From: Flavihumibacter solisilvae
GTDB lineage: Bacteria > Bacteroidota > Bacteroidia > Chitinophagales > Chitinophagaceae
Direction of reading: 5' to 3'
Assembly (NCBI RefSeq): GCF_000814475.1
Contig: NZ_JSVC01000001.1
Span: 372,001 to 436,000, forward strand
DNA length: 64,000 nt
Both the position numbers and the translations under genes were made by a program. Below the pieces are notes generated by a model. The model was given only the letters and a program-made list of their open reading frames with translations. It was not told the origin of the DNA and did not search any database. Positions 1 through 64,000 of this stretch are shown here, piece after piece (position 1 is the first letter of the stretch; each line of letters starts with the position of its first letter).

Positions 1-551
1 GCATTGCAATATCCCCAATGACTCCTGAATTCATGCAACGGATTGATCCGGCCAAATTTTTCTTTCACTTCCGCATAAGAAAGGTCAGAATCGAAGAACA
101 TGAAGTCGCCCTGGAAAGTTTCATAGCCGAGGCGATGGCAAAGCAGGTCGCGAAGGTTTGCTTCCTTTGTTATCCAGGGATCAAAGACTTTAAAGTCAGG
201 AATCCATTTTATGACTTTATCATCGAGGCTGAGTTTCTTTTGAGACTGCAGCATGGCAAGCGCTGTGGCTGTAAACGCTTTTGTGTTGCTTCCGATAGCA
301 AAGCGCGTATGTTCATTTACCTGTTCAGTTTTGCCGGATTCACGGACGCCAAATCCTTTAATATAAAGCACCTGGTCATCTTTTACAACAGCCACAGATA
401 CTCCGGGAATCTGCCACTGCTTCATAGCCAGTTCAATATAACTGTTCAGACTGTCCTGCAGGAACTTACGGCTGATGTCTGTTGCGGGACGCTGGGCCAT
501 GGTTATAATACAGGAGGCCAGCAGGGCAGTTGAAAAAAGAATTTTTTTCAT
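1..551 (-). CDS. Serine hydrolase, beta-lactamase/penicillin-binding-like family (partial, C-terminus beyond window)
   Basis: The reading frame opens with ATG at 551 and runs off the window at base 1, so only about 183 N-terminal residues are seen. The first 20 residues form a signal peptide ending in TMAQ. The SxxK nucleophile motif appears as SNTK near residue 83, and WGYCN near the cut end fits the YxN motif, as in class C beta-lactamase-like hydrolases. In this family the serine acylates on an ester or peptide substrate in the periplasm. Substrate cannot be told. It follows the upstream carboxypeptidase-regulatory-like gene by 28 bases on the same strand and may be cotranscribed with it. 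Confidence 0.85.
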   Translation of the reverse strand, partial: MKKILFSTALLASCIITMAQRPATDISRKFLQDSLNSYIELAMKQWQIPGVSVAVVKDDQVLYIKGFGVRESGKTEQVNEHTRFAIGSNTKAFTATALAMLQSQKKLSLDDKVIKWIPDFKVFDPWITKEANLRDLLCHRLGYETFQGDFMFFDSDLSYAEVKEKFGRINPLHEFRSHWGYCN

Positions 552-579
552 GTGAGGAAGATACAAATAATGGAGGGGA

Positions 580-1350
580 TCATTCTTCCTCCCTGCGTCT
601 GCCGGAAATCCGTCCGCCAATTTGCTTAAGCCGTTTGTATTGCTCACCTGATTTTTTCATGTATTCGAGCAATTCATATTCTGTAGCGTCAGTTACGAAT
701 TCGTAAGGTGGTGCGTAATAACGCATGAAGGTGTCCACGTCCGGGCCTGTCAGGCCGGTAACCTTCCTGATCTTCGCACGGGAAAAGCGGTATTCAATGA
801 ATTTATCCTGTTCTTCGCGGAGCAGTCTTTCCTGGAAGGCTTCCATGCTCCGGTTTTTCCGGAACCTGAACACGTTGATAAGCTGTTCGAGGTCGAGTCC
901 TACGCCGAAGTTCCCTGATGCCGGGGCAGAAGATGAAAGTCCCAGGCCTGGTTTTCTAAATTCAAAAGCTTTCGCATAGTCGCGCCGGTTCTGGATGGAA
1001 TCGATGCGGTAGTCGCGGGGCATTACGCGAACTTCTTTCAGGGTAGTGATATTGACATGCAGGGCTACATCGAATTGGCTTGGGGTAGGGATCCCGGAAA
1101 CTGCATACTTGGGGGTCGGTTTGCCGAGGTATGAAAAAAAGATCGAATCTGTTGTGGAAACAGTAATGGTGTAGCGCCCGGATGAATCAGTGACGGTACC
1201 TCGTCCCTGGCTGGTAAGCACGCTTACTGAAGCCAGCGGGAATGTGCGGTTCATTTCGTAAACGGTACCGCTTACGCGAACCTGGGCCGCAAGAAACTGC
1301 CAACCGGTAAGTGGCAGTAATATTAATATTATACGGACCAGGTTGTACAT
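580..1350 (-). CDS. Secreted protein with CarboxypepD_reg-like domain
   Basis: 256 residues. An N-terminal hydrophobic signal peptide (about 1-22, ending in AAQ) is followed by VRVSGTVYE, a beta-sandwich of the carboxypeptidase regulatory-like type (about 24-100), with the usual GTVTDSSGRY turn. The C-terminal half (about 120-256) is charged, rich in Arg, Lys and Glu, and not recognised. In Bacteroidota such domains occur in cell-envelope proteins, often near TonB-linked systems, but no barrel or plug is present here. It starts 10 bases after the purN-fusion stop, so the two are probably one operon. Function unknown. Confidence 0.75.
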   Translation of the reverse strand: MYNLVRIILILLPLTGWQFLAAQVRVSGTVYEMNRTFPLASVSVLTSQGRGTVTDSSGRYTITVSTTDSIFFSYLGKPTPKYAVSGIPTPSQFDVALHVNITTLKEVRVMPRDYRIDSIQNRRDYAKAFEFRKPGLGLSSSAPASGNFGVGLDLEQLINVFRFRKNRSMEAFQERLLREEQDKFIEYRFSRAKIRKVTGLTGPDVDTFMRYYAPPYEFVTDATEYELLEYMKKSGEQYKRLKQIGGRISGRRREEE

Positions 1351-1360
1351 AGTGTCTCGA

Positions 1361-2308
1361 TCAGTGTTTTACGACCTGCTTTAGCACGGTCTGTTCTATA
1401 ATAGCCGGATAATGTGCGTGTTCGAGTTCATGGATCCTTTCAGCAAGGGATGCGGCAGTGTCGCCTGGTTCAAGCTGGCAGGTTGCCTGGAAGATCGTTC
1501 CGCCATGGTCATAATGTTCGTCAACAAAATGTATGGTTATACCGCTTTCTTGTTCGCCGGCGATGATTACTGCTTCGTGAACAAACTGTCCATACATGCC
1601 TTTGCCACCATATTTTGGCAGCAATGCCGGGTGGATATTTACAATATGTGAAGGAAAGGCAGTGATCAGCGCTGCCGGGATCTTCCAGAGGAAGCCGGCC
1701 AGGACAATGAAATCGATGCCTTTTTCTTTCAGGAAAGGTATATAAGAATCGCCCCGGAAGAAATTTTCCTTTTCGATGATGAGGGTAGGTACATTTCGTG
1801 CAGCCGCTTTTTCCAGTACACCGGCTGCGGGTTTATTGCTGACCACGAGTGCGACTTTTATGCGCGGGTGTTCTGCAAAATGGTCCATGATCTTTTCAGC
1901 GTTTGAACCGGTACCGGAGGCAAATACTGCGAGGAGTATCGGATGATGATGATGATGATCAGGCGCGGCGGGAGTTCCTGAATAAGGCTGCTCAGATGTA
2001 TTCACTGCGTGTGGGTTTTCTATTGGTGAGTTGGAACGTCTCAGGTGTGACGCCATCCGGAGCAGGTAGCCACGGAAGAATATGAACTGGCCGAAAGGGA
2101 TGCTAACGAAGAGCACCATCAAGGGCCAGATAAGTGTCATTATAATAATGTATGAAAAAAACCAGGCGATGGGATGTTCAACGGGCATTAATCCAATAAG
2201 TTTTCGGCCAGCCATGCCGGTCAGACTACCACCAATTGCAAAAGTTGAAAGGATTAGAAAAAGTTGAATACCATTCACCTTCCACTTGGACTGCAGTTTT
2301 TCAAACAT
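1361..2308 (-). CDS. purN: DUF6787-like membrane domain fused to phosphoribosylglycinamide formyltransferase (PurN)
   Basis: 315 residues from the ATG at 2308; an upstream in-frame ATG at 2338 would add 10 residues, but MFEKLQSKWKVNG is the usual beginning of the DUF6787 family. Residues 1-85 hold two membrane segments (about 13-33 and 47-72). A polar linker with five consecutive His (118-122) follows. Residues 123-315 are a full-length PurN: VFASGTGSN phosphate loop, catalytic NIHPALLPKYGGKG, and the Asp in HYDHGG. PurN transfers formyl from 10-formyl-THF to GAR in purine synthesis and is normally a soluble, free-standing enzyme. The fusion would tether it to the membrane. All catalytic residues are present, so the enzyme is probably active. 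Confidence 0.88.
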   Translation of the reverse strand: MFEKLQSKWKVNGIQLFLILSTFAIGGSLTGMAGRKLIGLMPVEHPIAWFFSYIIIMTLIWPLMVLFVSIPFGQFIFFRGYLLRMASHLRRSNSPIENPHAVNTSEQPYSGTPAAPDHHHHHPILLAVFASGTGSNAEKIMDHFAEHPRIKVALVVSNKPAAGVLEKAAARNVPTLIIEKENFFRGDSYIPFLKEKGIDFIVLAGFLWKIPAALITAFPSHIVNIHPALLPKYGGKGMYGQFVHEAVIIAGEQESGITIHFVDEHYDHGGTIFQATCQLEPGDTAASLAERIHELEHAHYPAIIEQTVLKQVVKH

Positions 2309-2432
2309 GTCGCAAACTAAGGAGAAATGTTTGAACAAAACCGTTTACGAATGGCATAAAAACGACATCTGAAAAATCGCGCAATTCGCTGAAATGCAAG
2401 CGCTACGTGGTCAAAAAAAAAAGCCTGATGTT

Positions 2433-2463
2433 GATATTTTGTCAATATCGTGTCATATTTTTG
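2433..2463 (+). promoter_or_regulatory. Likely act operon promoter with overlapping palindrome
   Basis: TATTTTTG at 2456-2463 resembles the Bacteroidota -7 box (TAnnTTTG) and lies 46 bases before the actA start. Just upstream, GATATT at 2433-2438 and AATATC at 2444-2449 form an inverted repeat around a five-base spacer, a possible operator. A TTG at 2431-2433 could serve as the -33 box. Inferred from sequence only. Confidence 0.45.
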
Positions 2464-2509
2464 CAGCCGAATCGCAACATTTAACATTACCACAGACACA
2501 TTCCAGCTT

Positions 2510-3760
2510 ATGATTGACTATAGACGGATTGCGAAGAGATTAGTAATCAGTATCCTTCTCCTCACTGTTGTTTGTTTTGATCAGCAAATTTTCGCGCAGG
2601 ACGGGAAAGCTCTATTCCAGCAGAATTGTGCTTCCTGCCACGCTGTTCACAAAGACCTGACAGGTCCGAAACTGGCAGGTATTGAGGAGAGGGTTCCCGA
2701 TAAGAAGCTGTTACATGACTGGATCCGCAACAACCAGGCAGTTCTGAAGTCCGGAAATAAGTACTTCAACGACCTGTACCAGCAGTATAACAAGGCTGCG
2801 ATGAACCTGTTTCCCAACCTTACAGATGCGGAAATAGATGCGATCCTGGCATACGTTAAGGTACAGGAAGCTAATGTTCCTGGTGCAAAAGGTAATCCTA
2901 AAACTGACCAGGATGCCAAAGCCACAAGCAGCGACAATACCCTGCTTTTCGGAATTCTTACATTAATACTTGCAATTATTGTATTTACGCTGCTGCAGGT
3001 CAACGCTAACCTGAAGCGCCTCAGCGACGAAAAAGAAGGTGTTCCTGCATATGAGCCGGTTCCTTTCTGGAGAAATAAGGCATATATCGCCCTGGTTGCC
3101 GTGATCCTGTTCGTAATTGGCGGGTACTATACTATCCAGGGGGCAATTGGCCTTGGACGGTCAAAAGATTACCAGCCCGAGCAGCCAATCTATTATTCCC
3201 ACAAGGTTCACGCCGGTACAAACCAGATCAACTGTTTGTATTGTCATGGCGGAGCGCAGGAAGGAAGACATGCAAATATTCCTTCACTCAACACCTGTAT
3301 GAACTGTCACATGGCCATTACTTCTTATAGTGGTGAGGATCTGTACCGTGAAGACGGAACCAAGGTTGATGGAACTGCAGAAATCCAGAAGATTTATAAG
3401 CATACAGGATGGGATCCTGATCAGCAGAAATACGCAAACGAGCCCAAACCGGTAGAGTGGGTGAAGATCCACAACCTGCCTGATCACGTTTATTTCAGCC
3501 ATGCGCAGCACGTAAATGCCGGCCGCGTTGCCTGCCAGACCTGCCATGGTGAAATCCAGAATATGAACGAGGTTTACCAGTTCTCTGATCTGAGCATGGG
3601 ATGGTGTATCAACTGTCACCGCGAGACCAAGGTAAAATTCACAGAAAATAAGTTCTACAGCATTTACGAGAAATTCCACAACGAGATCAAGAATGGTACA
3701 CTTGACAGTGTGACTGTTGAAAAAATTGGTGGAACAGAGTGTCAGAAATGTCACTATTAA
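2510..3760 (+). CDS. actA: Alternative complex III subunit ActA, multiheme cytochrome c
   Basis: 416 residues from ATG 2510; the longer frame from 2450 would bury the signal peptide. Hydrophobic segment 11-29 is a signal or anchor. Six CxxCH heme sites are visible: CASCH near residue 40 in an N-terminal monoheme-cytochrome-like domain, then after a membrane helix (about 145-165) and a second one (about 195-215), CLYCH, CMNCH, CQTCH, CINCH and CQKCH in a pentaheme domain. ActA passes electrons from the quinol-oxidising core to the oxidase. It is the first gene of the act-cox cluster, with actB 99 bases downstream. The extra N-terminal heme domain is a visible addition to the five-heme core. 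Confidence 0.93.
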   Translation: MIDYRRIAKRLVISILLLTVVCFDQQIFAQDGKALFQQNCASCHAVHKDLTGPKLAGIEERVPDKKLLHDWIRNNQAVLKSGNKYFNDLYQQYNKAAMNLFPNLTDAEIDAILAYVKVQEANVPGAKGNPKTDQDAKATSSDNTLLFGILTLILAIIVFTLLQVNANLKRLSDEKEGVPAYEPVPFWRNKAYIALVAVILFVIGGYYTIQGAIGLGRSKDYQPEQPIYYSHKVHAGTNQINCLYCHGGAQEGRHANIPSLNTCMNCHMAITSYSGEDLYREDGTKVDGTAEIQKIYKHTGWDPDQQKYANEPKPVEWVKIHNLPDHVYFSHAQHVNAGRVACQTCHGEIQNMNEVYQFSDLSMGWCINCHRETKVKFTENKFYSIYEKFHNEIKNGTLDSVTVEKIGGTECQKCHY

Positions 3761-3859
3761 TATGGTAGCTGTCTAAAACGGATAGCGTTTCAGATAAGTA
3801 AGATCACTACAAAACATTTTTCATAACCAAAAAAGGTAGCCCCCTACGGGGTTGGGTAT

Positions 3860-6800
3860 ATGGAGCAAAAAAAGTACTGGCAAAGTTTCGGTGAGTTGAA
3901 CAACTCAGAAGCATTTCAAAAGGGCGCACAGGACGAATTCAAAGAAGATCTGCCGTTTGAAAATTTTGATGCTCAAAGCCTGGACGCCAAGACTCCACGC
4001 CGTGACTTCCTGAAATATGTAGGATTCAGCACAGCGGCAGCGGCAGTTGCAGCAAGTTGTGAAATGCCGGTTAAAAAGGCAATTCCTTTCGTTAACCGTC
4101 CGGCAGATGTCGTTCCTGGTGTGGCCAATTATTATGCAACCACCTACCTTTCCGGAGGTGATGCTATACCTGTATTAGCGAAAGTTCGTGACGGACGTCC
4201 GATCAAAATAGAAGGAAATGAATTGTCAACCTGGACAAAAGGTGGTACAACCGCCCAGGTTCAGGCATCAGTGCTGGACCTGTATGATACAGCACGGCTT
4301 CGTTTCCCCATGGCAGACGGCAAGGAAGTAAGCACATTTGAAGCGTTCGATAAAATGGTTGGTACCGCGCTCAGCGGACTCGGTGGAGCTCCGGTAGTAC
4401 TTCTTACCAGCACAGTCAATTCTCCTTCCGGTAAGCAGGTAATCAGCGAATTCCTGGCGAAATATCCCGGAAGCCGCCATGTTCAATACGATGCAATCTC
4501 ATACAGCGGCCTCCTGCTTGCGAATGAAGCAAGCTATGGTCAGCGGGCAATTCCATCATACCAGTTCGACAAAGCAAAAGTTATTGTGAACCTGGGTGCT
4601 GATTTCCTGGGAACCTGGCTGAATCCTGTTGAGTTCCAGCGCGGATACACACAGGGTCGTAAAGTAGATCCTGCGAATCCTGCGATGAGCAAGCACTACC
4701 AGTTCGAGTCAATGATGAGCATGACTGGTGCCAACGCCGATGAGCGCTTTACCCATCGTCCGTCAGAGACAGGTGTAGTGGCTGCTGCATTGCTCAGTGC
4801 AGTTAATGGCCAGTCTGTAACCGGAATAAATGGTGACAAGCTCAGGAAAGGAATCGAAAAAGCAGCGAAAGACCTGGTTGCAAATAAAGGAAATGCACTT
4901 GTGGTTAGCGGAAGCAATGATGTGAGTGTTCAGATCATCGTGAATGCGATCAATGAAGCGGTTGGGGCGAATGGTACAACGATCAACTGGGGTGTTACCC
5001 ACAGGAACAAAGCGGGTATCGACGCAGAAATGGCTACCCTGGTTAACGACATGAACAATGGTTCCATCGGTGCTGTGATCCTTTACGACGTAAACCCTGC
5101 ATACGACTATTTCGATGCGGAGAAGTTCAAATCCGGACTGAAGAAAGTTCGCGTATCTGTTTCACTTAATGAGAAGATGGATGAGACTACCGAACTGTGC
5201 AAATATGTTCTTCCTGCCAACCACTATCTGGAAAGCTGGGGTGATGCAGAGCACAAATCGGGTTATATCAGCCTGGTTCAGCCTACCATTGCACCGCTTT
5301 TCAAAACCCGCCAGTGGCAGGAGACTTTATTGAAGTGGAGTGGAAACACCGCTTCTTACATGGATTACCATAAAAATTTCTGGACATCAAAACTCGGTAG
5401 CGAGGATACTTTCCTGAAAGCATTGCAGGACGGCGTGATCGAGCCCACAACTCCGGCTGCAGGAAGCGCTTCATATAACGGCGGTGCTGTTGCAGCAGCT
5501 TCAGCAGCAGTTGGTGCAGGCGGAACAGCCAAAAGGGCAGGTTACGAACTGGTGATCTACCAGAAAGCTGGTCTGGCTGATGGTCGTCATGCCAACAACC
5601 CCTGGTTGCAGGAAATGCCGGATCCGATTACGCGTGCCACCTGGGACAACTATGTAATGATGTCTCCGCACCTCGGTAAAGAGCTGTTCAAGATTGACCT
5701 CAAAAACAACACTCAGTCAGACAAGTACGAAGCTTTCCCTGAAAAGCCGGTTGTAAAATTGAAGGTTGGAAACAAGGAAGTTGAAATGCCTGTGTTGCTG
5801 ATTCCAGGTATGCAGAATGAAACGATGGCAATTGCAGTTGGCTATGGTCGTTCTGAAAAAGTAGGTAAGGCGGCAGCCAATGTTGGAAAGAATGCGTATC
5901 AATTCGCATCTTCAAATGGTACGACTGTCATTTTCCATGCCAACGCCAATGTAGAAGCAACAGGTACCACATATAAAATTGCCACAACACAGACACACAG
6001 CTCATATGAAGGTCGCCATGAAGTGGTGAAGGAAATGACGCTGGCTGAATACATCAAGAATCCGAAAAAGGTACTTGAGGCCCGTGCAAAAGAACTGGAA
6101 CCATGGGGCGGTCTTGAGAATTATGCTAAAGACGGTACCATTTATCCTGTGTTTGACAAACCGGGTATTAAGTGGGGAATGAGCATCGACATGAATGCCT
6201 GCTATGGTTGCGGTGCCTGTGTCGTTGCATGTACTGCAGAGAACAACGTATCGGTGGTAGGGAAATCAGAAGTGTTGCGTGCGCATGATATGCACTGGCT
6301 GCGTATTGACCGCTACTTTGCGGGTGATGCATACGATCCGGAAAGTATCCAGACCGTTTTCCAGCCAATGCTTTGTCAGCATTGCGATAACGCCCCTTGT
6401 GAAAACGTTTGCCCGGTTGCTGCGACCAACCACAGCAGCGAAGGCCTTAACCAGATGACCTATAACCGTTGTATCGGAACAAGGTATTGTGCGAACAACT
6501 GTCCGTATAAAGTACGCCGCTTTAACTGGGCTGACTACACCGGTGCAGACAGCTTTAAGAATAACCAGGATGAGGCTAATGACGTAATCCTGATGATGAA
6601 CGACGACCTCACCCGCATGGTGCTTAACCCGGATGTTACCGTTCGGAGCCGGGGTGTCATTGAAAAATGTTCATTCTGTGTTCAGCGCCTGCAGGAAGGA
6701 AAACTGAAAGCCAAGAAAGAAGATCGCCCGCTGGTTGACAGCGACGCAAGAACGGCTTGTCAGCAGGCTTGTGCTGCCGATGCGATTGTTTTCGGTAACG

Positions 6801-7006
6801 TAAACAACAGCCAGAGCGCGGTTTCCAAAACACGCCATGATAACATGAACAGGTTATTCTATTCACTTGAGCAGATCCACGTACTTCCGAACGTGAATTA
6901 CCTTGCGAAAGTGCGGAATACAGATGTTGTGAGTGCGCACGTTGAGCATCAGGAACCAGGTCACGAGTCACATCAGCAGGCTCCGAAGGAACCTGCGGCA
7001 CATTAA
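3860..7006 (+). CDS. actB: Alternative complex III subunit ActB, molybdopterin-oxidoreductase-like and iron-sulfur fusion
   Basis: 1048 residues. RRDFLKYVGF at 47-56 is a Tat-type signal. Residues about 60-700 resemble the large molybdopterin oxidoreductase subunit, which in this complex does not carry the cofactor according to known family members. The C-terminal part is a four-cluster ferredoxin-like domain: CYGCGACVVAC near 780, CQHCDNAPCENVCP near 838, CIGTRYCANNCP near 871 and CSFC near 937 with a late CQQACAADA. These clusters form the wire towards ActA. The C-terminus is His-rich. Strongly coupled in order to actC downstream. Confidence 0.95.
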   Translation: MEQKKYWQSFGELNNSEAFQKGAQDEFKEDLPFENFDAQSLDAKTPRRDFLKYVGFSTAAAAVAASCEMPVKKAIPFVNRPADVVPGVANYYATTYLSGGDAIPVLAKVRDGRPIKIEGNELSTWTKGGTTAQVQASVLDLYDTARLRFPMADGKEVSTFEAFDKMVGTALSGLGGAPVVLLTSTVNSPSGKQVISEFLAKYPGSRHVQYDAISYSGLLLANEASYGQRAIPSYQFDKAKVIVNLGADFLGTWLNPVEFQRGYTQGRKVDPANPAMSKHYQFESMMSMTGANADERFTHRPSETGVVAAALLSAVNGQSVTGINGDKLRKGIEKAAKDLVANKGNALVVSGSNDVSVQIIVNAINEAVGANGTTINWGVTHRNKAGIDAEMATLVNDMNNGSIGAVILYDVNPAYDYFDAEKFKSGLKKVRVSVSLNEKMDETTELCKYVLPANHYLESWGDAEHKSGYISLVQPTIAPLFKTRQWQETLLKWSGNTASYMDYHKNFWTSKLGSEDTFLKALQDGVIEPTTPAAGSASYNGGAVAAASAAVGAGGTAKRAGYELVIYQKAGLADGRHANNPWLQEMPDPITRATWDNYVMMSPHLGKELFKIDLKNNTQSDKYEAFPEKPVVKLKVGNKEVEMPVLLIPGMQNETMAIAVGYGRSEKVGKAAANVGKNAYQFASSNGTTVIFHANANVEATGTTYKIATTQTHSSYEGRHEVVKEMTLAEYIKNPKKVLEARAKELEPWGGLENYAKDGTIYPVFDKPGIKWGMSIDMNACYGCGACVVACTAENNVSVVGKSEVLRAHDMHWLRIDRYFAGDAYDPESIQTVFQPMLCQHCDNAPCENVCPVAATNHSSEGLNQMTYNRCIGTRYCANNCPYKVRRFNWADYTGADSFKNNQDEANDVILMMNDDLTRMVLNPDVTVRSRGVIEKCSFCVQRLQEGKLKAKKEDRPLVDSDARTACQQACAADAIVFGNVNNSQSAVSKTRHDNMNRLFYSLEQIHVLPNVNYLAKVRNTDVVSAHVEHQEPGHESHQQAPKEPAAH

Positions 7007-7087
7007 GGTTAGAGGTCAGGCAGATAAAAAAATATAAAATCAATATGCTGAATGGGGTAAAACCCTGAGGCTAAATGCTTATACGAT

Positions 7088-8533
7088 ATGGCATCATTAA
7101 GATACGAATCGCAGACAAGGGAACCACTGGTAACCGGAAGCAAGACCTATCACCAGGTAACGGAAGACATCATTCGTCCTATCGAGACGAAGCCCTCCAC
7201 ACTCTGGAAGGTCGGCTTTACCATTTCAGTTATCTTCTTGCTGTTTGGTGTTTACTCGGTTTACCGTGAAGTGGCATATGGAATCGGGGAGTGGAACCTC
7301 AACAAAACCATCGGCTGGGGTTGGGACATCACCAACTTCGTATGGTGGGTAGGTATTGGTCACGCCGGTACGCTGATCTCCGCGATCCTCCTGCTGTTCC
7401 GCCAGGGCTGGCGTACAGGGGTGAACAGGGCTGCGGAAGCGATGACTATTTTTGCGGTAATGTGTGCTGGACAATTCCCGATCTTCCACATGGGTCGTGT
7501 CTGGATGGCATTCTTCGTTCTTCCTTACCCTAACAGCCGCGGACCACTCTGGGTGAACTTCAACTCACCACTTCTTTGGGACGTATTTGCGATCTCTACT
7601 TACTTTACTGTTTCCCTTTTGTTCTGGTACAGTGGACTTATTCCTGACCTGGCAACCGTTCGTGACAGGGCAAAAGTAAAATGGCGTAAACATATGTATG
7701 GGGTGCTGGCATTCGGCTGGACCGGATCCACCAAGCACTGGCAGCGTCACGAAGCACTCTCCCTGGTTCTTGCCGGTCTGAGTACGCCACTTGTATTGTC
7801 AGTTCACACAATCGTATCTTTTGACTTTGCGACATCCGTAATTCCCGGATGGCATACTACGATCTTCCCGCCTTACTTCGTAGCGGGTGCGATCTTCTCA
7901 GGATTTGCAATGGTACAGACCCTGCTGATCATTACGAGAAAGGTCCTTGATCTTGAAGATTATATCACCATGGAACATATTGAAGTAATGAACAAGGTAA
8001 TTGTTCTTACCGGCTCCATCGTTGGTATTGCATATATAACTGAATTGTTTATCAGCTGGTATGGTCAGAACACATATGAGATTGCTGCCTTCCGTAACCG
8101 TTGGGACTTAAGTACGCCGTACGGATGGGCCTACTGGCTGATGATGAGCTGTAACGTGATTGCGCCTCAGTTTTTCTGGTTCAGGAAACTGAGAAGGAAC
8201 CTGCTTTTCACTTTCTTTATGAGTATCATCGTTAACGTTGGTATGTGGTTCGAGCGTTTTGTGATCATTGTTACTTCAATTTACCGCGACTATATTCCGA
8301 GCAGTTGGAGTACGTATTACGCTCCAACAGTATGGGAAGTCGGATTTTATATGGGAACATTCGGTTTGTTCTTCACCTGCTTCTTCCTGTTTTCCAAGTA
8401 CTTCCCGGTAATTGCCGTTGCCGAGATCAAGCATATTCTTAAGAAGAATGGGGAAAGCTATAAAGCGGATATGGGTGAAGAGGAGAAATCAACAGTTGAG
8501 CATTTTGCCCACGAACACGCACATGCTCACTAA
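7088..8533 (+). CDS. actC: Alternative complex III subunit ActC, NrfD/PsrC-like quinol-binding membrane protein
   Basis: 481 residues, polytopic throughout. ATG 7088 is chosen; it begins MASLRYESQTREP, a soluble N-terminus before the first helix near residue 40. It belongs to the NrfD/polysulfide-reductase membrane subunit family, which anchors iron-sulfur subunits and binds quinol. ActC is one of two related large membrane subunits here, with ActF. The C-terminus is acidic then His-rich (HFAHEHAHAH). Placed between actB and actD as in other Bacteroidota act clusters. Confidence 0.94.
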   Translation: MASLRYESQTREPLVTGSKTYHQVTEDIIRPIETKPSTLWKVGFTISVIFLLFGVYSVYREVAYGIGEWNLNKTIGWGWDITNFVWWVGIGHAGTLISAILLLFRQGWRTGVNRAAEAMTIFAVMCAGQFPIFHMGRVWMAFFVLPYPNSRGPLWVNFNSPLLWDVFAISTYFTVSLLFWYSGLIPDLATVRDRAKVKWRKHMYGVLAFGWTGSTKHWQRHEALSLVLAGLSTPLVLSVHTIVSFDFATSVIPGWHTTIFPPYFVAGAIFSGFAMVQTLLIITRKVLDLEDYITMEHIEVMNKVIVLTGSIVGIAYITELFISWYGQNTYEIAAFRNRWDLSTPYGWAYWLMMSCNVIAPQFFWFRKLRRNLLFTFFMSIIVNVGMWFERFVIIVTSIYRDYIPSSWSTYYAPTVWEVGFYMGTFGLFFTCFFLFSKYFPVIAVAEIKHILKKNGESYKADMGEEEKSTVEHFAHEHAHAH

Positions 8534-8543
8534 TTGAAATGTA

Positions 8544-8586
8544 AAAAGTGAAAACTAAAGGGGAGCACCCTTAGCTTTTGACTTTT
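8544..8586 (+). other. Intercistronic hairpin between actC and actD
   Basis: AAAAGT at 8544-8549 pairs with ACTTTT at 8581-8586. Inside it AAAA pairs with TTTT and CTAAAGGG with CCCTTAG, around the loop GAGCA, giving a long imperfect stem. A second palindrome, GAATTTTAAAATTC, follows at 8587-8600. No full U-run follows, so it could be a weak attenuator, a processing site or an mRNA-stabilising stem that sets subunit ratios. Confidence 0.45.
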
Positions 8587-8614
8587 GAATTTTAAAATTC
8601 TGAATTTGTAAAAA

Positions 8615-9208
8615 ATGGCTATAAAAAAATTCGTAGTAGGCTGTTTTGATGATGAAAAGGTTTTATTCCCTGCAGTGAAGAAAGTTCGCAAGTCAGGGTA
8701 TAAGATCCATGACGTATACACTCCGTTTCCGATCCATGGCCTGGACCAGGCAATGGGACTGAGGGACACCAGTCTGCATACGGCAGGTTTCATCTACGGT
8801 ATCACAGGAACAACGACTGCCCTTTCCTTCATGGGATGGGTGTTCAAGACGGACTGGCCCCTGAACATTGGTGGTAAGCCGAACTTCCCTCTTCCGGCTT
8901 TTATTCCAATTACGTTCGAGCTTACCGTTCTTTTTTCTGCGGTAGGCATGGTACTGACCTTCTGTTACCTGTGCCAGCTGGCGCCTTTTGTGAAGAAGCA
9001 CCACTTTCATGCACGTGCTACTGATGACCTGTTTGTGATGGTGCTTGAGTGTGGCCCGAAAACGAATGAAGAAGATGCTAAAGCATTTCTTGCTTCAGTT
9101 GGTGCGAAAGAAATTAATGTGCAGGTAGCGGAAGCTGACTGGTGGCTGGGAAGATATGATAAGGAGGAAAAACTTTTTGAAGCCGGTAAAACGGTTGCAC
9201 ATAGCTAA
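8615..9208 (+). CDS. actD: Alternative complex III subunit ActD (DUF3341)
   Basis: 197 residues. A soluble N-terminal stretch with FVVGCFDDEKVLFPAVKKV (about 6-24) is followed by two membrane helices (about 65-85 and 95-120) and a soluble C-terminal domain. This is the layout of DUF3341 ActD proteins, a peripheral and membrane-anchored structural subunit of alternative complex III. No metal or heme motif is visible. Position between actC and actE matches the standard gene order. Confidence 0.92.
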   Translation: MAIKKFVVGCFDDEKVLFPAVKKVRKSGYKIHDVYTPFPIHGLDQAMGLRDTSLHTAGFIYGITGTTTALSFMGWVFKTDWPLNIGGKPNFPLPAFIPITFELTVLFSAVGMVLTFCYLCQLAPFVKKHHFHARATDDLFVMVLECGPKTNEEDAKAFLASVGAKEINVQVAEADWWLGRYDKEEKLFEAGKTVAHS

Positions 9209-9240
9209 GAACCCAACAAAACGGAAAACAGATTAGAATA

Positions 9241-9864
9241 ATGAAGAAGATATCCATAATAGCTGTTTGTATCGGTGCACTGGCAATGACTGCCTGCAGT
9301 GATATAAAGCGTAAGCCTGGAAGGGCCTATATGCCCGATATGGCCGATAGCCGTGCCGTTGAAACATATACGGATCCCCGCACATTGCAGGATAAGAACA
9401 TCAATTACACCGGGAATCCTGTAGCCGGAACCGTTAGCCGTGGCGAAGAGGTGATCTATAAAATGCTTAAGGATACAACCGGTTCATATGGACCTGCTGC
9501 GTCAATGAAGAATCCGCTTCCGCGGCTTGATACGGTTGCCCTGGTTGAGGCAGAGCGTTTGTACCTGATCAATTGCGGTATCTGTCATGGTGGTAAGCTT
9601 GATGGTAATGGACCGTTGTATAAAGATGGAACAGGCCCATACCCGGCAGCTCCTAAAAATTTCATGTCAGATGATATGAAGAAAATGACTGACGGCACTT
9701 ACTTCCATTCTGTTACTTATGGAAAAGGAATGATGGGTTCTTATGCTGCTCAGCTCAGTCCTAAGCAGCGTTGGATGGTGATCCATTATATCCGCAGCAA
9801 ACAGGGTGTTGGCGCTGGTGAGGCACCTGCAGCAGCTGATTCAACAGCAACTGCTGCTAAATGA
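9241..9864 (+). CDS. actE: Alternative complex III subunit ActE, monoheme cytochrome c lipoprotein
   Basis: 207 residues. The signal ends in a lipobox (LAMTACS, Cys near residue 19), so the protein is lipid-anchored on the periplasmic side. One heme site, CGICH, lies near residue 117, with a plausible distal Met in the GKGMMGSY segment (about 160-167). ActE carries an electron alongside ActA to the oxidase. The C-terminal 20 residues are Ala/Thr-rich and low in complexity. actF starts 38 bases after the stop. Confidence 0.94.
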   Translation: MKKISIIAVCIGALAMTACSDIKRKPGRAYMPDMADSRAVETYTDPRTLQDKNINYTGNPVAGTVSRGEEVIYKMLKDTTGSYGPAASMKNPLPRLDTVALVEAERLYLINCGICHGGKLDGNGPLYKDGTGPYPAAPKNFMSDDMKKMTDGTYFHSVTYGKGMMGSYAAQLSPKQRWMVIHYIRSKQGVGAGEAPAAADSTATAAK

Positions 9865-9902
9865 TGAAATAACCAATTTGACCAAACGATAAATTTTTGA
9901 GA

Positions 9903-11120
9903 ATGTCTTTCAGAGAGCAATTTGTAATACCTGCCAGGTTCAGGATGTGGTCGTTGATACTGATGGGGGTGGGATTGGTTTCTATCCTCGCCGGATATTT
10001 TATCTATGGTACAGGTGATGAACATCACCAGGCCAGGTTCTGGGGTACATTGTTATACAACAGTGTTTACTTCCTGCTCGTGGTCAATGCCTCCATGTTC
10101 TTTATATGTGCGACAACCCTGGCAATGGGTGGCTGGCAAATGTCTTTCCGCAGGGTTACTGAAGCGATCTCTGTTGCGGTGATTCCTATCGGCATTATTT
10201 CAGGTGTTATCCTGCTTGCTCTAGTACTGGGTCACCAGCATCATATTTTTCACTGGCTGACTCCTGAAGGTGATAAGATCCTTGAAGGTAAAAGCGGGTT
10301 CCTGAATCCGACCTTCTTTATTGTGTGGACTATACTTTCTATTGGCGGATGGATCTTTCTCGGTGCTAAGATGCGTAAGCTGAGCCATGAGCTTGATAAC
10401 CGCGAGCCGCTGTCTGTGGCAGAGGGACGTGCCTATATTTTCAAGAATACTATCTGGGGTTCAATCTTCCTGGTTTGGTTTGCACTTACTGTAGCGTCTA
10501 CTGTTCCCTGGCTGTGGTTGATGAGTATCGATGCACATTGGTACAGTACCATGTACAGCTGGTATACATTTGCCTCCAGCTTCGTAGCAGGTGTTGCGCT
10601 GATCACGCTGTTTGTGATCTACCTGAAGAATCATGGTTACCTGGAACTCGTTAACCAGGAACACCTGCATGATCTCGGTAAGTTCATGTTTGCGTTTTCA
10701 ATTTTCTGGACCTACCTGTGGTTCAGCCAGTACATGCTGATCTGGTATGCCAACATCCCTGAGGAAACCGTGTATTTCAAACATAGGGTCCAGGGACCAT
10801 ACAGGGGAATTTTCTTCCTTAACCTTATCGTGAATTTCATTGCACCGCTCTTGCTGCTGATGAGAAGAAGCAGCAAACGGAACTATACCTTGCTTGTGTT
10901 TATGGCAGTATTGATCCTGCTGGGTCACTGGATAGATTTTTACCAGATGGTAATTGCGAGTATTGCAAAAGAACATGTTGAATTGAACTTCTTTGATTTT
11001 GGTGTGGCAGCCGGGTTTATCGGTCTGATCATGTGGAGCACCGGAAACGCGCTTTCGAAGCGTCCATTGCTGGCGAGGAACCACCCTTTCTTCAAGGAGA
11101 GTGTAATTCACCATACGTAA
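9903..11120 (+). CDS. actF: Alternative complex III subunit ActF, NrfD-like membrane protein
   Basis: 405 residues from ATG 9903 (a TTG two codons earlier is less likely). Multiple hydrophobic helices span the whole length. ActF is the second NrfD-like subunit and pairs with ActC; in solved complexes of this family the quinol site is assigned to ActC, so ActF is taken as structural or proton-related. It is the last act gene; coxB begins 72 bases downstream on the same strand, which fits the known physical association of alternative complex III with an aa3 oxidase. Confidence 0.92.
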   Translation: MSFREQFVIPARFRMWSLILMGVGLVSILAGYFIYGTGDEHHQARFWGTLLYNSVYFLLVVNASMFFICATTLAMGGWQMSFRRVTEAISVAVIPIGIISGVILLALVLGHQHHIFHWLTPEGDKILEGKSGFLNPTFFIVWTILSIGGWIFLGAKMRKLSHELDNREPLSVAEGRAYIFKNTIWGSIFLVWFALTVASTVPWLWLMSIDAHWYSTMYSWYTFASSFVAGVALITLFVIYLKNHGYLELVNQEHLHDLGKFMFAFSIFWTYLWFSQYMLIWYANIPEETVYFKHRVQGPYRGIFFLNLIVNFIAPLLLLMRRSSKRNYTLLVFMAVLILLGHWIDFYQMVIASIAKEHVELNFFDFGVAAGFIGLIMWSTGNALSKRPLLARNHPFFKESVIHHT

Positions 11121-11192
11121 GAATTGATCAAGTAAACAAAAGCTGTCAGAACAAGCATTCATTAAAAACTTTGTATAAACACGGTATAAAAC

Positions 11193-12233
11193 ATGTCAAC
11201 GTTATTAATCATTGCGATCCTGTTGTTGGGTTTTATCGTGGTCTTTCAGATCGCAAAAGCCAGCGAGTATGTATCGGTGTTGAAAGGGGAGAAGAAGACT
11301 TTTGAGCAGAACAACCGCATCAATGGTTTCCTCCTGCTGGCCTTCCTGATTGTAGGGCTGATAGGTGTGTATTGGTGTAATGAGTTGTTTAAGGGCAAGA
11401 TCCTGGGAGAGGCCGCTTCAGATCATGGTGAGAAGATCGACACGATGTTGTACATCACTATCGCCATTACAGGAATCGTATTCCTGGTTACCCAGATCCT
11501 CCTGTTCGTATTTGCGTTCAAATACCAATATTCAGAAAAGCGTACTGCATTCTATTATCCCCATAATAACAAGCTTGAGGTAATCTGGACTGTGGTGCCA
11601 GCAATTGCTCTGACTGTACTGGTTGGATTCGGTTTATATTACTGGTTCAAAATCACTGGTGATGCGCCAAAAGAAGCCAATGTGGTAGAGATCACTGGTA
11701 AGCAATTTGGATGGATCTATCGTTATCCGGGTAAGGATAAAGTATTCGGTAAGAAATATTATAAGGACATCGATGAAGGTCAGCTCAACCAGCTTGGACT
11801 TAAGTGGGACGATAAGGCATCGCATGATGATATCGTAACGAACGAAGCACTTTACATGGTTGTAGGTAAGCCGGTGAAACTGGTGATCAACAGCCGCGAC
11901 GTGGTTCATGATGTGGGCCTGGTTCATTTCCGGATGAAAATGGATGCTGTGCCGGGTACTCCGACCACTATGTGGTTTACACCTAAGTACACGACTGCCG
12001 AGATGAAAGAAAAAACAGGTAATCCTGATTTTGAATATGAAATTTCCTGCGACCAGATGTGTGGTAAAGGGCATTTTTCAATGAAAGGAATTGTGAAAGT
12101 GGTTAGTAATGCGGAGTATATTCTCTGGTTGGCAAAGCAGAAAACAAATTATGCTATGTCACATCCGGAGGAAGTAAAACCAGCTCCGGCTGCTACTGCC
12201 GACAGTACGGTAACTGCAGCAGTGAACAATTAA
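11193..12233 (+). CDS. coxB: Cytochrome c oxidase subunit II
   Basis: 346 residues. N-terminal helix 2-22, then two further helices (about 45-65 and 90-115), longer than the two-helix minimum. The periplasmic cupredoxin domain carries the CuA motif CDQMCGKGHFSM near residue 287 and the upstream VHDVGL histidine (about 240). It accepts electrons from ActA/ActE or a soluble cytochrome c and passes them to heme a in subunit I. The C-terminus is Ala/Pro/Thr-rich. Confidence 0.95.
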   Translation: MSTLLIIAILLLGFIVVFQIAKASEYVSVLKGEKKTFEQNNRINGFLLLAFLIVGLIGVYWCNELFKGKILGEAASDHGEKIDTMLYITIAITGIVFLVTQILLFVFAFKYQYSEKRTAFYYPHNNKLEVIWTVVPAIALTVLVGFGLYYWFKITGDAPKEANVVEITGKQFGWIYRYPGKDKVFGKKYYKDIDEGQLNQLGLKWDDKASHDDIVTNEALYMVVGKPVKLVINSRDVVHDVGLVHFRMKMDAVPGTPTTMWFTPKYTTAEMKEKTGNPDFEYEISCDQMCGKGHFSMKGIVKVVSNAEYILWLAKQKTNYAMSHPEEVKPAPAATADSTVTAAVNN

Positions 12234-12259
12234 TATTTTTATCTAATTAAGTGCGTACC

Positions 12260-12288
12260 TCCCGGACTTTTAAGGCAAAGAGCCGGGA
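12260..12288 (+). other. Short inverted repeat between coxB and coxA
   Basis: TCCCGG at 12260-12265 and CCGGGA at 12283-12288 can pair around a 17-base loop. No U-run follows, so it is not an intrinsic terminator. It may be an mRNA stability or processing element within the cluster. Confidence 0.3.
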
Positions 12289-12303
12289 ATTAAACTGATA
12301 CAA

Positions 12304-14127
12304 ATGAGCAACGAAGCGACATTGCACGGACACTCAGAGGTGACAACAACACATGACGTTCATCATGATGAACATCATGGGCATCATCACAAGGAAACAT
12401 TTATTACTAAATATGTTTTCAGCCAGGATCACAAGATGATCGCCAAGCAATTCCTGATCACAGGTATTATTTGGGCTATCATAGGTGGCTTGTTCTCTGT
12501 GCTGTTCCGTTTGCAACTGGGTTACCCGGATCAATCCTTCCCAATCCTGGAGGATATTCTCGGTAAGTGGGCGGCAGGTGGTAAAATCCAGCCTGAATTC
12601 TACTATGCACTGGTTACGATGCACGGCACAGTTCTGGTGTTCTTCGTACTTACTGCGGGTCTGAGCGGAACATTCGCAAACTTCCTGATTCCACTGCAGG
12701 TGGGCGCACGCGATATGGCGTCTCCTTTCATGAATATGCTGAGCTACTGGTTCTTTTTCATCGCCAGTATGGTAATGATATCTTCCCTCTTTGTACAGAC
12801 TGGTCCCGCTTCAGGTGGATGGACATCCTATCCCCCGTTGAGTGCCCTGGGCGATGCATCTGAAGGGTCGAAAGTGGGTATGGACCTGTGGCTGGTTAGT
12901 ATGGCACTGTTTGTTGTATCATCGCTGTTAGGTGGATTGAACTATGTTTCCACCATCCTGAACATGCGTACAAAGGGCATGAGCATGACCCGGATGCCAC
13001 TTACCGTTTGGGCATTGTTCTTCACTGCGGTATTGGGGATCCTGTCGTTCCCTGTACTGTTCTCAGGTTTTATCCTGCTGTTGTTCGACCGCCATGCAGG
13101 TACCAGCTTCTACTTGTCTGATATTTTCCTGGCTTCTACACAAAAGGCATTGCCTAATGAAGGTGGAAGCGCGATCCTGTACCAGCACCTGTTCTGGTTC
13201 CTGGGTCACCCCGAAGTATATATCATCCTCCTTCCTGCGATGGGTATGGTATCGGAGATCCTGTCCACGAATGCCCGCAAACCGATTTTCGGTTATATGG
13301 CTATGATCGCTTCGATGTTTGCGATTTGTGTACTCGCATTCCTCGTATGGGCACACCACATGTTCGTAACCGGGTTGAACCCGTTCCTCGGATCATTCTT
13401 CGTGTTGCTGACACTGCTGATCGCGGTTCCGTCTGCCATTAAGGTGTTCAACTGGCTTACTACGATCTGGAGAGGTAACCTCCGGTTCACGCCTGCGATG
13501 CTGTTCTCACTCGGATTCGTGAGCATGTTCATCTCCGGGGGCCTTACCGGTATTTTCGTGGGTAACTCAACCCTGGATATCCACCTGCACGATACATACT
13601 TCGTAATCGCTCACTTCCATATCGTAATGGGTGTGGCTTCTTTCTTCGGGATGTTCGCCGGTGTATATCATTGGTTCCCTAAAATGTATGGACGTTACCT
13701 GAATAATACGCTTGCCTACATCCACTTCTGGATCACGCTTGTAGGAGCGTACCTGATCTTCTGGCCAATGCACTACCAGGGTCTGGCCGGGGTTCCGCGT
13801 CGATATCTCGATTTCAGCGGATGGGCATCCTTCAACCAGTTCGACGGTCTTAACCGCTTCATTTCAATAGTTTCGATTATCGTATTCGCAACACAGCTGT
13901 TGTTTGTGTTTAATTTCTTCTATTCCATTTTTAAGGGCAGAAGGGTTACCACACAGAATCCATGGGGTTCGGCGACCCTGGAATGGACAACGCCAATTCG
14001 TCCAGGTCATGGAAACTGGGATGGAGAAATTCCGGAAGTACATCGTTGGGCATATGATTATGGTAAGGATGGACGTGAATTCATTTCACAGACCGAGCCG
14101 GTAGGTGCGAATGAAAGTAAACACTAA
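12304..14127 (+). CDS. coxA: Cytochrome c oxidase subunit I (aa3-type)
   Basis: 607 residues, twelve-helix heme-copper oxidase core. Visible ligands: the heme a His in MHGTVLVFF, the CuB His and cross-linked Tyr in GHPEVY (about 302), the CuB pair HHMF, and the heme His residues in HDTYFVIAHFH. The GHPEVY form places it in the A family of proton-pumping oxidases. The first 28 residues are unusually rich in His (HGHSE, VHHDEHHGHHHK) before the first helix. It reduces oxygen to water using electrons from subunit II. The terminator at 14168 ends this transcription unit. Confidence 0.97.
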   Translation: MSNEATLHGHSEVTTTHDVHHDEHHGHHHKETFITKYVFSQDHKMIAKQFLITGIIWAIIGGLFSVLFRLQLGYPDQSFPILEDILGKWAAGGKIQPEFYYALVTMHGTVLVFFVLTAGLSGTFANFLIPLQVGARDMASPFMNMLSYWFFFIASMVMISSLFVQTGPASGGWTSYPPLSALGDASEGSKVGMDLWLVSMALFVVSSLLGGLNYVSTILNMRTKGMSMTRMPLTVWALFFTAVLGILSFPVLFSGFILLLFDRHAGTSFYLSDIFLASTQKALPNEGGSAILYQHLFWFLGHPEVYIILLPAMGMVSEILSTNARKPIFGYMAMIASMFAICVLAFLVWAHHMFVTGLNPFLGSFFVLLTLLIAVPSAIKVFNWLTTIWRGNLRFTPAMLFSLGFVSMFISGGLTGIFVGNSTLDIHLHDTYFVIAHFHIVMGVASFFGMFAGVYHWFPKMYGRYLNNTLAYIHFWITLVGAYLIFWPMHYQGLAGVPRRYLDFSGWASFNQFDGLNRFISIVSIIVFATQLLFVFNFFYSIFKGRRVTTQNPWGSATLEWTTPIRPGHGNWDGEIPEVHRWAYDYGKDGREFISQTEPVGANESKH

Positions 14128-14167
14128 TCAGGGTTTATTCATCCGGACAAAAGATCTATATATGAAT

Positions 14168-14196
14168 GCCCTGATGTCATGTCAGGGCGTTTTTTT
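14168..14196 (+). terminator. Intrinsic terminator after coxA
   Basis: GCCCTGA (14168-14174) and TCAGGGC (14182-14188) form a seven-base stem with a seven-base loop, followed by GT and six T. It separates the act-coxBA unit from the ctaB unit. Confidence 0.88.
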
Positions 14197-14226
14197 AAGA
14201 GACAAAAATTTTGATCGATAGTTTAG

Positions 14227-15144
14227 ATGCAGCAGAAGGATCCGGTTCAGCCGGTTAATAAGCATTCACTGGGTGCACGGTTGCGTGATTATATGCTGCT
14301 CGTGAAGTTCTCTTTGACAATAATGGTGGTGTTTTCAGCAGTGATCAGTTACCTGCTGGCACCAAGGGTGGTAGATTATGACTGGTCAATGATCAGCATT
14401 TTTTTCCTGGCGGGATTCCTGGTAACCGGGAGTGCCAATACCATTAACCAGGTGGTGGAAAAGGATACTGATGCACTGATGAAGCGAACAGCCAAAAGGC
14501 CGATTGCATCCGGACGGATGTCCGTTGTTCATGGCTGGGTGTTTGCTGCGGTAACCGGGGTGGCAGGAGTGTACCTGTTGGGGTATTATTTTAACCTGCT
14601 GTCAGCAGGGCTTGCAGCATTCAGCCTGTTCCTGTATGCGTTCATCTATACTCCGCTCAAGAAGGTGAATTCAATTTCCGTTCTTGTCGGTGCTGTACCC
14701 GGTGCATTGCCCTGTCTTATCGGTTATGCAGCTGGTAATGATGTGATAGACGCCGGGGGGTGGGCATTGTTTGCGATCCAGTTTTTTTGGCAATTTCCCC
14801 ACTTTTGGGCAATAGCCTGGATCGCGCACAAGGATTATGAGGCAGCAGGCTTCAGGTTGCTGCCTTCCGAAAAGGGTCCGACTAAATATTCGGCAGTACA
14901 GTCGATCATTTATTCGTTGCTCCTGATACCGGTTGGGTTACTTCCTTATTTTGCGGGAATTACCGGTTGGGTAAGCCTGCTGGTGGTCCTTCTGGCTAAT
15001 ATTGTGATGGTTTACCTGAGCGTCCGTTTGTATGTTGATATGGAAACCAGGGCTGCACGCAGGGTTATGTTTGGAAGTTATTTTTATTTAATGGTTGTAT
15101 ACTTTGCTTTACTGGCCGATAAAGTAAGCCAGGTAGCAGGGTGA
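14227..15144 (+). CDS. ctaB: Protoheme IX farnesyltransferase (heme O synthase)
   Basis: 305 residues, polytopic UbiA-family prenyltransferase. The prenyl-diphosphate binding motif is seen as NQVVEKDTDALM (about 77-88), and a second acidic loop as AWIAHKDYEAAGF (about 197-209). It adds a farnesyl group to heme b to make heme O, the precursor of the heme A used by the CoxA above. Heme A synthase (ctaA) lies far downstream at 62212. First gene of the second oxidase transcription unit. Confidence 0.94.
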   Translation: MQQKDPVQPVNKHSLGARLRDYMLLVKFSLTIMVVFSAVISYLLAPRVVDYDWSMISIFFLAGFLVTGSANTINQVVEKDTDALMKRTAKRPIASGRMSVVHGWVFAAVTGVAGVYLLGYYFNLLSAGLAAFSLFLYAFIYTPLKKVNSISVLVGAVPGALPCLIGYAAGNDVIDAGGWALFAIQFFWQFPHFWAIAWIAHKDYEAAGFRLLPSEKGPTKYSAVQSIIYSLLLIPVGLLPYFAGITGWVSLLVVLLANIVMVYLSVRLYVDMETRAARRVMFGSYFYLMVVYFALLADKVSQVAG

Positions 15145-15167
15145 GGAAATAAAAATTTGAAGTGAGT

Positions 15168-15740
15168 ATGAATACAGAAGCAGTTGTTATGGATCAAAGG
15201 AAACGCATTCATCCCAGCAAGTTCATGTTATGGGTTGCGATAGGCAGCATTATAATGATGTTTGCCGGATTGACCAGCGCATATGTGGTTAAGCGTAGCC
15301 TTCCCGGGTGGGCGACTTTTGAAATGCCGGCATTATTCTGGTATTCCACCGCGGTCCTGGTATTGAGTAGTATCACTATGCAGTTGGGATTACAGGCCTT
15401 CCGGCAGCGGGAGAGGTCAAAGTATCGCCTCATCATGGGAATTACCACATTGCTTGGGCTTTTATTTGTGACATTGCAATGGAACGGCTTTAACCAGCTT
15501 TGGGCGTCAGGTATCACTTTTGCGGGTGCAGGCGCAGGTCAGTTCCTGTATATTATCGCCGGATTGCACGCGTTCCACGTAATTGGTGGAATGGTTGCGC
15601 TGATCATCATGTTCCTTCGTGCGCTGAGCAAAAAAAGGCGGAATTATGATGTGGTGCCGGTTGAAGTTATGGCGACCTACTGGCATTTTGTGGATTTGCT
15701 TTGGGTGTATTTGATGGTATTTTTTCTGTTAATGCAATAA
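15168..15740 (+). CDS. Cytochrome c oxidase subunit III-like (first copy)
   Basis: 190 residues from ATG 15168; a GTG two codons upstream is less likely. Five membrane helices are apparent, and the C-terminal HFVDLLWVYL segment is the signature of the CoxC family. In Bacteroidota two subunit III-like genes commonly follow each other; this shorter one and the next are the pair. Subunit III stabilises the oxidase core and its proton uptake. Spacing to ctaB is 23 bases, so one operon is likely. Confidence 0.9.
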   Translation: MNTEAVVMDQRKRIHPSKFMLWVAIGSIIMMFAGLTSAYVVKRSLPGWATFEMPALFWYSTAVLVLSSITMQLGLQAFRQRERSKYRLIMGITTLLGLLFVTLQWNGFNQLWASGITFAGAGAGQFLYIIAGLHAFHVIGGMVALIIMFLRALSKKRRNYDVVPVEVMATYWHFVDLLWVYLMVFFLLMQ

Positions 15741-15793
15741 TGCATTTGTCCTTATATCGAATTAAATTTGCGAATCAATCTTAAAAACTGAAC

Positions 15794-16465
15794 ATGGCAC
15801 AAGCAGTACCTGCAGAACAAAAATGGTGGAGTGGCGGCAGAAGCCCCTTCAACGTTGAGTATGGCAAACTGATGATGTGGTATTTCCTGATGAGTGATGC
15901 TTTCACCTTTGGTGCATTCCTGATCTCCTATGGCACCATCCGTTTCTCCAGCAACTCATGGCCCGACCCCAACGAAGTATTCCAGTCTTTCCCCGGGTTA
16001 GGCTCCGGATATCCGCTTGCTTTTGTGAGTCTGATGACATTTATCCTGATCATCAGTTCTGTTACCATGGTGCTTGCTGTACAGGCCGGACACGCTATGG
16101 ATAAAAAGGGTGTTGTTAAGAATCTGATCTGGACCATTATTGGTGGTCTCGCATTTCTTTCCTGCCAGGCCTGGGAATGGACTCACCTGTTCCATGAAGG
16201 TGCGTGGTGGGGTAGGAACCCGTTCGTTAACATGGACGGCTCACAGGCGTCTACCAACTTTACAAACTTCTTCTTCACCATTACGGGCTTTCACGGATTC
16301 CACGTATTCAGCGGTGTCATCATCAATATCATTATGCTGATCATGGTGCTTAATAATGTGTTCGAGCGTCGTGGCCATTACCTGATGATCGAAAAAGCAG
16401 GCCTTTACTGGCACTTTGTAGACCTCGTATGGGTATTCGTATTTACTTGTTTTTACCTCATTTAA
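15794..16465 (+). CDS. ctaE: Cytochrome c oxidase subunit III (second copy)
   Basis: 223 residues with several membrane helices. The CoxC motifs are clear: TGFHGFHVFSG (about 171-181) and WHFVDLVWVFVF near the C-terminus. It differs from the preceding copy in length and N-terminus, so the two look like distinct subunits rather than a recent duplication. Acts with CoxA and CoxB in the aa3 oxidase. Confidence 0.92.
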   Translation: MAQAVPAEQKWWSGGRSPFNVEYGKLMMWYFLMSDAFTFGAFLISYGTIRFSSNSWPDPNEVFQSFPGLGSGYPLAFVSLMTFILIISSVTMVLAVQAGHAMDKKGVVKNLIWTIIGGLAFLSCQAWEWTHLFHEGAWWGRNPFVNMDGSQASTNFTNFFFTITGFHGFHVFSGVIINIIMLIMVLNNVFERRGHYLMIEKAGLYWHFVDLVWVFVFTCFYLI

Positions 16466-16485
16466 CCCTTTAAAGATCTACCTCC

Positions 16486-16935
16486 ATGGATAATTATCAA
16501 GAAGTAACGCACGTACATGAGTTTGATAGGGCCGCCGGAAAAAAGGAAGTTATCCGGATTACTGTGATCCTTTCTGTGATTACTGTTATTGAATTGGGTC
16601 TTGGTTTCTGGCTGATCTCACTTGAAAGCGAGTTTGTACGCCACCTCGTTAAGGGTGCTATCTGTATTTTCATGTTGGCAAAAGCTTTTTATATCGTAGG
16701 TTATTTCATGCACCTTAAACATGAATTAAGGAACATGATCATGACCATCGTTGTTCCGCTTCTGCTTTTCGTTTGGTTTATCATTGCTTTCCTGGCGGAT
16801 GGCAGCTCATATAAGAATCTTAAGAACACCTATGATCCTTATCATAAAGAGCAAAGTCAGAAGAAGGCTGAAAAACCTGCACATGGAAGCGGCGAGCACG
16901 AGCCTGAGGCGAAGAAGAAAGACGCGATGGAATAA
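16486..16935 (+). CDS. Cytochrome c oxidase subunit IV (prokaryotic type)
   Basis: 149 residues. Three helices (about 22-45, 50-70 and 80-103) match the small prokaryotic subunit IV family, including a YFMHLKHE loop near 66-73. The C-terminal 40 residues are highly charged and low in complexity. It supports oxidase assembly and has no catalytic residue. A strong terminator follows at 16973. Confidence 0.85.
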   Translation: MDNYQEVTHVHEFDRAAGKKEVIRITVILSVITVIELGLGFWLISLESEFVRHLVKGAICIFMLAKAFYIVGYFMHLKHELRNMIMTIVVPLLLFVWFIIAFLADGSSYKNLKNTYDPYHKEQSQKKAEKPAHGSGEHEPEAKKKDAME

Positions 16936-16972
16936 GGCTGAACTGTGCTTTCAAGATTTTAACATAACGCTG

Positions 16973-17001
16973 AAACCATCGTCCGCGGACGATGGTTTTT
17001 T
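16973..17001 (+). terminator. Intrinsic terminator after oxidase subunit IV
   Basis: A perfect 26-base palindrome (16973-16998, centre CCGCGG) gives a long stem that runs into T residues to 17001. Its arms also have A-runs, so it could act on both strands. Confidence 0.88.
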
Positions 17002-17031
17002 ATTTATTCATCAACAGGATAACTGAATAAT

Positions 17032-17751
17032 TTGAACAGAAAAGCTTTATTGGGTTTATGCCTCGCGCTACTCCTGCCCCTCATCTGTTACTGGATCGTA
17101 GATTACTTCGGCGGCGATGCAGTTCATATGCCACGCAGATACTATGTGGACACGGTTATGACTTCTGTCGTCGACGGAAAAGAACGTACCGATACTGTTT
17201 GGCATAAGGTTGCGGACATCGAACTTACCAACCAGCTGGGTAATAAAGTTTCACTTAGCGATCTTCCGGGCAAAGTGATCGTGGCCGATTTTTTCTTTAC
17301 CCGATGCCCGTCGATTTGCCCGCATATGACCCGCAACATGAAAAAGCTTCAGCAATCACTGAAGCTGAAAGACGACACCCGTCTGGTTGATACTACATTT
17401 GTTCAGTTCCTGTCATTCAGTGTAGATCCGGAACGTGATGACCCTGAGCATCTCAAGCAATACGCGGATCGTTACGGTATAAATCATGACGTATGGTGGT
17501 TGTTGACCGGCGACAAGAAGAAGATTTATGATTTTGCTTTGAATGAAGTGAAGCTGTCTGCCGTTGACGGTGAAGGGGTGGACTCGAATTTCATACACAC
17601 AGAAAAATTTGTGCTTCTTGATAAGGACCGGGTTGTGCGGGGGTATTACAATGGATTGGACAGTATGGCAATGGCACAGCTGGCAGGTGATATCGTTAAA
17701 ATCAAGCTTGAAAAAGACAAAAAGAAAAAACGGAAATTATTCAGTAATTAA
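17032..17751 (+). CDS. SCO1/SenC-family copper chaperone
   Basis: 239 residues using a TTG start at 17032; the next ATG candidates would remove the N-terminal membrane anchor (about 5-22), so TTG is preferred. The thioredoxin-like domain holds the copper-binding CPSIC (C92 and C96) and the third ligand His in FIHTEKF near 188. SCO proteins deliver copper to, or reduce, the CuA site of subunit II, here encoded at 11193. The C-terminus is Lys-rich. Confidence 0.9.
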   Translation: MNRKALLGLCLALLLPLICYWIVDYFGGDAVHMPRRYYVDTVMTSVVDGKERTDTVWHKVADIELTNQLGNKVSLSDLPGKVIVADFFFTRCPSICPHMTRNMKKLQQSLKLKDDTRLVDTTFVQFLSFSVDPERDDPEHLKQYADRYGINHDVWWLLTGDKKKIYDFALNEVKLSAVDGEGVDSNFIHTEKFVLLDKDRVVRGYYNGLDSMAMAQLAGDIVKIKLEKDKKKKRKLFSN

Positions 17752-17761
17752 TTGGCAGATT

Positions 17762-18310
17762 ATGTTACAGGCAGTTATCAGGAAGAATGACAGGCAGGCC
17801 AGGTGGCTGATTGTAATTCTTTCGATTGTAGTTTTTGGTGCTGTGGTGCTGTTGTCAAGGGTCCAGCTTAAAGTTGACCTGGGTTTTGACATTCATTTAT
17901 TTGCACGGATCAATGCTTTTATCAATGGCACCGTCAGCGTTCTGTTGTTGGCTGGTCTGATTACTGTCAGGAACCGCAATTACCTGGCGCACAAGAAGAT
18001 TATGATCACCGCGGTAATACTTTCGGCTATTTTCCTGGTTTCCTATATCTGTCATCACCTCTTTGCAGGTGATACAAAGTTTGGCGGTGAAGGCGTCATA
18101 AGGCCGATTTACTTTTTTATCCTTATCACCCATATCATCCTGGCTGCTATTATCCTGCCCTTCATCCTGTTCACCGCGTACCGGGCATTAACCGGCGAAT
18201 GGTCAGCCCATAAAAAACTAGCAAGGATAACCTGGCCAATCTGGTTTTATGTTGCAGTGACTGGTGTGTTAGTGTACCTGATGATCAGCCCATATTACGG
18301 CACCGCCTAA
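17762..18310 (+). CDS. DUF420 membrane protein (YozB/CtaM-like)
   Basis: 182 residues from ATG 17762, ten bases after the SCO stop; the longer open frame overlaps the SCO gene and is rejected. Five hydrophobic helices, with conserved His residues in HLFARINAFING, RNYLAHKKIM, CHHLFAG and the HKKLARITWPIWFYVAVTG signature. DUF420 proteins occur in oxidase assembly clusters, and some members are needed for heme-copper oxidase maturation. Location here supports that role; the exact reaction is unknown. Confidence 0.85.
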   Translation: MLQAVIRKNDRQARWLIVILSIVVFGAVVLLSRVQLKVDLGFDIHLFARINAFINGTVSVLLLAGLITVRNRNYLAHKKIMITAVILSAIFLVSYICHHLFAGDTKFGGEGVIRPIYFFILITHIILAAIILPFILFTAYRALTGEWSAHKKLARITWPIWFYVAVTGVLVYLMISPYYGTA

Positions 18311-18348
18311 ACGAAAATTTGTAACTTTCAAAGGTATAAACCCGCCAA

Positions 18349-18816
18349 ATGAGCATTCCTCCTTCACCATTTCGTGACCTCCAGAAGCTTTACAGGATCT
18401 TTTTGTATAGTCACATTGGTTCTGTGATCATTTCGGTGCTCATCGTTTCCCTTAGCTTAATGAAGCCTTTTGCTGCGGTGACGCTCGACCGGCTGCTCCA
18501 GGTGATTGCAGTATTGTACTCTTTTCTTGCCGTTATAGTGGGTCTTCAACTTTTTCGTCGCAGGGTGAACGCAATTCGTGAAAACAACCAGAGTGTACGG
18601 GATAAACTGGCGCAATTCCGCAGTGGATGTATTGTCCAGTGGGCACTACTTACAGGGGCTGGGTTTTTCTGCTCGATCAGTTATGTGATAACCGGGAACT
18701 GGGCATTTCCACTATTGGCTATTATGCTGATGGCGATATTCGGAGGTCTGAACCCATTCAGACAGAAAGTTATGTTACAACTCAGGCTCTCTGAGCAGGA
18801 TGTTGCCGGTATGTGA
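18349..18816 (+). CDS. Small polytopic membrane protein, unknown
   Basis: 155 residues, not recognised. Four hydrophobic helices (about 20-40, 47-68, 90-110 and 120-135) are separated by a charged loop with RRRVNAIRENNQS (about 70-82). It follows the DUF420 gene by 38 bases on the same strand and ends the oxidase cluster, so a role in envelope or respiration is possible but not shown. The next gene is convergent, three bases away. Confidence 0.65.
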   Translation: MSIPPSPFRDLQKLYRIFLYSHIGSVIISVLIVSLSLMKPFAAVTLDRLLQVIAVLYSFLAVIVGLQLFRRRVNAIRENNQSVRDKLAQFRSGCIVQWALLTGAGFFCSISYVITGNWAFPLLAIMLMAIFGGLNPFRQKVMLQLRLSEQDVAGM

Positions 18817-18819
18817 AGG

Positions 18820-19230
18820 TTAGAGTTCGTTCGCCGGGTCCCAGAACAACTCCCTGAAATTTATTACAGTGTCATTTTCAACTGCAATCCCTTCATTTTC
18901 AAGAAGTTCCTGCATTTCGGTCGCGGAACCGAAATGTATCTTTCCCGTTAATTGACCATTCCTGTTAACTACTCGATGGGCGGGAACAGGGTTAACACCG
19001 GAATGTGATCCATTCATTGCCCACCCTACCATCCTTGCAGATAACCCGCTGCCCAGTGCTTTTGCGATCGCGCCATAGGTGGTAACCCGGCCTTTCGGCA
19101 CCTGCTGAACCAATTGATATACCTGGTCAAAAAACGAATGCTCAGCTTTTCCGGAAGGAGTGATTTTTTTGAGCTGAGCGGTGGAACCGCCGGCAGTTTT
19201 GTTGACTTTGGGAGGTGATTTCTTTTTCAT
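18820..19230 (-). CDS. Alkyltransferase-like protein (MGMT family, no active-site Cys)
   Basis: 136 residues. The DNA-binding domain of O6-alkylguanine-DNA alkyltransferases is clear: GRVTTYGAIAKALG (about 47-60), ARMVGWAMNG and PAHRVVNRNG (83-92). The methyl-accepting Cys of PCHRV is replaced by Ala84, so it cannot repair DNA by itself. Such alkyltransferase-like proteins bind alkylated guanine and hand it to nucleotide excision repair. Its first 25 residues are a Lys-rich tail. Its start overlaps the DUF5522 stop by four bases (ATGA), implying coupled translation. Confidence 0.88.
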   Translation of the reverse strand: MKKKSPPKVNKTAGGSTAQLKKITPSGKAEHSFFDQVYQLVQQVPKGRVTTYGAIAKALGSGLSARMVGWAMNGSHSGVNPVPAHRVVNRNGQLTGKIHFGSATEMQELLENEGIAVENDTVINFRELFWDPANEL

Positions 19231-19424
19231 GATTGTTTCCTTTCATTCCGCTGCAGCAAAAGTTGTGATCTGCGTGGTTCTTCTACGTTAATATAGTCGA
19301 ACGGGCAGTGAAGGCATCCATTTCCGCAGCAGGATCCTTTTTCCAGGTGATACTTTTCAGTCAGTACTATAAATCCTTCCTGGTTATAATAAAAATCGAT
19401 TCCCTCAACCAGTTGCTTCTTCAT
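19227..19424 (-). CDS. DUF5522 small cysteine-rich protein
   Basis: 65 residues from ATG 19424; the longer frame upstream lies inside trmB. It has the compact motif CCGNGCLHCPFDY (C32, C33, C37, C40), a likely metal-binding knuckle. The family is small and of unknown function. It overlaps the trmB 3' end by 20 bases and the alkyltransferase-like gene by four, so all three genes are read in one coupled unit. Confidence 0.8.
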   Translation of the reverse strand: MKKQLVEGIDFYYNQEGFIVLTEKYHLEKGSCCGNGCLHCPFDYINVEEPRRSQLLLQRNERKQS

Positions 19425-20115
19425 TTTCAAATACCAATTCGTGTAGTTTTTTGTCTTGATCTTCAAGCCGTTGCGTGGGCAGGCGAAATGAAATATAGTG
19501 AATCCGGTTACTTTGTGCAATGTCCAGCGCTTCATAGTGCGTGGTGATCTTCAGTTCATCACTGACAGGCTGCCCCCCATGGACATCTTCAATGCTTTCC
19601 ACCAATTCCAGGCCATAGAGCTCAATCACCATATGGGTGAACCGGTAAAGCACCGGTGAGTCCGTTTTAAGATGAACTATTCCCCCCGGTTTTAGTATTG
19701 ACTGGTATAACCTGAGGAATTTGGGATGGGTGAGTCTCTTTTTGGCTCGGGAACGTCGTAATTGTGGGTCTGGAAAAGTTATCCAGATCTCACTTACTTC
19801 CTCAGGCGCAAAAAAGGTATTAATGCCGTCGATTTGTGTACGGAGGAATGCTGCATTATGCAGTCCCGCTGCAAGACTTTTCCTGGCGCCTACATACAGA
19901 CGGTTACCTTTTATATCAACACCGATGAAATTGCGGTCTGAATAAAGTGCGGCCAGACCGACAGTATATTCGCCTTTTCCGCATGCCAGTTCAAGTGTAA
20001 TGGGATTCGTGTTTCCGAAGTGTTCGTTCCATTTACCGGCCATGCCGGGAGGATTCTGTAAAACATTGGAAAATCCTTTCAACGCTTCAAACCTGAGGAG
20101 CTTTTTTTGACCCAT
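19405..20115 (-). CDS. trmB: tRNA (guanine-N7-)-methyltransferase
   Basis: 236 residues from ATG 20115; a TTG three codons earlier is possible but less likely. The SAM-binding loop is LELACGKGEY (about 37-46), followed by IGVDIKGNR and the family signature WITFPDPQLRRSRAKKR (about 113-129), which marks TrmB. It methylates G46 in the variable loop of tRNAs. The window also contains two tRNA-like genes with very large variable regions about 1.5 kb away; any link is speculative. Confidence 0.93.
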   Translation of the reverse strand: MGQKKLLRFEALKGFSNVLQNPPGMAGKWNEHFGNTNPITLELACGKGEYTVGLAALYSDRNFIGVDIKGNRLYVGARKSLAAGLHNAAFLRTQIDGINTFFAPEEVSEIWITFPDPQLRRSRAKKRLTHPKFLRLYQSILKPGGIVHLKTDSPVLYRFTHMVIELYGLELVESIEDVHGGQPVSDELKITTHYEALDIAQSNRIHYISFRLPTQRLEDQDKKLHELVFENEEATG

Positions 20116-20166
20116 AGCGTGCAAAGCTAGGCACTATTGGAAGAAATATTGTCCCGGCCGGACCGA

Positions 20167-20505
20167 TTATTTGCGGAAATAACGGTAATCGCCGACGCGA
20201 ATATGCAGGAGTGCCCCTTTCCCAACGGCTCTTGCCGCAACAGCCGAGGTACCTTCAATGAGCACAAGCTCGCCGCTGTCTTTGTTGAAAAGCCGGGCAT
20301 TGATGGAGATTCGTCTTTTATCATTTTCCTGAATGAAGATTTCATCCTCGCACCAGCAACTTAAAGTTCCATCGGCATGAAGCCCGATTGTCCTTGTCAA
20401 GGTCCTGAGTGGTCGGATGAAATCTTCCTGGATGATTTCCTTCAGGGCTGCAAATTGAAACGATTGCAATTTCTTATTTAACTGCGCCAATTCCCTGCTG
20501 CTCAT
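20167..20505 (-). CDS. Small uncharacterised protein
   Basis: 112 residues, not confidently recognised. It opens with an amphipathic helix (about 3-30), then alternating strands (HADGTLSCWCEDEIF, RISINARLF, GELVLIEG) ending LLHIRVGDYRYFRK. The strand pattern could suit a small split-barrel fold, but no cofactor motif is seen. It lies 51 bases upstream of trmB on the same strand and may be the first gene of that operon. Confidence 0.6.
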   Translation of the reverse strand: MSSRELAQLNKKLQSFQFAALKEIIQEDFIRPLRTLTRTIGLHADGTLSCWCEDEIFIQENDKRRISINARLFNKDSGELVLIEGTSAVAARAVGKGALLHIRVGDYRYFRK

Positions 20506-20586
20506 ATGCTATCAGTTTGAATTTCTTTTTACCCCAAAAGATGGAAGCAACCTTGGTTTATTCCGTTTTCATTTGGTAATGATTTG

Positions 20587-21270
20587 TTACCTGACGTCAG
20601 GTTTCCTGATGGTTGCGCCGTCGTCAGTTACTTTCCCGATTCCGAATGTTACACCTACATTAATGCCGATGTTTCGGTTACGCTGTTCAACATTCACGTT
20701 TTTATTGACATCGGAAAAGCCGTTATAATAATTCAGGTCAAGGTTGAGCCAGGTGCGTTCTACCAGTCGATAATTGAAACCTGCAGCTGCAGCGATTCCA
20801 ACGTCAACGGAATTGGCAACTTCTTTTGCCCTGGTCTTTGTGATGTGCTTTACATCACCATCGATGGTTTCAACTTCCCTTGTACCACCTACGAGGAAAC
20901 CGATTGATGGCCCAAGCGCAACTTTTGGACGAAGCCGTTGTCCATATTCACCGAAGAAATAGTAAGCCTTTACCGGAATCCGGATGTAGTCAAGTCTTGT
21001 TCTTACAGTGTTGTTGTTACCTGATGTTTTTCCACCTTCAATAGACCATTTAAGGTCTGCGCCGAATCCCCAATGGGTAAGCGGACTGTAAACCAGGCTC
21101 AGACCGAGGTTTCCCGCAGGCTGGTAACCGGCATTGGTACTGTTGCTAAGCCATGTATGACCGAAGCCGGCTGATGGTCCAAGCGAAAGGTTGTCCTGTG
21201 CATTAACTTTTCCTGTCAGGCCCAGAGCAACTGGGATTGCCATAAGTACTACTCGCATAGTCGTTTTCAT
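20587..21270 (-). CDS. Outer-membrane beta-barrel protein (porin family)
   Basis: 227 residues. Signal peptide 1-24 ends in VNAQ. Repeated amphipathic strands such as WGFGADLKWS, YIRIPVKAYYFF and TWLNLDLNYYNGF form an OmpA-like or PorT-like barrel of about eight strands, ending in GINVGVTFGIGKV. No periplasmic peptidoglycan-binding domain is present. Probably an integral outer-membrane protein of unknown cargo. About 295 bases of non-coding DNA separate it from the tRNA-like genes upstream. Confidence 0.8.
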   Translation of the reverse strand: MKTTMRVVLMAIPVALGLTGKVNAQDNLSLGPSAGFGHTWLSNSTNAGYQPAGNLGLSLVYSPLTHWGFGADLKWSIEGGKTSGNNNTVRTRLDYIRIPVKAYYFFGEYGQRLRPKVALGPSIGFLVGGTREVETIDGDVKHITKTRAKEVANSVDVGIAAAAGFNYRLVERTWLNLDLNYYNGFSDVNKNVNVEQRNRNIGINVGVTFGIGKVTDDGATIRKPDVR

Positions 21271-21413
21271 AACATTGCTGTTTTGTTCCCCGGGATGGGA
21301 AAAAAAAGTGGGCCAGAAGAGAAACGTTAAAATTTAGGGAGGCAAATAGTTAAAAAAATACTTCGGGGAAAATAATGAGGGGAAAAGAATCACCTAAACG
21401 CCTGCAGGGAAGT

Positions 21414-21442
21414 AAAAAAGCCCCTCCAATTAAGGAAGGGCT
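21414..21442 (-). terminator. Second terminator-like hairpin, minus strand
   Basis: On the minus strand AGCCCTTCC and GGAGGGGCT pair (one G-U pair) around TTAATT, followed by TTTTTT. It lies 115 bases beyond the first terminator and could stop read-through or end a separate small transcript from 21443-21529. Confidence 0.6.
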
Positions 21443-21495
21443 ACCTAACAGCTGTAAACACACACATGAGAAAAAGGCGTGCGTACCGATTTTGT

Positions 21496-21514
21496 ATTGC
21501 AGCATCACTGCAAT
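21496..21514 (-). other. Small perfect hairpin
   Basis: ATTGCAG and CTGCAAT pair around a five-base loop, giving a seven-base stem. It lies between the two minus-strand terminators in a region without a gene. No function is assigned. Confidence 0.35.
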
Positions 21515-21529
21515 CGTTGAGGGTAGTAC

Positions 21530-21559
21530 AAAAAAATCCCGCTTAGGGGGCGGGATTTT
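21530..21559 (-). terminator. Intrinsic terminator of the tRNA-like RNA unit
   Basis: On the minus strand AAAATCCCGC (21559-21550) and GCGGGATTTT (21542-21533) pair around a seven-base loop, and the T-run continues to 21530. It begins six bases after the 3' end of the first tRNA-like RNA, the right distance to end its transcript. Confidence 0.8.
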
Positions 21560-21565
21560 AAAATG

Positions 21566-21758
21566 CTGTAGGGGGAGGAGTCGAACCTCCACGGGGCAGT
21601 TAGCCGTAGTACAAAGATTAGTGGTCAACCCTGGTCGGCTTTATCCCGGTACCGGTTACCCGGAACAGAGATACCAGTCGGCTCTATGCTACGTTTATCC
21701 TGGATTCCCCACCCCCGAGACGAGAGGGCATGTCTGCCAAAGATTTCATCACCCCACA
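21566..21758 (-). tRNA. tRNA-like RNA A with 110-base variable-region insertion, apparent anticodon GUC
   Basis: 193 bases, minus strand. Parts in order: acceptor TGTGGGG pairing with CCCTACA; T8 G9; three-base D stem ATG/CAT with GG in the loop (TTTGGCAGA); anticodon arm CCCTC / TCGTCTC / GGGGG, so positions 34-36 read GTC; a variable stem GGGG/CCCC (21707-21710 with 21593-21596) enclosing about 110 bases; T arm GGAGG / TTCGACT / CCTCC; discriminator G. No CCA is encoded. The D arm resembles class II tRNAs, while anticodon and G73 resemble tRNA-Asp. Position 33 is C rather than the near-universal U. The insert contains nested inverted repeats (for example CCGG GTAA CCGG). Could be a charged non-decoding RNA, a structured regulator or a decayed tRNA. 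Confidence 0.7.
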
Positions 21759-21787
21759 GTATAAAGAACAAAAAAGCAATACGGTCG

Positions 21788-21906
21788 CTGTAGGAGGAGG
21801 ATTCGAACCTCCACGGGGTCGTTAGCTATGCCGGAGCACAATTTGTCCAAGTTTCCCCACCCCCGAGACAAGAGGGCATGTCTGCCGAAAGTTTCATCAT
21901 CCCACA
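21788..21906 (-). tRNA. tRNA-like RNA B with 36-base variable-region insertion, apparent anticodon GUC
   Basis: 119 bases, minus strand, 29 bases upstream of RNA A. Acceptor TGTGGGA pairs with TCCTACA; compared with RNA A the seventh pair has changed from G-C to A-U on both sides, which supports a real stem. D stem ATG/CAT, D loop with CGG, anticodon arm CCCTC / TTGTCTC / GGGGG (GTC, with normal U33), variable stem GGGG/CCCC (21855-21858 with 21815-21818), T arm GGAGG / TTCGAAT / CCTCC, discriminator G, no CCA. The variable insert shares only a GCTAAC segment near its 3' side with RNA A. Confidence 0.72.
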
Positions 21907-21933
21907 GTATTAATCTCAAGAACTTTGATAAAG

Positions 21934-21941
21934 CAAATATA
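21934..21941 (-). promoter_or_regulatory. Likely -7 box for the tRNA-like RNAs
   Basis: On the minus strand TATATTTG followed by C matches the Bacteroidota TAnnTTTG box and lies 27 bases before the 5' end of RNA B. A start near 21927 would give a leader of about 20 bases. No clear -33 TTTG at the ideal distance. Confidence 0.5.
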
Positions 21942-21989
21942 CAACGATTCGTTCAATTGTTGCATATAATTCAATCAGAATAAAGAAAT

Positions 21990-22040
21990 AATAGAAAATG
22001 TCTAAAATATATTATATTGCAATAGAAAATATCAAAATTA
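21990..22040 (+). repeat. Direct repeat upstream of Lrp-family gene, possible operator
   Basis: Two A-rich copies (21990-22009 and 22021-22040), both beginning AATAGAAAAT, sit 31 bases apart, about three helical turns. They lie directly before the start of the Lrp-family regulator, which suits autoregulation by an oligomeric Lrp-type protein. Inferred. Confidence 0.5.
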
Positions 22041-22050
22041 GACTTGCAAA

Positions 22051-22518
22051 ATGGCAACCAAATTGAATTTAGACAAACTGGATTACCAGATCATTCATGA
22101 GATGATGGAAAATGCGGAGACATCTTATGCGGATCTTGGTAAAAAGCTCTTTGTTTCAGGTGGTACTATCCATGTCCGCATTAAGAAATTGCAGGAAATG
22201 GGGATTGTAAAGGGTACCCGTCTGAATGTTGACCTGAAGTTACTTGGTTATGACGTAATTGCATTCATCGGAATTTACCTGGAAAAAAGTTCTTTATATG
22301 ATACAGTTGCACGTGAGCTTAGCAAAATCCCGGAGATAGTCCGCATGAACTATACCACCGGTAATTACAGCATTTTTGCCGAGATTGTTTGCAAGGATAT
22401 TAACCAGTTAAGAAATGTTCTCCATGACCAGTTGCAGAAGATCAAGGGGATAGAGCGAACGGAAACGTTTATCTCACTTGACGAAAGCCTGAACAGGAAT
22501 GTGCAGGTTCAACCATAG
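22051..22518 (+). CDS. Lrp/AsnC-family transcriptional regulator
   Basis: 155 residues. N-terminal winged helix-turn-helix (about 5-60: LDKLDYQIIHEMMENAETSY, then GGTIHVRIKKLQEMGIVKG) and C-terminal RAM ligand-binding domain (about 70-150: DVIAFIGIYLEKS, VRMNYTTGNYSIFAEIVCKD). Members bind amino acids or related metabolites and form octamers on DNA. It diverges from the two tRNA-like RNAs; the 144 bases between them contain the direct repeats and the RNA promoter, so the regulator could affect both. Ligand unknown. Confidence 0.9.
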   Translation: MATKLNLDKLDYQIIHEMMENAETSYADLGKKLFVSGGTIHVRIKKLQEMGIVKGTRLNVDLKLLGYDVIAFIGIYLEKSSLYDTVARELSKIPEIVRMNYTTGNYSIFAEIVCKDINQLRNVLHDQLQKIKGIERTETFISLDESLNRNVQVQP

Positions 22519-22579
22519 CCGGTATGAATTAAATTAATGGGTTATCTTTTCAGTGGATTCACTTAATCAACTTACGACA

Positions 22580-22999
22580 ATGAACAGGATATTCAGATCG
22601 ATATTATTTTCATCCATAATCATAATGTCTGCAACTGCCTGCGGCGGTGGTGGCGATGATGATGATCCACAACCGAGCGAAGCTGATCTTGCAATCACAA
22701 CTACTCCGCCTATAAACGGACAGCAGGAGGCACCGGCAGTGGGGCCTGATTTTCCGCTATCTGTTACGGTCACATCAACCATGCCGCCCCAGGGTGTAAA
22801 GATCGAAGTCAGCGCGCGGACAGATGTTTCCGGCTCTGCACCATTTTATACAGAAGTGAAGAATACCAGTACAAAAACAACAAATTTTACGATCACCAAT
22901 ACGCCTCAGGGAACGTCTTGTCGTTTAACCGTTACTGTTTCATCTGTTTCAAAGCCATCGAACACCGTGAGTGGATTCTATCTCTATTCAAGAAAGTAA
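22580..22999 (+). CDS. Putative lipoprotein, unknown
   Basis: 139 residues from ATG 22580; the upstream in-frame start adds nine unlikely residues. The signal ends in a lipobox (MSATAC, Cys near 20) followed by a GGGGDDDD acidic run typical of surface-exported Bacteroidota lipoproteins. The rest is Thr/Ser/Pro-rich with beta-strand character (about 45-139). Not recognised further. It is convergent with the permease gene, one base apart. Confidence 0.65.
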   Translation: MNRIFRSILFSSIIIMSATACGGGGDDDDPQPSEADLAITTTPPINGQQEAPAVGPDFPLSVTVTSTMPPQGVKIEVSARTDVSGSAPFYTEVKNTSTKTTNFTITNTPQGTSCRLTVTVSSVSKPSNTVSGFYLYSRK

Positions 23000-23000
23000 G

Positions 23001-24077
23001 TTAGTTTTTCACATCGAGCGCGTCCCTGATCCCGTTGCCAAGTAGATTGAAGGCAAGTACGAGCAGCATGATTGCGAAACCGGGAGCTAATGCCAACATC
23101 GGATTGTTAGTGATGATAAAGTTGTAGTTCTCCTTAATCATCCCGCCCCAGCTGGGTTGGGGTGGCTGAACTCCAACACCGAGGAAGCTTAGACCCGCCT
23201 CGATAACGATGGCGGAAGCAAAGTTGGCTGCGGCAACTACGAGAACTGGTCCTATTATATTTGGCAATATGTGTTTAAATATGATCCGGAGATCAGAATA
23301 GCCGAGTGCCCTAGCTGCCTCAACATATTCAATGTGCCGGATGGCGATGAGCTGTCCCCTTACAATCCGGGCAACATTTACCCACATCGTAAGTCCTACC
23401 GCGACGAATACCTGCCAGAAGCCTTTGCCCAGCAACAATGTAATTGCAAATACCAACAGGAGGGTCGGGACACTCCAGATCACATTAATGAACCACATAA
23501 TGATATCATCCCACTTTCCACCATAATATCCTGCTATTGCTCCCAACAGCAGCCCGATCGTCAGGGAAAGAAACATGGCGATTCCTCCAACAAGCAGGCT
23601 CACCCGAACACCTATGATCAGCCTGCTTAATATGTCCCTTCCATACCTGTCAGTTCCCAGGTGAAACACCTGGGTTATGAAGTGTTTGGAAGGCGAATCC
23701 TCTATCACACTTAACGGGTAACTAATCCTTTCTGTGACCCCGTCATCGATGAATTTGCTGATCGTGATTGAGTCACCTGTTAAAGTAAATCCGGTTATGG
23801 GAATGAATTGAAACCGGTCAGGCCTGCCAGCGACAGTTCTTTCCAGGAAACTCACCGGTGCCGGTGCCGCTTCTTTGGGAAGCAGGAAAAATTGCTGACT
23901 GAAACCAGGTTTTTGTCCGCCGATTTCAATGATCATCCGGTTTGCGAATGGTGTGGGATCAGGCGCCAGCCAATAAGCCAGGATTCCTGTTGCCAACGAC
24001 ACAACAATGATGACCATTCCGATGACCGCTCCTTTGATCTTCAATAATTGCTGCCATCCTTTTGCTGGATTCGTCAT
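23001..24077 (-). CDS. ABC transporter permease, OppC/DppC type
   Basis: 358 residues from ATG 24077; the frame open to 24125 overlaps the next gene. After the first helix (about 16-36) comes a long extracytoplasmic segment (about 40-145), then the BPD_transp_1 core with the loop EAARALGYSDLRIIFKHILP, the coupling motif that contacts the ATPase. Such permeases import or export peptides or similar solutes. No partner permease, binding protein or ATPase lies nearby; in Bacteroidota these parts are often scattered. Stop is one base from the convergent lipoprotein gene. Confidence 0.9.
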   Translation of the reverse strand: MTNPAKGWQQLLKIKGAVIGMVIIVVSLATGILAYWLAPDPTPFANRMIIEIGGQKPGFSQQFFLLPKEAAPAPVSFLERTVAGRPDRFQFIPITGFTLTGDSITISKFIDDGVTERISYPLSVIEDSPSKHFITQVFHLGTDRYGRDILSRLIIGVRVSLLVGGIAMFLSLTIGLLLGAIAGYYGGKWDDIIMWFINVIWSVPTLLLVFAITLLLGKGFWQVFVAVGLTMWVNVARIVRGQLIAIRHIEYVEAARALGYSDLRIIFKHILPNIIGPVLVVAAANFASAIVIEAGLSFLGVGVQPPQPSWGGMIKENYNFIITNNPMLALAPGFAIMLLVLAFNLLGNGIRDALDVKN

Positions 24078-24100
24078 GCGGTAAAAATAAGTAATTGACC

Positions 24101-25243
24101 TTACCTCGTTTTTCTCCCTTTCCATTCATAGGTACCAAACTGGCCGAATGTACCCGCAACTACTGTATATAAAATATGTACAGGTTGGAAAAAAGGAAAA
24201 TATTTCATCAGGTCCGTGCGTGAATAAAATCGGGCGACTGAATAAACAAAGGGCCATTCAATGACTGTCTTTAATGCCAGTAGGGCGATGGCCGAATACA
24301 GGTAAGTGAGCGACAGTAAAGCAGCACCCATTGTTATAAGTAATAACAGGTTCAATATATAAACCAGCAGCAATACCCGAAACACCTTCTTGTCTTCATA
24401 TACCTGCGCCTTACTGGCCCAGCGGATTCTCTGTTGCAGGAAAGCGTAGATTCCTTTTACCGGCTCGGTAAATACTATGGCATCCCGCTGTTTCAGGTAG
24501 GCGACCATTCCTGGAAAATGGTTTGCGATTTTATGCATCAGCAGCATATCGTCACCTGACGCGATATGGTCAATGCCTTTAAAGCCGCCCACCGCCCGGA
24601 AAGCAGTTTTGCTGTATGCCAGGTTTGCGCCATTACACATATTATGAAAGCCATTATGCACAGAGGCGGCTGTTATTCCCTGCAGGCATAAAAAATCAAG
24701 CGATTGGAAATTCGAAAGGATTCCATTGCCCCTGTTCATGCATACAGGTCCGGCTATAAGTACTGCGCCCGCTTCGTGGCACCGCACGATGTTTTTCAGC
24801 CAGCCAGGGGAAGCAGTACAATCTGCATCCGTGGTAACGATCAGGCTTCCGGCAGCCAGGGAAATGCCGGTTTCAATTGCCACTTTTTTGTATGCCCGTA
24901 CGGTATTTTCATGTATATGCTCCTTCAATGACAGCAACCGGATATTTTCCTGCGCGAAGGATCTTACCACACCGGCAGTGTTATCAGTGGAATAATCATC
25001 TATCACAACAACTTCAAGTAAATTCTGGGGATAGTCCTGTAATAGAATTGAACGGATACAGGCACCTATCGATCGCTCTTCATTCCTCGCCGGGATGATC
25101 ACGGTTACCGGTGTCCGCGGAACAAAGGAGGAATTTTCGGAAACGGAATGTTGTGGTAACCTGTGCCAGCCACGGAAATAATATGCGATCAGGACCGCAT
25201 ATACACTCAAGAGTATTATGGTTAACAGGTAAACGAAAATCAT
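24101..25243 (-). CDS. Membrane glycosyltransferase, family 2
   Basis: 380 residues. N-terminal helix 3-22, then a GT-A catalytic domain: VTVIIPARNEERSIG, VVIDDYSTDNT (about 78-88), the nucleotide-metal site TDADC (about 138-142), GGFKGIDHIASGDD and the acceptor motif QQRIRW (about 270). Three C-terminal helices follow (about 290-360). The layout suits processive or single-step transfer of a sugar to a lipid or polysaccharide at the inner membrane. It overlaps the hydrolase gene by four bases (ATGA), so the two are translated together. Confidence 0.88.
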   Translation of the reverse strand: MIFVYLLTIILLSVYAVLIAYYFRGWHRLPQHSVSENSSFVPRTPVTVIIPARNEERSIGACIRSILLQDYPQNLLEVVVIDDYSTDNTAGVVRSFAQENIRLLSLKEHIHENTVRAYKKVAIETGISLAAGSLIVTTDADCTASPGWLKNIVRCHEAGAVLIAGPVCMNRGNGILSNFQSLDFLCLQGITAASVHNGFHNMCNGANLAYSKTAFRAVGGFKGIDHIASGDDMLLMHKIANHFPGMVAYLKQRDAIVFTEPVKGIYAFLQQRIRWASKAQVYEDKKVFRVLLLVYILNLLLLITMGAALLSLTYLYSAIALLALKTVIEWPFVYSVARFYSRTDLMKYFPFFQPVHILYTVVAGTFGQFGTYEWKGRKTR

Positions 25244-26064
25244 CCTGTCATCTTGTTCTTTATTCTATCTGCAATGGTAGCAGTAAATGGTTGTTTAAGC
25301 AAACCGTGGCCTGCATTGAGCAGCACAAGCTCGATTGCGGCGCCGTTACCGGATGCGAATCGTTCAAGGGCGGCAGCAGTAATTATCCGGTCGTGCCTGC
25401 CAGAAATGATCATACATGAAAGATTATTGACTCCTGGGAATATGGATTTCTTCCTGCGATTGGGACGAAAGTTCCGGAAAAGCATCCAGCGTTCATACAG
25501 TCTCCCGCGTTCTTCTGTGTCATCCAGGTAATAATGACCGACCCGGGTAATACCTGGGCCAAGCATCCCGGTGCGCAACCCAATCTTCATGATGGCGAAC
25601 AGCCACCCGGGATGGTTCATAGTATAGCGAAACAGCCGGTTACCCGCTAGTGTACGGGTAGCAAACCAATACCATGGATTCACTTTTAATCCGTCGGGCG
25701 CCAGTAATACCAGTAATCGCAGGTCGCCCGGGAAATTTTCCGCAAATGCAAGCGCGAGTCGCCCTCCCATACTGTACCCCAATAAGGTAAACCGGTCGCT
25801 GGTATCTCCACACTCCTGTTCAATTAATCCCATTATTATTGAACGCAGGTCAGTAAGGCTGAAGCCTGGTTTTTCCCATTTCGTTCCCCCATGCAACGGA
25901 AGGTCGGGGCACAATAATGTAAACTCCGTGCCCGCGGTAACCCCGAGTTCGCGGTAAGACTCGCCCGTTTCTCCATACCCATGAAGGCAAACCATCAATT
26001 TCGGCCCCTGTCCGAAACGGTGATAGCTGATCACACCTGATTTTTGCTGAAGATTTCCTGTCAT
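25240..26064 (-). CDS. Alpha/beta hydrolase
   Basis: 274 residues. Alpha/beta fold with HGYGETGESY oxyanion loop (about 28-37), nucleophile elbow GYSMGG (Ser near 96), Asp in SGRHDR (about 220) and catalytic His in NAGHGLLKQP (about 252). No signal peptide, so cytoplasmic. Substrate is unknown; coupling to the glycosyltransferase by an ATGA overlap suggests a shared pathway, perhaps in envelope lipid or glycan metabolism. Confidence 0.87.
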   Translation of the reverse strand: MTGNLQQKSGVISYHRFGQGPKLMVCLHGYGETGESYRELGVTAGTEFTLLCPDLPLHGGTKWEKPGFSLTDLRSIIMGLIEQECGDTSDRFTLLGYSMGGRLALAFAENFPGDLRLLVLLAPDGLKVNPWYWFATRTLAGNRLFRYTMNHPGWLFAIMKIGLRTGMLGPGITRVGHYYLDDTEERGRLYERWMLFRNFRPNRRKKSIFPGVNNLSCMIISGRHDRIITAAALERFASGNGAAIELVLLNAGHGLLKQPFTATIADRIKNKMTG

Positions 26065-26137
26065 TTAAATCTGAAAGATAAGCCGGGGGTAATCCAAAAT
26101 TTCCTGTTGCAGGTATAAAAATAAACACTTACATTTG

Positions 26138-26155
26138 GTTAGTTGTTTAACTAAC
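26138..26155 (+). promoter_or_regulatory. MarR-type operator palindrome
   Basis: GTTAGTT and AACTAAC form a perfect seven-base inverted repeat with a GTTT spacer, ending four bases before the marR start codon. Position and shape fit autorepression by the MarR protein, and through it control of the acyl-CoA dehydrogenase downstream. Confidence 0.65.
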
Positions 26156-26158
26156 TAT

Positions 26159-26599
26159 ATGCCAAACAACCAATTCAGGAAAGGAGAATTATACAGTTTT
26201 ATAACAGGTAAGGCATCAACAGCAATAGCAAGACGTTTGCAAAAAAAGTTTAACGCGGCGAGTCTCAATCTGACCATCGAACAATGGAGTGTTTTGTACC
26301 AGTTATGGAAACAGGATGGGATTAGTCAACAGGAATTATGTAATGCGACCTTCCGGGATAAACCAAGTATAACACGGTTGGTCGACAACCTCGAAAAGCT
26401 AAAGCTGGTTAAACGGGTGTCATCAAAAGAAGACAGGCGGATGAATATGATCTTTTTGACGAACGAAGCGCGGAAAATGCAGGAAGCATCGATGGTGCTT
26501 GCTGAAGAAACGCTGAATGAGGCTTTGGAGAGTGTTCCTGCCGACCAGGTTGAGATTTGTAAGCAGGTGTTACAGATAGTGTATGACAACCTGAAATAA
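26159..26599 (+). CDS. MarR-family transcriptional regulator
   Basis: 146 residues from ATG 26159; a TTG start at 26135 would overlap the operator and is rejected. Winged helix-turn-helix core: LTIEQWSVLYQLWKQDGISQ, FRDKPSITRLVDNLEKLKLV and the wing SSKEDRRMN. The recognition helix and dimer helices are complete. Such regulators next to fatty-acid genes often sense acyl-CoA or aromatic ligands. The acyl-CoA dehydrogenase starts 33 bases downstream and is probably in the same operon. Confidence 0.9.
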   Translation: MPNNQFRKGELYSFITGKASTAIARRLQKKFNAASLNLTIEQWSVLYQLWKQDGISQQELCNATFRDKPSITRLVDNLEKLKLVKRVSSKEDRRMNMIFLTNEARKMQEASMVLAEETLNEALESVPADQVEICKQVLQIVYDNLK

Positions 26600-26632
26600 G
26601 CCAATAAATTTCTGACCATATAAAAAAGAGCT

Positions 26633-28429
26633 ATGTCCAACGCAGCACAACAACAGGCAGCCGTCCTGAAAGGAGGTGAGTGGATCATCCGGGAAAGTTC
26701 ACCTTTTGACACTTTTATTCCGGAGGATTATAACGAGGAGCAACGTATGGTAAAAGATATGTGTGCCAGTTTCCTGGACACGGAGATTCTTACCAACCTG
26801 GAAAGGATAGATAAAATGGAAGCCGGTCTGATGCCGTCGTTGGTTGAAAAGGCTGGTGAACAGGGATTGCTTGGGGCGTCGATTCCCGAAGACCTGGGTG
26901 GACTTGGAAAAGACTTCATCACAGCAACCCTGGTTAATGAAGGTCTGGGAGGCGGTTTTTCTTTCTCAGTTGCAGTTGCGGCGCACACAGGAATTGGAAC
27001 ATTGCCGATCCTGTATTTTGGAACTCCGGAGCAGAAGGCTAAATATATTCCAAAGCTCGCAACCGGCGAATGGAAAGGCGCATACGGACTAACCGAGCCG
27101 AACAGTGGCAGTGATGCGCTTGGTGCGAAAACAATAGCGAAACTCAGTGAGGACGGAAAACATTACATTTTAAATGGCCAGAAGTGCTGGATAACAAACG
27201 GCGGTTTCGCCGATGTATATACGGTTTTTGCTAAAGTTGACGGCGACAAGTTCACTGCTTTCATTGTAGAACGCGGAATGGAAGGTTTTACGCAAGGTCC
27301 TGAAGAACACAAAATGGGAATTAAAGGGTCTTCCACCGTACAGCTTTATTTCCAGGATTGCAAAGTACCTGTAGAAAACTTATTGGGGGAAACGGGGCGC
27401 GGTCACGTTATAGCATTCAATATTCTTAACATAGGCAGATTGAAATTATGTGCAGCTGCACTCGGCGGCGCGAAACGGGCTTTCAATATCAGTATTGCCT
27501 ATGCGAATACCCGCGAACAATTTAAACAACCTATTGCGAATTTCGGTGCGATAAAACATAAGCTGGCAGAAATGGCAGTGCGGATCTGGGTGTGCGAAAG
27601 TGCCCTGTATCGAAGCTCAAAGTGGATCGACAACAAGGAAGCTGAACTTTTGGGTGCGGGCAAACCCTTTAACGAGGCCTTATTGGGCGCAGCTGAAGAA
27701 TACGCCATTGAATGTGCCATGCTGAAGGTTTATGGCAGTGAAATGCTCGATTTTGTAGTCGACGAGGGTGTACAGATCCACGGTGGAAACGGGTATAGTG
27801 ACGAATATCTAATTTCTAAAGCATACCGGGATAGCAGGATTAATCGCATTTATGAAGGAACAAACGAAATAAATCGCCTGTTGACAGTTGACATGGTCCT
27901 TAAACGGGCAATGAAAGGAAAGCTCGATCTGATGAATCCTGCCATGTCGGTAATGAAGGAGCTGATGAGCATTCCGGATTTTGGAAGTGGGGAAGAACTG
28001 CCATTCGATCAGGAAAAAAAGGCAATTGCCAATTTTAAGAAAGCCATCCTGATGACGGCAGGAGGTGCGGTTCAGCAACTGATGGCGAAGATCGAAGGCG
28101 AACAGGAAATATTGATGAATGTGGCAGATATGGCTATCGAGACATTTAATGCAGAAAGTGCGTTGTTACGGGTGATGAAACTGGTTGACCAGCGTGGCGA
28201 AGCGGCCTGCCAGATGGAACTGGATATCACCCGGACTTATCTGTATGACGCAGCAGACCGCATCAACAAGTTCGGCAAGGATGCAATTAATTCTTTTGCC
28301 CGTGGTGATGAGCAACGGATGATGCTGCTGGGCCTTAAACGGTTTACCAAACAGGCTCCCTTCAACAGCCGGGATGCGCGCCGTCGTATAGCCGAAAAAA
28401 TCATTTCCGATAATAAGTTTCCGCTTTAG
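26633..28429 (+). CDS. Acyl-CoA dehydrogenase (long form)
   Basis: 598 residues, longer than the 380-residue core because of a C-terminal extension like that of very-long-chain enzymes. Seen: FAD-binding YGLTEPNSGSDALGAKT (about 142-158), CWITNGG, the conserved Arg/Gln segment REQFKQPIANFGAIKHKLA, and YEGTNEINRLL (about 408) near the FAD end of the core. Residues about 430-598 are the extra helical domain. It catalyses FAD-dependent alpha,beta-desaturation of acyl-CoA in beta-oxidation. A strong terminator follows. Confidence 0.94.
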   Translation: MSNAAQQQAAVLKGGEWIIRESSPFDTFIPEDYNEEQRMVKDMCASFLDTEILTNLERIDKMEAGLMPSLVEKAGEQGLLGASIPEDLGGLGKDFITATLVNEGLGGGFSFSVAVAAHTGIGTLPILYFGTPEQKAKYIPKLATGEWKGAYGLTEPNSGSDALGAKTIAKLSEDGKHYILNGQKCWITNGGFADVYTVFAKVDGDKFTAFIVERGMEGFTQGPEEHKMGIKGSSTVQLYFQDCKVPVENLLGETGRGHVIAFNILNIGRLKLCAAALGGAKRAFNISIAYANTREQFKQPIANFGAIKHKLAEMAVRIWVCESALYRSSKWIDNKEAELLGAGKPFNEALLGAAEEYAIECAMLKVYGSEMLDFVVDEGVQIHGGNGYSDEYLISKAYRDSRINRIYEGTNEINRLLTVDMVLKRAMKGKLDLMNPAMSVMKELMSIPDFGSGEELPFDQEKKAIANFKKAILMTAGGAVQQLMAKIEGEQEILMNVADMAIETFNAESALLRVMKLVDQRGEAACQMELDITRTYLYDAADRINKFGKDAINSFARGDEQRMMLLGLKRFTKQAPFNSRDARRRIAEKIISDNKFPL

Positions 28430-28446
28430 TAGTTTAGTTACAACCG

Positions 28447-28479
28447 AAATCCCGGCGTTAGGCCGGGATTTTTTTTATT
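28447..28479 (+). terminator. Intrinsic terminator after acyl-CoA dehydrogenase
   Basis: AAATCCCGGC (28447-28456) and GCCGGGATTT (28462-28471) pair around GTTAG, followed by a run of T. Confidence 0.9.
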
Positions 28480-28516
28480 TGATTTTTTCGTAGCTTTTAG
28501 GTCCTAAAGCAACAAA

Positions 28517-28933
28517 ATGGAGATCCAAACACGTCGGGAATTCATTTCCGAAACTGGTAAGGCAACTGTAATGGGTGGACTGGGAGCATTTTCTTCAGCA
28601 ACCTGGGAGAACCAGCTTCACCACAAATTTATCCACCATGTATACTTCTGGCTGAAACGGCCCGAAAATGAGGAGGATCGCGGGAAACTCCTCCAGGGTC
28701 TTCGAAAGCTGTCTGAAGTCAAAACCATCCGCATGTCGCACATCGGCGTTCCGGCGCCCACAAAGAGGGATGTAATTGACACATCCTATGCTGTATCCTG
28801 GCTCCTGGTATTCGACAACCCTGCGGACCAGGAAAGCTACCAGAAGGATCCGGTTCATCTCAAATTCATTGAAGAATGCAGTTCTCTATGGGAGAAGGTC
28901 ATAGTTTACGACTCGATTGAGCCTGGCAGTTAG
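28517..28933 (+). CDS. Dabb-family (stress-responsive A/B barrel) protein with Tat-like leader
   Basis: 138 residues. The N-terminus has a twin-arginine leader, TRREFISETG (RR at 6-7), with a weakly hydrophobic stretch to about 28, so export is likely though the h-region is short. The body is a ferredoxin-like dimeric barrel: HHKFIHHVYFWLK (about 34-46), VSWLLVFDNPADQESYQKD (about 93-111), HLKFIEE. Dabb proteins include small-molecule cyclases and stress proteins; activity here is unknown. Confidence 0.8.
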   Translation: MEIQTRREFISETGKATVMGGLGAFSSATWENQLHHKFIHHVYFWLKRPENEEDRGKLLQGLRKLSEVKTIRMSHIGVPAPTKRDVIDTSYAVSWLLVFDNPADQESYQKDPVHLKFIEECSSLWEKVIVYDSIEPGS

Positions 28934-28940
28934 CCTGGCA

Positions 28941-30122
28941 TCATAGCACCACAAATTGCCTGCTTTCCCCGTCATGTGTTCCGTTAACCCGAAACACATA
29001 GACTCCCTTTTTCAGATTCTGGTGGTTAATAGTATAATTTATTCCTGCTGAATTGCCCTTTTGCATGACTACACCGGCCATGTTGTAAACTATCACCGAC
29101 CTGATCTGCACGTCAGGAAAGAGTAGTTCGGTACTTCCGGCCTGCTGCAACACCCTTGTTTCAGAAAGGCGCTGGTTTACCCTGATCGCTGCTGAATAGA
29201 TGAGTTTGTTGTTGATATCAACGGCTTTGATCCTGTACCACGCGTTCGATAAAGGCCTTGTATCGTAGAATGTGTAATTGCCGGTTTGTCTTTCTTCGCT
29301 TACCTGAACGGTTCCAATGGAGCTGTATGACTGCCCGTCTTCAGAACGTTGCACCTCGAAGTATTTTCCCTCATTGTTATCATCCGTCTTCCATGTCAGC
29401 TTGTTTCGCTTATTGCTCTCAGCTGTTCCTTTGAAAGCTGTGAAACCCAATGGCAGCGTGGAGAAAGCCGAATAGTTTCCCCAGGTAAACTCCAGGATAT
29501 TGGCGTCCTGGCCATTGTTGAATGTACCGCTTAGACGCATCGTTCCGGTAATCGTAAAGCTGTTCGAAAAATTTACATCAAGGTGATAGAAATAGAAGTC
29601 TTTTTTTACTGAGCCCTGGTAGGTACCTCCCATAGGAGATCCATTTAATGTCAGGTTCTCAATCGTAACCTGGCCGTTATCGCCATTATTGTGATTGAGC
29701 TTGTAATGCATTTGCATATAATTGATCTTGTTGTTGTACCCCGCTTTAACGGTGCCAACAAAAGTCATAATGTTATTAATCGTAGAAGTCTGAGTAGATA
29801 CCGTTGTACCTGATCCGTTAACGGTTCTGGTAGTATTTGTGAACGTTCCGGCTATACGATCATATGAGATCACAAAATCTATGCGGGGCAGGTAGGCAAA
29901 TGTTACCTGCTGACGGTTTGTTACAACAGTAAGGTCAGGAGTCCCGATGTACATAAATGCGCCAGAGCCACTAGTTCTAAGAGCGCGATACCTGACAGAA
30001 AGGACCGGGGTAATTTCAGCGACGGGTAATTCGCCGGCGGCCAGTTGGGCTTGTGTAGTTTCAAAAAAGGTGGTAGCAGCTACCAGTGCAAACAAAATGC
30101 ATTTCAGAGTAAACCTGTTCAT
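28941..30122 (-). CDS. Secreted protein with T9SS C-terminal sorting domain
   Basis: 393 residues. Signal peptide 1-25 ends in TQAQ. Beta-rich central region, then a fibronectin-like domain (FTAFKGTAESNKRNKLTW at about 228-245, ADGQSYSSIGT-like turn) and a C-terminal type A sorting segment (about 315-393) with LKKGVYVFRVNG and FVVL at the end. Such proteins are carried across the outer membrane by the type IX secretion system and attached to the surface. No catalytic motif; possibly structural or adhesive. Confidence 0.8.
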   Translation of the reverse strand: MNRFTLKCILFALVAATTFFETTQAQLAAGELPVAEITPVLSVRYRALRTSGSGAFMYIGTPDLTVVTNRQQVTFAYLPRIDFVISYDRIAGTFTNTTRTVNGSGTTVSTQTSTINNIMTFVGTVKAGYNNKINYMQMHYKLNHNNGDNGQVTIENLTLNGSPMGGTYQGSVKKDFYFYHLDVNFSNSFTITGTMRLSGTFNNGQDANILEFTWGNYSAFSTLPLGFTAFKGTAESNKRNKLTWKTDDNNEGKYFEVQRSEDGQSYSSIGTVQVSEERQTGNYTFYDTRPLSNAWYRIKAVDINNKLIYSAAIRVNQRLSETRVLQQAGSTELLFPDVQIRSVIVYNMAGVVMQKGNSAGINYTINHQNLKKGVYVFRVNGTHDGESRQFVVL

Positions 30123-30336
30123 GAGGGTAGAATTAAATGTTACAGGTTCTTCAACAGGTCGAGGATAGTAGCGCTTCTAAAGGATTGTTGGAAAGATCAA
30201 TTAATGGAAAAGGGGCAGTTTTCGGAGGAATTTTGGAGTCGTGCGGGTTCTAAGAGTAAATATATATCCGGCTTTTGAAAACGCTAAGTGTTTGCCCCTA
30301 GTTTTCGATAAATGGAAGCATTATTTCGACCAATAG

Positions 30337-30363
30337 AAAAAGTCCGCAGTAAAAATGCGGACT
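30337..30363 (-). terminator. Intrinsic terminator of the gnd-zwf-pgl operon
   Basis: On the minus strand AGTCCGCA (30363-30356) and TGCGGACT (30348-30341) pair around a seven-base loop, followed by TTTT. It lies 32 bases after the pgl stop. Confidence 0.87.
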
Positions 30364-30394
30364 GTACAGTATTTTCTGAAGCTGTAAGAAGAGG

Positions 30395-31135
30395 CTATTT
30401 TGGAAGCAGGCTTGCGGCTGCGGTGTCTATTATCCAGTGGGTTTCACCGTTTTCCGGCTGAATAGTCTGGGCAGGGTAGAGATTGATATTCGTCGGACCG
30501 TTAAGTACGTGTTGCAAGGCGTTTGCTTTTCCTTTGCCCGTTGTCAGGAAAAGGACGCAGGCAGACCTGTTAGCGATTGATTTGGTCAGAGTAATCCTGA
30601 ACATATCCTGTTGTTCCAGGAAGAATGAGGTGCACCATTTACGCGTTTCATGTACAACTTCGGTTCCTGGAAACAGTGAGAGTGTGTGTCCATCGTCTCC
30701 CATCCCCAGCAACAGCAGGTCAAAGCTGTTTTCACTCTTACCGAAATACCTGTGAAGAATTGAATCATACTGTAATGCAGATTCGCCTGGATCAGGTAAA
30801 TCGGTTTTCATTATATGCACCTGCTCATCAGGAACACTGACATAATTGAGAAGCGTATCATAAGCCATACGGGCATTATTGCGCTCATCATCCAGCGGTA
30901 CATATCGTTCGTCTCCCCAGAAAATGTGAAGCCGATCCCAATCGATCTGGTCTTTATACGGCGGATGACTAAGCAGGTAGTGAAGCCTCCTGGGTGTGCT
31001 GCCACCTGAAAGGGCGATAGTGAATCGTTCCTGCTTTTCCAGTGTTTTTACGATCCGTTCCGTAATAAATGCAGCCGCAGCCACTGCTACTGCTTCGGCA
31101 TCGGGCTGGATATGTATTTCTGGTGTATTGGACAT
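30395..31135 (-). CDS. pgl: 6-phosphogluconolactonase
   Basis: 246 residues. NagB/Pgl fold: FTIALSGGSTPRRLHYLL (about 38-55), IFWGDERYVPLDDERNN (about 71-87) and LLLLGMGDDGHTLSLFPG (about 142-159), the sugar-phosphate and catalytic segments of the DevB/Pgl type. It hydrolyses 6-phosphogluconolactone, the second step of the oxidative pentose phosphate path. Starts five bases after zwf, so it is in the same operon, and is followed by a terminator. Confidence 0.94.
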   Translation of the reverse strand: MSNTPEIHIQPDAEAVAVAAAAFITERIVKTLEKQERFTIALSGGSTPRRLHYLLSHPPYKDQIDWDRLHIFWGDERYVPLDDERNNARMAYDTLLNYVSVPDEQVHIMKTDLPDPGESALQYDSILHRYFGKSENSFDLLLLGMGDDGHTLSLFPGTEVVHETRKWCTSFFLEQQDMFRITLTKSIANRSACVLFLTTGKGKANALQHVLNGPTNINLYPAQTIQPENGETHWIIDTAAASLLPK

Positions 31136-31140
31136 ACAGT

Positions 31141-32661
31141 TTAATTTTCCTGGTGAGGTGCAGGCAGGGTCACCCAGTTCCTGCCGTCACGTGCAATAAG
31201 TGCTTCAGCGTCTTCCGGTCCCCAGGAACCCGGTGCGTAATTCGGGAAATCAACCGGTTCTCGTTGTTGCCAGGCTTCAAGGATCGGCATGATCACTTTC
31301 CATGCTGCCGCTACCTGGTCTTCCCGCATGAACAGGGTTGCATTCCCTTCCATTACGTCCAGCAAAAGTGTTTCATATGCCTCTGGCTCCTGTTCAATAT
31401 AAGCATCTTTATAACTGAAGATCATATCAACAGGACTTAGTGCAACGCCTTGTCCAGGTCGTTTAGCCTGGAAACGAAGTCGTATGTCCATTTCCGGCGC
31501 GATGCTGATAGTCAGACGATTTGGTCGCCAGGTTTCCGCAGCCTCAGGAGGGAATGCAAAATTTGGAGCTGTTTTGAACTGGATGGTAATGATCGTTTCC
31601 TTATCACTCATTCTTTTACCTGTGCGAACATAAAATGGAACGTCCTGCCAGCGCCAGTTATCTATATAGAACTTAACGGCAGCAAACGTATCTACCGGTG
31701 ATCCTTTGTCTACATTCTTTTCCTGCCTGTATCCGGCTACTTCCTTCGCTTTCATCCAACCCTGGCTGTATTGTCCACGCACTGCATTGTGGTGTACATC
31801 CTCTTTCCGCAGTTTACGGATAGCGTGCAGTACATCTACCTTTTTGTTCCGGATCTCATCGGCGTCAAAACTTACCGGGGCTTCCATGGCTATCATACAA
31901 AGCAACTGGAGTATGTGGTTCTGCACCATGTCGCGTAGCGCACCGGAGCTTTCATAAAAATCCCCCCTGCCTTCAACCCCGACAGTTTCAGCAGCTGTAA
32001 TCTGGATGTGATCGATATAATTGCGGTTCCAAATTGGCTCAAACAATGCATTGGCGAACCGAAGGGCGAGAATGTTCTGAACTGTTTCTTTTCCCAGGTA
32101 ATGATCGATCCGGTAAATCTGCTTTTCATCAAACATACTTGCGAGCAGCTTATTCAGCTCCAGTGCACTTTCGAGATTGTGCCCAAATGGTTTTTCCACT
32201 ACAACCCGAGTGCATTTTGTGTCAGCGCAAATATTCAATGGGCCAAGTTTACTCACGATACCGGCAACGAGCTGGGGTGCCACCGCCAGGTAGAAAATAA
32301 CATTGGGGTGTTCGCCGTACTCAGCCTCTTTCTGCTTGACAATTTCTGCAATCTTTTCATATTCTGCTTCATTCTCTGCATCCATCTGCAGGTAAGAAAC
32401 ATATTTTGAAAAAGTGTCCCAGCGGCCAGGCTGATCATCCTTCCTGCGGCTGAATTCGCCAATACCCTTATACAGATGCTGCCGGTAACTCACATTGTCA
32501 TAAGGTCTCCGACCTATTCCGACAATGTCGAATTTTTCGGGCATCCAGTTATCTATAAAGAGATTATATAATGCAGGTGATAATTTCCGGTGATTCAGGT
32601 CCCCGCTTCCGCCAAAAATAAAAATCAGTGAAGATGGTGGTCTTTTATGGTTGGTTGACAT
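31141..32661 (-). CDS. zwf: Glucose-6-phosphate 1-dehydrogenase
   Basis: 506 residues. Rossmann start IFGGSGDLNHRKLSPALY (about 14-31), the substrate and catalytic motif RIDHYLGKETVQN (about 185-197), and EKPFGHNLESA (about 155). It oxidises glucose 6-phosphate with NADP, making NADPH for biosynthesis. Middle gene of gnd-zwf-pgl, the complete oxidative branch in one direction. Confidence 0.96.
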   Translation of the reverse strand: MSTNHKRPPSSLIFIFGGSGDLNHRKLSPALYNLFIDNWMPEKFDIVGIGRRPYDNVSYRQHLYKGIGEFSRRKDDQPGRWDTFSKYVSYLQMDAENEAEYEKIAEIVKQKEAEYGEHPNVIFYLAVAPQLVAGIVSKLGPLNICADTKCTRVVVEKPFGHNLESALELNKLLASMFDEKQIYRIDHYLGKETVQNILALRFANALFEPIWNRNYIDHIQITAAETVGVEGRGDFYESSGALRDMVQNHILQLLCMIAMEAPVSFDADEIRNKKVDVLHAIRKLRKEDVHHNAVRGQYSQGWMKAKEVAGYRQEKNVDKGSPVDTFAAVKFYIDNWRWQDVPFYVRTGKRMSDKETIITIQFKTAPNFAFPPEAAETWRPNRLTISIAPEMDIRLRFQAKRPGQGVALSPVDMIFSYKDAYIEQEPEAYETLLLDVMEGNATLFMREDQVAAAWKVIMPILEAWQQREPVDFPNYAPGSWGPEDAEALIARDGRNWVTLPAPHQEN

Positions 32662-32700
32662 AAGAAGTTTAACGTTTGAAGGTTTGATTGGGTTGAAAGA

Positions 32701-34122
32701 TCAGACCCACTGCGTATGAAATTTCCCTGTTTTATCAATTCTTTCGTAGGTATGTGCGCCGAAATAATCCCGCTGTGCCTGCAGCAGGTTTAAGGGTAGC
32801 CTGCCTGTGGAATAAGCATCAAAATAGGTCAGTGCATTCATAAGTCCACCGGCCGGAAAGCCATTCGTTGCCGCAAGTGCTGCAACCTTCCGGAGAGATC
32901 CGATATTATCCTTAACCAGGGATGCGATGGTTTCATCGAGTAACAGGTTCGACGTTTGTGGATTATGCTTATAAGCGGAATAAAATGTTTCCAGCAGGGT
33001 AGACCTGATGATACATCCCCCTCTCCAGACTTTAACAGCATTGTGCAGCGGAATTTCCATTTCCAGTTCCTGTGATGCGGTGTACAGCATGGCCATGCCC
33101 TGAACATAACTGAGAATTATTGCCGTATATAGTGCCTTGCGCGTATCAGTGGTCAGCGAGTTAACTTCACTGGCAAACGGCGCCTGGCTGAATGACCTTG
33201 AGCCATAAAGATGCTCCGCCTTCTCCCGCTCCTGCTTCAATGCTGATAGATTTCGCATGGTAACAGCCATGTCTATGGTTGGAATCGCCACTCCCATATC
33301 CATTGCGATCTGGCTTGTCCACTTTCCTGTCCCTTTGGAGCCGGCTTTGTCAAGTATACTATCAACAAGGAATCCGTTGCCGATATCATCCTTCTGCCTG
33401 AAGATGTCAGCTGTAATTTCGATCAGGTAAGATTTCAGCTCTGCCTCATTCCATGAAGCAAATATTTTGTGAAGTTCGTCATTATTCAGGCCGCCGCCAC
33501 GATGCAGCAGGTCATAGACCTCACAGATCAATTGCATGATCGCGTACTCGATACCATTATGTACCATCTTCACGAAATGCCCGGCAGCGCCCTTACCCAT
33601 ATAGTCTACACAGGGGTCGCCATTTACTTTCGCAGCAATTGATTCAAGAATCGGGCGAAGGTGTTCCCAGGCTGTCTTATCACCTCCGGGCATCATACTT
33701 GGACCTGTCCTGGCTCCTTCTTCGCCGCCGGAAACGCCGATGCCAATAAACTGGATTCCTTTCGGTTGCAGGTACTGGTACCTGCGGAGAGTATCTGTGT
33801 AATAAGTATTTCCGCCGTCAATAATGATGTCCCCTTTATCAATTAGTGGAAGCAGGCTTTCAATTACGTCGTCCACAGGCTTTCCTGCCGGAACGAGGAT
33901 CATTATACGACGCGGTGTGGAAAGTTGATGTACCATTTCCTCAAGGGTATTCACACCCTTCACTGTAGTACCTGCAGTAGCCGCAGTTTCAAATGAGGAA
34001 GTTTTCTGTGGATCCTTATCAAATCCGATTGCCTTAAAGCCATGATCGGCAACGTTGAGTAGTAGGTTGCGACCCATTACGCCAAGGCCCACCATGCCAA
34101 AATCATACAGTTGATTGTCCAT
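32701..34122 (-). CDS. gnd: 6-phosphogluconate dehydrogenase, decarboxylating
   Basis: 473 residues from ATG 34122 (an upstream TTG is less likely). N-terminal Rossmann loop GLGVMGRNLLLN, the signature IGIGVSGGEEGARTGPSMMPGG (split around residues 121-142), catalytic Lys and Asn in HFVKMVHNGIEYAIMQ (about 180-195) and the C-terminal AQRDYFGAHTYER. It yields ribulose 5-phosphate, CO2 and NADPH. First gene of the operon; zwf begins 39 bases after it. Confidence 0.96.
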   Translation of the reverse strand: MDNQLYDFGMVGLGVMGRNLLLNVADHGFKAIGFDKDPQKTSSFETAATAGTTVKGVNTLEEMVHQLSTPRRIMILVPAGKPVDDVIESLLPLIDKGDIIIDGGNTYYTDTLRRYQYLQPKGIQFIGIGVSGGEEGARTGPSMMPGGDKTAWEHLRPILESIAAKVNGDPCVDYMGKGAAGHFVKMVHNGIEYAIMQLICEVYDLLHRGGGLNNDELHKIFASWNEAELKSYLIEITADIFRQKDDIGNGFLVDSILDKAGSKGTGKWTSQIAMDMGVAIPTIDMAVTMRNLSALKQEREKAEHLYGSRSFSQAPFASEVNSLTTDTRKALYTAIILSYVQGMAMLYTASQELEMEIPLHNAVKVWRGGCIIRSTLLETFYSAYKHNPQTSNLLLDETIASLVKDNIGSLRKVAALAATNGFPAGGLMNALTYFDAYSTGRLPLNLLQAQRDYFGAHTYERIDKTGKFHTQWV

Positions 34123-34204
34123 TGCAGTTGGTTGGGTAGGCGGCAAAGGTAGGAGAATTTAACAGAAGGGCTATTTTCGCACCTTAATTCAGCAAACACA
34201 TTTT

Positions 34205-35434
34205 ATGGCAGGCAACAGGAAGGCGGCGCTGGGATTCATCCTGGTTACTTTATTGATCGATGTTACAGGACTTGGTATAATCATCCCGGTCATTCCTGAA
34301 TTGATTGCAGGACTCATCCATGGAAACAACAGTGAGGCTTCGAAATACGGAGGATGGCTGACTTTTGCCTATGCCATTATGCAATTCCTTTTTGCCCCGG
34401 TATTGGGCAACCTTAGCGACCGCTACGGAAGACGACCTGTATTATTACTGAGTTTGCTCGGATTCGGACTTGATTACCTGGTCGTGGGTTTTGCACCAAC
34501 CATCTGGTGGCTGTTTGCCGGTCGGATCATAGCCGGAATATTCGGAGCCAGTTTTACCACAGCAACAGCATATATCGCCGACATCAGCACACCTGAGAAC
34601 AGGGCTCAGAATTTCGGAATGATCGGTGCTGCCTTTGGGATGGGATTCATTATCGGCCCGGTACTCGGCGGGTTGCTGGGAAGCTTTGGAGCAAGGGTTC
34701 CGTTTTTTGCGGCTGCTGCATTAAGCCTTTTGAATGCCCTATATGGCTATTTCGTTCTTCCGGAGTCCCTGCCTGCAGAGAACAGGAGAAAATTTGAATG
34801 GAAAAGGGCAAATCCGCTTGGTTCATTCAGACATCTAAGAAAACATCCTGCTGTTTCCGGCCTGGTGGCTTCGCTGGTGCTGATTTATATCTCCGCACAC
34901 GCAGTGCAGAGCACGTGGACCTTCTACAACATTGAAAAGTTTGGATGGAGTAAGCAACTGATCGGTTATTCGCTTGGGTTTGTAGGCCTGATGATCGCGC
35001 TGGTACAGGGAGGATTGATCCGCATTGTCATTCCAAGGTGGGGAAATGAAAAAAGTGTTTACACCGGGCTGTTATTTTACAGCGTAGGATTTTTATTATA
35101 TGGCTTCGCTACAGCCAGCTGGATGATGTTTGCATTTACAGTGATTTACTGCATGGGCGGAATAACCGGCCCCGCGTTGCAGGGAATAATATCATCCGCA
35201 GTACCGCCAAATGAACAGGGTGAATTGCAGGGCGCTTTAACAAGCCTGATGAGTGCAACTTCCATAATCGGTCCCCCTGTCATGACCAATTTGTTCGCCG
35301 TGTTTACACGCCCAGGAGCTGCTGTGTATTTTCCCGGTGCGCCTTTCCTGATGGCAGCGTTATTGGTTATGCTGAGTTCGCTGCTTGCCTACAGATCGTT
35401 GAAGCACGCCCCGGGCTTCCTTCACAAACGATAA
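34205..35434 (+). CDS. Major facilitator transporter, TetA-like
   Basis: 409 residues, twelve predicted helices. The MFS loop motif is [14 protein letters not shown] (about 74-87), and the fifth-helix antiporter motif is seen in [19 protein letters not shown] (about 143-161). This arrangement marks the drug:proton antiporter group related to TetA. Actual substrate cannot be told, and resistance should not be assumed from similarity. Divergent from gnd; 82 bases between them hold both promoters. Confidence 0.88.
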
Positions 35435-35465
35435 CAGTTTTTTAAGGACGGAAATCTTCAAATTG

Positions 35466-35496
35466 TTTGCGACTGACTAATAAGGTTGTATATTTG
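35466..35496 (+). promoter_or_regulatory. Bacteroidota-type promoter for the RRM protein gene
   Basis: TTTG at 35466-35469 and TATATTTG at 35489-35496 are separated by exactly 19 bases, the full consensus. Transcription from about 35503 would give a leader of about 115 bases before the start codon. Confidence 0.8.
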
Positions 35497-35618
35497 CGCC
35501 GTTAACTGAGTTAATGATCCCGGCATTGGATCGAATTATACTGCTACGCATTTTCTGCTACTGATAATCTCCGCCCGTATCGTACCGCTCATTATTTATT
35601 ATTTTTTTTATTTCTAGT

Positions 35619-35933
35619 ATGAACATTTACGTTTCAAATCTGAGCTTCAATGTTGAAGACGAAGACCTGAGAGAATTTTTCACCGAGTATGGTGAAGTAA
35701 CTTCTGCCCGTGTTATCATGGACAAATTCACAAACAAAAGCCGTGGATTCGGTTTTGTTGAAATGCCTGATGATGCAGCTGCCCAGAAAGCGATCGCTGA
35801 ACTGGATGGTGGAATGGTAGAAGGTCGTGCAATCCGTGTATCAGTTGCCAAGCCTCGCGAAGAGCGCAGCAACAACGGTGGTGGTGGTGGAAACAACCGT
35901 CGTTCCTTCAGCAACAGCGGCAGCCGCTGGTAA
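35619..35933 (+). CDS. RNA-binding protein with single RRM domain
   Basis: 104 residues. RNP2 is IYVSNLSF (2-9) and RNP1 is SRGFGFVEM (about 42-50), a complete RRM. The tail is Gly, Asn, Arg and Ser-rich (GGGGGNNRRSFSNSGSRW). Cyanobacterial and Bacteroidota relatives act as RNA chaperones, often induced by cold. A 115-base leader precedes it and ends in an almost pure T/A stretch (35597-35616), which is suitable for temperature- or chaperone-responsive control. Single-gene unit with its own terminator. Confidence 0.93.
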   Translation: MNIYVSNLSFNVEDEDLREFFTEYGEVTSARVIMDKFTNKSRGFGFVEMPDDAAAQKAIAELDGGMVEGRAIRVSVAKPREERSNNGGGGGNNRRSFSNSGSRW

Positions 35934-35953
35934 TTAAAGCTGATCCGATATTA

Positions 35954-35989
35954 AAAAGAGAGACCATCCTTCCGGATGGCCTCTCTTTT
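35954..35989 (+). terminator. Intrinsic terminator after the RRM gene
   Basis: AAAAGAGAG, CCATCC, loop TTCC, GGATGG, CTCTCTTTT: a fifteen-pair stem with one internal mismatch. T-rich on both strands, so it may also serve the convergent gene at 36027. Confidence 0.9.
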
Positions 35990-36026
35990 ATTTTTGAACA
36001 ATGAAATGTGGTTAACAGGCAATCTG

Positions 36027-38441
36027 TCAGTAAACCCTTTCCATCCTGGTAAGTTTCCCCTCTGCATTTATACCTTCAATTACTACCCTTATCTTCCTCG
36101 TGATGTCATTGTTGTAAAAGGTAAAGAACTGTCTTCGGTTATTCTTGTCTGTCATAATGAAAGGATTCCAGTAAAGCGTTGTACGCACATCTTCCTGATC
36201 ATGGTCGGGTGATGGGGTAGAGTAATCCGGGGCGAAGAATTCCCTGTCAGGGGTATAACCCGGGATCTTTGCGAAATCCAGGCCTTTCACATTTTCATTT
36301 GATGAGCCACCTTTTTTGGTGTAAACAGCAATCGCACCACCGGCACCACCACCCGATGCCCCGAAGAAGGGCGGACGGAATACTTTGATCATGGCCACAT
36401 CACTCATTGGGGTATTCTGGATCAACTGAACGTCGCTCTGCATTTCATTTACAAATAATGTTGGCGAGCCCCCTCTCCATGCAAGCTTTGCATTGGAGCC
36501 AAAAACACTAATCTGCAAGCCGGGCACTTTTCCCTGAAGGTAGGTAAGCACTGTCATCGCACCATTGGCAGTAGGATCTCCTTCTGTAATGAAGGTGTAT
36601 CCATTTCCCCCGCGGAACATTCCGGATGAATATTCCTCATCCATCTTTTCCTCCCGGGATTTTTGCTTTGCTTTTACTACGACTCCTTCGAGTGTCTGTA
36701 CCTTGCGCTGGCTCTCCTTCTGGTCAATATTCTTTTGTGCCGACTGAAGGTTTTTATCAAGTGTCGCCTGGTCCTGCAATGGGAATATCAATGGCGGTTG
36801 CTCATCCTTACTGAAATCCGGCCCTTTTTTCAGGAAGTTATTTTTCATATCGATAACTGCCTTACTGGTCAGCACCTTATTTTTATCATTGGTGAACTGG
36901 TAAAAGACCCTTGCGGTGTCATAATAGAATAGTCCGGGTAAAGTGAAGTGTCCATCACGCCCTACCGGGATAATCAGCGCCTGCTGTCCGCCATTTTTTA
37001 AAGACAGGATCCCGCTGAGTTCCCTGTCTATCAGTTCTGTCTTGGAAAGACCTGCTATGGTTCCTTCAAGAGTCAGGTAGTCTTCGGGTTGGTTTCTTAT
37101 AACAGGGAAACGGCCGGCAAGAACGTCTTCCCACCTGAACCTCCGCCATCCATTTGTAAGCATGACAAGATCAAGGTGTTCTTTAACAGAATCGGCTTCG
37201 CTGGAAAAATAGTAACCGGGATCATGAACGTATCCTTTAATATCACTTGTCAGCAGTATTTGAGAGTATATATCGTTCTCGCCCCGGGTAACAGGATTTA
37301 CACCTGCGTCAGTTATGGCTATAGACAGATTACAAATGATCGAATCCGGAACATCCATCTGGATTACATTCTTTGCCCTCTTCTCCGTGCCTTTCACCTG
37401 CACATTCAGGTCCGTTATGAAATAATAGTCCTGTTTGTTGATGAACATGATCCGCTCAGCCAGAGGTTGTTGCTGCTCGTTAAAAATAGTCATCTGCACA
37501 ATGCCGGTGGGCAGGTTCTCAGTCGGTATTACCGCAGTTACAGTCGCTGATTTGGAAAGATTTACTTTGGCCATATAAACCAGTTGCTGTTGCATCTGCG
37601 CCACCACGTAATATAGTCCTGCCTGGTCAGCCGCATCCTCTCTGCGTTTCAGCCCATATTGGATTCCATCCGGGCGATGGATGGCATCGAGGATTATGCC
37701 TTTATCCCTGGGAGCTGGCAATTGCTTCTTTTGTTGCTTTCCATAATGGTCCTGCCAGACGGCAGTATATTGCTCACCCGGCTGAGGCTTTAACAGGAAA
37801 GTTCCCATCCCGTCATGCCTGCTTGAAAAAGAAAGAAGCTTATCACCTTTACTGTTCAGGATGTTTCCTGAAGTCTTGACAGGCAATCCGCGCGGATCTG
37901 TGGCCTTGAAAGCTATGGTTGATTCCAACCCTGTTATCATATCACCACCTTCAGGAAAAAAACTGATGATGTCGGGTTGAATTGTTGCCTGTTTTTTGTT
38001 GCCGGCCTTTTTGCCGGTTAGAATGGGGATTGACTGTACATACAAAAACGCAGAATCAAAGTTCAGCATCCAGCGGGTATAGGCACGCAGAAACAATACC
38101 GAATCCTGGAGCGTGGTAGGCAGTTCGAATGATGCGGCTGCTCCACTTACAACCACGGGAGTAACCTTTCGCTGCACAATTTCCCCCTTCTCATTAATCA
38201 GTTCCGTATATATGTTTTTGCTGATATTCGAAAGTGTGTATGCCGACAACAGGTAGGCTTTCAGCCAGATAGTTTCCCCTGCATTGTAGGCTGCCTTGTC
38301 AAGCTGCACATGTATTTTTTCCTGCGGGTACTGGCTATCGAGCTTCTGAAGAATCGAATCAAAGGACTGGGCCTGTGTTGTCACGGAACAGGCGACTGCC
38401 AACATGAATAAAAGAATCCTGAACATCCTGATCATTTTCAA
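36027..38441 (-). CDS. Macroglobulin-like (MG2) protein with TonB-dependent plug domain, no barrel
   Basis: 804 residues. Signal peptide 1-24 ends in TQAQ. Residues about 40-130 have the MG2 type of alpha-2-macroglobulin repeat (IHVQLDKAAYNAGETIWLKA). A long beta-rich middle follows, and about 590-720 is a TonB-plug-like domain (LEGVVVKAKQKSREEK, TVLTYLQGKVPGLQI, GGAGGAIAVYTKKG). A C-terminal beta-barrel is absent. Proteins of this layout are common in Bacteroidota and probably sit in the periplasm or outer membrane; their task is not known. Confidence 0.8.
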   Translation of the reverse strand: MKMIRMFRILLFMLAVACSVTTQAQSFDSILQKLDSQYPQEKIHVQLDKAAYNAGETIWLKAYLLSAYTLSNISKNIYTELINEKGEIVQRKVTPVVVSGAAASFELPTTLQDSVLFLRAYTRWMLNFDSAFLYVQSIPILTGKKAGNKKQATIQPDIISFFPEGGDMITGLESTIAFKATDPRGLPVKTSGNILNSKGDKLLSFSSRHDGMGTFLLKPQPGEQYTAVWQDHYGKQQKKQLPAPRDKGIILDAIHRPDGIQYGLKRREDAADQAGLYYVVAQMQQQLVYMAKVNLSKSATVTAVIPTENLPTGIVQMTIFNEQQQPLAERIMFINKQDYYFITDLNVQVKGTEKRAKNVIQMDVPDSIICNLSIAITDAGVNPVTRGENDIYSQILLTSDIKGYVHDPGYYFSSEADSVKEHLDLVMLTNGWRRFRWEDVLAGRFPVIRNQPEDYLTLEGTIAGLSKTELIDRELSGILSLKNGGQQALIIPVGRDGHFTLPGLFYYDTARVFYQFTNDKNKVLTSKAVIDMKNNFLKKGPDFSKDEQPPLIFPLQDQATLDKNLQSAQKNIDQKESQRKVQTLEGVVVKAKQKSREEKMDEEYSSGMFRGGNGYTFITEGDPTANGAMTVLTYLQGKVPGLQISVFGSNAKLAWRGGSPTLFVNEMQSDVQLIQNTPMSDVAMIKVFRPPFFGASGGGAGGAIAVYTKKGGSSNENVKGLDFAKIPGYTPDREFFAPDYSTPSPDHDQEDVRTTLYWNPFIMTDKNNRRQFFTFYNNDITRKIRVVIEGINAEGKLTRMERVY

Positions 38442-38468
38442 ATGTAAAAACTAATTTGCTTTCACTCG

Positions 38469-40613
38469 TCAGCGGAACCGCTCAAAGAATTCCCAGGTGC
38501 GAAGCATCTGGTCCATCCGCTGGCGGTTGTTGCCGGTTCGCGTAATCTCGTGTGTTGCACCCGGGTGACGGACATACTCCACAGGCCTGTCAAGAACTTT
38601 CAGGCTCTTGTAAAATTGTTCACTCTGGATCACGCCCGTACGCAGGTCATTTTCACCGTGAAAAATTATATATGGAGTTGTAATGTTGCTGACATAGCTG
38701 ATTGGCGATTCGTGCTCAAGTGTCTGAAGTACATTTGATTCCCAGGGATATCCGCCAAAATAGTTAGGCACAAGACGCCAGGCATTTCCTTCGCCAAAAA
38801 ATGTTCTGAGGTCATACACACCACGCTGGCTGCACGCTGCAGCAAATCTCTTGTCATGACCAAGTATATAACCCACCAGGTAACCGGCATAAGAGCCACC
38901 CGTAACAAACAGGTGAGAAGTGTCGGCCCATCCTTCCGCAATTGTTTTGTCAAGCGAAGTCAGAACATCACTCATGGGTCCGTTACCCCAATCTTTCACA
39001 TTTGCTTTAAGGAACTCAGCACCATAGCCCCCGGAACCCCGGGGATTACTGTACACAACACCATATCCTTTGGCACACCAGTATTGAAATTCATGCCACA
39101 TAGAGCTCTCGCCGGGCCCCCACATGGCAGCTGGACCACCATGGATCTGCAGAAGTAATGGGTATTTTCTGCCCTCAACAAAGCCCGCCGGTTTCATCAC
39201 CCAATATTCAACCGTCAATCCCTTTTCGTTGACGAAGCTGTGCTTTTCAGGCGTTGAGAGGGCCCTGTTGCTTATCCATTCCGAATTGAATTTTGTCAGT
39301 GCCACTTCATTTTTTGCATTGGCATCTGCGAGGTAAAGTTCAAATGGATTTGAATATTTTGTTTTTGAATATGCCAGCCTGTTGCCTGCGACTGCGAGGG
39401 AGCCCACTCCTTCATCACTGGAACCGAGCGTACGGGCTTTTTTCGTTTTAAGTTCATATTGGAGAATGATTGCGCCGCCATTGCTCTGCGCAACGGCATA
39501 GAGAACATCGTCACCTTTCCAGGTAACACTGCCTTTGCTTCTGTCAATTGGAATGTCAAGAATGTCTTTTGCTGACCCTCCAACCGGCATGATGGCAAGG
39601 GTGGGAATGGAAACTGCTCCTGATGGACCATGCTGGAGGGCTATCCATTTACCTCCCGGTGATACAACAGCGCCGGAATAATTATAGTCGTCCCTCACCA
39701 GAAAGCTGCTTAAACCTGATCCATCAACGTTCACTTTGTAAAGTCCACGGGAAAGATTCCGGTCGGGATGCACGGTCTCATCAGCTTCTCCTTCCACCAG
39801 CAATTGTTCGTTATTTACAAACTGGGGATTTCCGAAAGAATTATATCCTTGCGTCAATTGTTTAGATACTGAACCGGGAGTTGCGTTAATCACAAAAACA
39901 TGTGAGAAACTGAGTTCGCCATTTGTCGAAGCTTCTTCCTGGAACTGCAACCGGGTGATTACCTTGGCTTTTTTGTCGGTTTCATTCTGCCGCAGCCAGG
40001 CCCTTGCTTCCTCAACTGATCCGTCTGGGTCAGCTTTTGCTGCCGGTTCCACCAGGTAAGCAGCATTCCTGAATCCTGGTTTTTCGGTTGACCATTTCGG
40101 TAAGTTCCGACCGGGATTCAGAGTAGTGTCATTGGCAAATTCTTTCCAGGGAATGCTTGAAGTAAATGCGATCCGTTTGCCATCAGGACTCCATCTGGGT
40201 GACCCTGCGCCATAGCGGAAGCGCGTTAACTGAACGGCTTCACCGCCCTGGAGGGAGAGCAGGAAAAGTTGCTGCCTGCCATCTATCGAACGTACAAAGA
40301 CCAGTTGCTGGCCATCCGGGCTTAAGGACGGTTGGGAAGAATTTTCACGGGAGGTTGTTAGCTGGCGTGGTTGGGATACACCGTCAGTTCTCACTGACCA
40401 GATCTGCGTATTATACTGGTATTCCCATTTCTTTTCGCCGTCCGGCTCAATACCGGTAAGCGTAAAATACACCGTTGAGCCGTCTGGAGAAAGCTGAACG
40501 CCTCCAGGCTGGCGAATCTTCAGCATATCAGTCAGTTTTACGGAAGACCTATTTGTTTGGGCAACGGAGGTCACTGCAGCCATCCACAAAGCCAGGAAAA
40601 TTATCAGTCTCAT
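38469..40613 (-). CDS. S9-family serine peptidase (prolyl oligopeptidase-like)
   Basis: 714 residues. Signal peptide 1-19. Residues about 35-420 are a beta-propeller with TolB/PD40-like repeats (LSPDGSTVYF, LSPDGQQLVF, WSPDGKRIAF). The C-terminal alpha/beta hydrolase has QIHGGPAAMWG (about 490), nucleophile GGSYAGYLVG (Ser near 570) and catalytic His in HPGATHEI (about 692). It cleaves short peptides in the periplasm, probably as an aminopeptidase. It stands alone, divergent from the AhpD-like gene. Confidence 0.93.
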   Translation of the reverse strand: MRLIIFLALWMAAVTSVAQTNRSSVKLTDMLKIRQPGGVQLSPDGSTVYFTLTGIEPDGEKKWEYQYNTQIWSVRTDGVSQPRQLTTSRENSSQPSLSPDGQQLVFVRSIDGRQQLFLLSLQGGEAVQLTRFRYGAGSPRWSPDGKRIAFTSSIPWKEFANDTTLNPGRNLPKWSTEKPGFRNAAYLVEPAAKADPDGSVEEARAWLRQNETDKKAKVITRLQFQEEASTNGELSFSHVFVINATPGSVSKQLTQGYNSFGNPQFVNNEQLLVEGEADETVHPDRNLSRGLYKVNVDGSGLSSFLVRDDYNYSGAVVSPGGKWIALQHGPSGAVSIPTLAIMPVGGSAKDILDIPIDRSKGSVTWKGDDVLYAVAQSNGGAIILQYELKTKKARTLGSSDEGVGSLAVAGNRLAYSKTKYSNPFELYLADANAKNEVALTKFNSEWISNRALSTPEKHSFVNEKGLTVEYWVMKPAGFVEGRKYPLLLQIHGGPAAMWGPGESSMWHEFQYWCAKGYGVVYSNPRGSGGYGAEFLKANVKDWGNGPMSDVLTSLDKTIAEGWADTSHLFVTGGSYAGYLVGYILGHDKRFAAACSQRGVYDLRTFFGEGNAWRLVPNYFGGYPWESNVLQTLEHESPISYVSNITTPYIIFHGENDLRTGVIQSEQFYKSLKVLDRPVEYVRHPGATHEITRTGNNRQRMDQMLRTWEFFERFR

Positions 40614-40685
40614 TCAGTCGTGTTTGCTCTAAAGTACGAAGCGGTGTAGCAGTTGCCTAAATTTGCTCAGTTAAAATATTCTGAT

Positions 40686-41030
40686 ATGAGCAATTTAGTT
40701 AAGGAGTTTAATGATTACCGCGAGAAAATGAATGAGGTTATCCTGTCAAAAAACAACCTCGTCATGAAAAGGTTGTGGAATCTTGACACTAATACTTACG
40801 AAGAAGGCGCGTTGGATAAGAAGACCAAGGAGATGCTGGGACTTGTTGCAAGTATGGTCTTAAGGTGTGATGACTGTATTAAATACCACCTTGGCAAATG
40901 CCATGAACTTGGCATCACTACCGAAGAAATGTATGAAATATTTGCCGTTGCAAACATTGTCGGAGGTACAATTGTGGTACCCCACACCCGCAGGGCTGCT
41001 GAATATTGGGAAGCGCTTATGGGTTCATAA
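40686..41030 (+). CDS. Carboxymuconolactone decarboxylase / AhpD-like protein
   Basis: 114 residues from ATG 40686. All-helical AhpD fold with the redox pair in RCDDCIKYHLGKC (Cys near 61 and 64) and a following His, the CxxC-H pattern of AhpD-type disulfide reductases rather than decarboxylases. It may reduce peroxiredoxins or act as an alkylhydroperoxidase. Its last 14 bases overlap the convergent DUF5107 gene. Confidence 0.87.
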   Translation: MSNLVKEFNDYREKMNEVILSKNNLVMKRLWNLDTNTYEEGALDKKTKEMLGLVASMVLRCDDCIKYHLGKCHELGITTEEMYEIFAVANIVGGTIVVPHTRRAAEYWEALMGS

Positions 41031-44000
41031 GCGCCTCCAATATACGTTGGTTGGGTTCTTTTTCAGATTCTGATAACGACATGAGATTCTGCTTAAAGAA
41101 TACCGACCTCGCCCATGCGACCAGTTTATTTTCTGGAAAGGCGAGTAGTTGTTGCTGTAGCCATTCGCGGCCTTTGTCAGCTTCATTTAATTCATTATAT
41201 GCCCACGCTGTTACCAGTGTGTTGGAAGCCTGGAAATTCCGTACTGTATTGTCAACGCGGGGATGGAAGCCGGTAATTTGCCTGAGTAGAGCGGCGTTTC
41301 CGGAGCTGTCGTGCATTTTATTCTTGCATTGGTAAGTAAGCCAGCTTTCAAGCCGCAGGTCTATTTCAGAATCATATGGCTTACCAGCTCCGAGGTTTTC
41401 AGGCCATTTTTTTGCTTCCTCAATGAATTGCAATGCCTTTTTATATTTTTTTGCCTGCATCTGTGCTATTGCCTGCATCAGCTTGGCCTCCCTGTAAAGC
41501 TCCCTTCCCTCTGTTGCTCCTTCAAAAGGAATGATCCGGAGTTTCGACAACACGGCATCAGTTTCACTGTACTTTCGGTTAATCAGCAATGTCTTGGCCC
41601 GGAGCATGCCCATTATATAGTTTTCAGGGTGTTCACGGCAAAATCCGGTTATTAATGACAATGCTTCTGCCCGCCTTCCCGTACTGTTATAATATTCAGT
41701 TAATAGTTTTGAATACCGCCAGTCTTTATCAAGTTTAGCGGCATGTTCCAGGTCTTCTCCATAAGACGTGTCATTCATTTGCTTTTTTAGTCCGCTCCTT
41801 ACAATGTAAAACGGTGCAAAATCCGGCTCGTCTGAGCATGACTGTAACAGTTCCAGCGCTTCCTTCAGTCGGTTGCGATCTTTAAAAATTAAAGCGAGGT
41901 GATATTTTAACTGCCAGTGACTTTCTTTCTTCAACAACTTCTCCAGGACTTCGGCTGTTTCTGAACGGAAAGGAAAGGAAAGAAACGGCTGGAAAGCAGT
42001 TGCATGAAGTTTACTGTTATTCAAATATGCCTGCCAGTACTTTTTTTCAGGGGTATCAGGACTCATATCAAGCACTTTAGCAGCTTCAACATTACGACCT
42101 GCAGAATTATACCAGATTGCACATTCGAGAAAAGACTCGTGCGGCATCTCATTCCTGATAATTCCGGCGATATTCGCCTTGTTTTCCCCGGAGGGGTTTG
42201 CAAAGTATTTTTCAAACGCCGCCAGGTGATTCAGCGGGTCCATTTCCAGCACCTTTCCAACTGTTTCAAAAGCCTTCTTCATTTCACCTGCAACGCGGAA
42301 ACTCAATGCCATTAATGATAATGCATTTACATTGTATCCATTGTTTAACATCGCGAGTTGCGCATACTGAATTGCTTTGGACTGATTTTCTTCTTTGATC
42401 CAGATACGGCTTAACTGTGTATAGGCGGCGCTTCGGTATTCCGGTGACAATGCCGCCAGCTCAAATCCATCTTTTGCATCGACATTATTTTTGAGCGCCT
42501 GGTTAACGAGTCCGTAAATGTAATTTGCTGCACCATCATGAGTATTTATAGCGAGCGCCTTCTTTGCCACTGCCAGTGCTTCCGTGTACCTGAAGTTCCT
42601 GTAATACAATTGTGCAAGCTGCACAAGGGCGGGAAAGTAATTCTTTTCCTTTTCCAGAGACTCAAGCAACCTGGACTCAGCCAGCCGGTAATTTTTTTGA
42701 TCTCCCGCTTCCGTGGCCTGCAGGTATAATCCGTAGGCAGAATTCCAATCAAAATCAGCCGGCGCATCAACAGGCCTGCCCAATATATCGGCTTTCGGGT
42801 CAGTTTCAAACCGGAAATCCGACTGCTTGAATGTTACGAGCAGGTCATTGGTTGAATGGGTTTCTTTTATTGAATCAGCAAACGTCTGCATTGGCGACAG
42901 CCGAACGGCCTTTTGATATAAGACCTTGCCCGATGATGAGATTGTTAAAGTGTCGGCCAATGATTGAACCGCGCAGAACCTGATCTTGAGCCATCCGTCT
43001 TCATTATAGAGATTCAGCGCACCTGCCTGGTCGGCTTTTACCATACCTTTCGTCTGAAGTACGGGGTACCAGTATTCAATCCAGCTATCAGTTGCATAAG
43101 GTTGGAATCCCACATGCTTAAAGGGTGTCTGGCTGCTTTTTTCGCTGTTCTGGTTGAATAACCTTCCCGATTGAAGTTCTACATACTGGCCGTTTTTATC
43201 GGTCAGTAATTTTTCCCATATCATTCCCTGGTCTGATAAGCCCCAGATCCAGATCTTGGTACCGGCTTTGCCATCGCGCATTCCAAACCTGACTATACCC
43301 ATTTGATCCTGGTGCCAGTATGCACCTGAGAATTCGGCATGCTTTCCAAATACATGGTATGATTTGTAGCCGCCGAAATTATTCTCTTCGTAGTAAGAGA
43401 TTTTCTTGCCATTATTGTTGACGGGCCATTCCGCATACTCACCGTCATGACCGAGGTACCGGTTGCCTGGATAAATGAATTCAAGGTTGCCGCTGGCTTT
43501 TAGTCCCGCGTTCATCCAATGATAGTATGGTTGTTCAAGTGGCGATGAATTGTGCCAGAATACACGGGTCGTGAAATATGCCCTGTCACGAGGCAGGTTG
43601 ATTTCCATTCTCCAGTAACTTCTGCTGAGTAATTCGAGTACGCCGATAAAACAACTGACGCTTCCATCTGCATTCGTCCTGGTTATATAATCGACTGGCG
43701 TCGCGCAATTCGGTGTGTGACCAATTATTCCGAAATTGGCTTCAAGGCCGCCGCTGGTCCAGGGTCCACGCATGGCGATATCCCTGAATTTCACCACCTC
43801 GTTATTATACAGGAATGGACGGTTTGTCGATTTCTCAATTGCAGTCCAGATCTTTCCACCAATTTCCGGTAGTATCCTTAGCTTAATAAAATCGTTCTCC
43901 AACTCTACAACCTTCCATTCTTTCTGAACTGGTTTTGTAGTAAACCCATCGTACCTGAAATAGGGATATAGAGCTCCTGAGACAGGTATTGGATTGGGGT

Positions 44001-44136
44001 CAGAATAAGGATATGTTGTGAATTTTTCATGTAATTCTTTCACAGTAGCTGGTCCGAACTGCGCAGCTGCTTTCCGGTTTGCGGCTGTCGCCAGAACCAG
44101 TAATATGGCAGTTCTCATTTTTCTGTACGAGATCAT
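41017..44136 (-). CDS. DUF5107 domain protein with C-terminal TPR repeats
   Basis: 1039 residues. Secretion signal in the first 26 residues (ends AAAQ). DUF5107 (about 60-360) has aldose-epimerase-like strands: LENDFIKLRILPEIGGKIW, FGIIGHTPNCATPVDY, YYHWMNAG. Residues about 480-950 are tetratricopeptide repeats (YFPALVQLAQLYYRNFRYTE, AALSPEYRSAAYTQLSRIW). Usually next to sugar-utilisation genes and thought to bind or modify carbohydrate. Starts inside the stop of the hydrolase gene (four-base ATGA overlap), so translation is coupled. Confidence 0.85.
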   Translation of the reverse strand: MISYRKMRTAILLVLATAANRKAAAQFGPATVKELHEKFTTYPYSDPNPIPVSGALYPYFRYDGFTTKPVQKEWKVVELENDFIKLRILPEIGGKIWTAIEKSTNRPFLYNNEVVKFRDIAMRGPWTSGGLEANFGIIGHTPNCATPVDYITRTNADGSVSCFIGVLELLSRSYWRMEINLPRDRAYFTTRVFWHNSSPLEQPYYHWMNAGLKASGNLEFIYPGNRYLGHDGEYAEWPVNNNGKKISYYEENNFGGYKSYHVFGKHAEFSGAYWHQDQMGIVRFGMRDGKAGTKIWIWGLSDQGMIWEKLLTDKNGQYVELQSGRLFNQNSEKSSQTPFKHVGFQPYATDSWIEYWYPVLQTKGMVKADQAGALNLYNEDGWLKIRFCAVQSLADTLTISSSGKVLYQKAVRLSPMQTFADSIKETHSTNDLLVTFKQSDFRFETDPKADILGRPVDAPADFDWNSAYGLYLQATEAGDQKNYRLAESRLLESLEKEKNYFPALVQLAQLYYRNFRYTEALAVAKKALAINTHDGAANYIYGLVNQALKNNVDAKDGFELAALSPEYRSAAYTQLSRIWIKEENQSKAIQYAQLAMLNNGYNVNALSLMALSFRVAGEMKKAFETVGKVLEMDPLNHLAAFEKYFANPSGENKANIAGIIRNEMPHESFLECAIWYNSAGRNVEAAKVLDMSPDTPEKKYWQAYLNNSKLHATAFQPFLSFPFRSETAEVLEKLLKKESHWQLKYHLALIFKDRNRLKEALELLQSCSDEPDFAPFYIVRSGLKKQMNDTSYGEDLEHAAKLDKDWRYSKLLTEYYNSTGRRAEALSLITGFCREHPENYIMGMLRAKTLLINRKYSETDAVLSKLRIIPFEGATEGRELYREAKLMQAIAQMQAKKYKKALQFIEEAKKWPENLGAGKPYDSEIDLRLESWLTYQCKNKMHDSSGNAALLRQITGFHPRVDNTVRNFQASNTLVTAWAYNELNEADKGREWLQQQLLAFPENKLVAWARSVFFKQNLMSLSESEKEPNQRILEALMNP

Positions 44137-47132
44137 TGACCGTTCTCTTTAATGATTATTATCCAGCCCTTTGCCATTTCTACCGGAATCTGTTCATCCG
44201 CTCCGAATGTTTTTGCCGGCTGGAAGTTTTTGATGGCAGGAGCTTCAATGCGGGCCTTCGCCGGGTTTATTCCCAGCCTGGTCCAGTCAATCTGTAAAGT
44301 GATTGTTGTATCGGCGGAAGCCCAGCTTGCAAGTGAAATCATTGCCTGGCCCTTTTTCCTGTATACTGTGGCCAGTACCTGTGGATTGCTGGTCCTTACA
44401 GGGCAATTCTCACTCCAGTAGCCAATCATTTCTGAACCTTTCATCCCAAAAGCGTCCCATGCTTTCCAGATGTTCCTGGGATCAGCACTATCGCTCCATG
44501 GATAACGGTTAGTCATACCATACAGCATTCCCCTCCATGGATTGCCTCCACCTTCCAGCATTTCTCCCATCAGGCCAAAAGGGATGCCGCTGATTTCGGT
44601 CAGAAAGAAGTCGGGGCTGTTTTTCTGGTAATCGAAATATTCACCAAACCATAGCCTGTTTAAATAGGGAAAATGTTCGAGATAAAGGTTCCCGCTGTTG
44701 TTGAAACCATCACTCTTATTGAACTGATTTGCTGAATGAAGATCGATTATGCCCGAATGGTGATCCTGGGTCAGAGCACGTTTAATTCGCTTCATCGTTA
44801 TGCGATCAAAGGCTACGTCATCGAGGTAAATACCATCTATACCAACATTGCGTACCAGCCAGTTCATTCCTTCAACATAGTAGTTGTGCCACCTGCTCAT
44901 ACCGCTGTTCACAATCGCAGCGTCTTTCAGTCCCGGAACGAACCATGCGGCAATATAGTCATCATGCACGTGCTCCTGTAGCCAGCTGAAACCGCCTCCT
45001 TTACCAGGCGAATAAATTTCGTGACCAAGACTGCGAAGGGGAAAGGTTTCATAAGCTTTGTTCGACAACTCGCGAACGGTATTGTAAATCTTCACTTTTA
45101 ATCCCGCAGAATGGGCAGAATCAATGAACGACTTCATCTTTTTGTGTTCGATGAAAGGATAGTTAATCCAGGGATTGATGGCATTGGCGTGATGTATATT
45201 CACTACCGTTGCGCCACTTGCCTTAATAGTATCTACCGGGCTTGCCTTATGATAAAACCTGTTTTCCCACTGGAAGTCTGTGTCGATTGTATGAAAAGGA
45301 GTAATTAATAATGTGAAATTATAGTACAGTGTGTCGCCTTTTTTCATTTGACGTGCACCGCTGTAATTATTAACCAGTGCAGTGTTCCCGGTTTCACGGA
45401 TAGTTACCCCGCCTTTGTTCTCATTACCCCATGACGTGGGAAGGTTTAAAGGCTTCAGCAGGTAAAAATTCGTATTAAGCGGGCGTACATATTTTTCGTC
45501 ACGTAATGAATATTGTAACCCGGCATTCACACTGCCTATCCATGCGCCATCCTGATTTTTTGTTGCCACTTCCCATTTCCAGTCATATGAAACTGGCCGG
45601 TTTCCACCTTTCTGGCCAAGTCCCATCATGTATCTTGATGCACTTCGTTGGAATGGTATCACCATATTGATATCGCTCAGGTGCACATCCTTTAATGCAG
45701 TAATCTTTACAGTATATTGAAGAAACCCGTCAAATTCAAGTGAGCCGTTAACATGCATCTGGATAGCATCACCGGAAGAGAGTGCATTCCATTGTACAGT
45801 ACCTTCTTCTTTCCTGGTGAAGGTAATGCCGCCGGGAGAAAGTCGATAAGGGTTACCATCATCCGCATTTACCAGTGAAAAGGCAATCGGGGAAGAAAGC
45901 AGCTCGTTGGCGGTTTTGGTATAGCCTGTCATTTCCTGGTTGAAGAAAGTTTGAATCCCTGCAGGAAGTCCATCATTATTCAATTTCACTTTCCTGCCAA
46001 GAAGCGTAATATTAGTGTTTTCAATTTCGAGTGGAATGTATGGGGCGATGACTTTATTTTCCTGGTATAAAGTGGAGTTCAGCCAGTGAAGCCTTGTTTG
46101 TTTCCAGGGCTCGTCAATAGCGCCATCTGGCACAACCTGGCTGTCCACGCCGATTGAAATTCTGACCTTAAGTGGTGCAGTGTTCCTTGCCTTTATTTCA
46201 GCAAAGCCAGTGTATTTGCCCGGTTTTAATTCCCGGGGAATGGTAACCAGGCACCACAAGGCCTGCACCTGTCCGGCGTTGACAGTGATGGATTTTACGA
46301 ACTTCTGTGTCTTGTAATCTGTGCCTGAAGTATTGATGCATGAAAATGCGCTGGCAGGTATTACTAAACCTGATGCTGATTTGAGTGACGAGAATGACAC
46401 TGTAACATCCTCCAGTTGACGAAGGGCATACAAACCAAGCTGAAAACTATAGAATTCACCCCGGAATGCTTTTCCTTCGAAACCTGCTGCAGTTCCTTTT
46501 TTTATCCATCTGGAAGGCAGACGATCATTCATCCTGATTGGATACATTCTGTCCTCGGGGAAAACGATCATATCCTTCCTGCTGTAGTTAGCCAGCAGGG
46601 TTTTCACTTCTGATGGTGAAGCCACAACTTCCATTGGGAAGAAGCTATTGAACGCGTCGATTGATTGTATCTCAGTCGCCTTGGCAGAAAGCGGAGTGTT
46701 TGTTTTTATCTTATTCAGCCATATTTCTGATGCTGTAACCTCCGGTTTAAGATAAACGCCTTTCGGGTAATTGGAGCGGCCTTCATTTTTTGAAGGCATA
46801 TAATACATGTAATACGTTCCCGACCCCGATACAGGTTCAAAGAGAATATCGCAACTGAAGGCGTCTATTTTTTCGGTTTTGACGTTATGAACTTTTTTAT
46901 GCGTTTTGCCATCCTCAATGATTATCCTTTTCAACTCAGGATGGTCATCAGGCCTGCGCCAGGGAATAACAGCCCTTGCTATTTCTTCTGATCCGGAATA
47001 TGTGATAACGACACGGTGATTGCCAAGGGAATCTGCATCCCACGAATTTTTGCCATCTGTGTATTTCAGTTCCTGGGCATTAACAGCCAGACTTGAAAAT
47101 GCAACCACAGCCAGATGAAATAATTTTCTCAT
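44133..47132 (-). CDS. Glycoside-hydrolase-like secreted protein (DUF6067-like, TIM barrel)
   Basis: 999 residues from ATG 47132, where a clear signal peptide (ending in VNAQ) begins; the upstream frame overlaps the operators. The N-terminal half is beta-sandwich, and about 560-900 form a TIM-barrel-like domain with HHANAINPWINYPFIEH, GLKVKIYNTVREL, and NVGIDGIYLDDVAFD (about 735-749), where paired Asp residues could be catalytic. It resembles the broad DUF6067 hydrolase group, so a polysaccharide or glycoside substrate is likely but unknown. Three LacI-type operators lie just upstream. Confidence 0.8.
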   Translation of the reverse strand: MRKLFHLAVVAFSSLAVNAQELKYTDGKNSWDADSLGNHRVVITYSGSEEIARAVIPWRRPDDHPELKRIIIEDGKTHKKVHNVKTEKIDAFSCDILFEPVSGSGTYYMYYMPSKNEGRSNYPKGVYLKPEVTASEIWLNKIKTNTPLSAKATEIQSIDAFNSFFPMEVVASPSEVKTLLANYSRKDMIVFPEDRMYPIRMNDRLPSRWIKKGTAAGFEGKAFRGEFYSFQLGLYALRQLEDVTVSFSSLKSASGLVIPASAFSCINTSGTDYKTQKFVKSITVNAGQVQALWCLVTIPRELKPGKYTGFAEIKARNTAPLKVRISIGVDSQVVPDGAIDEPWKQTRLHWLNSTLYQENKVIAPYIPLEIENTNITLLGRKVKLNNDGLPAGIQTFFNQEMTGYTKTANELLSSPIAFSLVNADDGNPYRLSPGGITFTRKEEGTVQWNALSSGDAIQMHVNGSLEFDGFLQYTVKITALKDVHLSDINMVIPFQRSASRYMMGLGQKGGNRPVSYDWKWEVATKNQDGAWIGSVNAGLQYSLRDEKYVRPLNTNFYLLKPLNLPTSWGNENKGGVTIRETGNTALVNNYSGARQMKKGDTLYYNFTLLITPFHTIDTDFQWENRFYHKASPVDTIKASGATVVNIHHANAINPWINYPFIEHKKMKSFIDSAHSAGLKVKIYNTVRELSNKAYETFPLRSLGHEIYSPGKGGGFSWLQEHVHDDYIAAWFVPGLKDAAIVNSGMSRWHNYYVEGMNWLVRNVGIDGIYLDDVAFDRITMKRIKRALTQDHHSGIIDLHSANQFNKSDGFNNSGNLYLEHFPYLNRLWFGEYFDYQKNSPDFFLTEISGIPFGLMGEMLEGGGNPWRGMLYGMTNRYPWSDSADPRNIWKAWDAFGMKGSEMIGYWSENCPVRTSNPQVLATVYRKKGQAMISLASWASADTTITLQIDWTRLGINPAKARIEAPAIKNFQPAKTFGADEQIPVEMAKGWIIIIKENGQ

Positions 47133-47185
47133 GTAAAGTGTTATGAAGGCTCTAAATCTAAGAACATACCTCAAGCCAATCTCCT

Positions 47186-47197
47186 GCAATCGTTTGA
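47186..47197 (-). promoter_or_regulatory. LacI-type operator site 1 (imperfect)
   Basis: GCAATCGTTTGA, one end off the consensus GCAAWCGTTTGC shared with the next two sites. It lies 54 bases upstream of the hydrolase start. Confidence 0.6.
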
Positions 47198-47220
47198 GTA
47201 AATCCGGTGCGAAAATTTGA

Positions 47221-47232
47221 GCAAACGTTTGC
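47221..47232. promoter_or_regulatory. LacI-type operator site 2 (perfect palindrome)
   Basis: GCAAACGTTTGC is a perfect twelve-base palindrome with the central CG typical of LacI/PurR-family operators. It starts 35 bases after site 1. Confidence 0.75.
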
Positions 47233-47241
47233 ATTTGATCC

Positions 47242-47253
47242 GCAATCGTTTGC
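47242..47253. promoter_or_regulatory. LacI-type operator site 3
   Basis: GCAATCGTTTGC, differing from site 2 at one base, 21 bases further on (two helical turns). The three sites fit the LacI-family gene at 54469 as the local regulator. Confidence 0.72.
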
Positions 47254-47333
47254 ATGATGGGAATACGTTATCCGAACACCTCAGCCCGGAAACAATGAGC
47301 TGGAAAATCCTCTACTTTCAAGTCCGGTTAACA

Positions 47334-47347
47334 AATAGTTAACTATT
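47334..47347. promoter_or_regulatory. AT-rich palindrome before susC
   Basis: AATAGTTAACTATT is a perfect fourteen-base palindrome 28 bases before the susC start. It may be an additional operator, or an mRNA stem near the ribosome-binding region. Confidence 0.4.
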
Positions 47348-47375
47348 GATACAACAACCAAATTGTAATTGCAAC

Positions 47376-50300
47376 ATGAAAAAATTGTATTCACTGATGG
47401 TTTTTCTTGCCTGTTTGTCGCTGCCAATGGCGCTCAGCGCTCAGCAGGAGGGAAGGGAGATCTCGGGACTGATCACCGATTCAAAAGGTGCAGGGATTCC
47501 GAATGTGACCGTTAAGGTAAAAGGAACTTCAGGCGGTGTTACCACGGATAAGGATGGGCGTTATACCATCAAGGTTCCCGGTAACAAGGCAATACTTCAG
47601 TTTTCATCTGTAGGATTCGTTGAACAGGAAGTAACAGCTGGCGGACAGTCGGTGGTTTCCCTTTCACTGGAAGCTTCCGCCCGGAAGCTGGATGAAGTGG
47701 TAGTGGTTGGTTATGGCACCCAACGCAAAAAGGATCTGACAGGATCTGTCAGTTCCATTTCACGTGATGAGATGAACCTTGGCGGTGTGACTTCAAATAT
47801 GGCACAGGCGATCCAGGGCCGCGCCGCAGGGGTACAGGTTTCCCAGACAAACTCTGCACCGGGCGGTGAAACCATTATCCGTATCCGCGGTGGTAACTCG
47901 ATCAAGTCAACCAACGAGCCTTTATATATAGTGGATGGATTTATTTCTTCAACAGGGAAGGATATCAACCCTAATGATATTGAAGACATCCAGATCCTCA
48001 AAGATGCATCGGCTACTGCTATTTATGGAGCTCGTGGTGCAAACGGTGTTGTAATGATTACAACCCGTCGCGGTAAAAGCGGCAAGCCCCTTATCCAGTA
48101 TGATGGGTACTATGGTGCGCAGAACATCTCGCGCAAGCCGAAGCTGATGAACGGTCTGGAATACATGACTGTAACAAATGCGAAAGCTGCTGAACTCGGA
48201 AATCCGCCGGAATACACCCCTGCAGAGCTGGCCAGTGGAATCAGTACTGACTGGTTTAAGGAAGGAACACAGACTGCGAATGTCCAGAACCATGACCTCA
48301 GTGTCAGCGGTGGAAGTGAGGATTCTCACATTTCGCTGTCGGGGAACTATTTCAAGCAGGATGGCGCACTGAAGGAAACAGATTACAGCCGTTATTCAGG
48401 CCGGTTGAATATGGACAAGACTTTTGCCGGTAAATTCAAAATCGGAGCCAACATTTATGGTGCACGGTCTTTCTCCAACTATAAAACGTATGATGGAAAT
48501 ATTGTGCCTTCAAACGTGCTATATGGCCTTCTTTTCACCTCACCGGCAATTCCTGTATACAATGCAGATGGTACCTATGCAACCAGGAAGGGAAAAGACA
48601 ACCCGATTGCATGGCTGCTTGAACCAACCAATCACAGGTATGTAAACAAACTTACAGCAGGAGTATTTGCAGAATACGAGATCATGAAGGGTCTTTCTGC
48701 CCGCGTAAATGCAGGCACGGAGTACTACACAACCAAGGAAGGTTATTATCTGCCTACCACGCTGTTGTCTGGTGCAAAAGTAAAAGGACAGGCAAGTGTA
48801 AATGATCTTGCAAATATCAGGAACCTTATTGAAGCTTTCCTGACATATAAAAAGAAGTTCGGTGCTCACTATGTTAACGTCCTCGCGGGAATGTCACGTC
48901 AGAAAGACGTAAATGACCGCCACTATACCCAGGTGCAGAAATTCAGTACTGACAAATATCTTTACTATAACCTGGAAGCTGCGACTGAAAGACTTTCATC
49001 TGTAAGTTCGCGCATAGAAACAATGCTTGCTTCATTTTACGGTCGTGTAAATTATTCATTCAACGAAAAGTATCTCGCGACTTTCACACTGAGGGCAGAT
49101 GGATCATCCCGTTTCGGTCCAAGCAACCGCTATGGTTACTTCCCCTCCGGATCTCTGGCGTGGAATATGTCTGACGAATCTTTTGTACAGGATCTGAACG
49201 TATTCTCGAACCTTAAACTCCGTGCAGGTTATGGCATTACTGGTAACGACCGTATCGGCGATTATATCTATATGTCAACTTTTGGTCCGACAGGGGTATC
49301 ACTTTCAGAAACCAGTGCTTTGTATGGAGGTATTGTTCCAACCAGGGCTGCAAATCCTGACCTGAAATGGGAAAGTACAGCACAGCTGAATATTGGATTG
49401 GATATGGGCTTCCTGGATAACCGCCTGTCCGCTACAGTTGACTTTTACCGGAAGAAAACAAATGACCTGATTTTTGATATTCCCATTGGGCAATGGTGGG
49501 GCTTTACCACGCAGACCGGGAATATGGGTGCGATCGAGAACCATGGTATAGAACTTGCCATCAGCTCTGAAAATATCCGTAGAGGTAAATTGAAGTGGAA
49601 CACCAGCTTCAACATTGCTTACAATAAGCAGAAAGCAGTTGACCTGGGTGACCGCCCTTATATTATCACTCAGACTGCAAACCCTGATGGTTCTGTACCA
49701 ACAGCTGATTTCACAAAACTTGAAGTTGGGCGTGAACTCAGTATGCTTTACGGATATGTGTATGAAGGTGTTATTAAGCAGGGTGAGAAATATGATGCAC
49801 AGCCATTGTCTGTAGCCGGAGATCCTAAATACAAAGACCTTAACAACGACGGCGCGATCACTTCCGCAGACCGTACCTATATCGGCCATGCCAACCCGCA
49901 TTATGTATTCGGACTTGGAAACGATTTCAGCTACAACGGGATTGAGTTGAGTATCTTCTTCCAGGGTGCTGTCGACTTCGACCTTTATAATATGAACCGA
50001 CTGCTGATGGAGACTTATACAGGTAAGGATGCATTGAACCGCTGGACTCCTGACAACCAGAATACCGATATTCCGCGTAATGGCTATTTCACTTCTAAAT
50101 ATGGCGGTTATATCAATTCACGTTTTGTCGAAGATGCGTCTTATCTGCGTTGTAAATTGATCAGCCTGGGGTATAATCTTCCTATGGAGAAAATAACCAG
50201 TAAGATTAAAAACATCAAGATCTACACTACAGTACAAAACCTGTTCACCGTAACTGGCTATTCGGGAACAGATCCTGAAGTAAATACGCGTGGTGGAGAC

Positions 50301-50381
50301 GCTAACCTCGCAGCCGGTCTCGATTTCAATGCTTACCCTCCATACCGCACATTAACGGTTGGGGCTAAAATTAATTTCTAA
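47376..50381 (+). CDS. SusC/RagA-family TonB-linked outer-membrane transporter
   Basis: 1001 residues from ATG 47376 (an upstream TTG is rejected because the signal peptide begins at 47376). Signal 1-22; carboxypeptidase-regulatory-like domain about 27-105 (ISGLITDSKGAGIPNVTVKV); TonB-box-like DEVVVVGYGTQ (about 108-118); plug domain with IRIRGGNSIKSTNEPLYIVDG and ILKDASATAIYGARGANGVV (about 210-230); 22-strand barrel to the C-terminal KINF. It takes up an oligosaccharide or similar ligand with the SusD partner encoded next. Confidence 0.95.
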   Translation: MKKLYSLMVFLACLSLPMALSAQQEGREISGLITDSKGAGIPNVTVKVKGTSGGVTTDKDGRYTIKVPGNKAILQFSSVGFVEQEVTAGGQSVVSLSLEASARKLDEVVVVGYGTQRKKDLTGSVSSISRDEMNLGGVTSNMAQAIQGRAAGVQVSQTNSAPGGETIIRIRGGNSIKSTNEPLYIVDGFISSTGKDINPNDIEDIQILKDASATAIYGARGANGVVMITTRRGKSGKPLIQYDGYYGAQNISRKPKLMNGLEYMTVTNAKAAELGNPPEYTPAELASGISTDWFKEGTQTANVQNHDLSVSGGSEDSHISLSGNYFKQDGALKETDYSRYSGRLNMDKTFAGKFKIGANIYGARSFSNYKTYDGNIVPSNVLYGLLFTSPAIPVYNADGTYATRKGKDNPIAWLLEPTNHRYVNKLTAGVFAEYEIMKGLSARVNAGTEYYTTKEGYYLPTTLLSGAKVKGQASVNDLANIRNLIEAFLTYKKKFGAHYVNVLAGMSRQKDVNDRHYTQVQKFSTDKYLYYNLEAATERLSSVSSRIETMLASFYGRVNYSFNEKYLATFTLRADGSSRFGPSNRYGYFPSGSLAWNMSDESFVQDLNVFSNLKLRAGYGITGNDRIGDYIYMSTFGPTGVSLSETSALYGGIVPTRAANPDLKWESTAQLNIGLDMGFLDNRLSATVDFYRKKTNDLIFDIPIGQWWGFTTQTGNMGAIENHGIELAISSENIRRGKLKWNTSFNIAYNKQKAVDLGDRPYIITQTANPDGSVPTADFTKLEVGRELSMLYGYVYEGVIKQGEKYDAQPLSVAGDPKYKDLNNDGAITSADRTYIGHANPHYVFGLGNDFSYNGIELSIFFQGAVDFDLYNMNRLLMETYTGKDALNRWTPDNQNTDIPRNGYFTSKYGGYINSRFVEDASYLRCKLISLGYNLPMEKITSKIKNIKIYTTVQNLFTVTGYSGTDPEVNTRGGDANLAAGLDFNAYPPYRTLTVGAKINF

Positions 50382-50400
50382 TAAGTTAATAGAGAACGAT

Positions 50401-51918
50401 ATGAAACTTATCAACATAATCTTACCTGCATTCCTGTTAACTGCAGTATCGTGTGAGAAGTGGGTGGAGCCTAAGGTGTACAGCTCTCTGACAGATGCGA
50501 ACGCCTTCCAGACAAAAGATGATGCAATTGCCGCAGTGAATGCCATCTATTCAAGGCTTAAGCAGCCAAGCGGAAGAAGTGATTCCTGGATGTACTATGC
50601 AGGATTCCAGATGACTATTACCGATTTTACCACGGATATTGGTCACTCAAGCGCTGCCGGTGACATCAAGTTGTTGTCTTCCAGCCAGTGGTCTACAAAC
50701 AATAAGTACCTGAACTTTGCCTGGGAGCACCAATACAAGCTGATTTCCGATGCCAACACTGCATTGCTCAATATTCGCAAAATTGGTGTTCTGAGTGAAG
50801 CAGAACTTGCACAATTCACTTCCGAGATCAAGTTTCTTCGCGCACTCGCATATATTGATCTTACAGATGAATTCGGGCCTGTTATCCTGATGACGGAAGA
50901 AAACACCGCTAATCCCGATTACAGCTCCAAGCCAACTCCGGCTTCCCTTGAGGAGATCAACAATTTCATCATCAGCGACCTGGAATCAGCAGCGGCGAGT
51001 CTGCCTCTGAATTATGTCAGCCATTCCATATACCCGACCAATGATGTCGGCAGGGTTACAAAAGGTGCAGCATTATCACTGCTCTGTAAACTCTATATGC
51101 GTGAGCACCAATGGCAGAAAGTGGTGGAAATCACACAGCAGATCAAGGACCTCAATCAGTATGAACTGTTTCCGACATACGAGGGACTGTTTGCTGAAAG
51201 CAACAAATGGTGTAAAGAGAATATCTTCAGCTCACTGGCTGACGCACTGAACGATGCTACCGAGCTCATGAACCACTTCGGCCCGATGGTTCACCCGGTT
51301 GTTGCTGATCGTTGGCAGTATTACGCGGTGTCATGGTACTTCTGGAACAGCTATGAGCCAAATGACAAACGCCGCGAACTTTATTTCTATGAGTATGACG
51401 GATCGGATGGACTGCATTATCAGCAGCCTATTCCGGGCCAGGATAATCCTCCCGCGGGAGTATATTTCCTGCCGGACGTGGCCACAAAAAAATACGCAGA
51501 CCCAGCCGGCTCAAAAACCTATTATGACGGTCATGGTATTCCCATCCTAAGATATGCAGATATCATTTTATGCAGGGCGGAAGCGCTGAATGAATTGAAC
51601 GGACCAAATGCAGAAAGCATTGACCTGATCAACCAGGTTAAAGGAAGGGCCCAGGCGACTTTGCTGGGTGCACCGGCCACATTTTCAAAAGAAAGCCTTC
51701 GTGATGCCATTGTGCAGGAAAGGGGCTGGGAGTTCTTTTTCGAATGTAAGCGCAGGCAGGACCTGATCCGCACAGGTAAATACCAGGAGATTACCAATAA
51801 ATACCTGGAAGCAATCGACGAACTGCCATCCATTGACATTAACAAACACAGATATTTCCCGTATCCACAAACCCAGGTGGACCTTAATCCAAACCTGGAC
51901 AATACCGGAAGGCTGTAA
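50401..51918 (+). CDS. SusD/RagB-family surface lipoprotein
   Basis: 505 residues from ATG 50401. The signal ends in a lipobox (LTAVSC, Cys near 18). N-terminal TPR-like SusD helices (AIAAVNAIYSRLKQ, ELAQFTSEIKFLRALAY) and the C-terminal SusD motif (RYADIILCRAEALNEL, then QERGWEFFFECKRRQDLIRTG in two parts near 450-475). SusD caps the SusC barrel and binds the ligand at the surface. Starts 19 bases after susC and is surely cotranscribed. Confidence 0.95.
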   Translation: MKLINIILPAFLLTAVSCEKWVEPKVYSSLTDANAFQTKDDAIAAVNAIYSRLKQPSGRSDSWMYYAGFQMTITDFTTDIGHSSAAGDIKLLSSSQWSTNNKYLNFAWEHQYKLISDANTALLNIRKIGVLSEAELAQFTSEIKFLRALAYIDLTDEFGPVILMTEENTANPDYSSKPTPASLEEINNFIISDLESAAASLPLNYVSHSIYPTNDVGRVTKGAALSLLCKLYMREHQWQKVVEITQQIKDLNQYELFPTYEGLFAESNKWCKENIFSSLADALNDATELMNHFGPMVHPVVADRWQYYAVSWYFWNSYEPNDKRRELYFYEYDGSDGLHYQQPIPGQDNPPAGVYFLPDVATKKYADPAGSKTYYDGHGIPILRYADIILCRAEALNELNGPNAESIDLINQVKGRAQATLLGAPATFSKESLRDAIVQERGWEFFFECKRRQDLIRTGKYQEITNKYLEAIDELPSIDINKHRYFPYPQTQVDLNPNLDNTGRL

Positions 51919-51934
51919 GTCCGGTCAGTTAGAG

Positions 51935-51978
51935 AGTTACCCTGGTGCGATGACGTGCCGGGGTAACTTTCATTTATT
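51935..51978 (+). terminator. Terminator or attenuator after susD
   Basis: AGTTACCCTGG (51935-51945) pairs with CCGGGGTAACT (51958-51968) with one T-G pair, loop of twelve bases, then TT, CA and T-rich sequence. A partial stop here would lower expression of the sulfotransferase-like and cytochrome genes relative to susCD. Confidence 0.7.
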
Positions 51979-51987
51979 TTTGGAATT

Positions 51988-53421
51988 ATGCAAATGGAAC
52001 CTACATACACGAGGAAATTAAGATTACTGGTAACCGTTATTGTTACCTTAGTCACCGGCGGTATAACGGGGTGTAGTAATGAATGTTCCAATAAAGTTAC
52101 CGGCATCAACCTCAGCTCACCGGGCAACAATCCCATCCGGGTAAGGGCAGAGGTTAATACAATATCTCCAGTAGAAATTGCCATCGAATACTGGCCTTCC
52201 GACGCACCGGATTCCATTTATACGACATCGTTTGACAGCAGCGGCACCTCGCACTATCCAGTCCTCACCAACCTTCAGCCTAAACGCACTTACAAATACC
52301 GGGTTATCAGCCGCAGTAACGACTGCACTTCACGAACCAAAGAGTACGACTTTACTACATCTGCAATGCCTCTTTGGCTGGAAGATCTTTCGCGGGTGAT
52401 CTGTCCTGATACTTCGGTTTTGCCAATCGAATTCCGTAAGGGATACGTGATGGTTTACAGGCGTGAAACACCGGGATTGATTTCTATTCTTGATGCCGAA
52501 GGGAAAACGCGCTGGTACCACCAGGTGAATGGGACTGGCTTCAAGGTTGCCCATTTTACCCAGGCTGGGAACATCCTGGCAATACTGGGAACAGAAGATT
52601 ATCAGACAAGCTATGGTAACGAGATTCTTGAGCTGTCACTTACAGGCGATACATTATTACATCTGAAAAAAGGAGAAAGTGATTTTCTGCAGACCATTCA
52701 CCATGAAATATTTTCTGATCCTAAAGATCATATTGTAGTAATCAGTTCCGAGGAGAAAATAATGAACCTGTCTTCGAAAGGCGGAGGAAAAGCTGATACG
52801 GTTAAAAGTGATGGCATCCGGGTATTTGACCGGAAGGGGCGACTGGTATGGAATTGGTCGGTTTTTGATGTTCTGGATCCACTTACTGACAAAAATATTG
52901 CGAAAGATAAATCTGACTGGATGCATGCAAACAGCCTATGCCAGGACAAGGATGGAAATTACCTTCTTTCTTTTTACAATAATGGCCAGATCTGGAAAAT
53001 AGACGCTTCCACCGGGAAGCTACTGTGGAAATTTGGCAAAGGGGGAGACTTTGAATTGCCTGCCAACGCAGCATTTGATAATAGTCACGCAATTCATATT
53101 ACTAGTAATGGCAACCTGATGCTGTTTGATAACGGAACCACGAAGAAGCTTTCACGCACACTTGAATTCAGTCTTGATGAAAAGTTGTATAAGGCAAAAC
53201 TCGTGAATGAAATATTACTTCCCGTCGACGTGTATAGTGAACGGATGGGCAGTGCTTATTACGTAAATGATACCTCGGTATTGCATACTGCATCGAAACG
53301 GAATACTGTTGTGTTGACAAATATGAAAGGAAGGTTTCTCTGGGCGCTGAGAACAGGTACGACACCATATCGTGCAGAGTTTCTTACGGCGAGCCAGCTG
53401 TCGCCTTATATCTCAGACTGA
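51988..53421 (+). CDS. Arylsulfotransferase-like (ASST) lipoprotein
   Basis: 477 residues. Signal and lipobox (about 14-29, GITGC). A fibronectin-like domain (about 40-120) is followed by a beta-propeller of the ASST type (about 125-477), with HHEIFSDPKDHIVVIS (about 231-246), DWMHANSLCQDKDGNYLLS (about 310) and HAIHITSNGNLMLFDNG (about 367). In known ASSTs a His accepts the sulfate from an aryl sulfate donor; the HH and HAIH histidines are candidates. Many Bacteroidota relatives lack tested activity, so the enzyme role is inferred. It lies in the susCD operon. Confidence 0.78.
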   Translation: MQMEPTYTRKLRLLVTVIVTLVTGGITGCSNECSNKVTGINLSSPGNNPIRVRAEVNTISPVEIAIEYWPSDAPDSIYTTSFDSSGTSHYPVLTNLQPKRTYKYRVISRSNDCTSRTKEYDFTTSAMPLWLEDLSRVICPDTSVLPIEFRKGYVMVYRRETPGLISILDAEGKTRWYHQVNGTGFKVAHFTQAGNILAILGTEDYQTSYGNEILELSLTGDTLLHLKKGESDFLQTIHHEIFSDPKDHIVVISSEEKIMNLSSKGGGKADTVKSDGIRVFDRKGRLVWNWSVFDVLDPLTDKNIAKDKSDWMHANSLCQDKDGNYLLSFYNNGQIWKIDASTGKLLWKFGKGGDFELPANAAFDNSHAIHITSNGNLMLFDNGTTKKLSRTLEFSLDEKLYKAKLVNEILLPVDVYSERMGSAYYVNDTSVLHTASKRNTVVLTNMKGRFLWALRTGTTPYRAEFLTASQLSPYISD

Positions 53422-53441
53422 AAAATTAAACTGGAAACAAA

Positions 53442-54440
53442 ATGAAAATTGCGAATGTTGTGATGGCTGCAATAGGTGTAACCGGAGCCCTGCTAACGGG
53501 CATGGTGTCCTGTCAATCGGTAGCAGAAGAGAAGGCACCTCCTGCTAAAACGGCTCCTGAGGAGGAATTTGTTTTCGTTGATACTACCGCAATTCCCGAA
53601 GGCAAATACGGCGACGCTGTAAGATATGGGCGCGAGTTGATGCTGAATACAGCATACTATATCGGACCCGAAGGAAAGAATGGAAAATACCTTGGTAACA
53701 AAATGAACTGCACGAACTGTCACCAGGATGCAGGCACAAAACCATTTTCGTTTAACCTTATTGCCACCCATTCCAATTATCCTCAATACCGTGCAAGGGA
53801 AGGAAAAGTGCTGACACTGGCAGAAAGGGTGAATAACTGTGTGATGAGGCCGCATAACGGTAAACCTCTACCGCTCGACGGTCGGGAAATGGCCGCATTC
53901 CTCTCTTATTTCAGGTGGATCAACAGCTTTGCTCCCAAAGGGCATTTCGCCGGTGAAAAAAGCCTTTCTGTTGAGCTTCCGGACGTGGCTGCAGATCCGA
54001 AAAAGGGTGATGCTTTATATGCTTCGCATTGCGCCCGCTGCCACGGTAATAACGGGGAAGGACAAATGCGTTTCGACAATGTAACCTACACATACCCCCC
54101 TTTATGGGGCTCATCTGCCTACCAGCCGGGATCCAGCATGCACCGGGTAATTATGCAGGCGAAATGGCTCAAGGCTAATATGCCCTTCGATAAGGCCACC
54201 CACGATAAGCCCTTCCTTACAGACCAGGAAGCCCTGGATATTGCGGCTTTCGTGAACAATGATGAAATCCATACGCGACCTGGCGTTACCAAATACGATT
54301 ATCCAAACAAGGAAGAAAAAGCTATTGATTATGATAAAGCGCCTTTTGCCGATACATTTTCGGTAGCCCAGCACAAATTCGGGCCCTTTAAGCCAATTAT
54401 TGAAGACTGGAAGCAAAAGGGATTGAAACCCAGCTACTAA
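53442..54440 (+). CDS. Diheme cytochrome c, TsdA-like
   Basis: 332 residues. Signal with possible lipobox (MVSC, Cys near 24). Two heme sites: CTNCH near residue 88 and CARCH near 198. Between them NNCVMRPHNGKPLPLDGREM (about 127-146) matches the segment that holds the extra Cys ligand in TsdA-type thiosulfate dehydrogenases and SoxA relatives. So a sulfur-compound redox role is possible. It follows the arylsulfotransferase-like gene by 20 bases on the same strand. Whether thiosulfate is the substrate cannot be told. Confidence 0.8.
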   Translation: MKIANVVMAAIGVTGALLTGMVSCQSVAEEKAPPAKTAPEEEFVFVDTTAIPEGKYGDAVRYGRELMLNTAYYIGPEGKNGKYLGNKMNCTNCHQDAGTKPFSFNLIATHSNYPQYRAREGKVLTLAERVNNCVMRPHNGKPLPLDGREMAAFLSYFRWINSFAPKGHFAGEKSLSVELPDVAADPKKGDALYASHCARCHGNNGEGQMRFDNVTYTYPPLWGSSAYQPGSSMHRVIMQAKWLKANMPFDKATHDKPFLTDQEALDIAAFVNNDEIHTRPGVTKYDYPNKEEKAIDYDKAPFADTFSVAQHKFGPFKPIIEDWKQKGLKPSY

Positions 54441-54468
54441 GTGTCGGTTACTGAATCTGTACCACTGG

Positions 54469-55485
54469 TCAGCGTTTGTGAACTATAAGCTCACCCCTGA
54501 TCAGCACATTTTCATGCACAGGGTCATTGTCGCCTTCATGATTGATTAGGTTAAGCAGGATTTCTGCAGCTTTTGCGCCTTGCTTACCTGGATATTGCTC
54601 TATTGAAGCCATTGGTGGACTTTCCAGGTAGTTTGTTATCGGCAGGTTGGCATAGCTGACAAAGAAGATGTCTTTATTGTTTTTCAGCTTGTGGGACCGG
54701 GCGTATTGAATCGCATCCAGGGCAACGTAGTCATTAATAGCAAGTATAGCCGTTGGAGGTTGTCGCAGTGTTAGCAGGGATTCCATAGCACTGGCGGTTC
54801 CTTCTTTTGTTAAGTCAGAATAGGCAACAAGGGAAAGATCTATCTTCAGCCGCTTCTTCTTCATCACGTTCATATAAGTGTCCGTGCGCTCCCTGGAAGA
54901 CTTCATCTCCTTCGGTCCGTTTATGATCCCGATTCTCCTGTGTCCTTTTTCCATCAGGTAGGAAATTGCCTCGTGTGTGCCCTGAGGCATGTCAAATGCA
55001 ACTTTACTGTATTCGCCGGAAGCCGGTACCCTATCGAAGAAAACAACGGGGATCTGGTATTTCTGCAGGCTCGTAAAATGTTCCAGGTTCTTGGTATGCT
55101 TTGATAATGAAACGATTATACCATCGACCCGCTGGTTTTTCATAGCAGTTATAATTGCCTTCTCCCTTTCGACATCGTCGTGGGACTGCCCAATCAGCAC
55201 ATTATACTTGTTTTGATTGGCAACATCTTCAATACCGCTGATGGCTCCGGCAAAAAAGTCTTCGATGAGATAAGGCAGAACAACGCCGATAGTGAACGTT
55301 TTGCGTTGCTTGAAGAAAATTGCTGTTTGGTTCGGTTCGTAACCCAGCTCGTTTGCAAGCTGTTGTACCCTGGTTTTGGTCCTTAACCCAATACTCGGAT
55401 GGTCGTGTAAAGCCCTGGAAACTGTAGAAACGGAGATATTGAGCCGATTGGCAATTTCTTTTATCGTTGGTAATTTCTTTTGCAT
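54469..55485 (-). CDS. LacI-family transcriptional regulator
   Basis: 338 residues. N-terminal LacI helix-turn-helix and hinge: TIKEIANRLNISVSTVSRAL (about 7-26), HDHPSIGLRTKTRVQQLANE. Periplasmic-binding-protein-like sensor domain (about 62-338) with VVFFDRVPASGEYSKVAFD and YLMEKGHRRIGIINGPKEM. It is convergent with the cytochrome gene and reads back towards the locus. The three operator-like sites at 47186-47253 are the natural targets. Effector is probably a sugar product of the hydrolase; unknown. Confidence 0.93.
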   Translation of the reverse strand: MQKKLPTIKEIANRLNISVSTVSRALHDHPSIGLRTKTRVQQLANELGYEPNQTAIFFKQRKTFTIGVVLPYLIEDFFAGAISGIEDVANQNKYNVLIGQSHDDVEREKAIITAMKNQRVDGIIVSLSKHTKNLEHFTSLQKYQIPVVFFDRVPASGEYSKVAFDMPQGTHEAISYLMEKGHRRIGIINGPKEMKSSRERTDTYMNVMKKKRLKIDLSLVAYSDLTKEGTASAMESLLTLRQPPTAILAINDYVALDAIQYARSHKLKNNKDIFFVSYANLPITNYLESPPMASIEQYPGKQGAKAAEILLNLINHEGDNDPVHENVLIRGELIVHKR

Positions 55486-55548
55486 CGTCCCGGGGAAGTC
55501 AGTGTTAAAAATAAAGATTTAATACATGGAAAGCAGGTAACTGGCATA

Positions 55549-55565
55549 CTGTAGTCATTCTACAG
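55549..55565. promoter_or_regulatory. Palindrome CTGTAG-N5-CTACAG
   Basis: A perfect six-base inverted repeat 63 bases upstream of the LacI-family gene start and 160 before korB. Could be an operator for either gene; no matching copy is seen elsewhere in the window. Confidence 0.35.
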
Positions 55566-55628
55566 GAAAGAAAGGTGAATTTAAAAGAAGTATTTGAGGA
55601 ATTTAACGGGTTGACAGGTTAATACACA

Positions 55629-55670
55629 AAACCAGCTACCAGGTACTCGAAACCAGCTGGTAAGTACACG
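55629..55670 (+). repeat. Tandem 21-base direct repeat upstream of korB
   Basis: Two adjacent 21-base units (55629-55649 and 55650-55670) both start AAACCAGCT and end in GTACNCG, matching at 16 of 21 positions. Exact two-turn spacing suggests two adjoining regulator sites. A twelve-base palindrome GAGATTAATCTC follows at 55677-55688, and a TACCTTTG -7-like box lies at 55698-55705. Confidence 0.55.
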
Positions 55671-55724
55671 AAATAAGAGATTAATCTCAGGTAATCGTAC
55701 CTTTGCACACACATTTTCGTGAAT

Positions 55725-56762
55725 ATGAGTACCATTGAAGCAACGTCCGTTCCGTCACTTACGGCGAAGGACTTTACAACCGACCAGGAAGTGCGCTGGT
55801 GTCCTGGGTGCGGCGACTATTCCATTCTTGCCCAGGTGCAGAAAATAATGCCGGGCTTGGGTATACCCCGGGAGAATATCGTAGTTGTATCCGGAATCGG
55901 CTGCAGCAGCCGTTTTCCCTATTATATGAATACTTATGGCATGCATTCCATCCATGGACGTGCAACTGCCATTGCCAGTGGTTTGAAGGCGACCCGTCCT
56001 GAATTGAGTATCTGGATCGTTACAGGTGATGGTGATGGCCTGAGTATCGGTGGAAATCACACCATCCATCTGCTGCGACGCAATTTTGATGTGAATGTAC
56101 TTTTGTTCAATAACCAGATCTATGGTTTGACAAAGGGTCAGTATTCCCCCACATCCGAAGAAAACAAGGTTACAAAGAGCACACCGTTTGGCTCTATTGA
56201 TCATCCTTTCAATCCCCTTGCTCTTGCAATGGGGGCTGATGCAAGTTTCATTGCGCGTAGTATGGACCGTGACCCTAAACACCTGCAGGATATGCTTGTT
56301 AGAAGTCACGCACATAAAGGAGCGTCTTTCCTCGAAATTTACCAGAACTGTAATATTTTCAACGATGGCGCTTTCGAAATATTTACAGAAAAGTCCTCAA
56401 AGCCGGAACAGGCGCTGTTTTTGGAACAGGGCAAACCCCTTTTATTCGGTGCAGCAAAAGACAAAGGCATTAAGCTCGATGGTCTTCGTCCGGTCATCGC
56501 CGATCTGAATGCAGGTGCAAGTGCAGATGACTGCTGGATCCATGACGAGCGTGACTTTTATAAGGCACAAATTCTTGTTAGAATGTTCGATGATCCTACT
56601 GTTCAGGGCCATATGCCTCGTCCCTTCGGTATATTTTATGAAACTGAACGGGCATGCTATGAAGATGTTATGGCCATGCAGATCGAAGAAACAATAGCAA
56701 CAAAAGGCAAAGGCAATCTCGACAAGCTTCTGCGTGGAAACGAAATCTGGACGATAAACTAG
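55725..56762 (+). CDS. korB: 2-oxoacid:ferredoxin oxidoreductase, beta subunit
   Basis: 345 residues from ATG 55725. The thiamine diphosphate subunit is clear: WCPGCGDYSILAQVQ (about 25-39), SGIGCSSRFPYYMNTYG, GDGDGLSIGGNH (about 103-114) and NNQIYGLTKGQYSPTSE (about 130-146). It matches the KorB/OforB type that makes acyl-CoA and reduced ferredoxin from a 2-oxoacid such as 2-oxoglutarate. The alpha/gamma subunit normally lies directly upstream, but no such gene is present in this window; the preceding gene is the LacI-family regulator. Confidence 0.93.
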   Translation: MSTIEATSVPSLTAKDFTTDQEVRWCPGCGDYSILAQVQKIMPGLGIPRENIVVVSGIGCSSRFPYYMNTYGMHSIHGRATAIASGLKATRPELSIWIVTGDGDGLSIGGNHTIHLLRRNFDVNVLLFNNQIYGLTKGQYSPTSEENKVTKSTPFGSIDHPFNPLALAMGADASFIARSMDRDPKHLQDMLVRSHAHKGASFLEIYQNCNIFNDGAFEIFTEKSSKPEQALFLEQGKPLLFGAAKDKGIKLDGLRPVIADLNAGASADDCWIHDERDFYKAQILVRMFDDPTVQGHMPRPFGIFYETERACYEDVMAMQIEETIATKGKGNLDKLLRGNEIWTIN

Positions 56763-56799
56763 GAGGACTCACTAACGAATTTCGACAAGTGAATAAGTG

Positions 56800-56844
56800 A
56801 ATAGGTCAATAAGTGGATGGCTCATTTATTGACCTATTGTTTTA
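56800..56844 (+). terminator. Likely terminator after korB
   Basis: AATAGGTCAATAA (56800-56812) and TTATTGACCTATT (56826-56838) pair fully around a 13-base loop, then GTTTTAA. It lies 37 bases after the stop. AT-rich, so moderately strong. Confidence 0.65.
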
Positions 56845-57385
56845 ATTCACTATGCACAATACACGATTTTCACCTGGGTCACATGTTGCTTACGTGATAC
56901 CTTATCTACCTGTTGCCTTATGCACTTGTTGACCTGATTCCTATTGTTAATTTTATTGGCGGTTGTGATAGTTTACTGTTTGCTTTATTCACTTATCGCA
57001 AATTGTCAGCCCGTCTCCAAATAAAAAGCCAGCGATGGAAATCGCCGGCCTGTGCTTACCTCTGAAACCACAAAAAGAAAGAGGTCGTATATTGGTTTTC
57101 ACTAATCGAAAATTTCTAAAGATTCCACACCGGGTGGATCAGTAAAGTGATTTTAAAATTCTTCAAAGGGAGTGTACGAACAGGTCAGCTTTTACATGGG
57201 TATTGGAGACGTCGGAATGTCAGGATCAGAAATGCCGTTGGATTTTGGCCGGATTCTCTGAGATGTATCAGTGATTGATGCTTAAAATTAAAGCCTGAAA
57301 GGCTATTCTGCAACAATTATTTAAAAAAAATAAATGTTTTTTTGTACCCATAAATTGTCGGAAAATACCCGAAAATGAACAGGTT
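56845..57385. other. Gene-poor stretch between korB and cupin gene
   Basis: About 540 bases with no credible reading frame. It holds degenerate short repeats of the type TTATTCACTT and TGTTGACCTG in its left half, one minus-strand terminator-like hairpin (57021-57049) and a T-rich stretch (57320-57343). It may be a decayed gene or a long 3' region of the cupin transcript. No RNA gene is recognised. Confidence 0.5.
57021..57049 (-). terminator. Terminator-like hairpin, minus strand
   Basis: On the minus strand GCCGGCGAT (57049-57041) and ATCGCTGGC (57036-57028) pair with one G-U, loop TTCC, then TTTTTAT. It is 337 bases downstream of the cupin gene stop, so the transcript would carry a long 3' end unless an earlier stop works. 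Confidence 0.6.
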
Positions 57386-58255
57386 TTAATGTCCCGCTGC
57401 CTCAAATGTTTTATCTTTTTTGTAATTATACCACCAGGCGGGTACTGTTTTCTTCATCAGTGTATCAATATTCCGCATTCCTAAAAGGTTCCATACGCCC
57501 TGTAATTTCCCCCCGACAGAACTTTGCAGCGCACGCAGGCTCATGGCAAATCCGCTGTCTATGTACTCCATATGATGCCAGTAACCCGCGGGCATAAAGA
57601 GTGTGTCACCGTGCCCAAGTGTTACGTCGAATCCCTGGGCTTTTCTGAGGGCAGGATATTGATTGAAATCGAGCTTGCTGTGGTGAGGGTCGTAATACTT
57701 CTCAAAGTTCACGAAACTGAGTACTTCCCAGGGCTTGCGGTACAGATTGTGTTGTTCGTCGAACGGAAATAGCAATACCCTTTTCCGCCCGGCAAATTGC
57801 GTATGCAGGATATGCGACATATCGATGTCGAAATGCATGTGCGTAACTGAACCTGCTCCACCAACAAACAGCATAGGAAATTTTTTCACGAATCCCTTCA
57901 TAAGGTGATCCGGCCACGTAAAATCACTCGCCAGCCGGGGTGCATGCGTAAAAAGGTTGAAGAGAAATATCCTGAGCCCGACCGGACCTTTTCTCACAAG
58001 ATCGAGATAGTCGCCAAATTGCATGTAATCATCTGCCTTGTTTATCGGCGTATGTGCATCGCTTTTTGTGTTGTTGTAAACCCCAACCTCAACTGAACCC
58101 AGTGCCTGTTTGAAAAAATCCCAATTCCATTTATTGTATGCAGGCCAGTCGTGCGACAAACGTTTAATAACAACCGGTCGCATTGGTTCATAATACTCCA
58201 GCCTGAAAGTTTCTGCTGATAATTGATCTCTGACATCAACCGGCTTCAACTGCAT
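57386..58255 (-). CDS. Cupin-8 / JmjC-like protein
   Basis: 289 residues. A cupin fold with the metal triad: HMHFDID (H and D near 139-141 and 143) and a later His in GYWHHMEYIDSG (about 230-241). The region LHTQFAGRKRVLLFPFDEQ is typical of FIH/JmjC-like 2-oxoglutarate- and iron-dependent hydroxylases. Substrates in this group are proteins or small molecules; none can be named. No signal peptide, so cytoplasmic. Divergent from the Sua5-type gene. Confidence 0.87.
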   Translation of the reverse strand: MQLKPVDVRDQLSAETFRLEYYEPMRPVVIKRLSHDWPAYNKWNWDFFKQALGSVEVGVYNNTKSDAHTPINKADDYMQFGDYLDLVRKGPVGLRIFLFNLFTHAPRLASDFTWPDHLMKGFVKKFPMLFVGGAGSVTHMHFDIDMSHILHTQFAGRKRVLLFPFDEQHNLYRKPWEVLSFVNFEKYYDPHHSKLDFNQYPALRKAQGFDVTLGHGDTLFMPAGYWHHMEYIDSGFAMSLRALQSSVGGKLQGVWNLLGMRNIDTLMKKTVPAWWYNYKKDKTFEAAGH

Positions 58256-58355
58256 GGTCTGAAAATTTAACGGGCAAAACTAGTATGAATTTAATGTTAA
58301 ATACGACTCGATAATTGTTAAAGATACAAGCAATCTATTCTTCTTATCTTAGAAC

Positions 58356-58970
58356 ATGATTATTCACGTTCATCCGGAAAATCCCCAGCCACGGGCTATC
58401 AACACTATTGTGGATACATTGCAAAGGGGAGGAGTGATCATTTATCCCACTGATACAATCTATGGTATCGGTTGCGACATCTTTCAACATAAGGCAATTG
58501 AAAAAATCTGCAGGATCAAAAACGCAGAACCAACAAAAACCCATCTTTCCTTCATTTGCTATGATCTCAGTGACCTTAGCAAGTATACGAAAAGTATTTC
58601 CACACCTCTATACCGGATGTTGAGGCAGTATCTTCCCGGTCCGTATACTTTTATTCTCCCCGCCAGTAAAGAGGTACCGAAGATGCTTAAAAGCAAAAAA
58701 GATACAATAGGGTTACGCGTACCGGATAACAACATAGCCAGGACGATTGTACGTGAATTGGGAAGGCCAATCCTGAGTGCTTCTTTGCCGGGGGAAATGG
58801 TTGAAGAATATACAGATCCTGAAATGATCCATGGGAACTTCAACAAACTGGTGGATATTGTGGTTGATGGGGGAATCGGTGCCTGGACACCGTCAACCGT
58901 TGTGGATTGCACCCAGGATCCGCCTGTAGTTATACGCCAGGGTGCGGGGGAATGGGAAACCTATGCATAA
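58356..58970 (+). CDS. L-threonylcarbamoyladenylate synthase (Sua5/YrdC-type)
   Basis: 204 residues. The YrdC domain has IIYPTDTIYGIGCDI (about 31-45), KTHLSFICYDLSDLSKYTK and LPGPYTFILPAS (about 90-101). It uses threonine, bicarbonate and ATP to make threonylcarbamoyl-AMP for the t6A37 modification of ANN-decoding tRNAs. The C-terminal Sua5 domain is absent, so it is the short YrdC/YciO form. The GNAT gene starts eight bases later. Confidence 0.9.
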   Translation: MIIHVHPENPQPRAINTIVDTLQRGGVIIYPTDTIYGIGCDIFQHKAIEKICRIKNAEPTKTHLSFICYDLSDLSKYTKSISTPLYRMLRQYLPGPYTFILPASKEVPKMLKSKKDTIGLRVPDNNIARTIVRELGRPILSASLPGEMVEEYTDPEMIHGNFNKLVDIVVDGGIGAWTPSTVVDCTQDPPVVIRQGAGEWETYA

Positions 58971-58978
58971 AATGAATT

Positions 58979-59572
58979 ATGTCTTTTGAACGATTTTTTC
59001 CTGCCGATCTCCAGTTGAAAAGCAACCGGGTACTGATGCGTAACCTTCGTCCCTCGGATCTCGAAGGACTGTGGGCTATCTCACAGGAGCCATCATTGTG
59101 GACCTGGTTCACCCGTGAACTCAATTATCGCGACCAGCTTGAAGCATTTGTCGCAGAAGCATTCACCCAGCAACAACAACAGATCAGGTATCCTTTTACT
59201 GTTATTGACCTGGTAACCGGCTCTATTGCAGGCAGCACCAGCTTCGGAAATATATCCTTTCCGGATAAGCGGGTAGAGATCGGATGGACCTGGTTTGGAA
59301 ATGATTTCCGCGGTACAGGCATAAACCTTCATTGCAAATATCTCATGCTTGACTATGCGTTCGGGAAATTGGGCTTTGAACGTGTGGAAATAAAAACCGA
59401 TGCACTTAACGAACGGTCACGGGCGGCTATTCGTAAACTCGGAATGAAGGAGGAGGGGATATTAAGAAGTCATATGTCCATGCCCTATGGAAGGAGAAGG
59501 GATTCAGTATACTACAGTATGCTTCTATCCGAGTGGCAGAACGCAAGGGAACGACTGTTAACCCTGCTTTAG
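58979..59572 (+). CDS. GNAT-family N-acetyltransferase
   Basis: 197 residues. GNAT fold of the RimJ/RimL-like group: NRVLMRNLRPSDLEGLW (about 17-33), VEIGWTWFGNDFRGTGIN (acetyl-CoA region, about 99-116) and FGKLGFERVEIKTDALNERSRAAI in two parts near 130-153. Likely acetylates a protein N-terminus or a small amine; target unknown. Probably cotranscribed with the Sua5-type gene. Its stop overlaps the convergent rnhB gene by four bases. Confidence 0.88.
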   Translation: MSFERFFPADLQLKSNRVLMRNLRPSDLEGLWAISQEPSLWTWFTRELNYRDQLEAFVAEAFTQQQQQIRYPFTVIDLVTGSIAGSTSFGNISFPDKRVEIGWTWFGNDFRGTGINLHCKYLMLDYAFGKLGFERVEIKTDALNERSRAAIRKLGMKEEGILRSHMSMPYGRRRDSVYYSMLLSEWQNARERLLTLL

Positions 59573-60168
59573 TCCGCTAATTCCGGGTCCTCTTCGTAGA
59601 TTTTGAAGCTTTTGCGGTGGTATCGACTCAGGCCGTACTGACCAATAGCCTCCCGGTGTGCCGCGGTCCCGTATCCTTTATTCTGGTTCCAGCAGTAATG
59701 CGGGTATTTTTCGTGGAGGGATTTCATGTAATCATCCCGGTGAGTCTTGGCGAGAATACTGGCTGCAGCAATGGAAGTGTAGGATGCATCCCCTTTAATG
59801 ATACAGTGGTGCGGGATCCCTCGGTAGGTTTTAAACCTGTTCCCGTCGACCAGGAGCAGACTGGGTAAAGGTGCCAGTTGTTTTACTGCCAGGTGCATCG
59901 CTTTCCATGAAGCCTGCAGGATGTTGATTTTGTCAATAATCCGCTCACTCACAGATGCAACTGCCCATGCAACGGCATTCTGCTCAATTACCGTCCTGAG
60001 CATGTACCGGTCTTCTTCCTTTACCTGTTTGGAGTCATTAAGAAGCGGATGGTTGAAATCACGAGGTAGAATAACCGCAGCAGCAAATACAGGACCTGCA
60101 TAACACCCGCGTCCGGCTTCATCGCAGCCGGCTTCTGTCAATATTTCTTGGAAACTGGTAAGCAGCAT
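59569..60168 (-). CDS. rnhB: Ribonuclease HII
   Basis: 199 residues. Catalytic start AGCDEAGRGCYAGPVFAAA (Asp16, Glu17 region), KQVKEEDRY, LLVDGNRF (third Asp near 108) and SIAAASILAKTHRDDYM (about 132-148, fourth Asp). The four acidic residues needed for two-metal cleavage are present. It cuts the RNA strand of RNA-DNA hybrids and single ribonucleotides in DNA. Divergent from thioredoxin. Confidence 0.95.
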   Translation of the reverse strand: MLLTSFQEILTEAGCDEAGRGCYAGPVFAAAVILPRDFNHPLLNDSKQVKEEDRYMLRTVIEQNAVAWAVASVSERIIDKINILQASWKAMHLAVKQLAPLPSLLLVDGNRFKTYRGIPHHCIIKGDASYTSIAAASILAKTHRDDYMKSLHEKYPHYCWNQNKGYGTAAHREAIGQYGLSRYHRKSFKIYEEDPELAD

Positions 60169-60228
60169 TTTTGCATGCCAAAAGTAGACGATTCTTTATT
60201 GTAAATTTATAATGTTGAAAAATTCAGT

Positions 60229-60525
60229 ATGGCTACATTTAATGAAGTAATCCAGTCTGAGAAGCCGGTACTGGTTGATTTCTCCGCAGAATGGTGCGGT
60301 CCATGTAAAATGATGCCGCCGATTCTGAAAGAATTGAAAGACAAATTCGGCGACGCAGTAACCATCATCAAAGTTGATGTGGACAAAAATCCGCAGGCGG
60401 CACAGCAATACAATATCCAGGGTGTCCCTACCCTGATAGTATTTCAGAAAGGAGAAGTCAAATGGAGACAGAGTGGAGTGGTTCCGGCAAAGCAACTGGA
60501 ACAGGTGCTGGGAATGTATCGCTAA
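60229..60525 (+). CDS. trxA: Thioredoxin
   Basis: 98 residues with active site WCGPCK (about 23-28), the cis-Pro in [12 protein letters not shown] (about 64-75) and buried Asp in VLVDFSAEW. The length is a little short of the usual 105, with the N-terminal strand trimmed. A general cytoplasmic disulfide reductant. The universal stress protein begins 24 bases later. Confidence 0.95.
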
Positions 60526-60549
60526 AAATTGACCATCCAATAAATCACC

Positions 60550-61377
60550 ATGGCAAACATCCTGGTTCCCTTTGACTTTTCAGTAAATGCTACTACTGCG
60601 TTGGACCAGGCATGCCTGGTTGCCGTTAAAAAGCGGCTGTCCATAGAGGTATTACATATTGTCAATTTCAAAACTGCGTCAGAATACCCTGCCGATTGGG
60701 GAGTTGATCCCCATAGCCCGGATCTCCATATGATCAGGAAAAAGCTCAATGAGCATGTCGATGAACGAAAGCGCACCTGTAGCGCAGTGGAGGTACCGAT
60801 TGAAATCAGCGTGAAAGAAAGCGTAATGGTTAACGGAGGAATCATTAATCATATGTTGCATAAGAAGTCCGATCTCATCATGATGGGAACACATGGCACT
60901 ACCAATGCAATCGAAAGATTCTGGGGAACGAATTCGTCTACCATGATCAATCATTCGCTGTTTCCGGTTATGGTGGTTCCACCGCAGTGGAAGCCGGCAA
61001 CCTTCAACGAAATGATTGCCGCAGTGGCATTGAAAGAAATTTCTGAATGCCTGCCGCAGGTTACAAAATGGACAGAATGGCTGCATGTCGCCCCTACTCT
61101 GGTAACGATGAGCTCCGTTCCGGAGGTGGACAAGCCATTACTGGAGGAGGCTGTTAAAGGATATGAAGGTGTGAAGGCAGTTATGGTGGATAAGAAAAAC
61201 GATATGCCGCTCTGGAAAAACCTTGTGGCGTTTACTGAAAATCGTAATGACACGCTGCTGGTGATGTTCGTACATGAAAGAACGGTTCTTGAAAAACTGT
61301 TTGATTACAGTATTACTTCGAAGGTGGCTGAAAGAATACACATTCCTTTGCTTGCACTCCCTGCCAAACACAAGTAG
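60550..61377 (+). CDS. Universal stress protein
   Basis: 275 residues. N-terminal UspA domain (about 1-145): NILVPFDFSVNATTALDQAC, LIMMGTHGTTNAIERFWGTN (about 111-130) containing the G-x2-G-x9-G-(S/T)-type nucleotide-binding run. The C-terminal half (about 150-275) is a weaker, diverged second Usp-like domain. ATP binding is likely in the first. Stress or energy-limitation response is inferred from the family. It is followed at once by the decayed cydAB remnant. Confidence 0.88.
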   Translation: MANILVPFDFSVNATTALDQACLVAVKKRLSIEVLHIVNFKTASEYPADWGVDPHSPDLHMIRKKLNEHVDERKRTCSAVEVPIEISVKESVMVNGGIINHMLHKKSDLIMMGTHGTTNAIERFWGTNSSTMINHSLFPVMVVPPQWKPATFNEMIAAVALKEISECLPQVTKWTEWLHVAPTLVTMSSVPEVDKPLLEEAVKGYEGVKAVMVDKKNDMPLWKNLVAFTENRNDTLLVMFVHERTVLEKLFDYSITSKVAERIHIPLLALPAKHK

Positions 61378-61385
61378 AACGAAAT

Positions 61386-61984
61386 ATGGATCTAGCCGCC
61401 ACTGAGTATCGGACTCGGCCTCTGTATGGTACTTATGGAAGGTATGTACCTCCGCACCAGGAACCAGTTTTTTGAAGAAATGACACGGTTTTTCACCCGC
61501 ATTTTTGCGCTCATCTTTGGAGTCGGTGTCGGCGAAGGGCTGAATGCGAGGGCAGAAATCACGGATTTCTGGGCAATGATATTTAATCCGTCTTCCATCG
61601 AACGTAAACTTCAGTTCTGGATTGGCGCATTTCTCTATCGCCGCCAGGTATATCCATAAGAAAAAATACCTTGTATTTACCAGGGCCGCCTTCCCGATCG
61701 GATTTTTTGTTGCATTCTTTTCCTCGTATGCACAGCTATATATCGGACACCTGAGCGCAAACGTAGTCGCCGAACATCAGACTGCCAAACTTGCGGCGCT
61801 TGAAGGTCATTTTCCTGCCAGCGGAAAAGCTGACAGGCACCTTTTTGGATGGGTTGATAAGGAAAAGCTGGAGGTTAAAGGTCTGGCAATACCGGGAGGA
61901 CTGTGCTTCCTGGTTAATTATAAGTTCTCGGAGCCAATAAAGGGCTTAATGCATTTCCTGAATCTGACAGGCCCGAAAACCTGA
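61386..61984 (+). pseudogene. cydA: cydA remnant (cytochrome bd oxidase subunit I), deleted and frameshifted
   Basis: Frame 1 from 61396 reads PPLSIGLGLCMVLMEGMYLR, then FTRIFALIFGVGV, the start of helix 1-2 of CydA without its first 20 or so codons. It jumps straight to GEGLNARAEITDFWAMIFNP, losing about 100 residues that normally hold the next helices and heme ligands. After a frame change around 61640-61660, frame 2 reads AAFPIGFFVAFFSSYAQLYIGHLSANVV, LAALEGHFPAS, LFGWVDKEKLEVKG and stops at 61984. The rest of the gene is absent. Confidence 0.88.
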
Positions 61985-62191
61985 ACCTCACAGAACGTAT
62001 TTAAGAAAACAGTACCCTCCACCATTGATCCGGCATACAACCTCACCGTTTCAAATTCTGCCATCAACGCGAATAGCCTGGGATTCATGCTGACTTTCGC
62101 TGCCACCGGGATTCCCCTGGTTGCCGCCTACACTAGTTTTGTGTTCTGGGCTTTCAAAGGGAAGGTAAAGCTTGACGAAATGAGCTCCTGA
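61985..62191 (+). pseudogene. cydB: cydB remnant (cytochrome bd oxidase subunit II), C-terminal piece only
   Basis: Continuing frame 2 after the stop at 61984, TVPSTIDPAYNLTVSNSAIN, LGFMLTFAATGIPLVAAYTS and FWAFKGKVKLDEMSS match the C-terminal end of CydB, with a normal stop at 62189-62191. The C-terminal half of cydA and most of cydB have been lost between this and the preceding remnant. No start codon or ribosome site remains. Confidence 0.82.
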
Positions 62192-62211
62192 TAAAATAAC
62201 TTTGCAACCCT

Positions 62212-63285
62212 ATGAACTATGTATACCAAGATCGCGGAAAAAAGGCGGTTGCTATCTGGCTGATGATTGGGGTGGGTATGATTATTGTGCAGGTATTGCT
62301 GGGAGGGATCACACGGTTGACAGGATCAGGATTGTCAATTACCGAGTGGGATGTAGTAACGGGAACGCTTCCGCCATTGAATGAACAGCAATGGCTGACG
62401 GAGTTTCAGAAGTACCGGCAAACTCCACAGTTCAGGTTGCTGAATACTGATTTTACACTGCGTGATTTCAAATTTATTTTCTTTTGGGAGTGGTTCCACC
62501 GCGTGTGGGCCCGGCTGATCGGGATTGTGTTTGTGATCGGCTTCATTTTCCTGGTTGCAAGGAAATACCTGAGAAAGGAAATGATCAATCCCCTGCTGAT
62601 TTTGTTCTTATTAGGAGCATTACAGGGTGCGGTAGGCTGGATAATGGTAGCAAGCGGGCTTACCGGTGATGCCGTGTATGTAAAGCCAACCAGGCTGGCA
62701 TTACATTTCATCCTTGCTCTGGGATTGTTATGTTATACTTACTGGTTTGCACTTCGTTTACTGGTTCCTGCTTCGGAGAGGATTGTTGCACCGGAGGTGA
62801 AAAGACTAACATCAATCATCCTGGTAATCCTTGGAATCCAGCTGATATACGGCGGACTAATGGCTGGTCATAAAGCGGCAACCGTTGCTCCAACCTGGCC
62901 TACGATTAATGGCATGTGGGTGCCCGACAACCTCTGGAAAGATCGTCCGGTGTTACTGAACCTGATTGATAACACGATCACCGTTCATTTCATTCACCGG
63001 AACCTTGCATACCTGGTCACCATTCTGATCATTATCCTGTATGCTAAGATCCGTAGGGTGCAGGTACCACCCATGATAAAACGATGGCAAAGGCTTCCCC
63101 TGATCCTGGTAGTGATACAGGTAATGCTGGGTATTTTTTCAATATTGACCAGTCCGGGTATTATTCCAAACCATTGGGGTAATTTTGAATGGATGGCCCA
63201 GCTTCACCAACTTGTTGCGATGTTCCTTTTGCTGTCAATAGTTCAATTGTTATATCTTTTCAGTGGGGGCAGGCAGCAGGCATAA
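62212..63285 (+). CDS. ctaA: Heme A synthase
   Basis: 357 residues, eight helices in two four-helix halves as in COX15/CtaA. ITRLTGSGLSITEWDVVTG (about 30-48) and the later IYGGLMAGHKAATVAPTWP (about 211-229) are the paired signature loops, with heme His in FFWEWFHRVWARL, LHFILALG, TVHFIHRNLAYL and QLHQLVAMF. It oxidises heme O, made by CtaB, to heme A for the CoxA in this window. It begins 20 bases after the cydB remnant. Confidence 0.95.
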   Translation: MNYVYQDRGKKAVAIWLMIGVGMIIVQVLLGGITRLTGSGLSITEWDVVTGTLPPLNEQQWLTEFQKYRQTPQFRLLNTDFTLRDFKFIFFWEWFHRVWARLIGIVFVIGFIFLVARKYLRKEMINPLLILFLLGALQGAVGWIMVASGLTGDAVYVKPTRLALHFILALGLLCYTYWFALRLLVPASERIVAPEVKRLTSIILVILGIQLIYGGLMAGHKAATVAPTWPTINGMWVPDNLWKDRPVLLNLIDNTITVHFIHRNLAYLVTILIIILYAKIRRVQVPPMIKRWQRLPLILVVIQVMLGIFSILTSPGIIPNHWGNFEWMAQLHQLVAMFLLLSIVQLLYLFSGGRQQA

Positions 63286-63328
63286 TTTGAACCTTGTCTT
63301 CACGTTATAGGTATACAGACAGGATGTT

Positions 63329-64000
63329 ATGAAGCAGAAACTGAAATCCATATTTTATTCGTTCCCGATACAGCTCATACTGCTTCACTTTAAGAAGTTT
63401 CAGATATTGCTGGTATTCTGGCTTGTGCTTTTCGGTGCCGTAAATGGAAGTTTTATGGCGGCATTCGGAGTAGACTCACTGTACCTGTCACCAGAATATC
63501 TTGGACAGGTAAACGCTGTCAGCGCTGGTATCGTGGGTGTTGCGATTGGCATTTTCATCATGAGCTGGAACATCACCACTTTTATCCTTTTCAGCCGCCA
63601 TTTCCGGTTCCTCGCCACAGCTACCAGGCCGTTCCTGAAATATTGCATCAATAATGCAATCATTCCGCTGGTTTTCCTCGCCTTTTACTTTTTCCGAGCT
63701 GTTGATTTCGATATCAACAAAGAATTGATGACGGCAGGGGATGTATTGATGTTATCGGGAGGTTTTCTCGCAGGCCTGGTTCTGATCATACTGATATCAT
63801 TCGGCTATTTCTTCGGCGCTGATGTACGCATTTCCAGGAATATGATCAGCCTGGATCCTTCACCCATGGCCATGCACCGCGGAGTAAAACCATATATCGT
63901 TTTGAATAGTGGGGGAAGCAGGCTGATCAAGGTGACCAATTACCTCAGCGGAAGGGGAAAAGTCAAGGCTGTAAGGGATGTTTCACATTACAGCAAGGAT
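63329..64000 (+). CDS. Polytopic membrane protein, N-terminal part (cut by window end)
   Basis: 224 residues are visible from ATG 63329 with no stop before the window ends. Four hydrophobic segments (about 28-48, 65-90, 105-125 and 145-170) are followed by a soluble stretch with SPMAMHRGVKPYIVLNSGG (about 181-199). It resembles the N-terminal membrane part of long Bacteroidota proteins that carry a C-terminal patatin-like phospholipase domain, but that domain would be outside the window. Starts 43 bases after ctaA. Confidence 0.6.
   Translation, partial: MKQKLKSIFYSFPIQLILLHFKKFQILLVFWLVLFGAVNGSFMAAFGVDSLYLSPEYLGQVNAVSAGIVGVAIGIFIMSWNITTFILFSRHFRFLATATRPFLKYCINNAIIPLVFLAFYFFRAVDFDINKELMTAGDVLMLSGGFLAGLVLIILISFGYFFGADVRISRNMISLDPSPMAMHRGVKPYIVLNSGGSRLIKVTNYLSGRGKVKAVRDVSHYSKD

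Follow-up and report, generated by a model that had tools for sequence, protein, structure and literature searches.

A conserved family of tRNA-like RNAs in Bacteroidota combines an aspartate-type anticodon loop with a putative role in GatCAB-dependent asparagine formation

To our knowledge, tRNA-dependent asparagine synthesis has so far always been found on the decoding tRNA-Asn. A dedicated tRNA working outside of translation is the staphylococcal tRNA-Gly used for cell-wall bridges, and E. coli AsnC acts as an asparagine sensor that controls the divergent gene asnA. According to the passages considered here from a survey of 547 genera, asparagine is synthesized on tRNA-Asn by AspRS together with GatCAB in Bdellovibrio bacteriovorus, Deinococcus radiodurans and Thermus thermophilus, with the decoding tRNA-Asn (GUU) as carrier and with the need for a non-discriminating AspRS (PMC4206432). 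The same passages give no settled reason for the retention of GatCAB in some bacteria that possess GlnRS as well as AsnRS, consider that the enzyme could be a vestige in some of these bacteria, and place the Bacteroidetes among the groups without an asparagine synthetase (PMC4206432).

The window analyzed here, a stretch of 64,000 nucleotides from Flavihumibacter solisilvae, contains two tandem tRNA-like RNAs (Table 1). The original prediction had described two minus-strand elements of 193 and 119 bases with a complete tRNA skeleton, and both are indeed present at these lengths, each with acceptor, D, anticodon and T arms. In both copies the 7-bp acceptor stem is followed by a D stem of three pairs with GG in its loop, an anticodon stem of five pairs, an extended variable arm, which measures 44 to 118 nt in the window, and a T arm containing TTCGANT. 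At the acceptor pair 7:66 the short copy has A-U and the long copy G-C, a difference that had been described as compensatory; among 57 aligned homologues, the pair is GC in 46, AU in 7 and GU in 4. The absence of U33 from the long copy had not been mentioned in the prediction. The tandem pair sits between an upstream element, TATATTTG, which we take to be a Bacteroidota-type -7-like element, and a terminator-like hairpin. In addition, GTTCTT, presumably a boxA-like sequence, occurs twice. Both signals recur in the 60 nt that precede the first element: of 190 distinct places, TAnnTTTG is found there at 96 (8.8 in base shuffles) and GTTCTT at 94 (3.3 in base shuffles). By analogy, the boxA-like GTTCTT looks as if the transcript used an rRNA-like antitermination.

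Table 1. Features of the tRNA-like RNA locus and its divergent neighbor (positions refer to the window).
Feature	Position	Strand	Remarks
Short tRNA-like RNA	21788..21906	-	U1 at 21906, G73 at 21788, 119 nt; C74 encoded at 21787
Long tRNA-like RNA	21566..21758	-	U1 at 21758, G73 at 21566, 193 nt; C74 encoded at 21565
Short-copy anticodon loop UUGUCUC	21865..21871	-	GUC at 21869-21867
Long-copy anticodon loop UCGUCUC	21717..21723	-	GUC at 21721-21719; position 33 = C
Short-copy variable arm	21815..21858	-	GGACAAA / CUAAC internal loop; stems covary
Long-copy variable arm	21593..21710	-	GGAUAAA / CUAAC, 11-bp helix, GGGUUGACCAC motif
Presumed -7-like promoter element TATATTTG	21934..21941	-	TAnnTTTG recurs upstream of homologues
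Presumed boxA-like GTTCTT upstream of short copy	21918..21923	-	from sequence
Second GTTCTT, in spacer separating short and long copies	21764..21769	-	from sequence
Intrinsic-terminator-like hairpin 3′ of long copy	21533..21559	-	from sequence
AsnC-type regulator gene, 155 aa	22051..22518	+	divergent, 144 bp from short-copy U1

The elements possess the cloverleaf of a canonical tRNA, with a 7-bp acceptor stem and D, anticodon and T arms; they are not recognized by standard tRNA models, and U33 is not conserved in them. ARAGORN returned no tRNA gene over the window, Rfam 15 at the gathering threshold returned no tRNA and no Y RNA over the window and no family at the elements, and a permissive Rfam search (E up to 10) of positions 21400-22050 yielded no tRNA and, among its 12 matches, no Y RNA. 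The folding energies of the single sequences (z-scores of -1.72 and -1.33) are uninformative as evidence. The elements share with tmRNA and the bacterial Y RNAs (YrlA) that these are stable RNAs with tRNA-like parts, but they differ from them in anticodon, neighboring gene and link to GatCAB, and they have no Rfam match. A tmRNA or split tmRNA was rejected, as a separate, normal tmRNA is encoded on another contig of the genome (C21; RF00023, 135.4 bits); the other RF00023 match (C67) stayed below the cut-off and none lies at the elements. Neither do the elements replace a missing host tRNA, as 36 distinct normal tRNA sequences are present in the genome, including Asp(GUC), Asn, Gln, five Leu and three Ser.

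The body of both elements is nearest to the host tRNA-Leu, namely to the GAG isoacceptor for the short copy and to UAG, followed by GAG, for the long copy. The resemblance to these tRNAs concerns the D, anticodon-stem and T regions, the 3-bp D stem and the class II layout. The elements differ from them by GUC, by U1:A72, by G73 where the tRNAs carry A73, and by the length of the variable arm, 44 to 118 nt in the window. The mixed anatomy that had been noted from the sequence was thereby confirmed, with a tRNA-Leu-like body and with anticodon, C38 and G73 of the Asp type. Among the 36 host tRNA sequences found by ARAGORN, only tRNA-Asn and tRNA-Gln start with U1. As 35 of them end in C after the discriminator (Trp alone ends in CCA), the encoded C74 of the elements is a local habit which they have in common with the host tRNAs.

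A DNA similarity search detected the RNA in 37 of 59 related genomes, the own genome included. A pattern scan of named genomes yielded at least 118 stretches, with record titles which, among the matches listed, were mostly from Chitinophagaceae, other Chitinophagales or Bacteroidetes. As the pattern required part of the anticodon loop, these loci were not used for judging loop conservation. A first alignment comprised 57 members of less than 87% identity, which were also the source of model R1. With a hand-drawn structure (cloverleaf plus variable-arm helices), 96.2% of the cells of this alignment were paired (87.2% in column shuffles), both-side changes occurred at 18 of 38 pairs (13.7 in shuffles), and 206 cells carried double changes (58.0 in shuffles). 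The D and anticodon stems say little in this set, since they are nearly invariant there. In a second alignment of 40 short, mostly distant members, which was built without the model, all six helices exhibited both-side changes (four acceptor, two D, two anticodon, three plus three variable-arm and one T pair); the weakest pairs were one in the anticodon stem (unpaired in 11 of 40) and one in the inner variable stem (unpaired in 12 of 40).

Model R1, which gave the long copy 176.5 bits in the window's own genome, was run on 296 genomes of one Bacteroidota class and gave matches in 108 of them at E ≤ 0.001. Since eight of nine inspected loci of 36-58 bits turned out to be ordinary tRNA-Leu genes (the ninth, L293, is a degenerate member), a cut-off of our own of at least 64 bits was adopted. 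At this cut-off, below which divergent members may fall, 54 of the 296 genomes from 19 families were RNA-positive, and false negatives are possible among the RNA-negative genomes. Covarying homologues in related genomes had been named as a test by the original prediction, which survived it. As judged by these comparisons, the two elements are members of a real, conserved and widespread tRNA-like RNA family.

The core of the variable arm, a covarying stem with a GGAYAAA / CUAAC internal loop, is found in short and long forms alike. The long forms additionally contain an 11-bp covarying helix (87.3% paired), and the motif GGRTYGACCA is present in 153 of 226 distinct elements, or in 21 of the 66 that came from the distant search. 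Tandem pairs with differing variable arms, as in the window, occur in many Chitinophagaceae (L120, L144, L084, L123, L138 and others), and the variable-arm sequences of the two tandem forms suggest different jobs. The family also exhibits several deviating forms. Genome G241 harbors three 111-nt tandem copies with spacers of about 19 nt (L251:3001-3371) and a fourth, divergent copy elsewhere (L246). At four loci (L073:2449-2660, L130:533-712, L136:223-413 and L238:3001-3134) a small hairpin-like insert precedes the GG in the D loop, a feature that we know of in no tRNA. The element L240:3001-3148 of genome G167, in which no GlnRS was found, has mostly lost its anticodon loop and kept its other arms. 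The degenerate relative in genome G112 (L293, 237-314, minus strand) measures only 78 nt, with U1:A72 and G73 kept, the variable arm nearly gone and an AUC-like loop, and is called tRNA-Asp(atc) by ARAGORN; the congeneric genome G224 contains a normal member of 117 nt.

Across the 40 short, mostly distant members U1:A72, G2:C71, G73, C74, U35 and C36 are invariant, G34 is present in 37, C38 in 38 and U33 in 29, position 37 varies, and position 10 is A in 22, G in 14 and U in 4. U1:A72 is likewise found in all 57 members of the first alignment. A set of 110 distinct elements was collected by similarity search and model, both of which contain the loop without requiring its letters; here, GUC is present in 106, C38 in 107 and U33 in 71. 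The identity elements of bacterial tRNA-Asp are, in the part of the literature used here, G73, G10, G34, U35, C36 and C38, with G1-C72 and G2-C71 being strictly conserved (PMC9976931). The RNA thus carries G73, G34, U35, C36 and C38 of an AspRS substrate, and it lacks G1-C72 and a conserved G10. As these two features are missing, a poor charging by AspRS appears possible. On the other hand, U1-A72 is the pair recognized by bacterial GatCAB, as stated in the passages of the survey introduced above (PMC4206432), and GatCAB, scored by its gatB subunit, is encoded in the same genomes as the RNA. In terms of its conserved positions, the RNA combines the Asp anticodon loop and discriminator with the first acceptor pair of tRNA-Asn and tRNA-Gln.

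The gene divergent from the RNA unit in the window encodes a protein that scored 165.2 bits with the NCBIfam model for AsnC, 65.3 for LrpA and 51.8 for Lrp, and whose best PDB match is E. coli AsnC (2cg4, E = 1e-33); the AsnC equivalog cut-off of 227 bits is not reached. Clustering of open reading frames at 199 of 210 loci (11 duplicates were left out) identified an AsnC/Lrp-type gene divergent from the RNA at 155 loci, at a median distance of 148 bp (range 48-262). By tblastn, an AsnC-type gene was located within 400 bp of the RNA at 175 of the 210 loci, or at 158 of 191 after removal of repeated places. Of the 177 distinct places for which 600 nt or more of upstream sequence were available, 153 had a divergent AsnC-type gene; the remaining 24 are mostly from families f18 and f23 and part of f35, or are second copies. 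In distant families, the surroundings of the RNA contain no other gene family that comes close to the AsnC-type gene in recurrence. The arrangement resembles the AsnC-asnA pair of E. coli in that an AsnC homologue is divergent from a proposed asparagine-making unit, but the partner is an RNA gene instead of asnA and the protein scores below the equivalog cut-off. The divergent gene encodes an AsnC-type, asparagine-sensor-like regulator, which by homology may bind asparagine and control the RNA unit.

Genomes without GlnRS normally depend on GatCAB. All 54 RNA-positive genomes contain gatB over the cut-off, as do 166 of the 242 RNA-negative genomes (with eight matches of E 1e-24 to 5e-5 dropped and one of 5e-78 kept). 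Because of the general need for GatCAB in the absence of GlnRS, the test was restricted to those genomes in which GlnRS was matched at E ≤ 1e-100; there were 116 of them, 115 over the cut-off. Within this group, gatB is present in 35 of 35 RNA-positive and 8 of 81 RNA-negative genomes; the eight weak matches all fall among the latter, and the count would be 16 of 81 had they not been scored as absent. Fisher's exact test gives 2.6e-22, a value overstated by kinship, since related genomes are not independent. At the level of families, RNA and gatB are both present versus both absent in 6 and 2 genomes of f1, 5 and 1 of f22, and 9 and 3 of f58; five more families contain only genomes with both, 25 have neither, and f32 has gatB without the RNA in eight of eight. 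AsnRS was over the cut-off in all 35 RNA-positive genomes with GlnRS and in 79 of 80 genomes tested overall, the exception (G121) being without GlnRS. As AsnRS and GlnRS occur in all 35 genomes, GatCAB is needed there for neither Gln-tRNA nor Asn-tRNA. Among the genomes without GlnRS and without the RNA, 158 of 161 contain gatB, which is needed there for Gln-tRNA.

GlnRS and gatB co-occur in 43 of the 296 genomes, 35 with the RNA and 8 from family f32 with a divergent gatB. In one of these eight, G069, an open reading frame of 1106 aa (L299:1304-4624, plus strand) fuses GatB (16-475) to a complete AspRS (518-1105). A GatA-like gene lies next to it, and a second, separate AspRS is encoded in the genome. 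At the same site the fused AspRS reads RDHG and the other RDKG. We take His at this site (the position of Leu30 in E. coli) as a mark of a non-discriminating AspRS, which is no proof of its discrimination behavior. The NCBIfam family of bifunctional AspRS-GatC proteins matched the fusion far below its cut-off. The gatB E-values of the other seven f32 genomes are similarly low (1e-103 to 1e-107); the fusion itself was seen in G069. Such a fusion of GatB to a second AspRS offers a different way of making a GatCAB substrate. A non-discriminating AspRS in RNA-positive genomes was considered and, by this mark, rejected, as the His mark is absent in all of 20 AspRS fragments, 12 of them from RNA-positive genomes.

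The E. coli-type AsnB was over the cut-off in none of the 54 RNA-positive and in 4 of 26 RNA-negative genomes tested, all four without gatB, and AsnA in 3 of 54 and 2 of 26, respectively, with a third RNA-negative genome just below. Generic AsnB-like proteins were over the cut-off in 263 of the 296 genomes, by a model which also scores exopolysaccharide-type amidotransferases (two proteins checked). A general replacement of asparagine synthetases by the RNA is thus unsupported, AsnB-like proteins being common and AsnA rare on both sides. The window's own genome encodes an AsnB-like protein (619-aa ORF, best E 1.9e-140), so that the RNA need not be its only asparagine source. Five of the 54 RNA-positive genomes (G314, G059, G202, G332 and G338) have neither AsnA nor an AsnB-like match better than 1e-14, with TIGR01536 matches only of E 1e-12 to 1e-14, and possess AsnRS. 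From this gene content, the RNA route could be the sole supplier of asparagine in a few genomes and an additional one in most. A genome of the window's own family, G129, lacks the RNA, gatB and AsnA, has only weak AsnB-like matches and contains AsnRS and GlnRS; judging by these genes it is likely an asparagine auxotroph.

From the fold, the identity elements, the AsnC-type neighbor and the tie to GatCAB in the genome profiles, which emerge directly from the comparisons, we infer the following course. The RNA would have a promoter of its own, and its transcript would, like that of a tRNA, be trimmed and receive a CCA end. AspRS would aspartylate it via GUC, C38 and G73, and GatCAB, reading U1:A72, would amidate Asp-RNA to Asn-RNA. 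Having lost U33 in many members and bearing a bulky variable arm, the RNA may be kept off the ribosome, as asparagine at Asp codons would be harmful. The asparagine would then be released or handed on, and the AsnC-type protein would sense it and set the level of the RNA. We know of no enzyme releasing asparagine from such an RNA. Such a dedicated-RNA route to asparagine would be possible even where AspRS rejects tRNA-Asn. Formation of Asp and then Asn on the RNA appears quite probable, whereas for an asparagine supply under AsnC control the balance tips only somewhat in its favor. Taken together, we consider it likely that AspRS aspartylates, and GatCAB then amidates, a dedicated and probably non-decoding RNA under control of AsnC, with asparagine released or handed on. 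Among the uses that had been proposed earlier, an Asp acceptor for a special context or the feeding of a non-ribosomal process fits best, while a decoy or regulator now ranks lower; the connection to GatCAB, AsnC and asparagine was absent from that proposal.

It is less probable, though worth considering, that asparagine formed on the RNA is not supplied to the pool but donated to a specific non-ribosomal acceptor such as cell wall, lipid or peptide. The identity elements and the GatCAB association fit this equally, and as most RNA-positive genomes have an AsnB-like protein, pool supply is not obviously needed. However, the near-constant partner is an AsnC-type regulator and not a transferase gene, and no other gene recurs similarly. 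Rather unlikely appears a sensor or decoy which binds AspRS and/or GatCAB, or reports Asp or Asn by its charging, and acts on AsnC or the enzymes without being a carrier. The AsnC-type neighbor would suit such a role, and tRNA-like synthetase decoys in mRNAs are mentioned in the consulted part of the tRNA-Asp literature (PMC9976931). Yet a sensor or decoy would give no need to keep GatCAB in genomes with GlnRS and AsnRS, nor would it require the intact acceptor end, including G73 and C74, that all 40 members have. Very improbable is an unusual decoding tRNA-Asp, or a tRNA inserting Asn at Asp codons: the GUC anticodon, G73 and U33 in 71 of 110 elements would fit, but the genome encodes a normal tRNA-Asp(GUC), many members including the window's long copy have lost U33, variable arms can exceed 100 nt, and U1:A72 would make the RNA a GatCAB substrate and thereby lead to misincorporation of Asn. 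Hardly credible, finally, is a structured RNA that borrowed the tRNA fold for processing or stability and is never charged, to which the variable arm's own conserved motifs (among them GGRTYGACCA) might point, but which offers no explanation for the fixed GUC-N-C loop, for U1:A72 and G73, or for the association with GatCAB.

Amidation of a dedicated RNA, the reading preferred here, shares with the tRNA-Asn route the joint presence of AsnRS, GlnRS and GatCAB and, by our reconstruction, the conversion of Asp to Asn on a U1-A72 RNA (described for that route in the survey passages; PMC4206432). The family differs from that route in that the RNA is distinct from tRNA-Asn and has GUC, a long variable domain, a variable position 33 and an AsnC-type neighbor. 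With the staphylococcal tRNA-Gly it would have in common a tRNA-derived RNA and a reaction outside of translation; that tRNA, however, carries another amino acid and has no GatCAB step, no extra conserved domain and no AsnC. A dedicated amidation carrier RNA with its own conserved domain fits neither the tRNA-Asn route nor the cell-wall tRNAs, although its parts (tRNA fold, AspRS, GatCAB, AsnC) are all of known kinds. Among the papers that searches of the open-licence PMC literature listed, none described this RNA in its title or the beginning of its abstract, and the family is apparently undescribed.

A more comprehensive picture, which we put forward tentatively and rate at slightly less than an even call, would be that across one Bacteroidota class asparagine is made on a dedicated, non-decoding RNA derived from tRNA-Leu. 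A discriminating AspRS would charge it via the Asp anticodon, GatCAB would amidate it via the Asn/Gln acceptor pair, the variable-arm domain would act in release or transfer, and an asparagine sensor would be in control, while another lineage would use the fusion of GatB with a second AspRS. We know of no example of amino-acid synthesis on a purpose-built, non-decoding RNA. The present data add a large unannotated RNA family, and, if the proposed route is true, amino-acid synthesis on such an RNA would be a use of RNA without known precedent.
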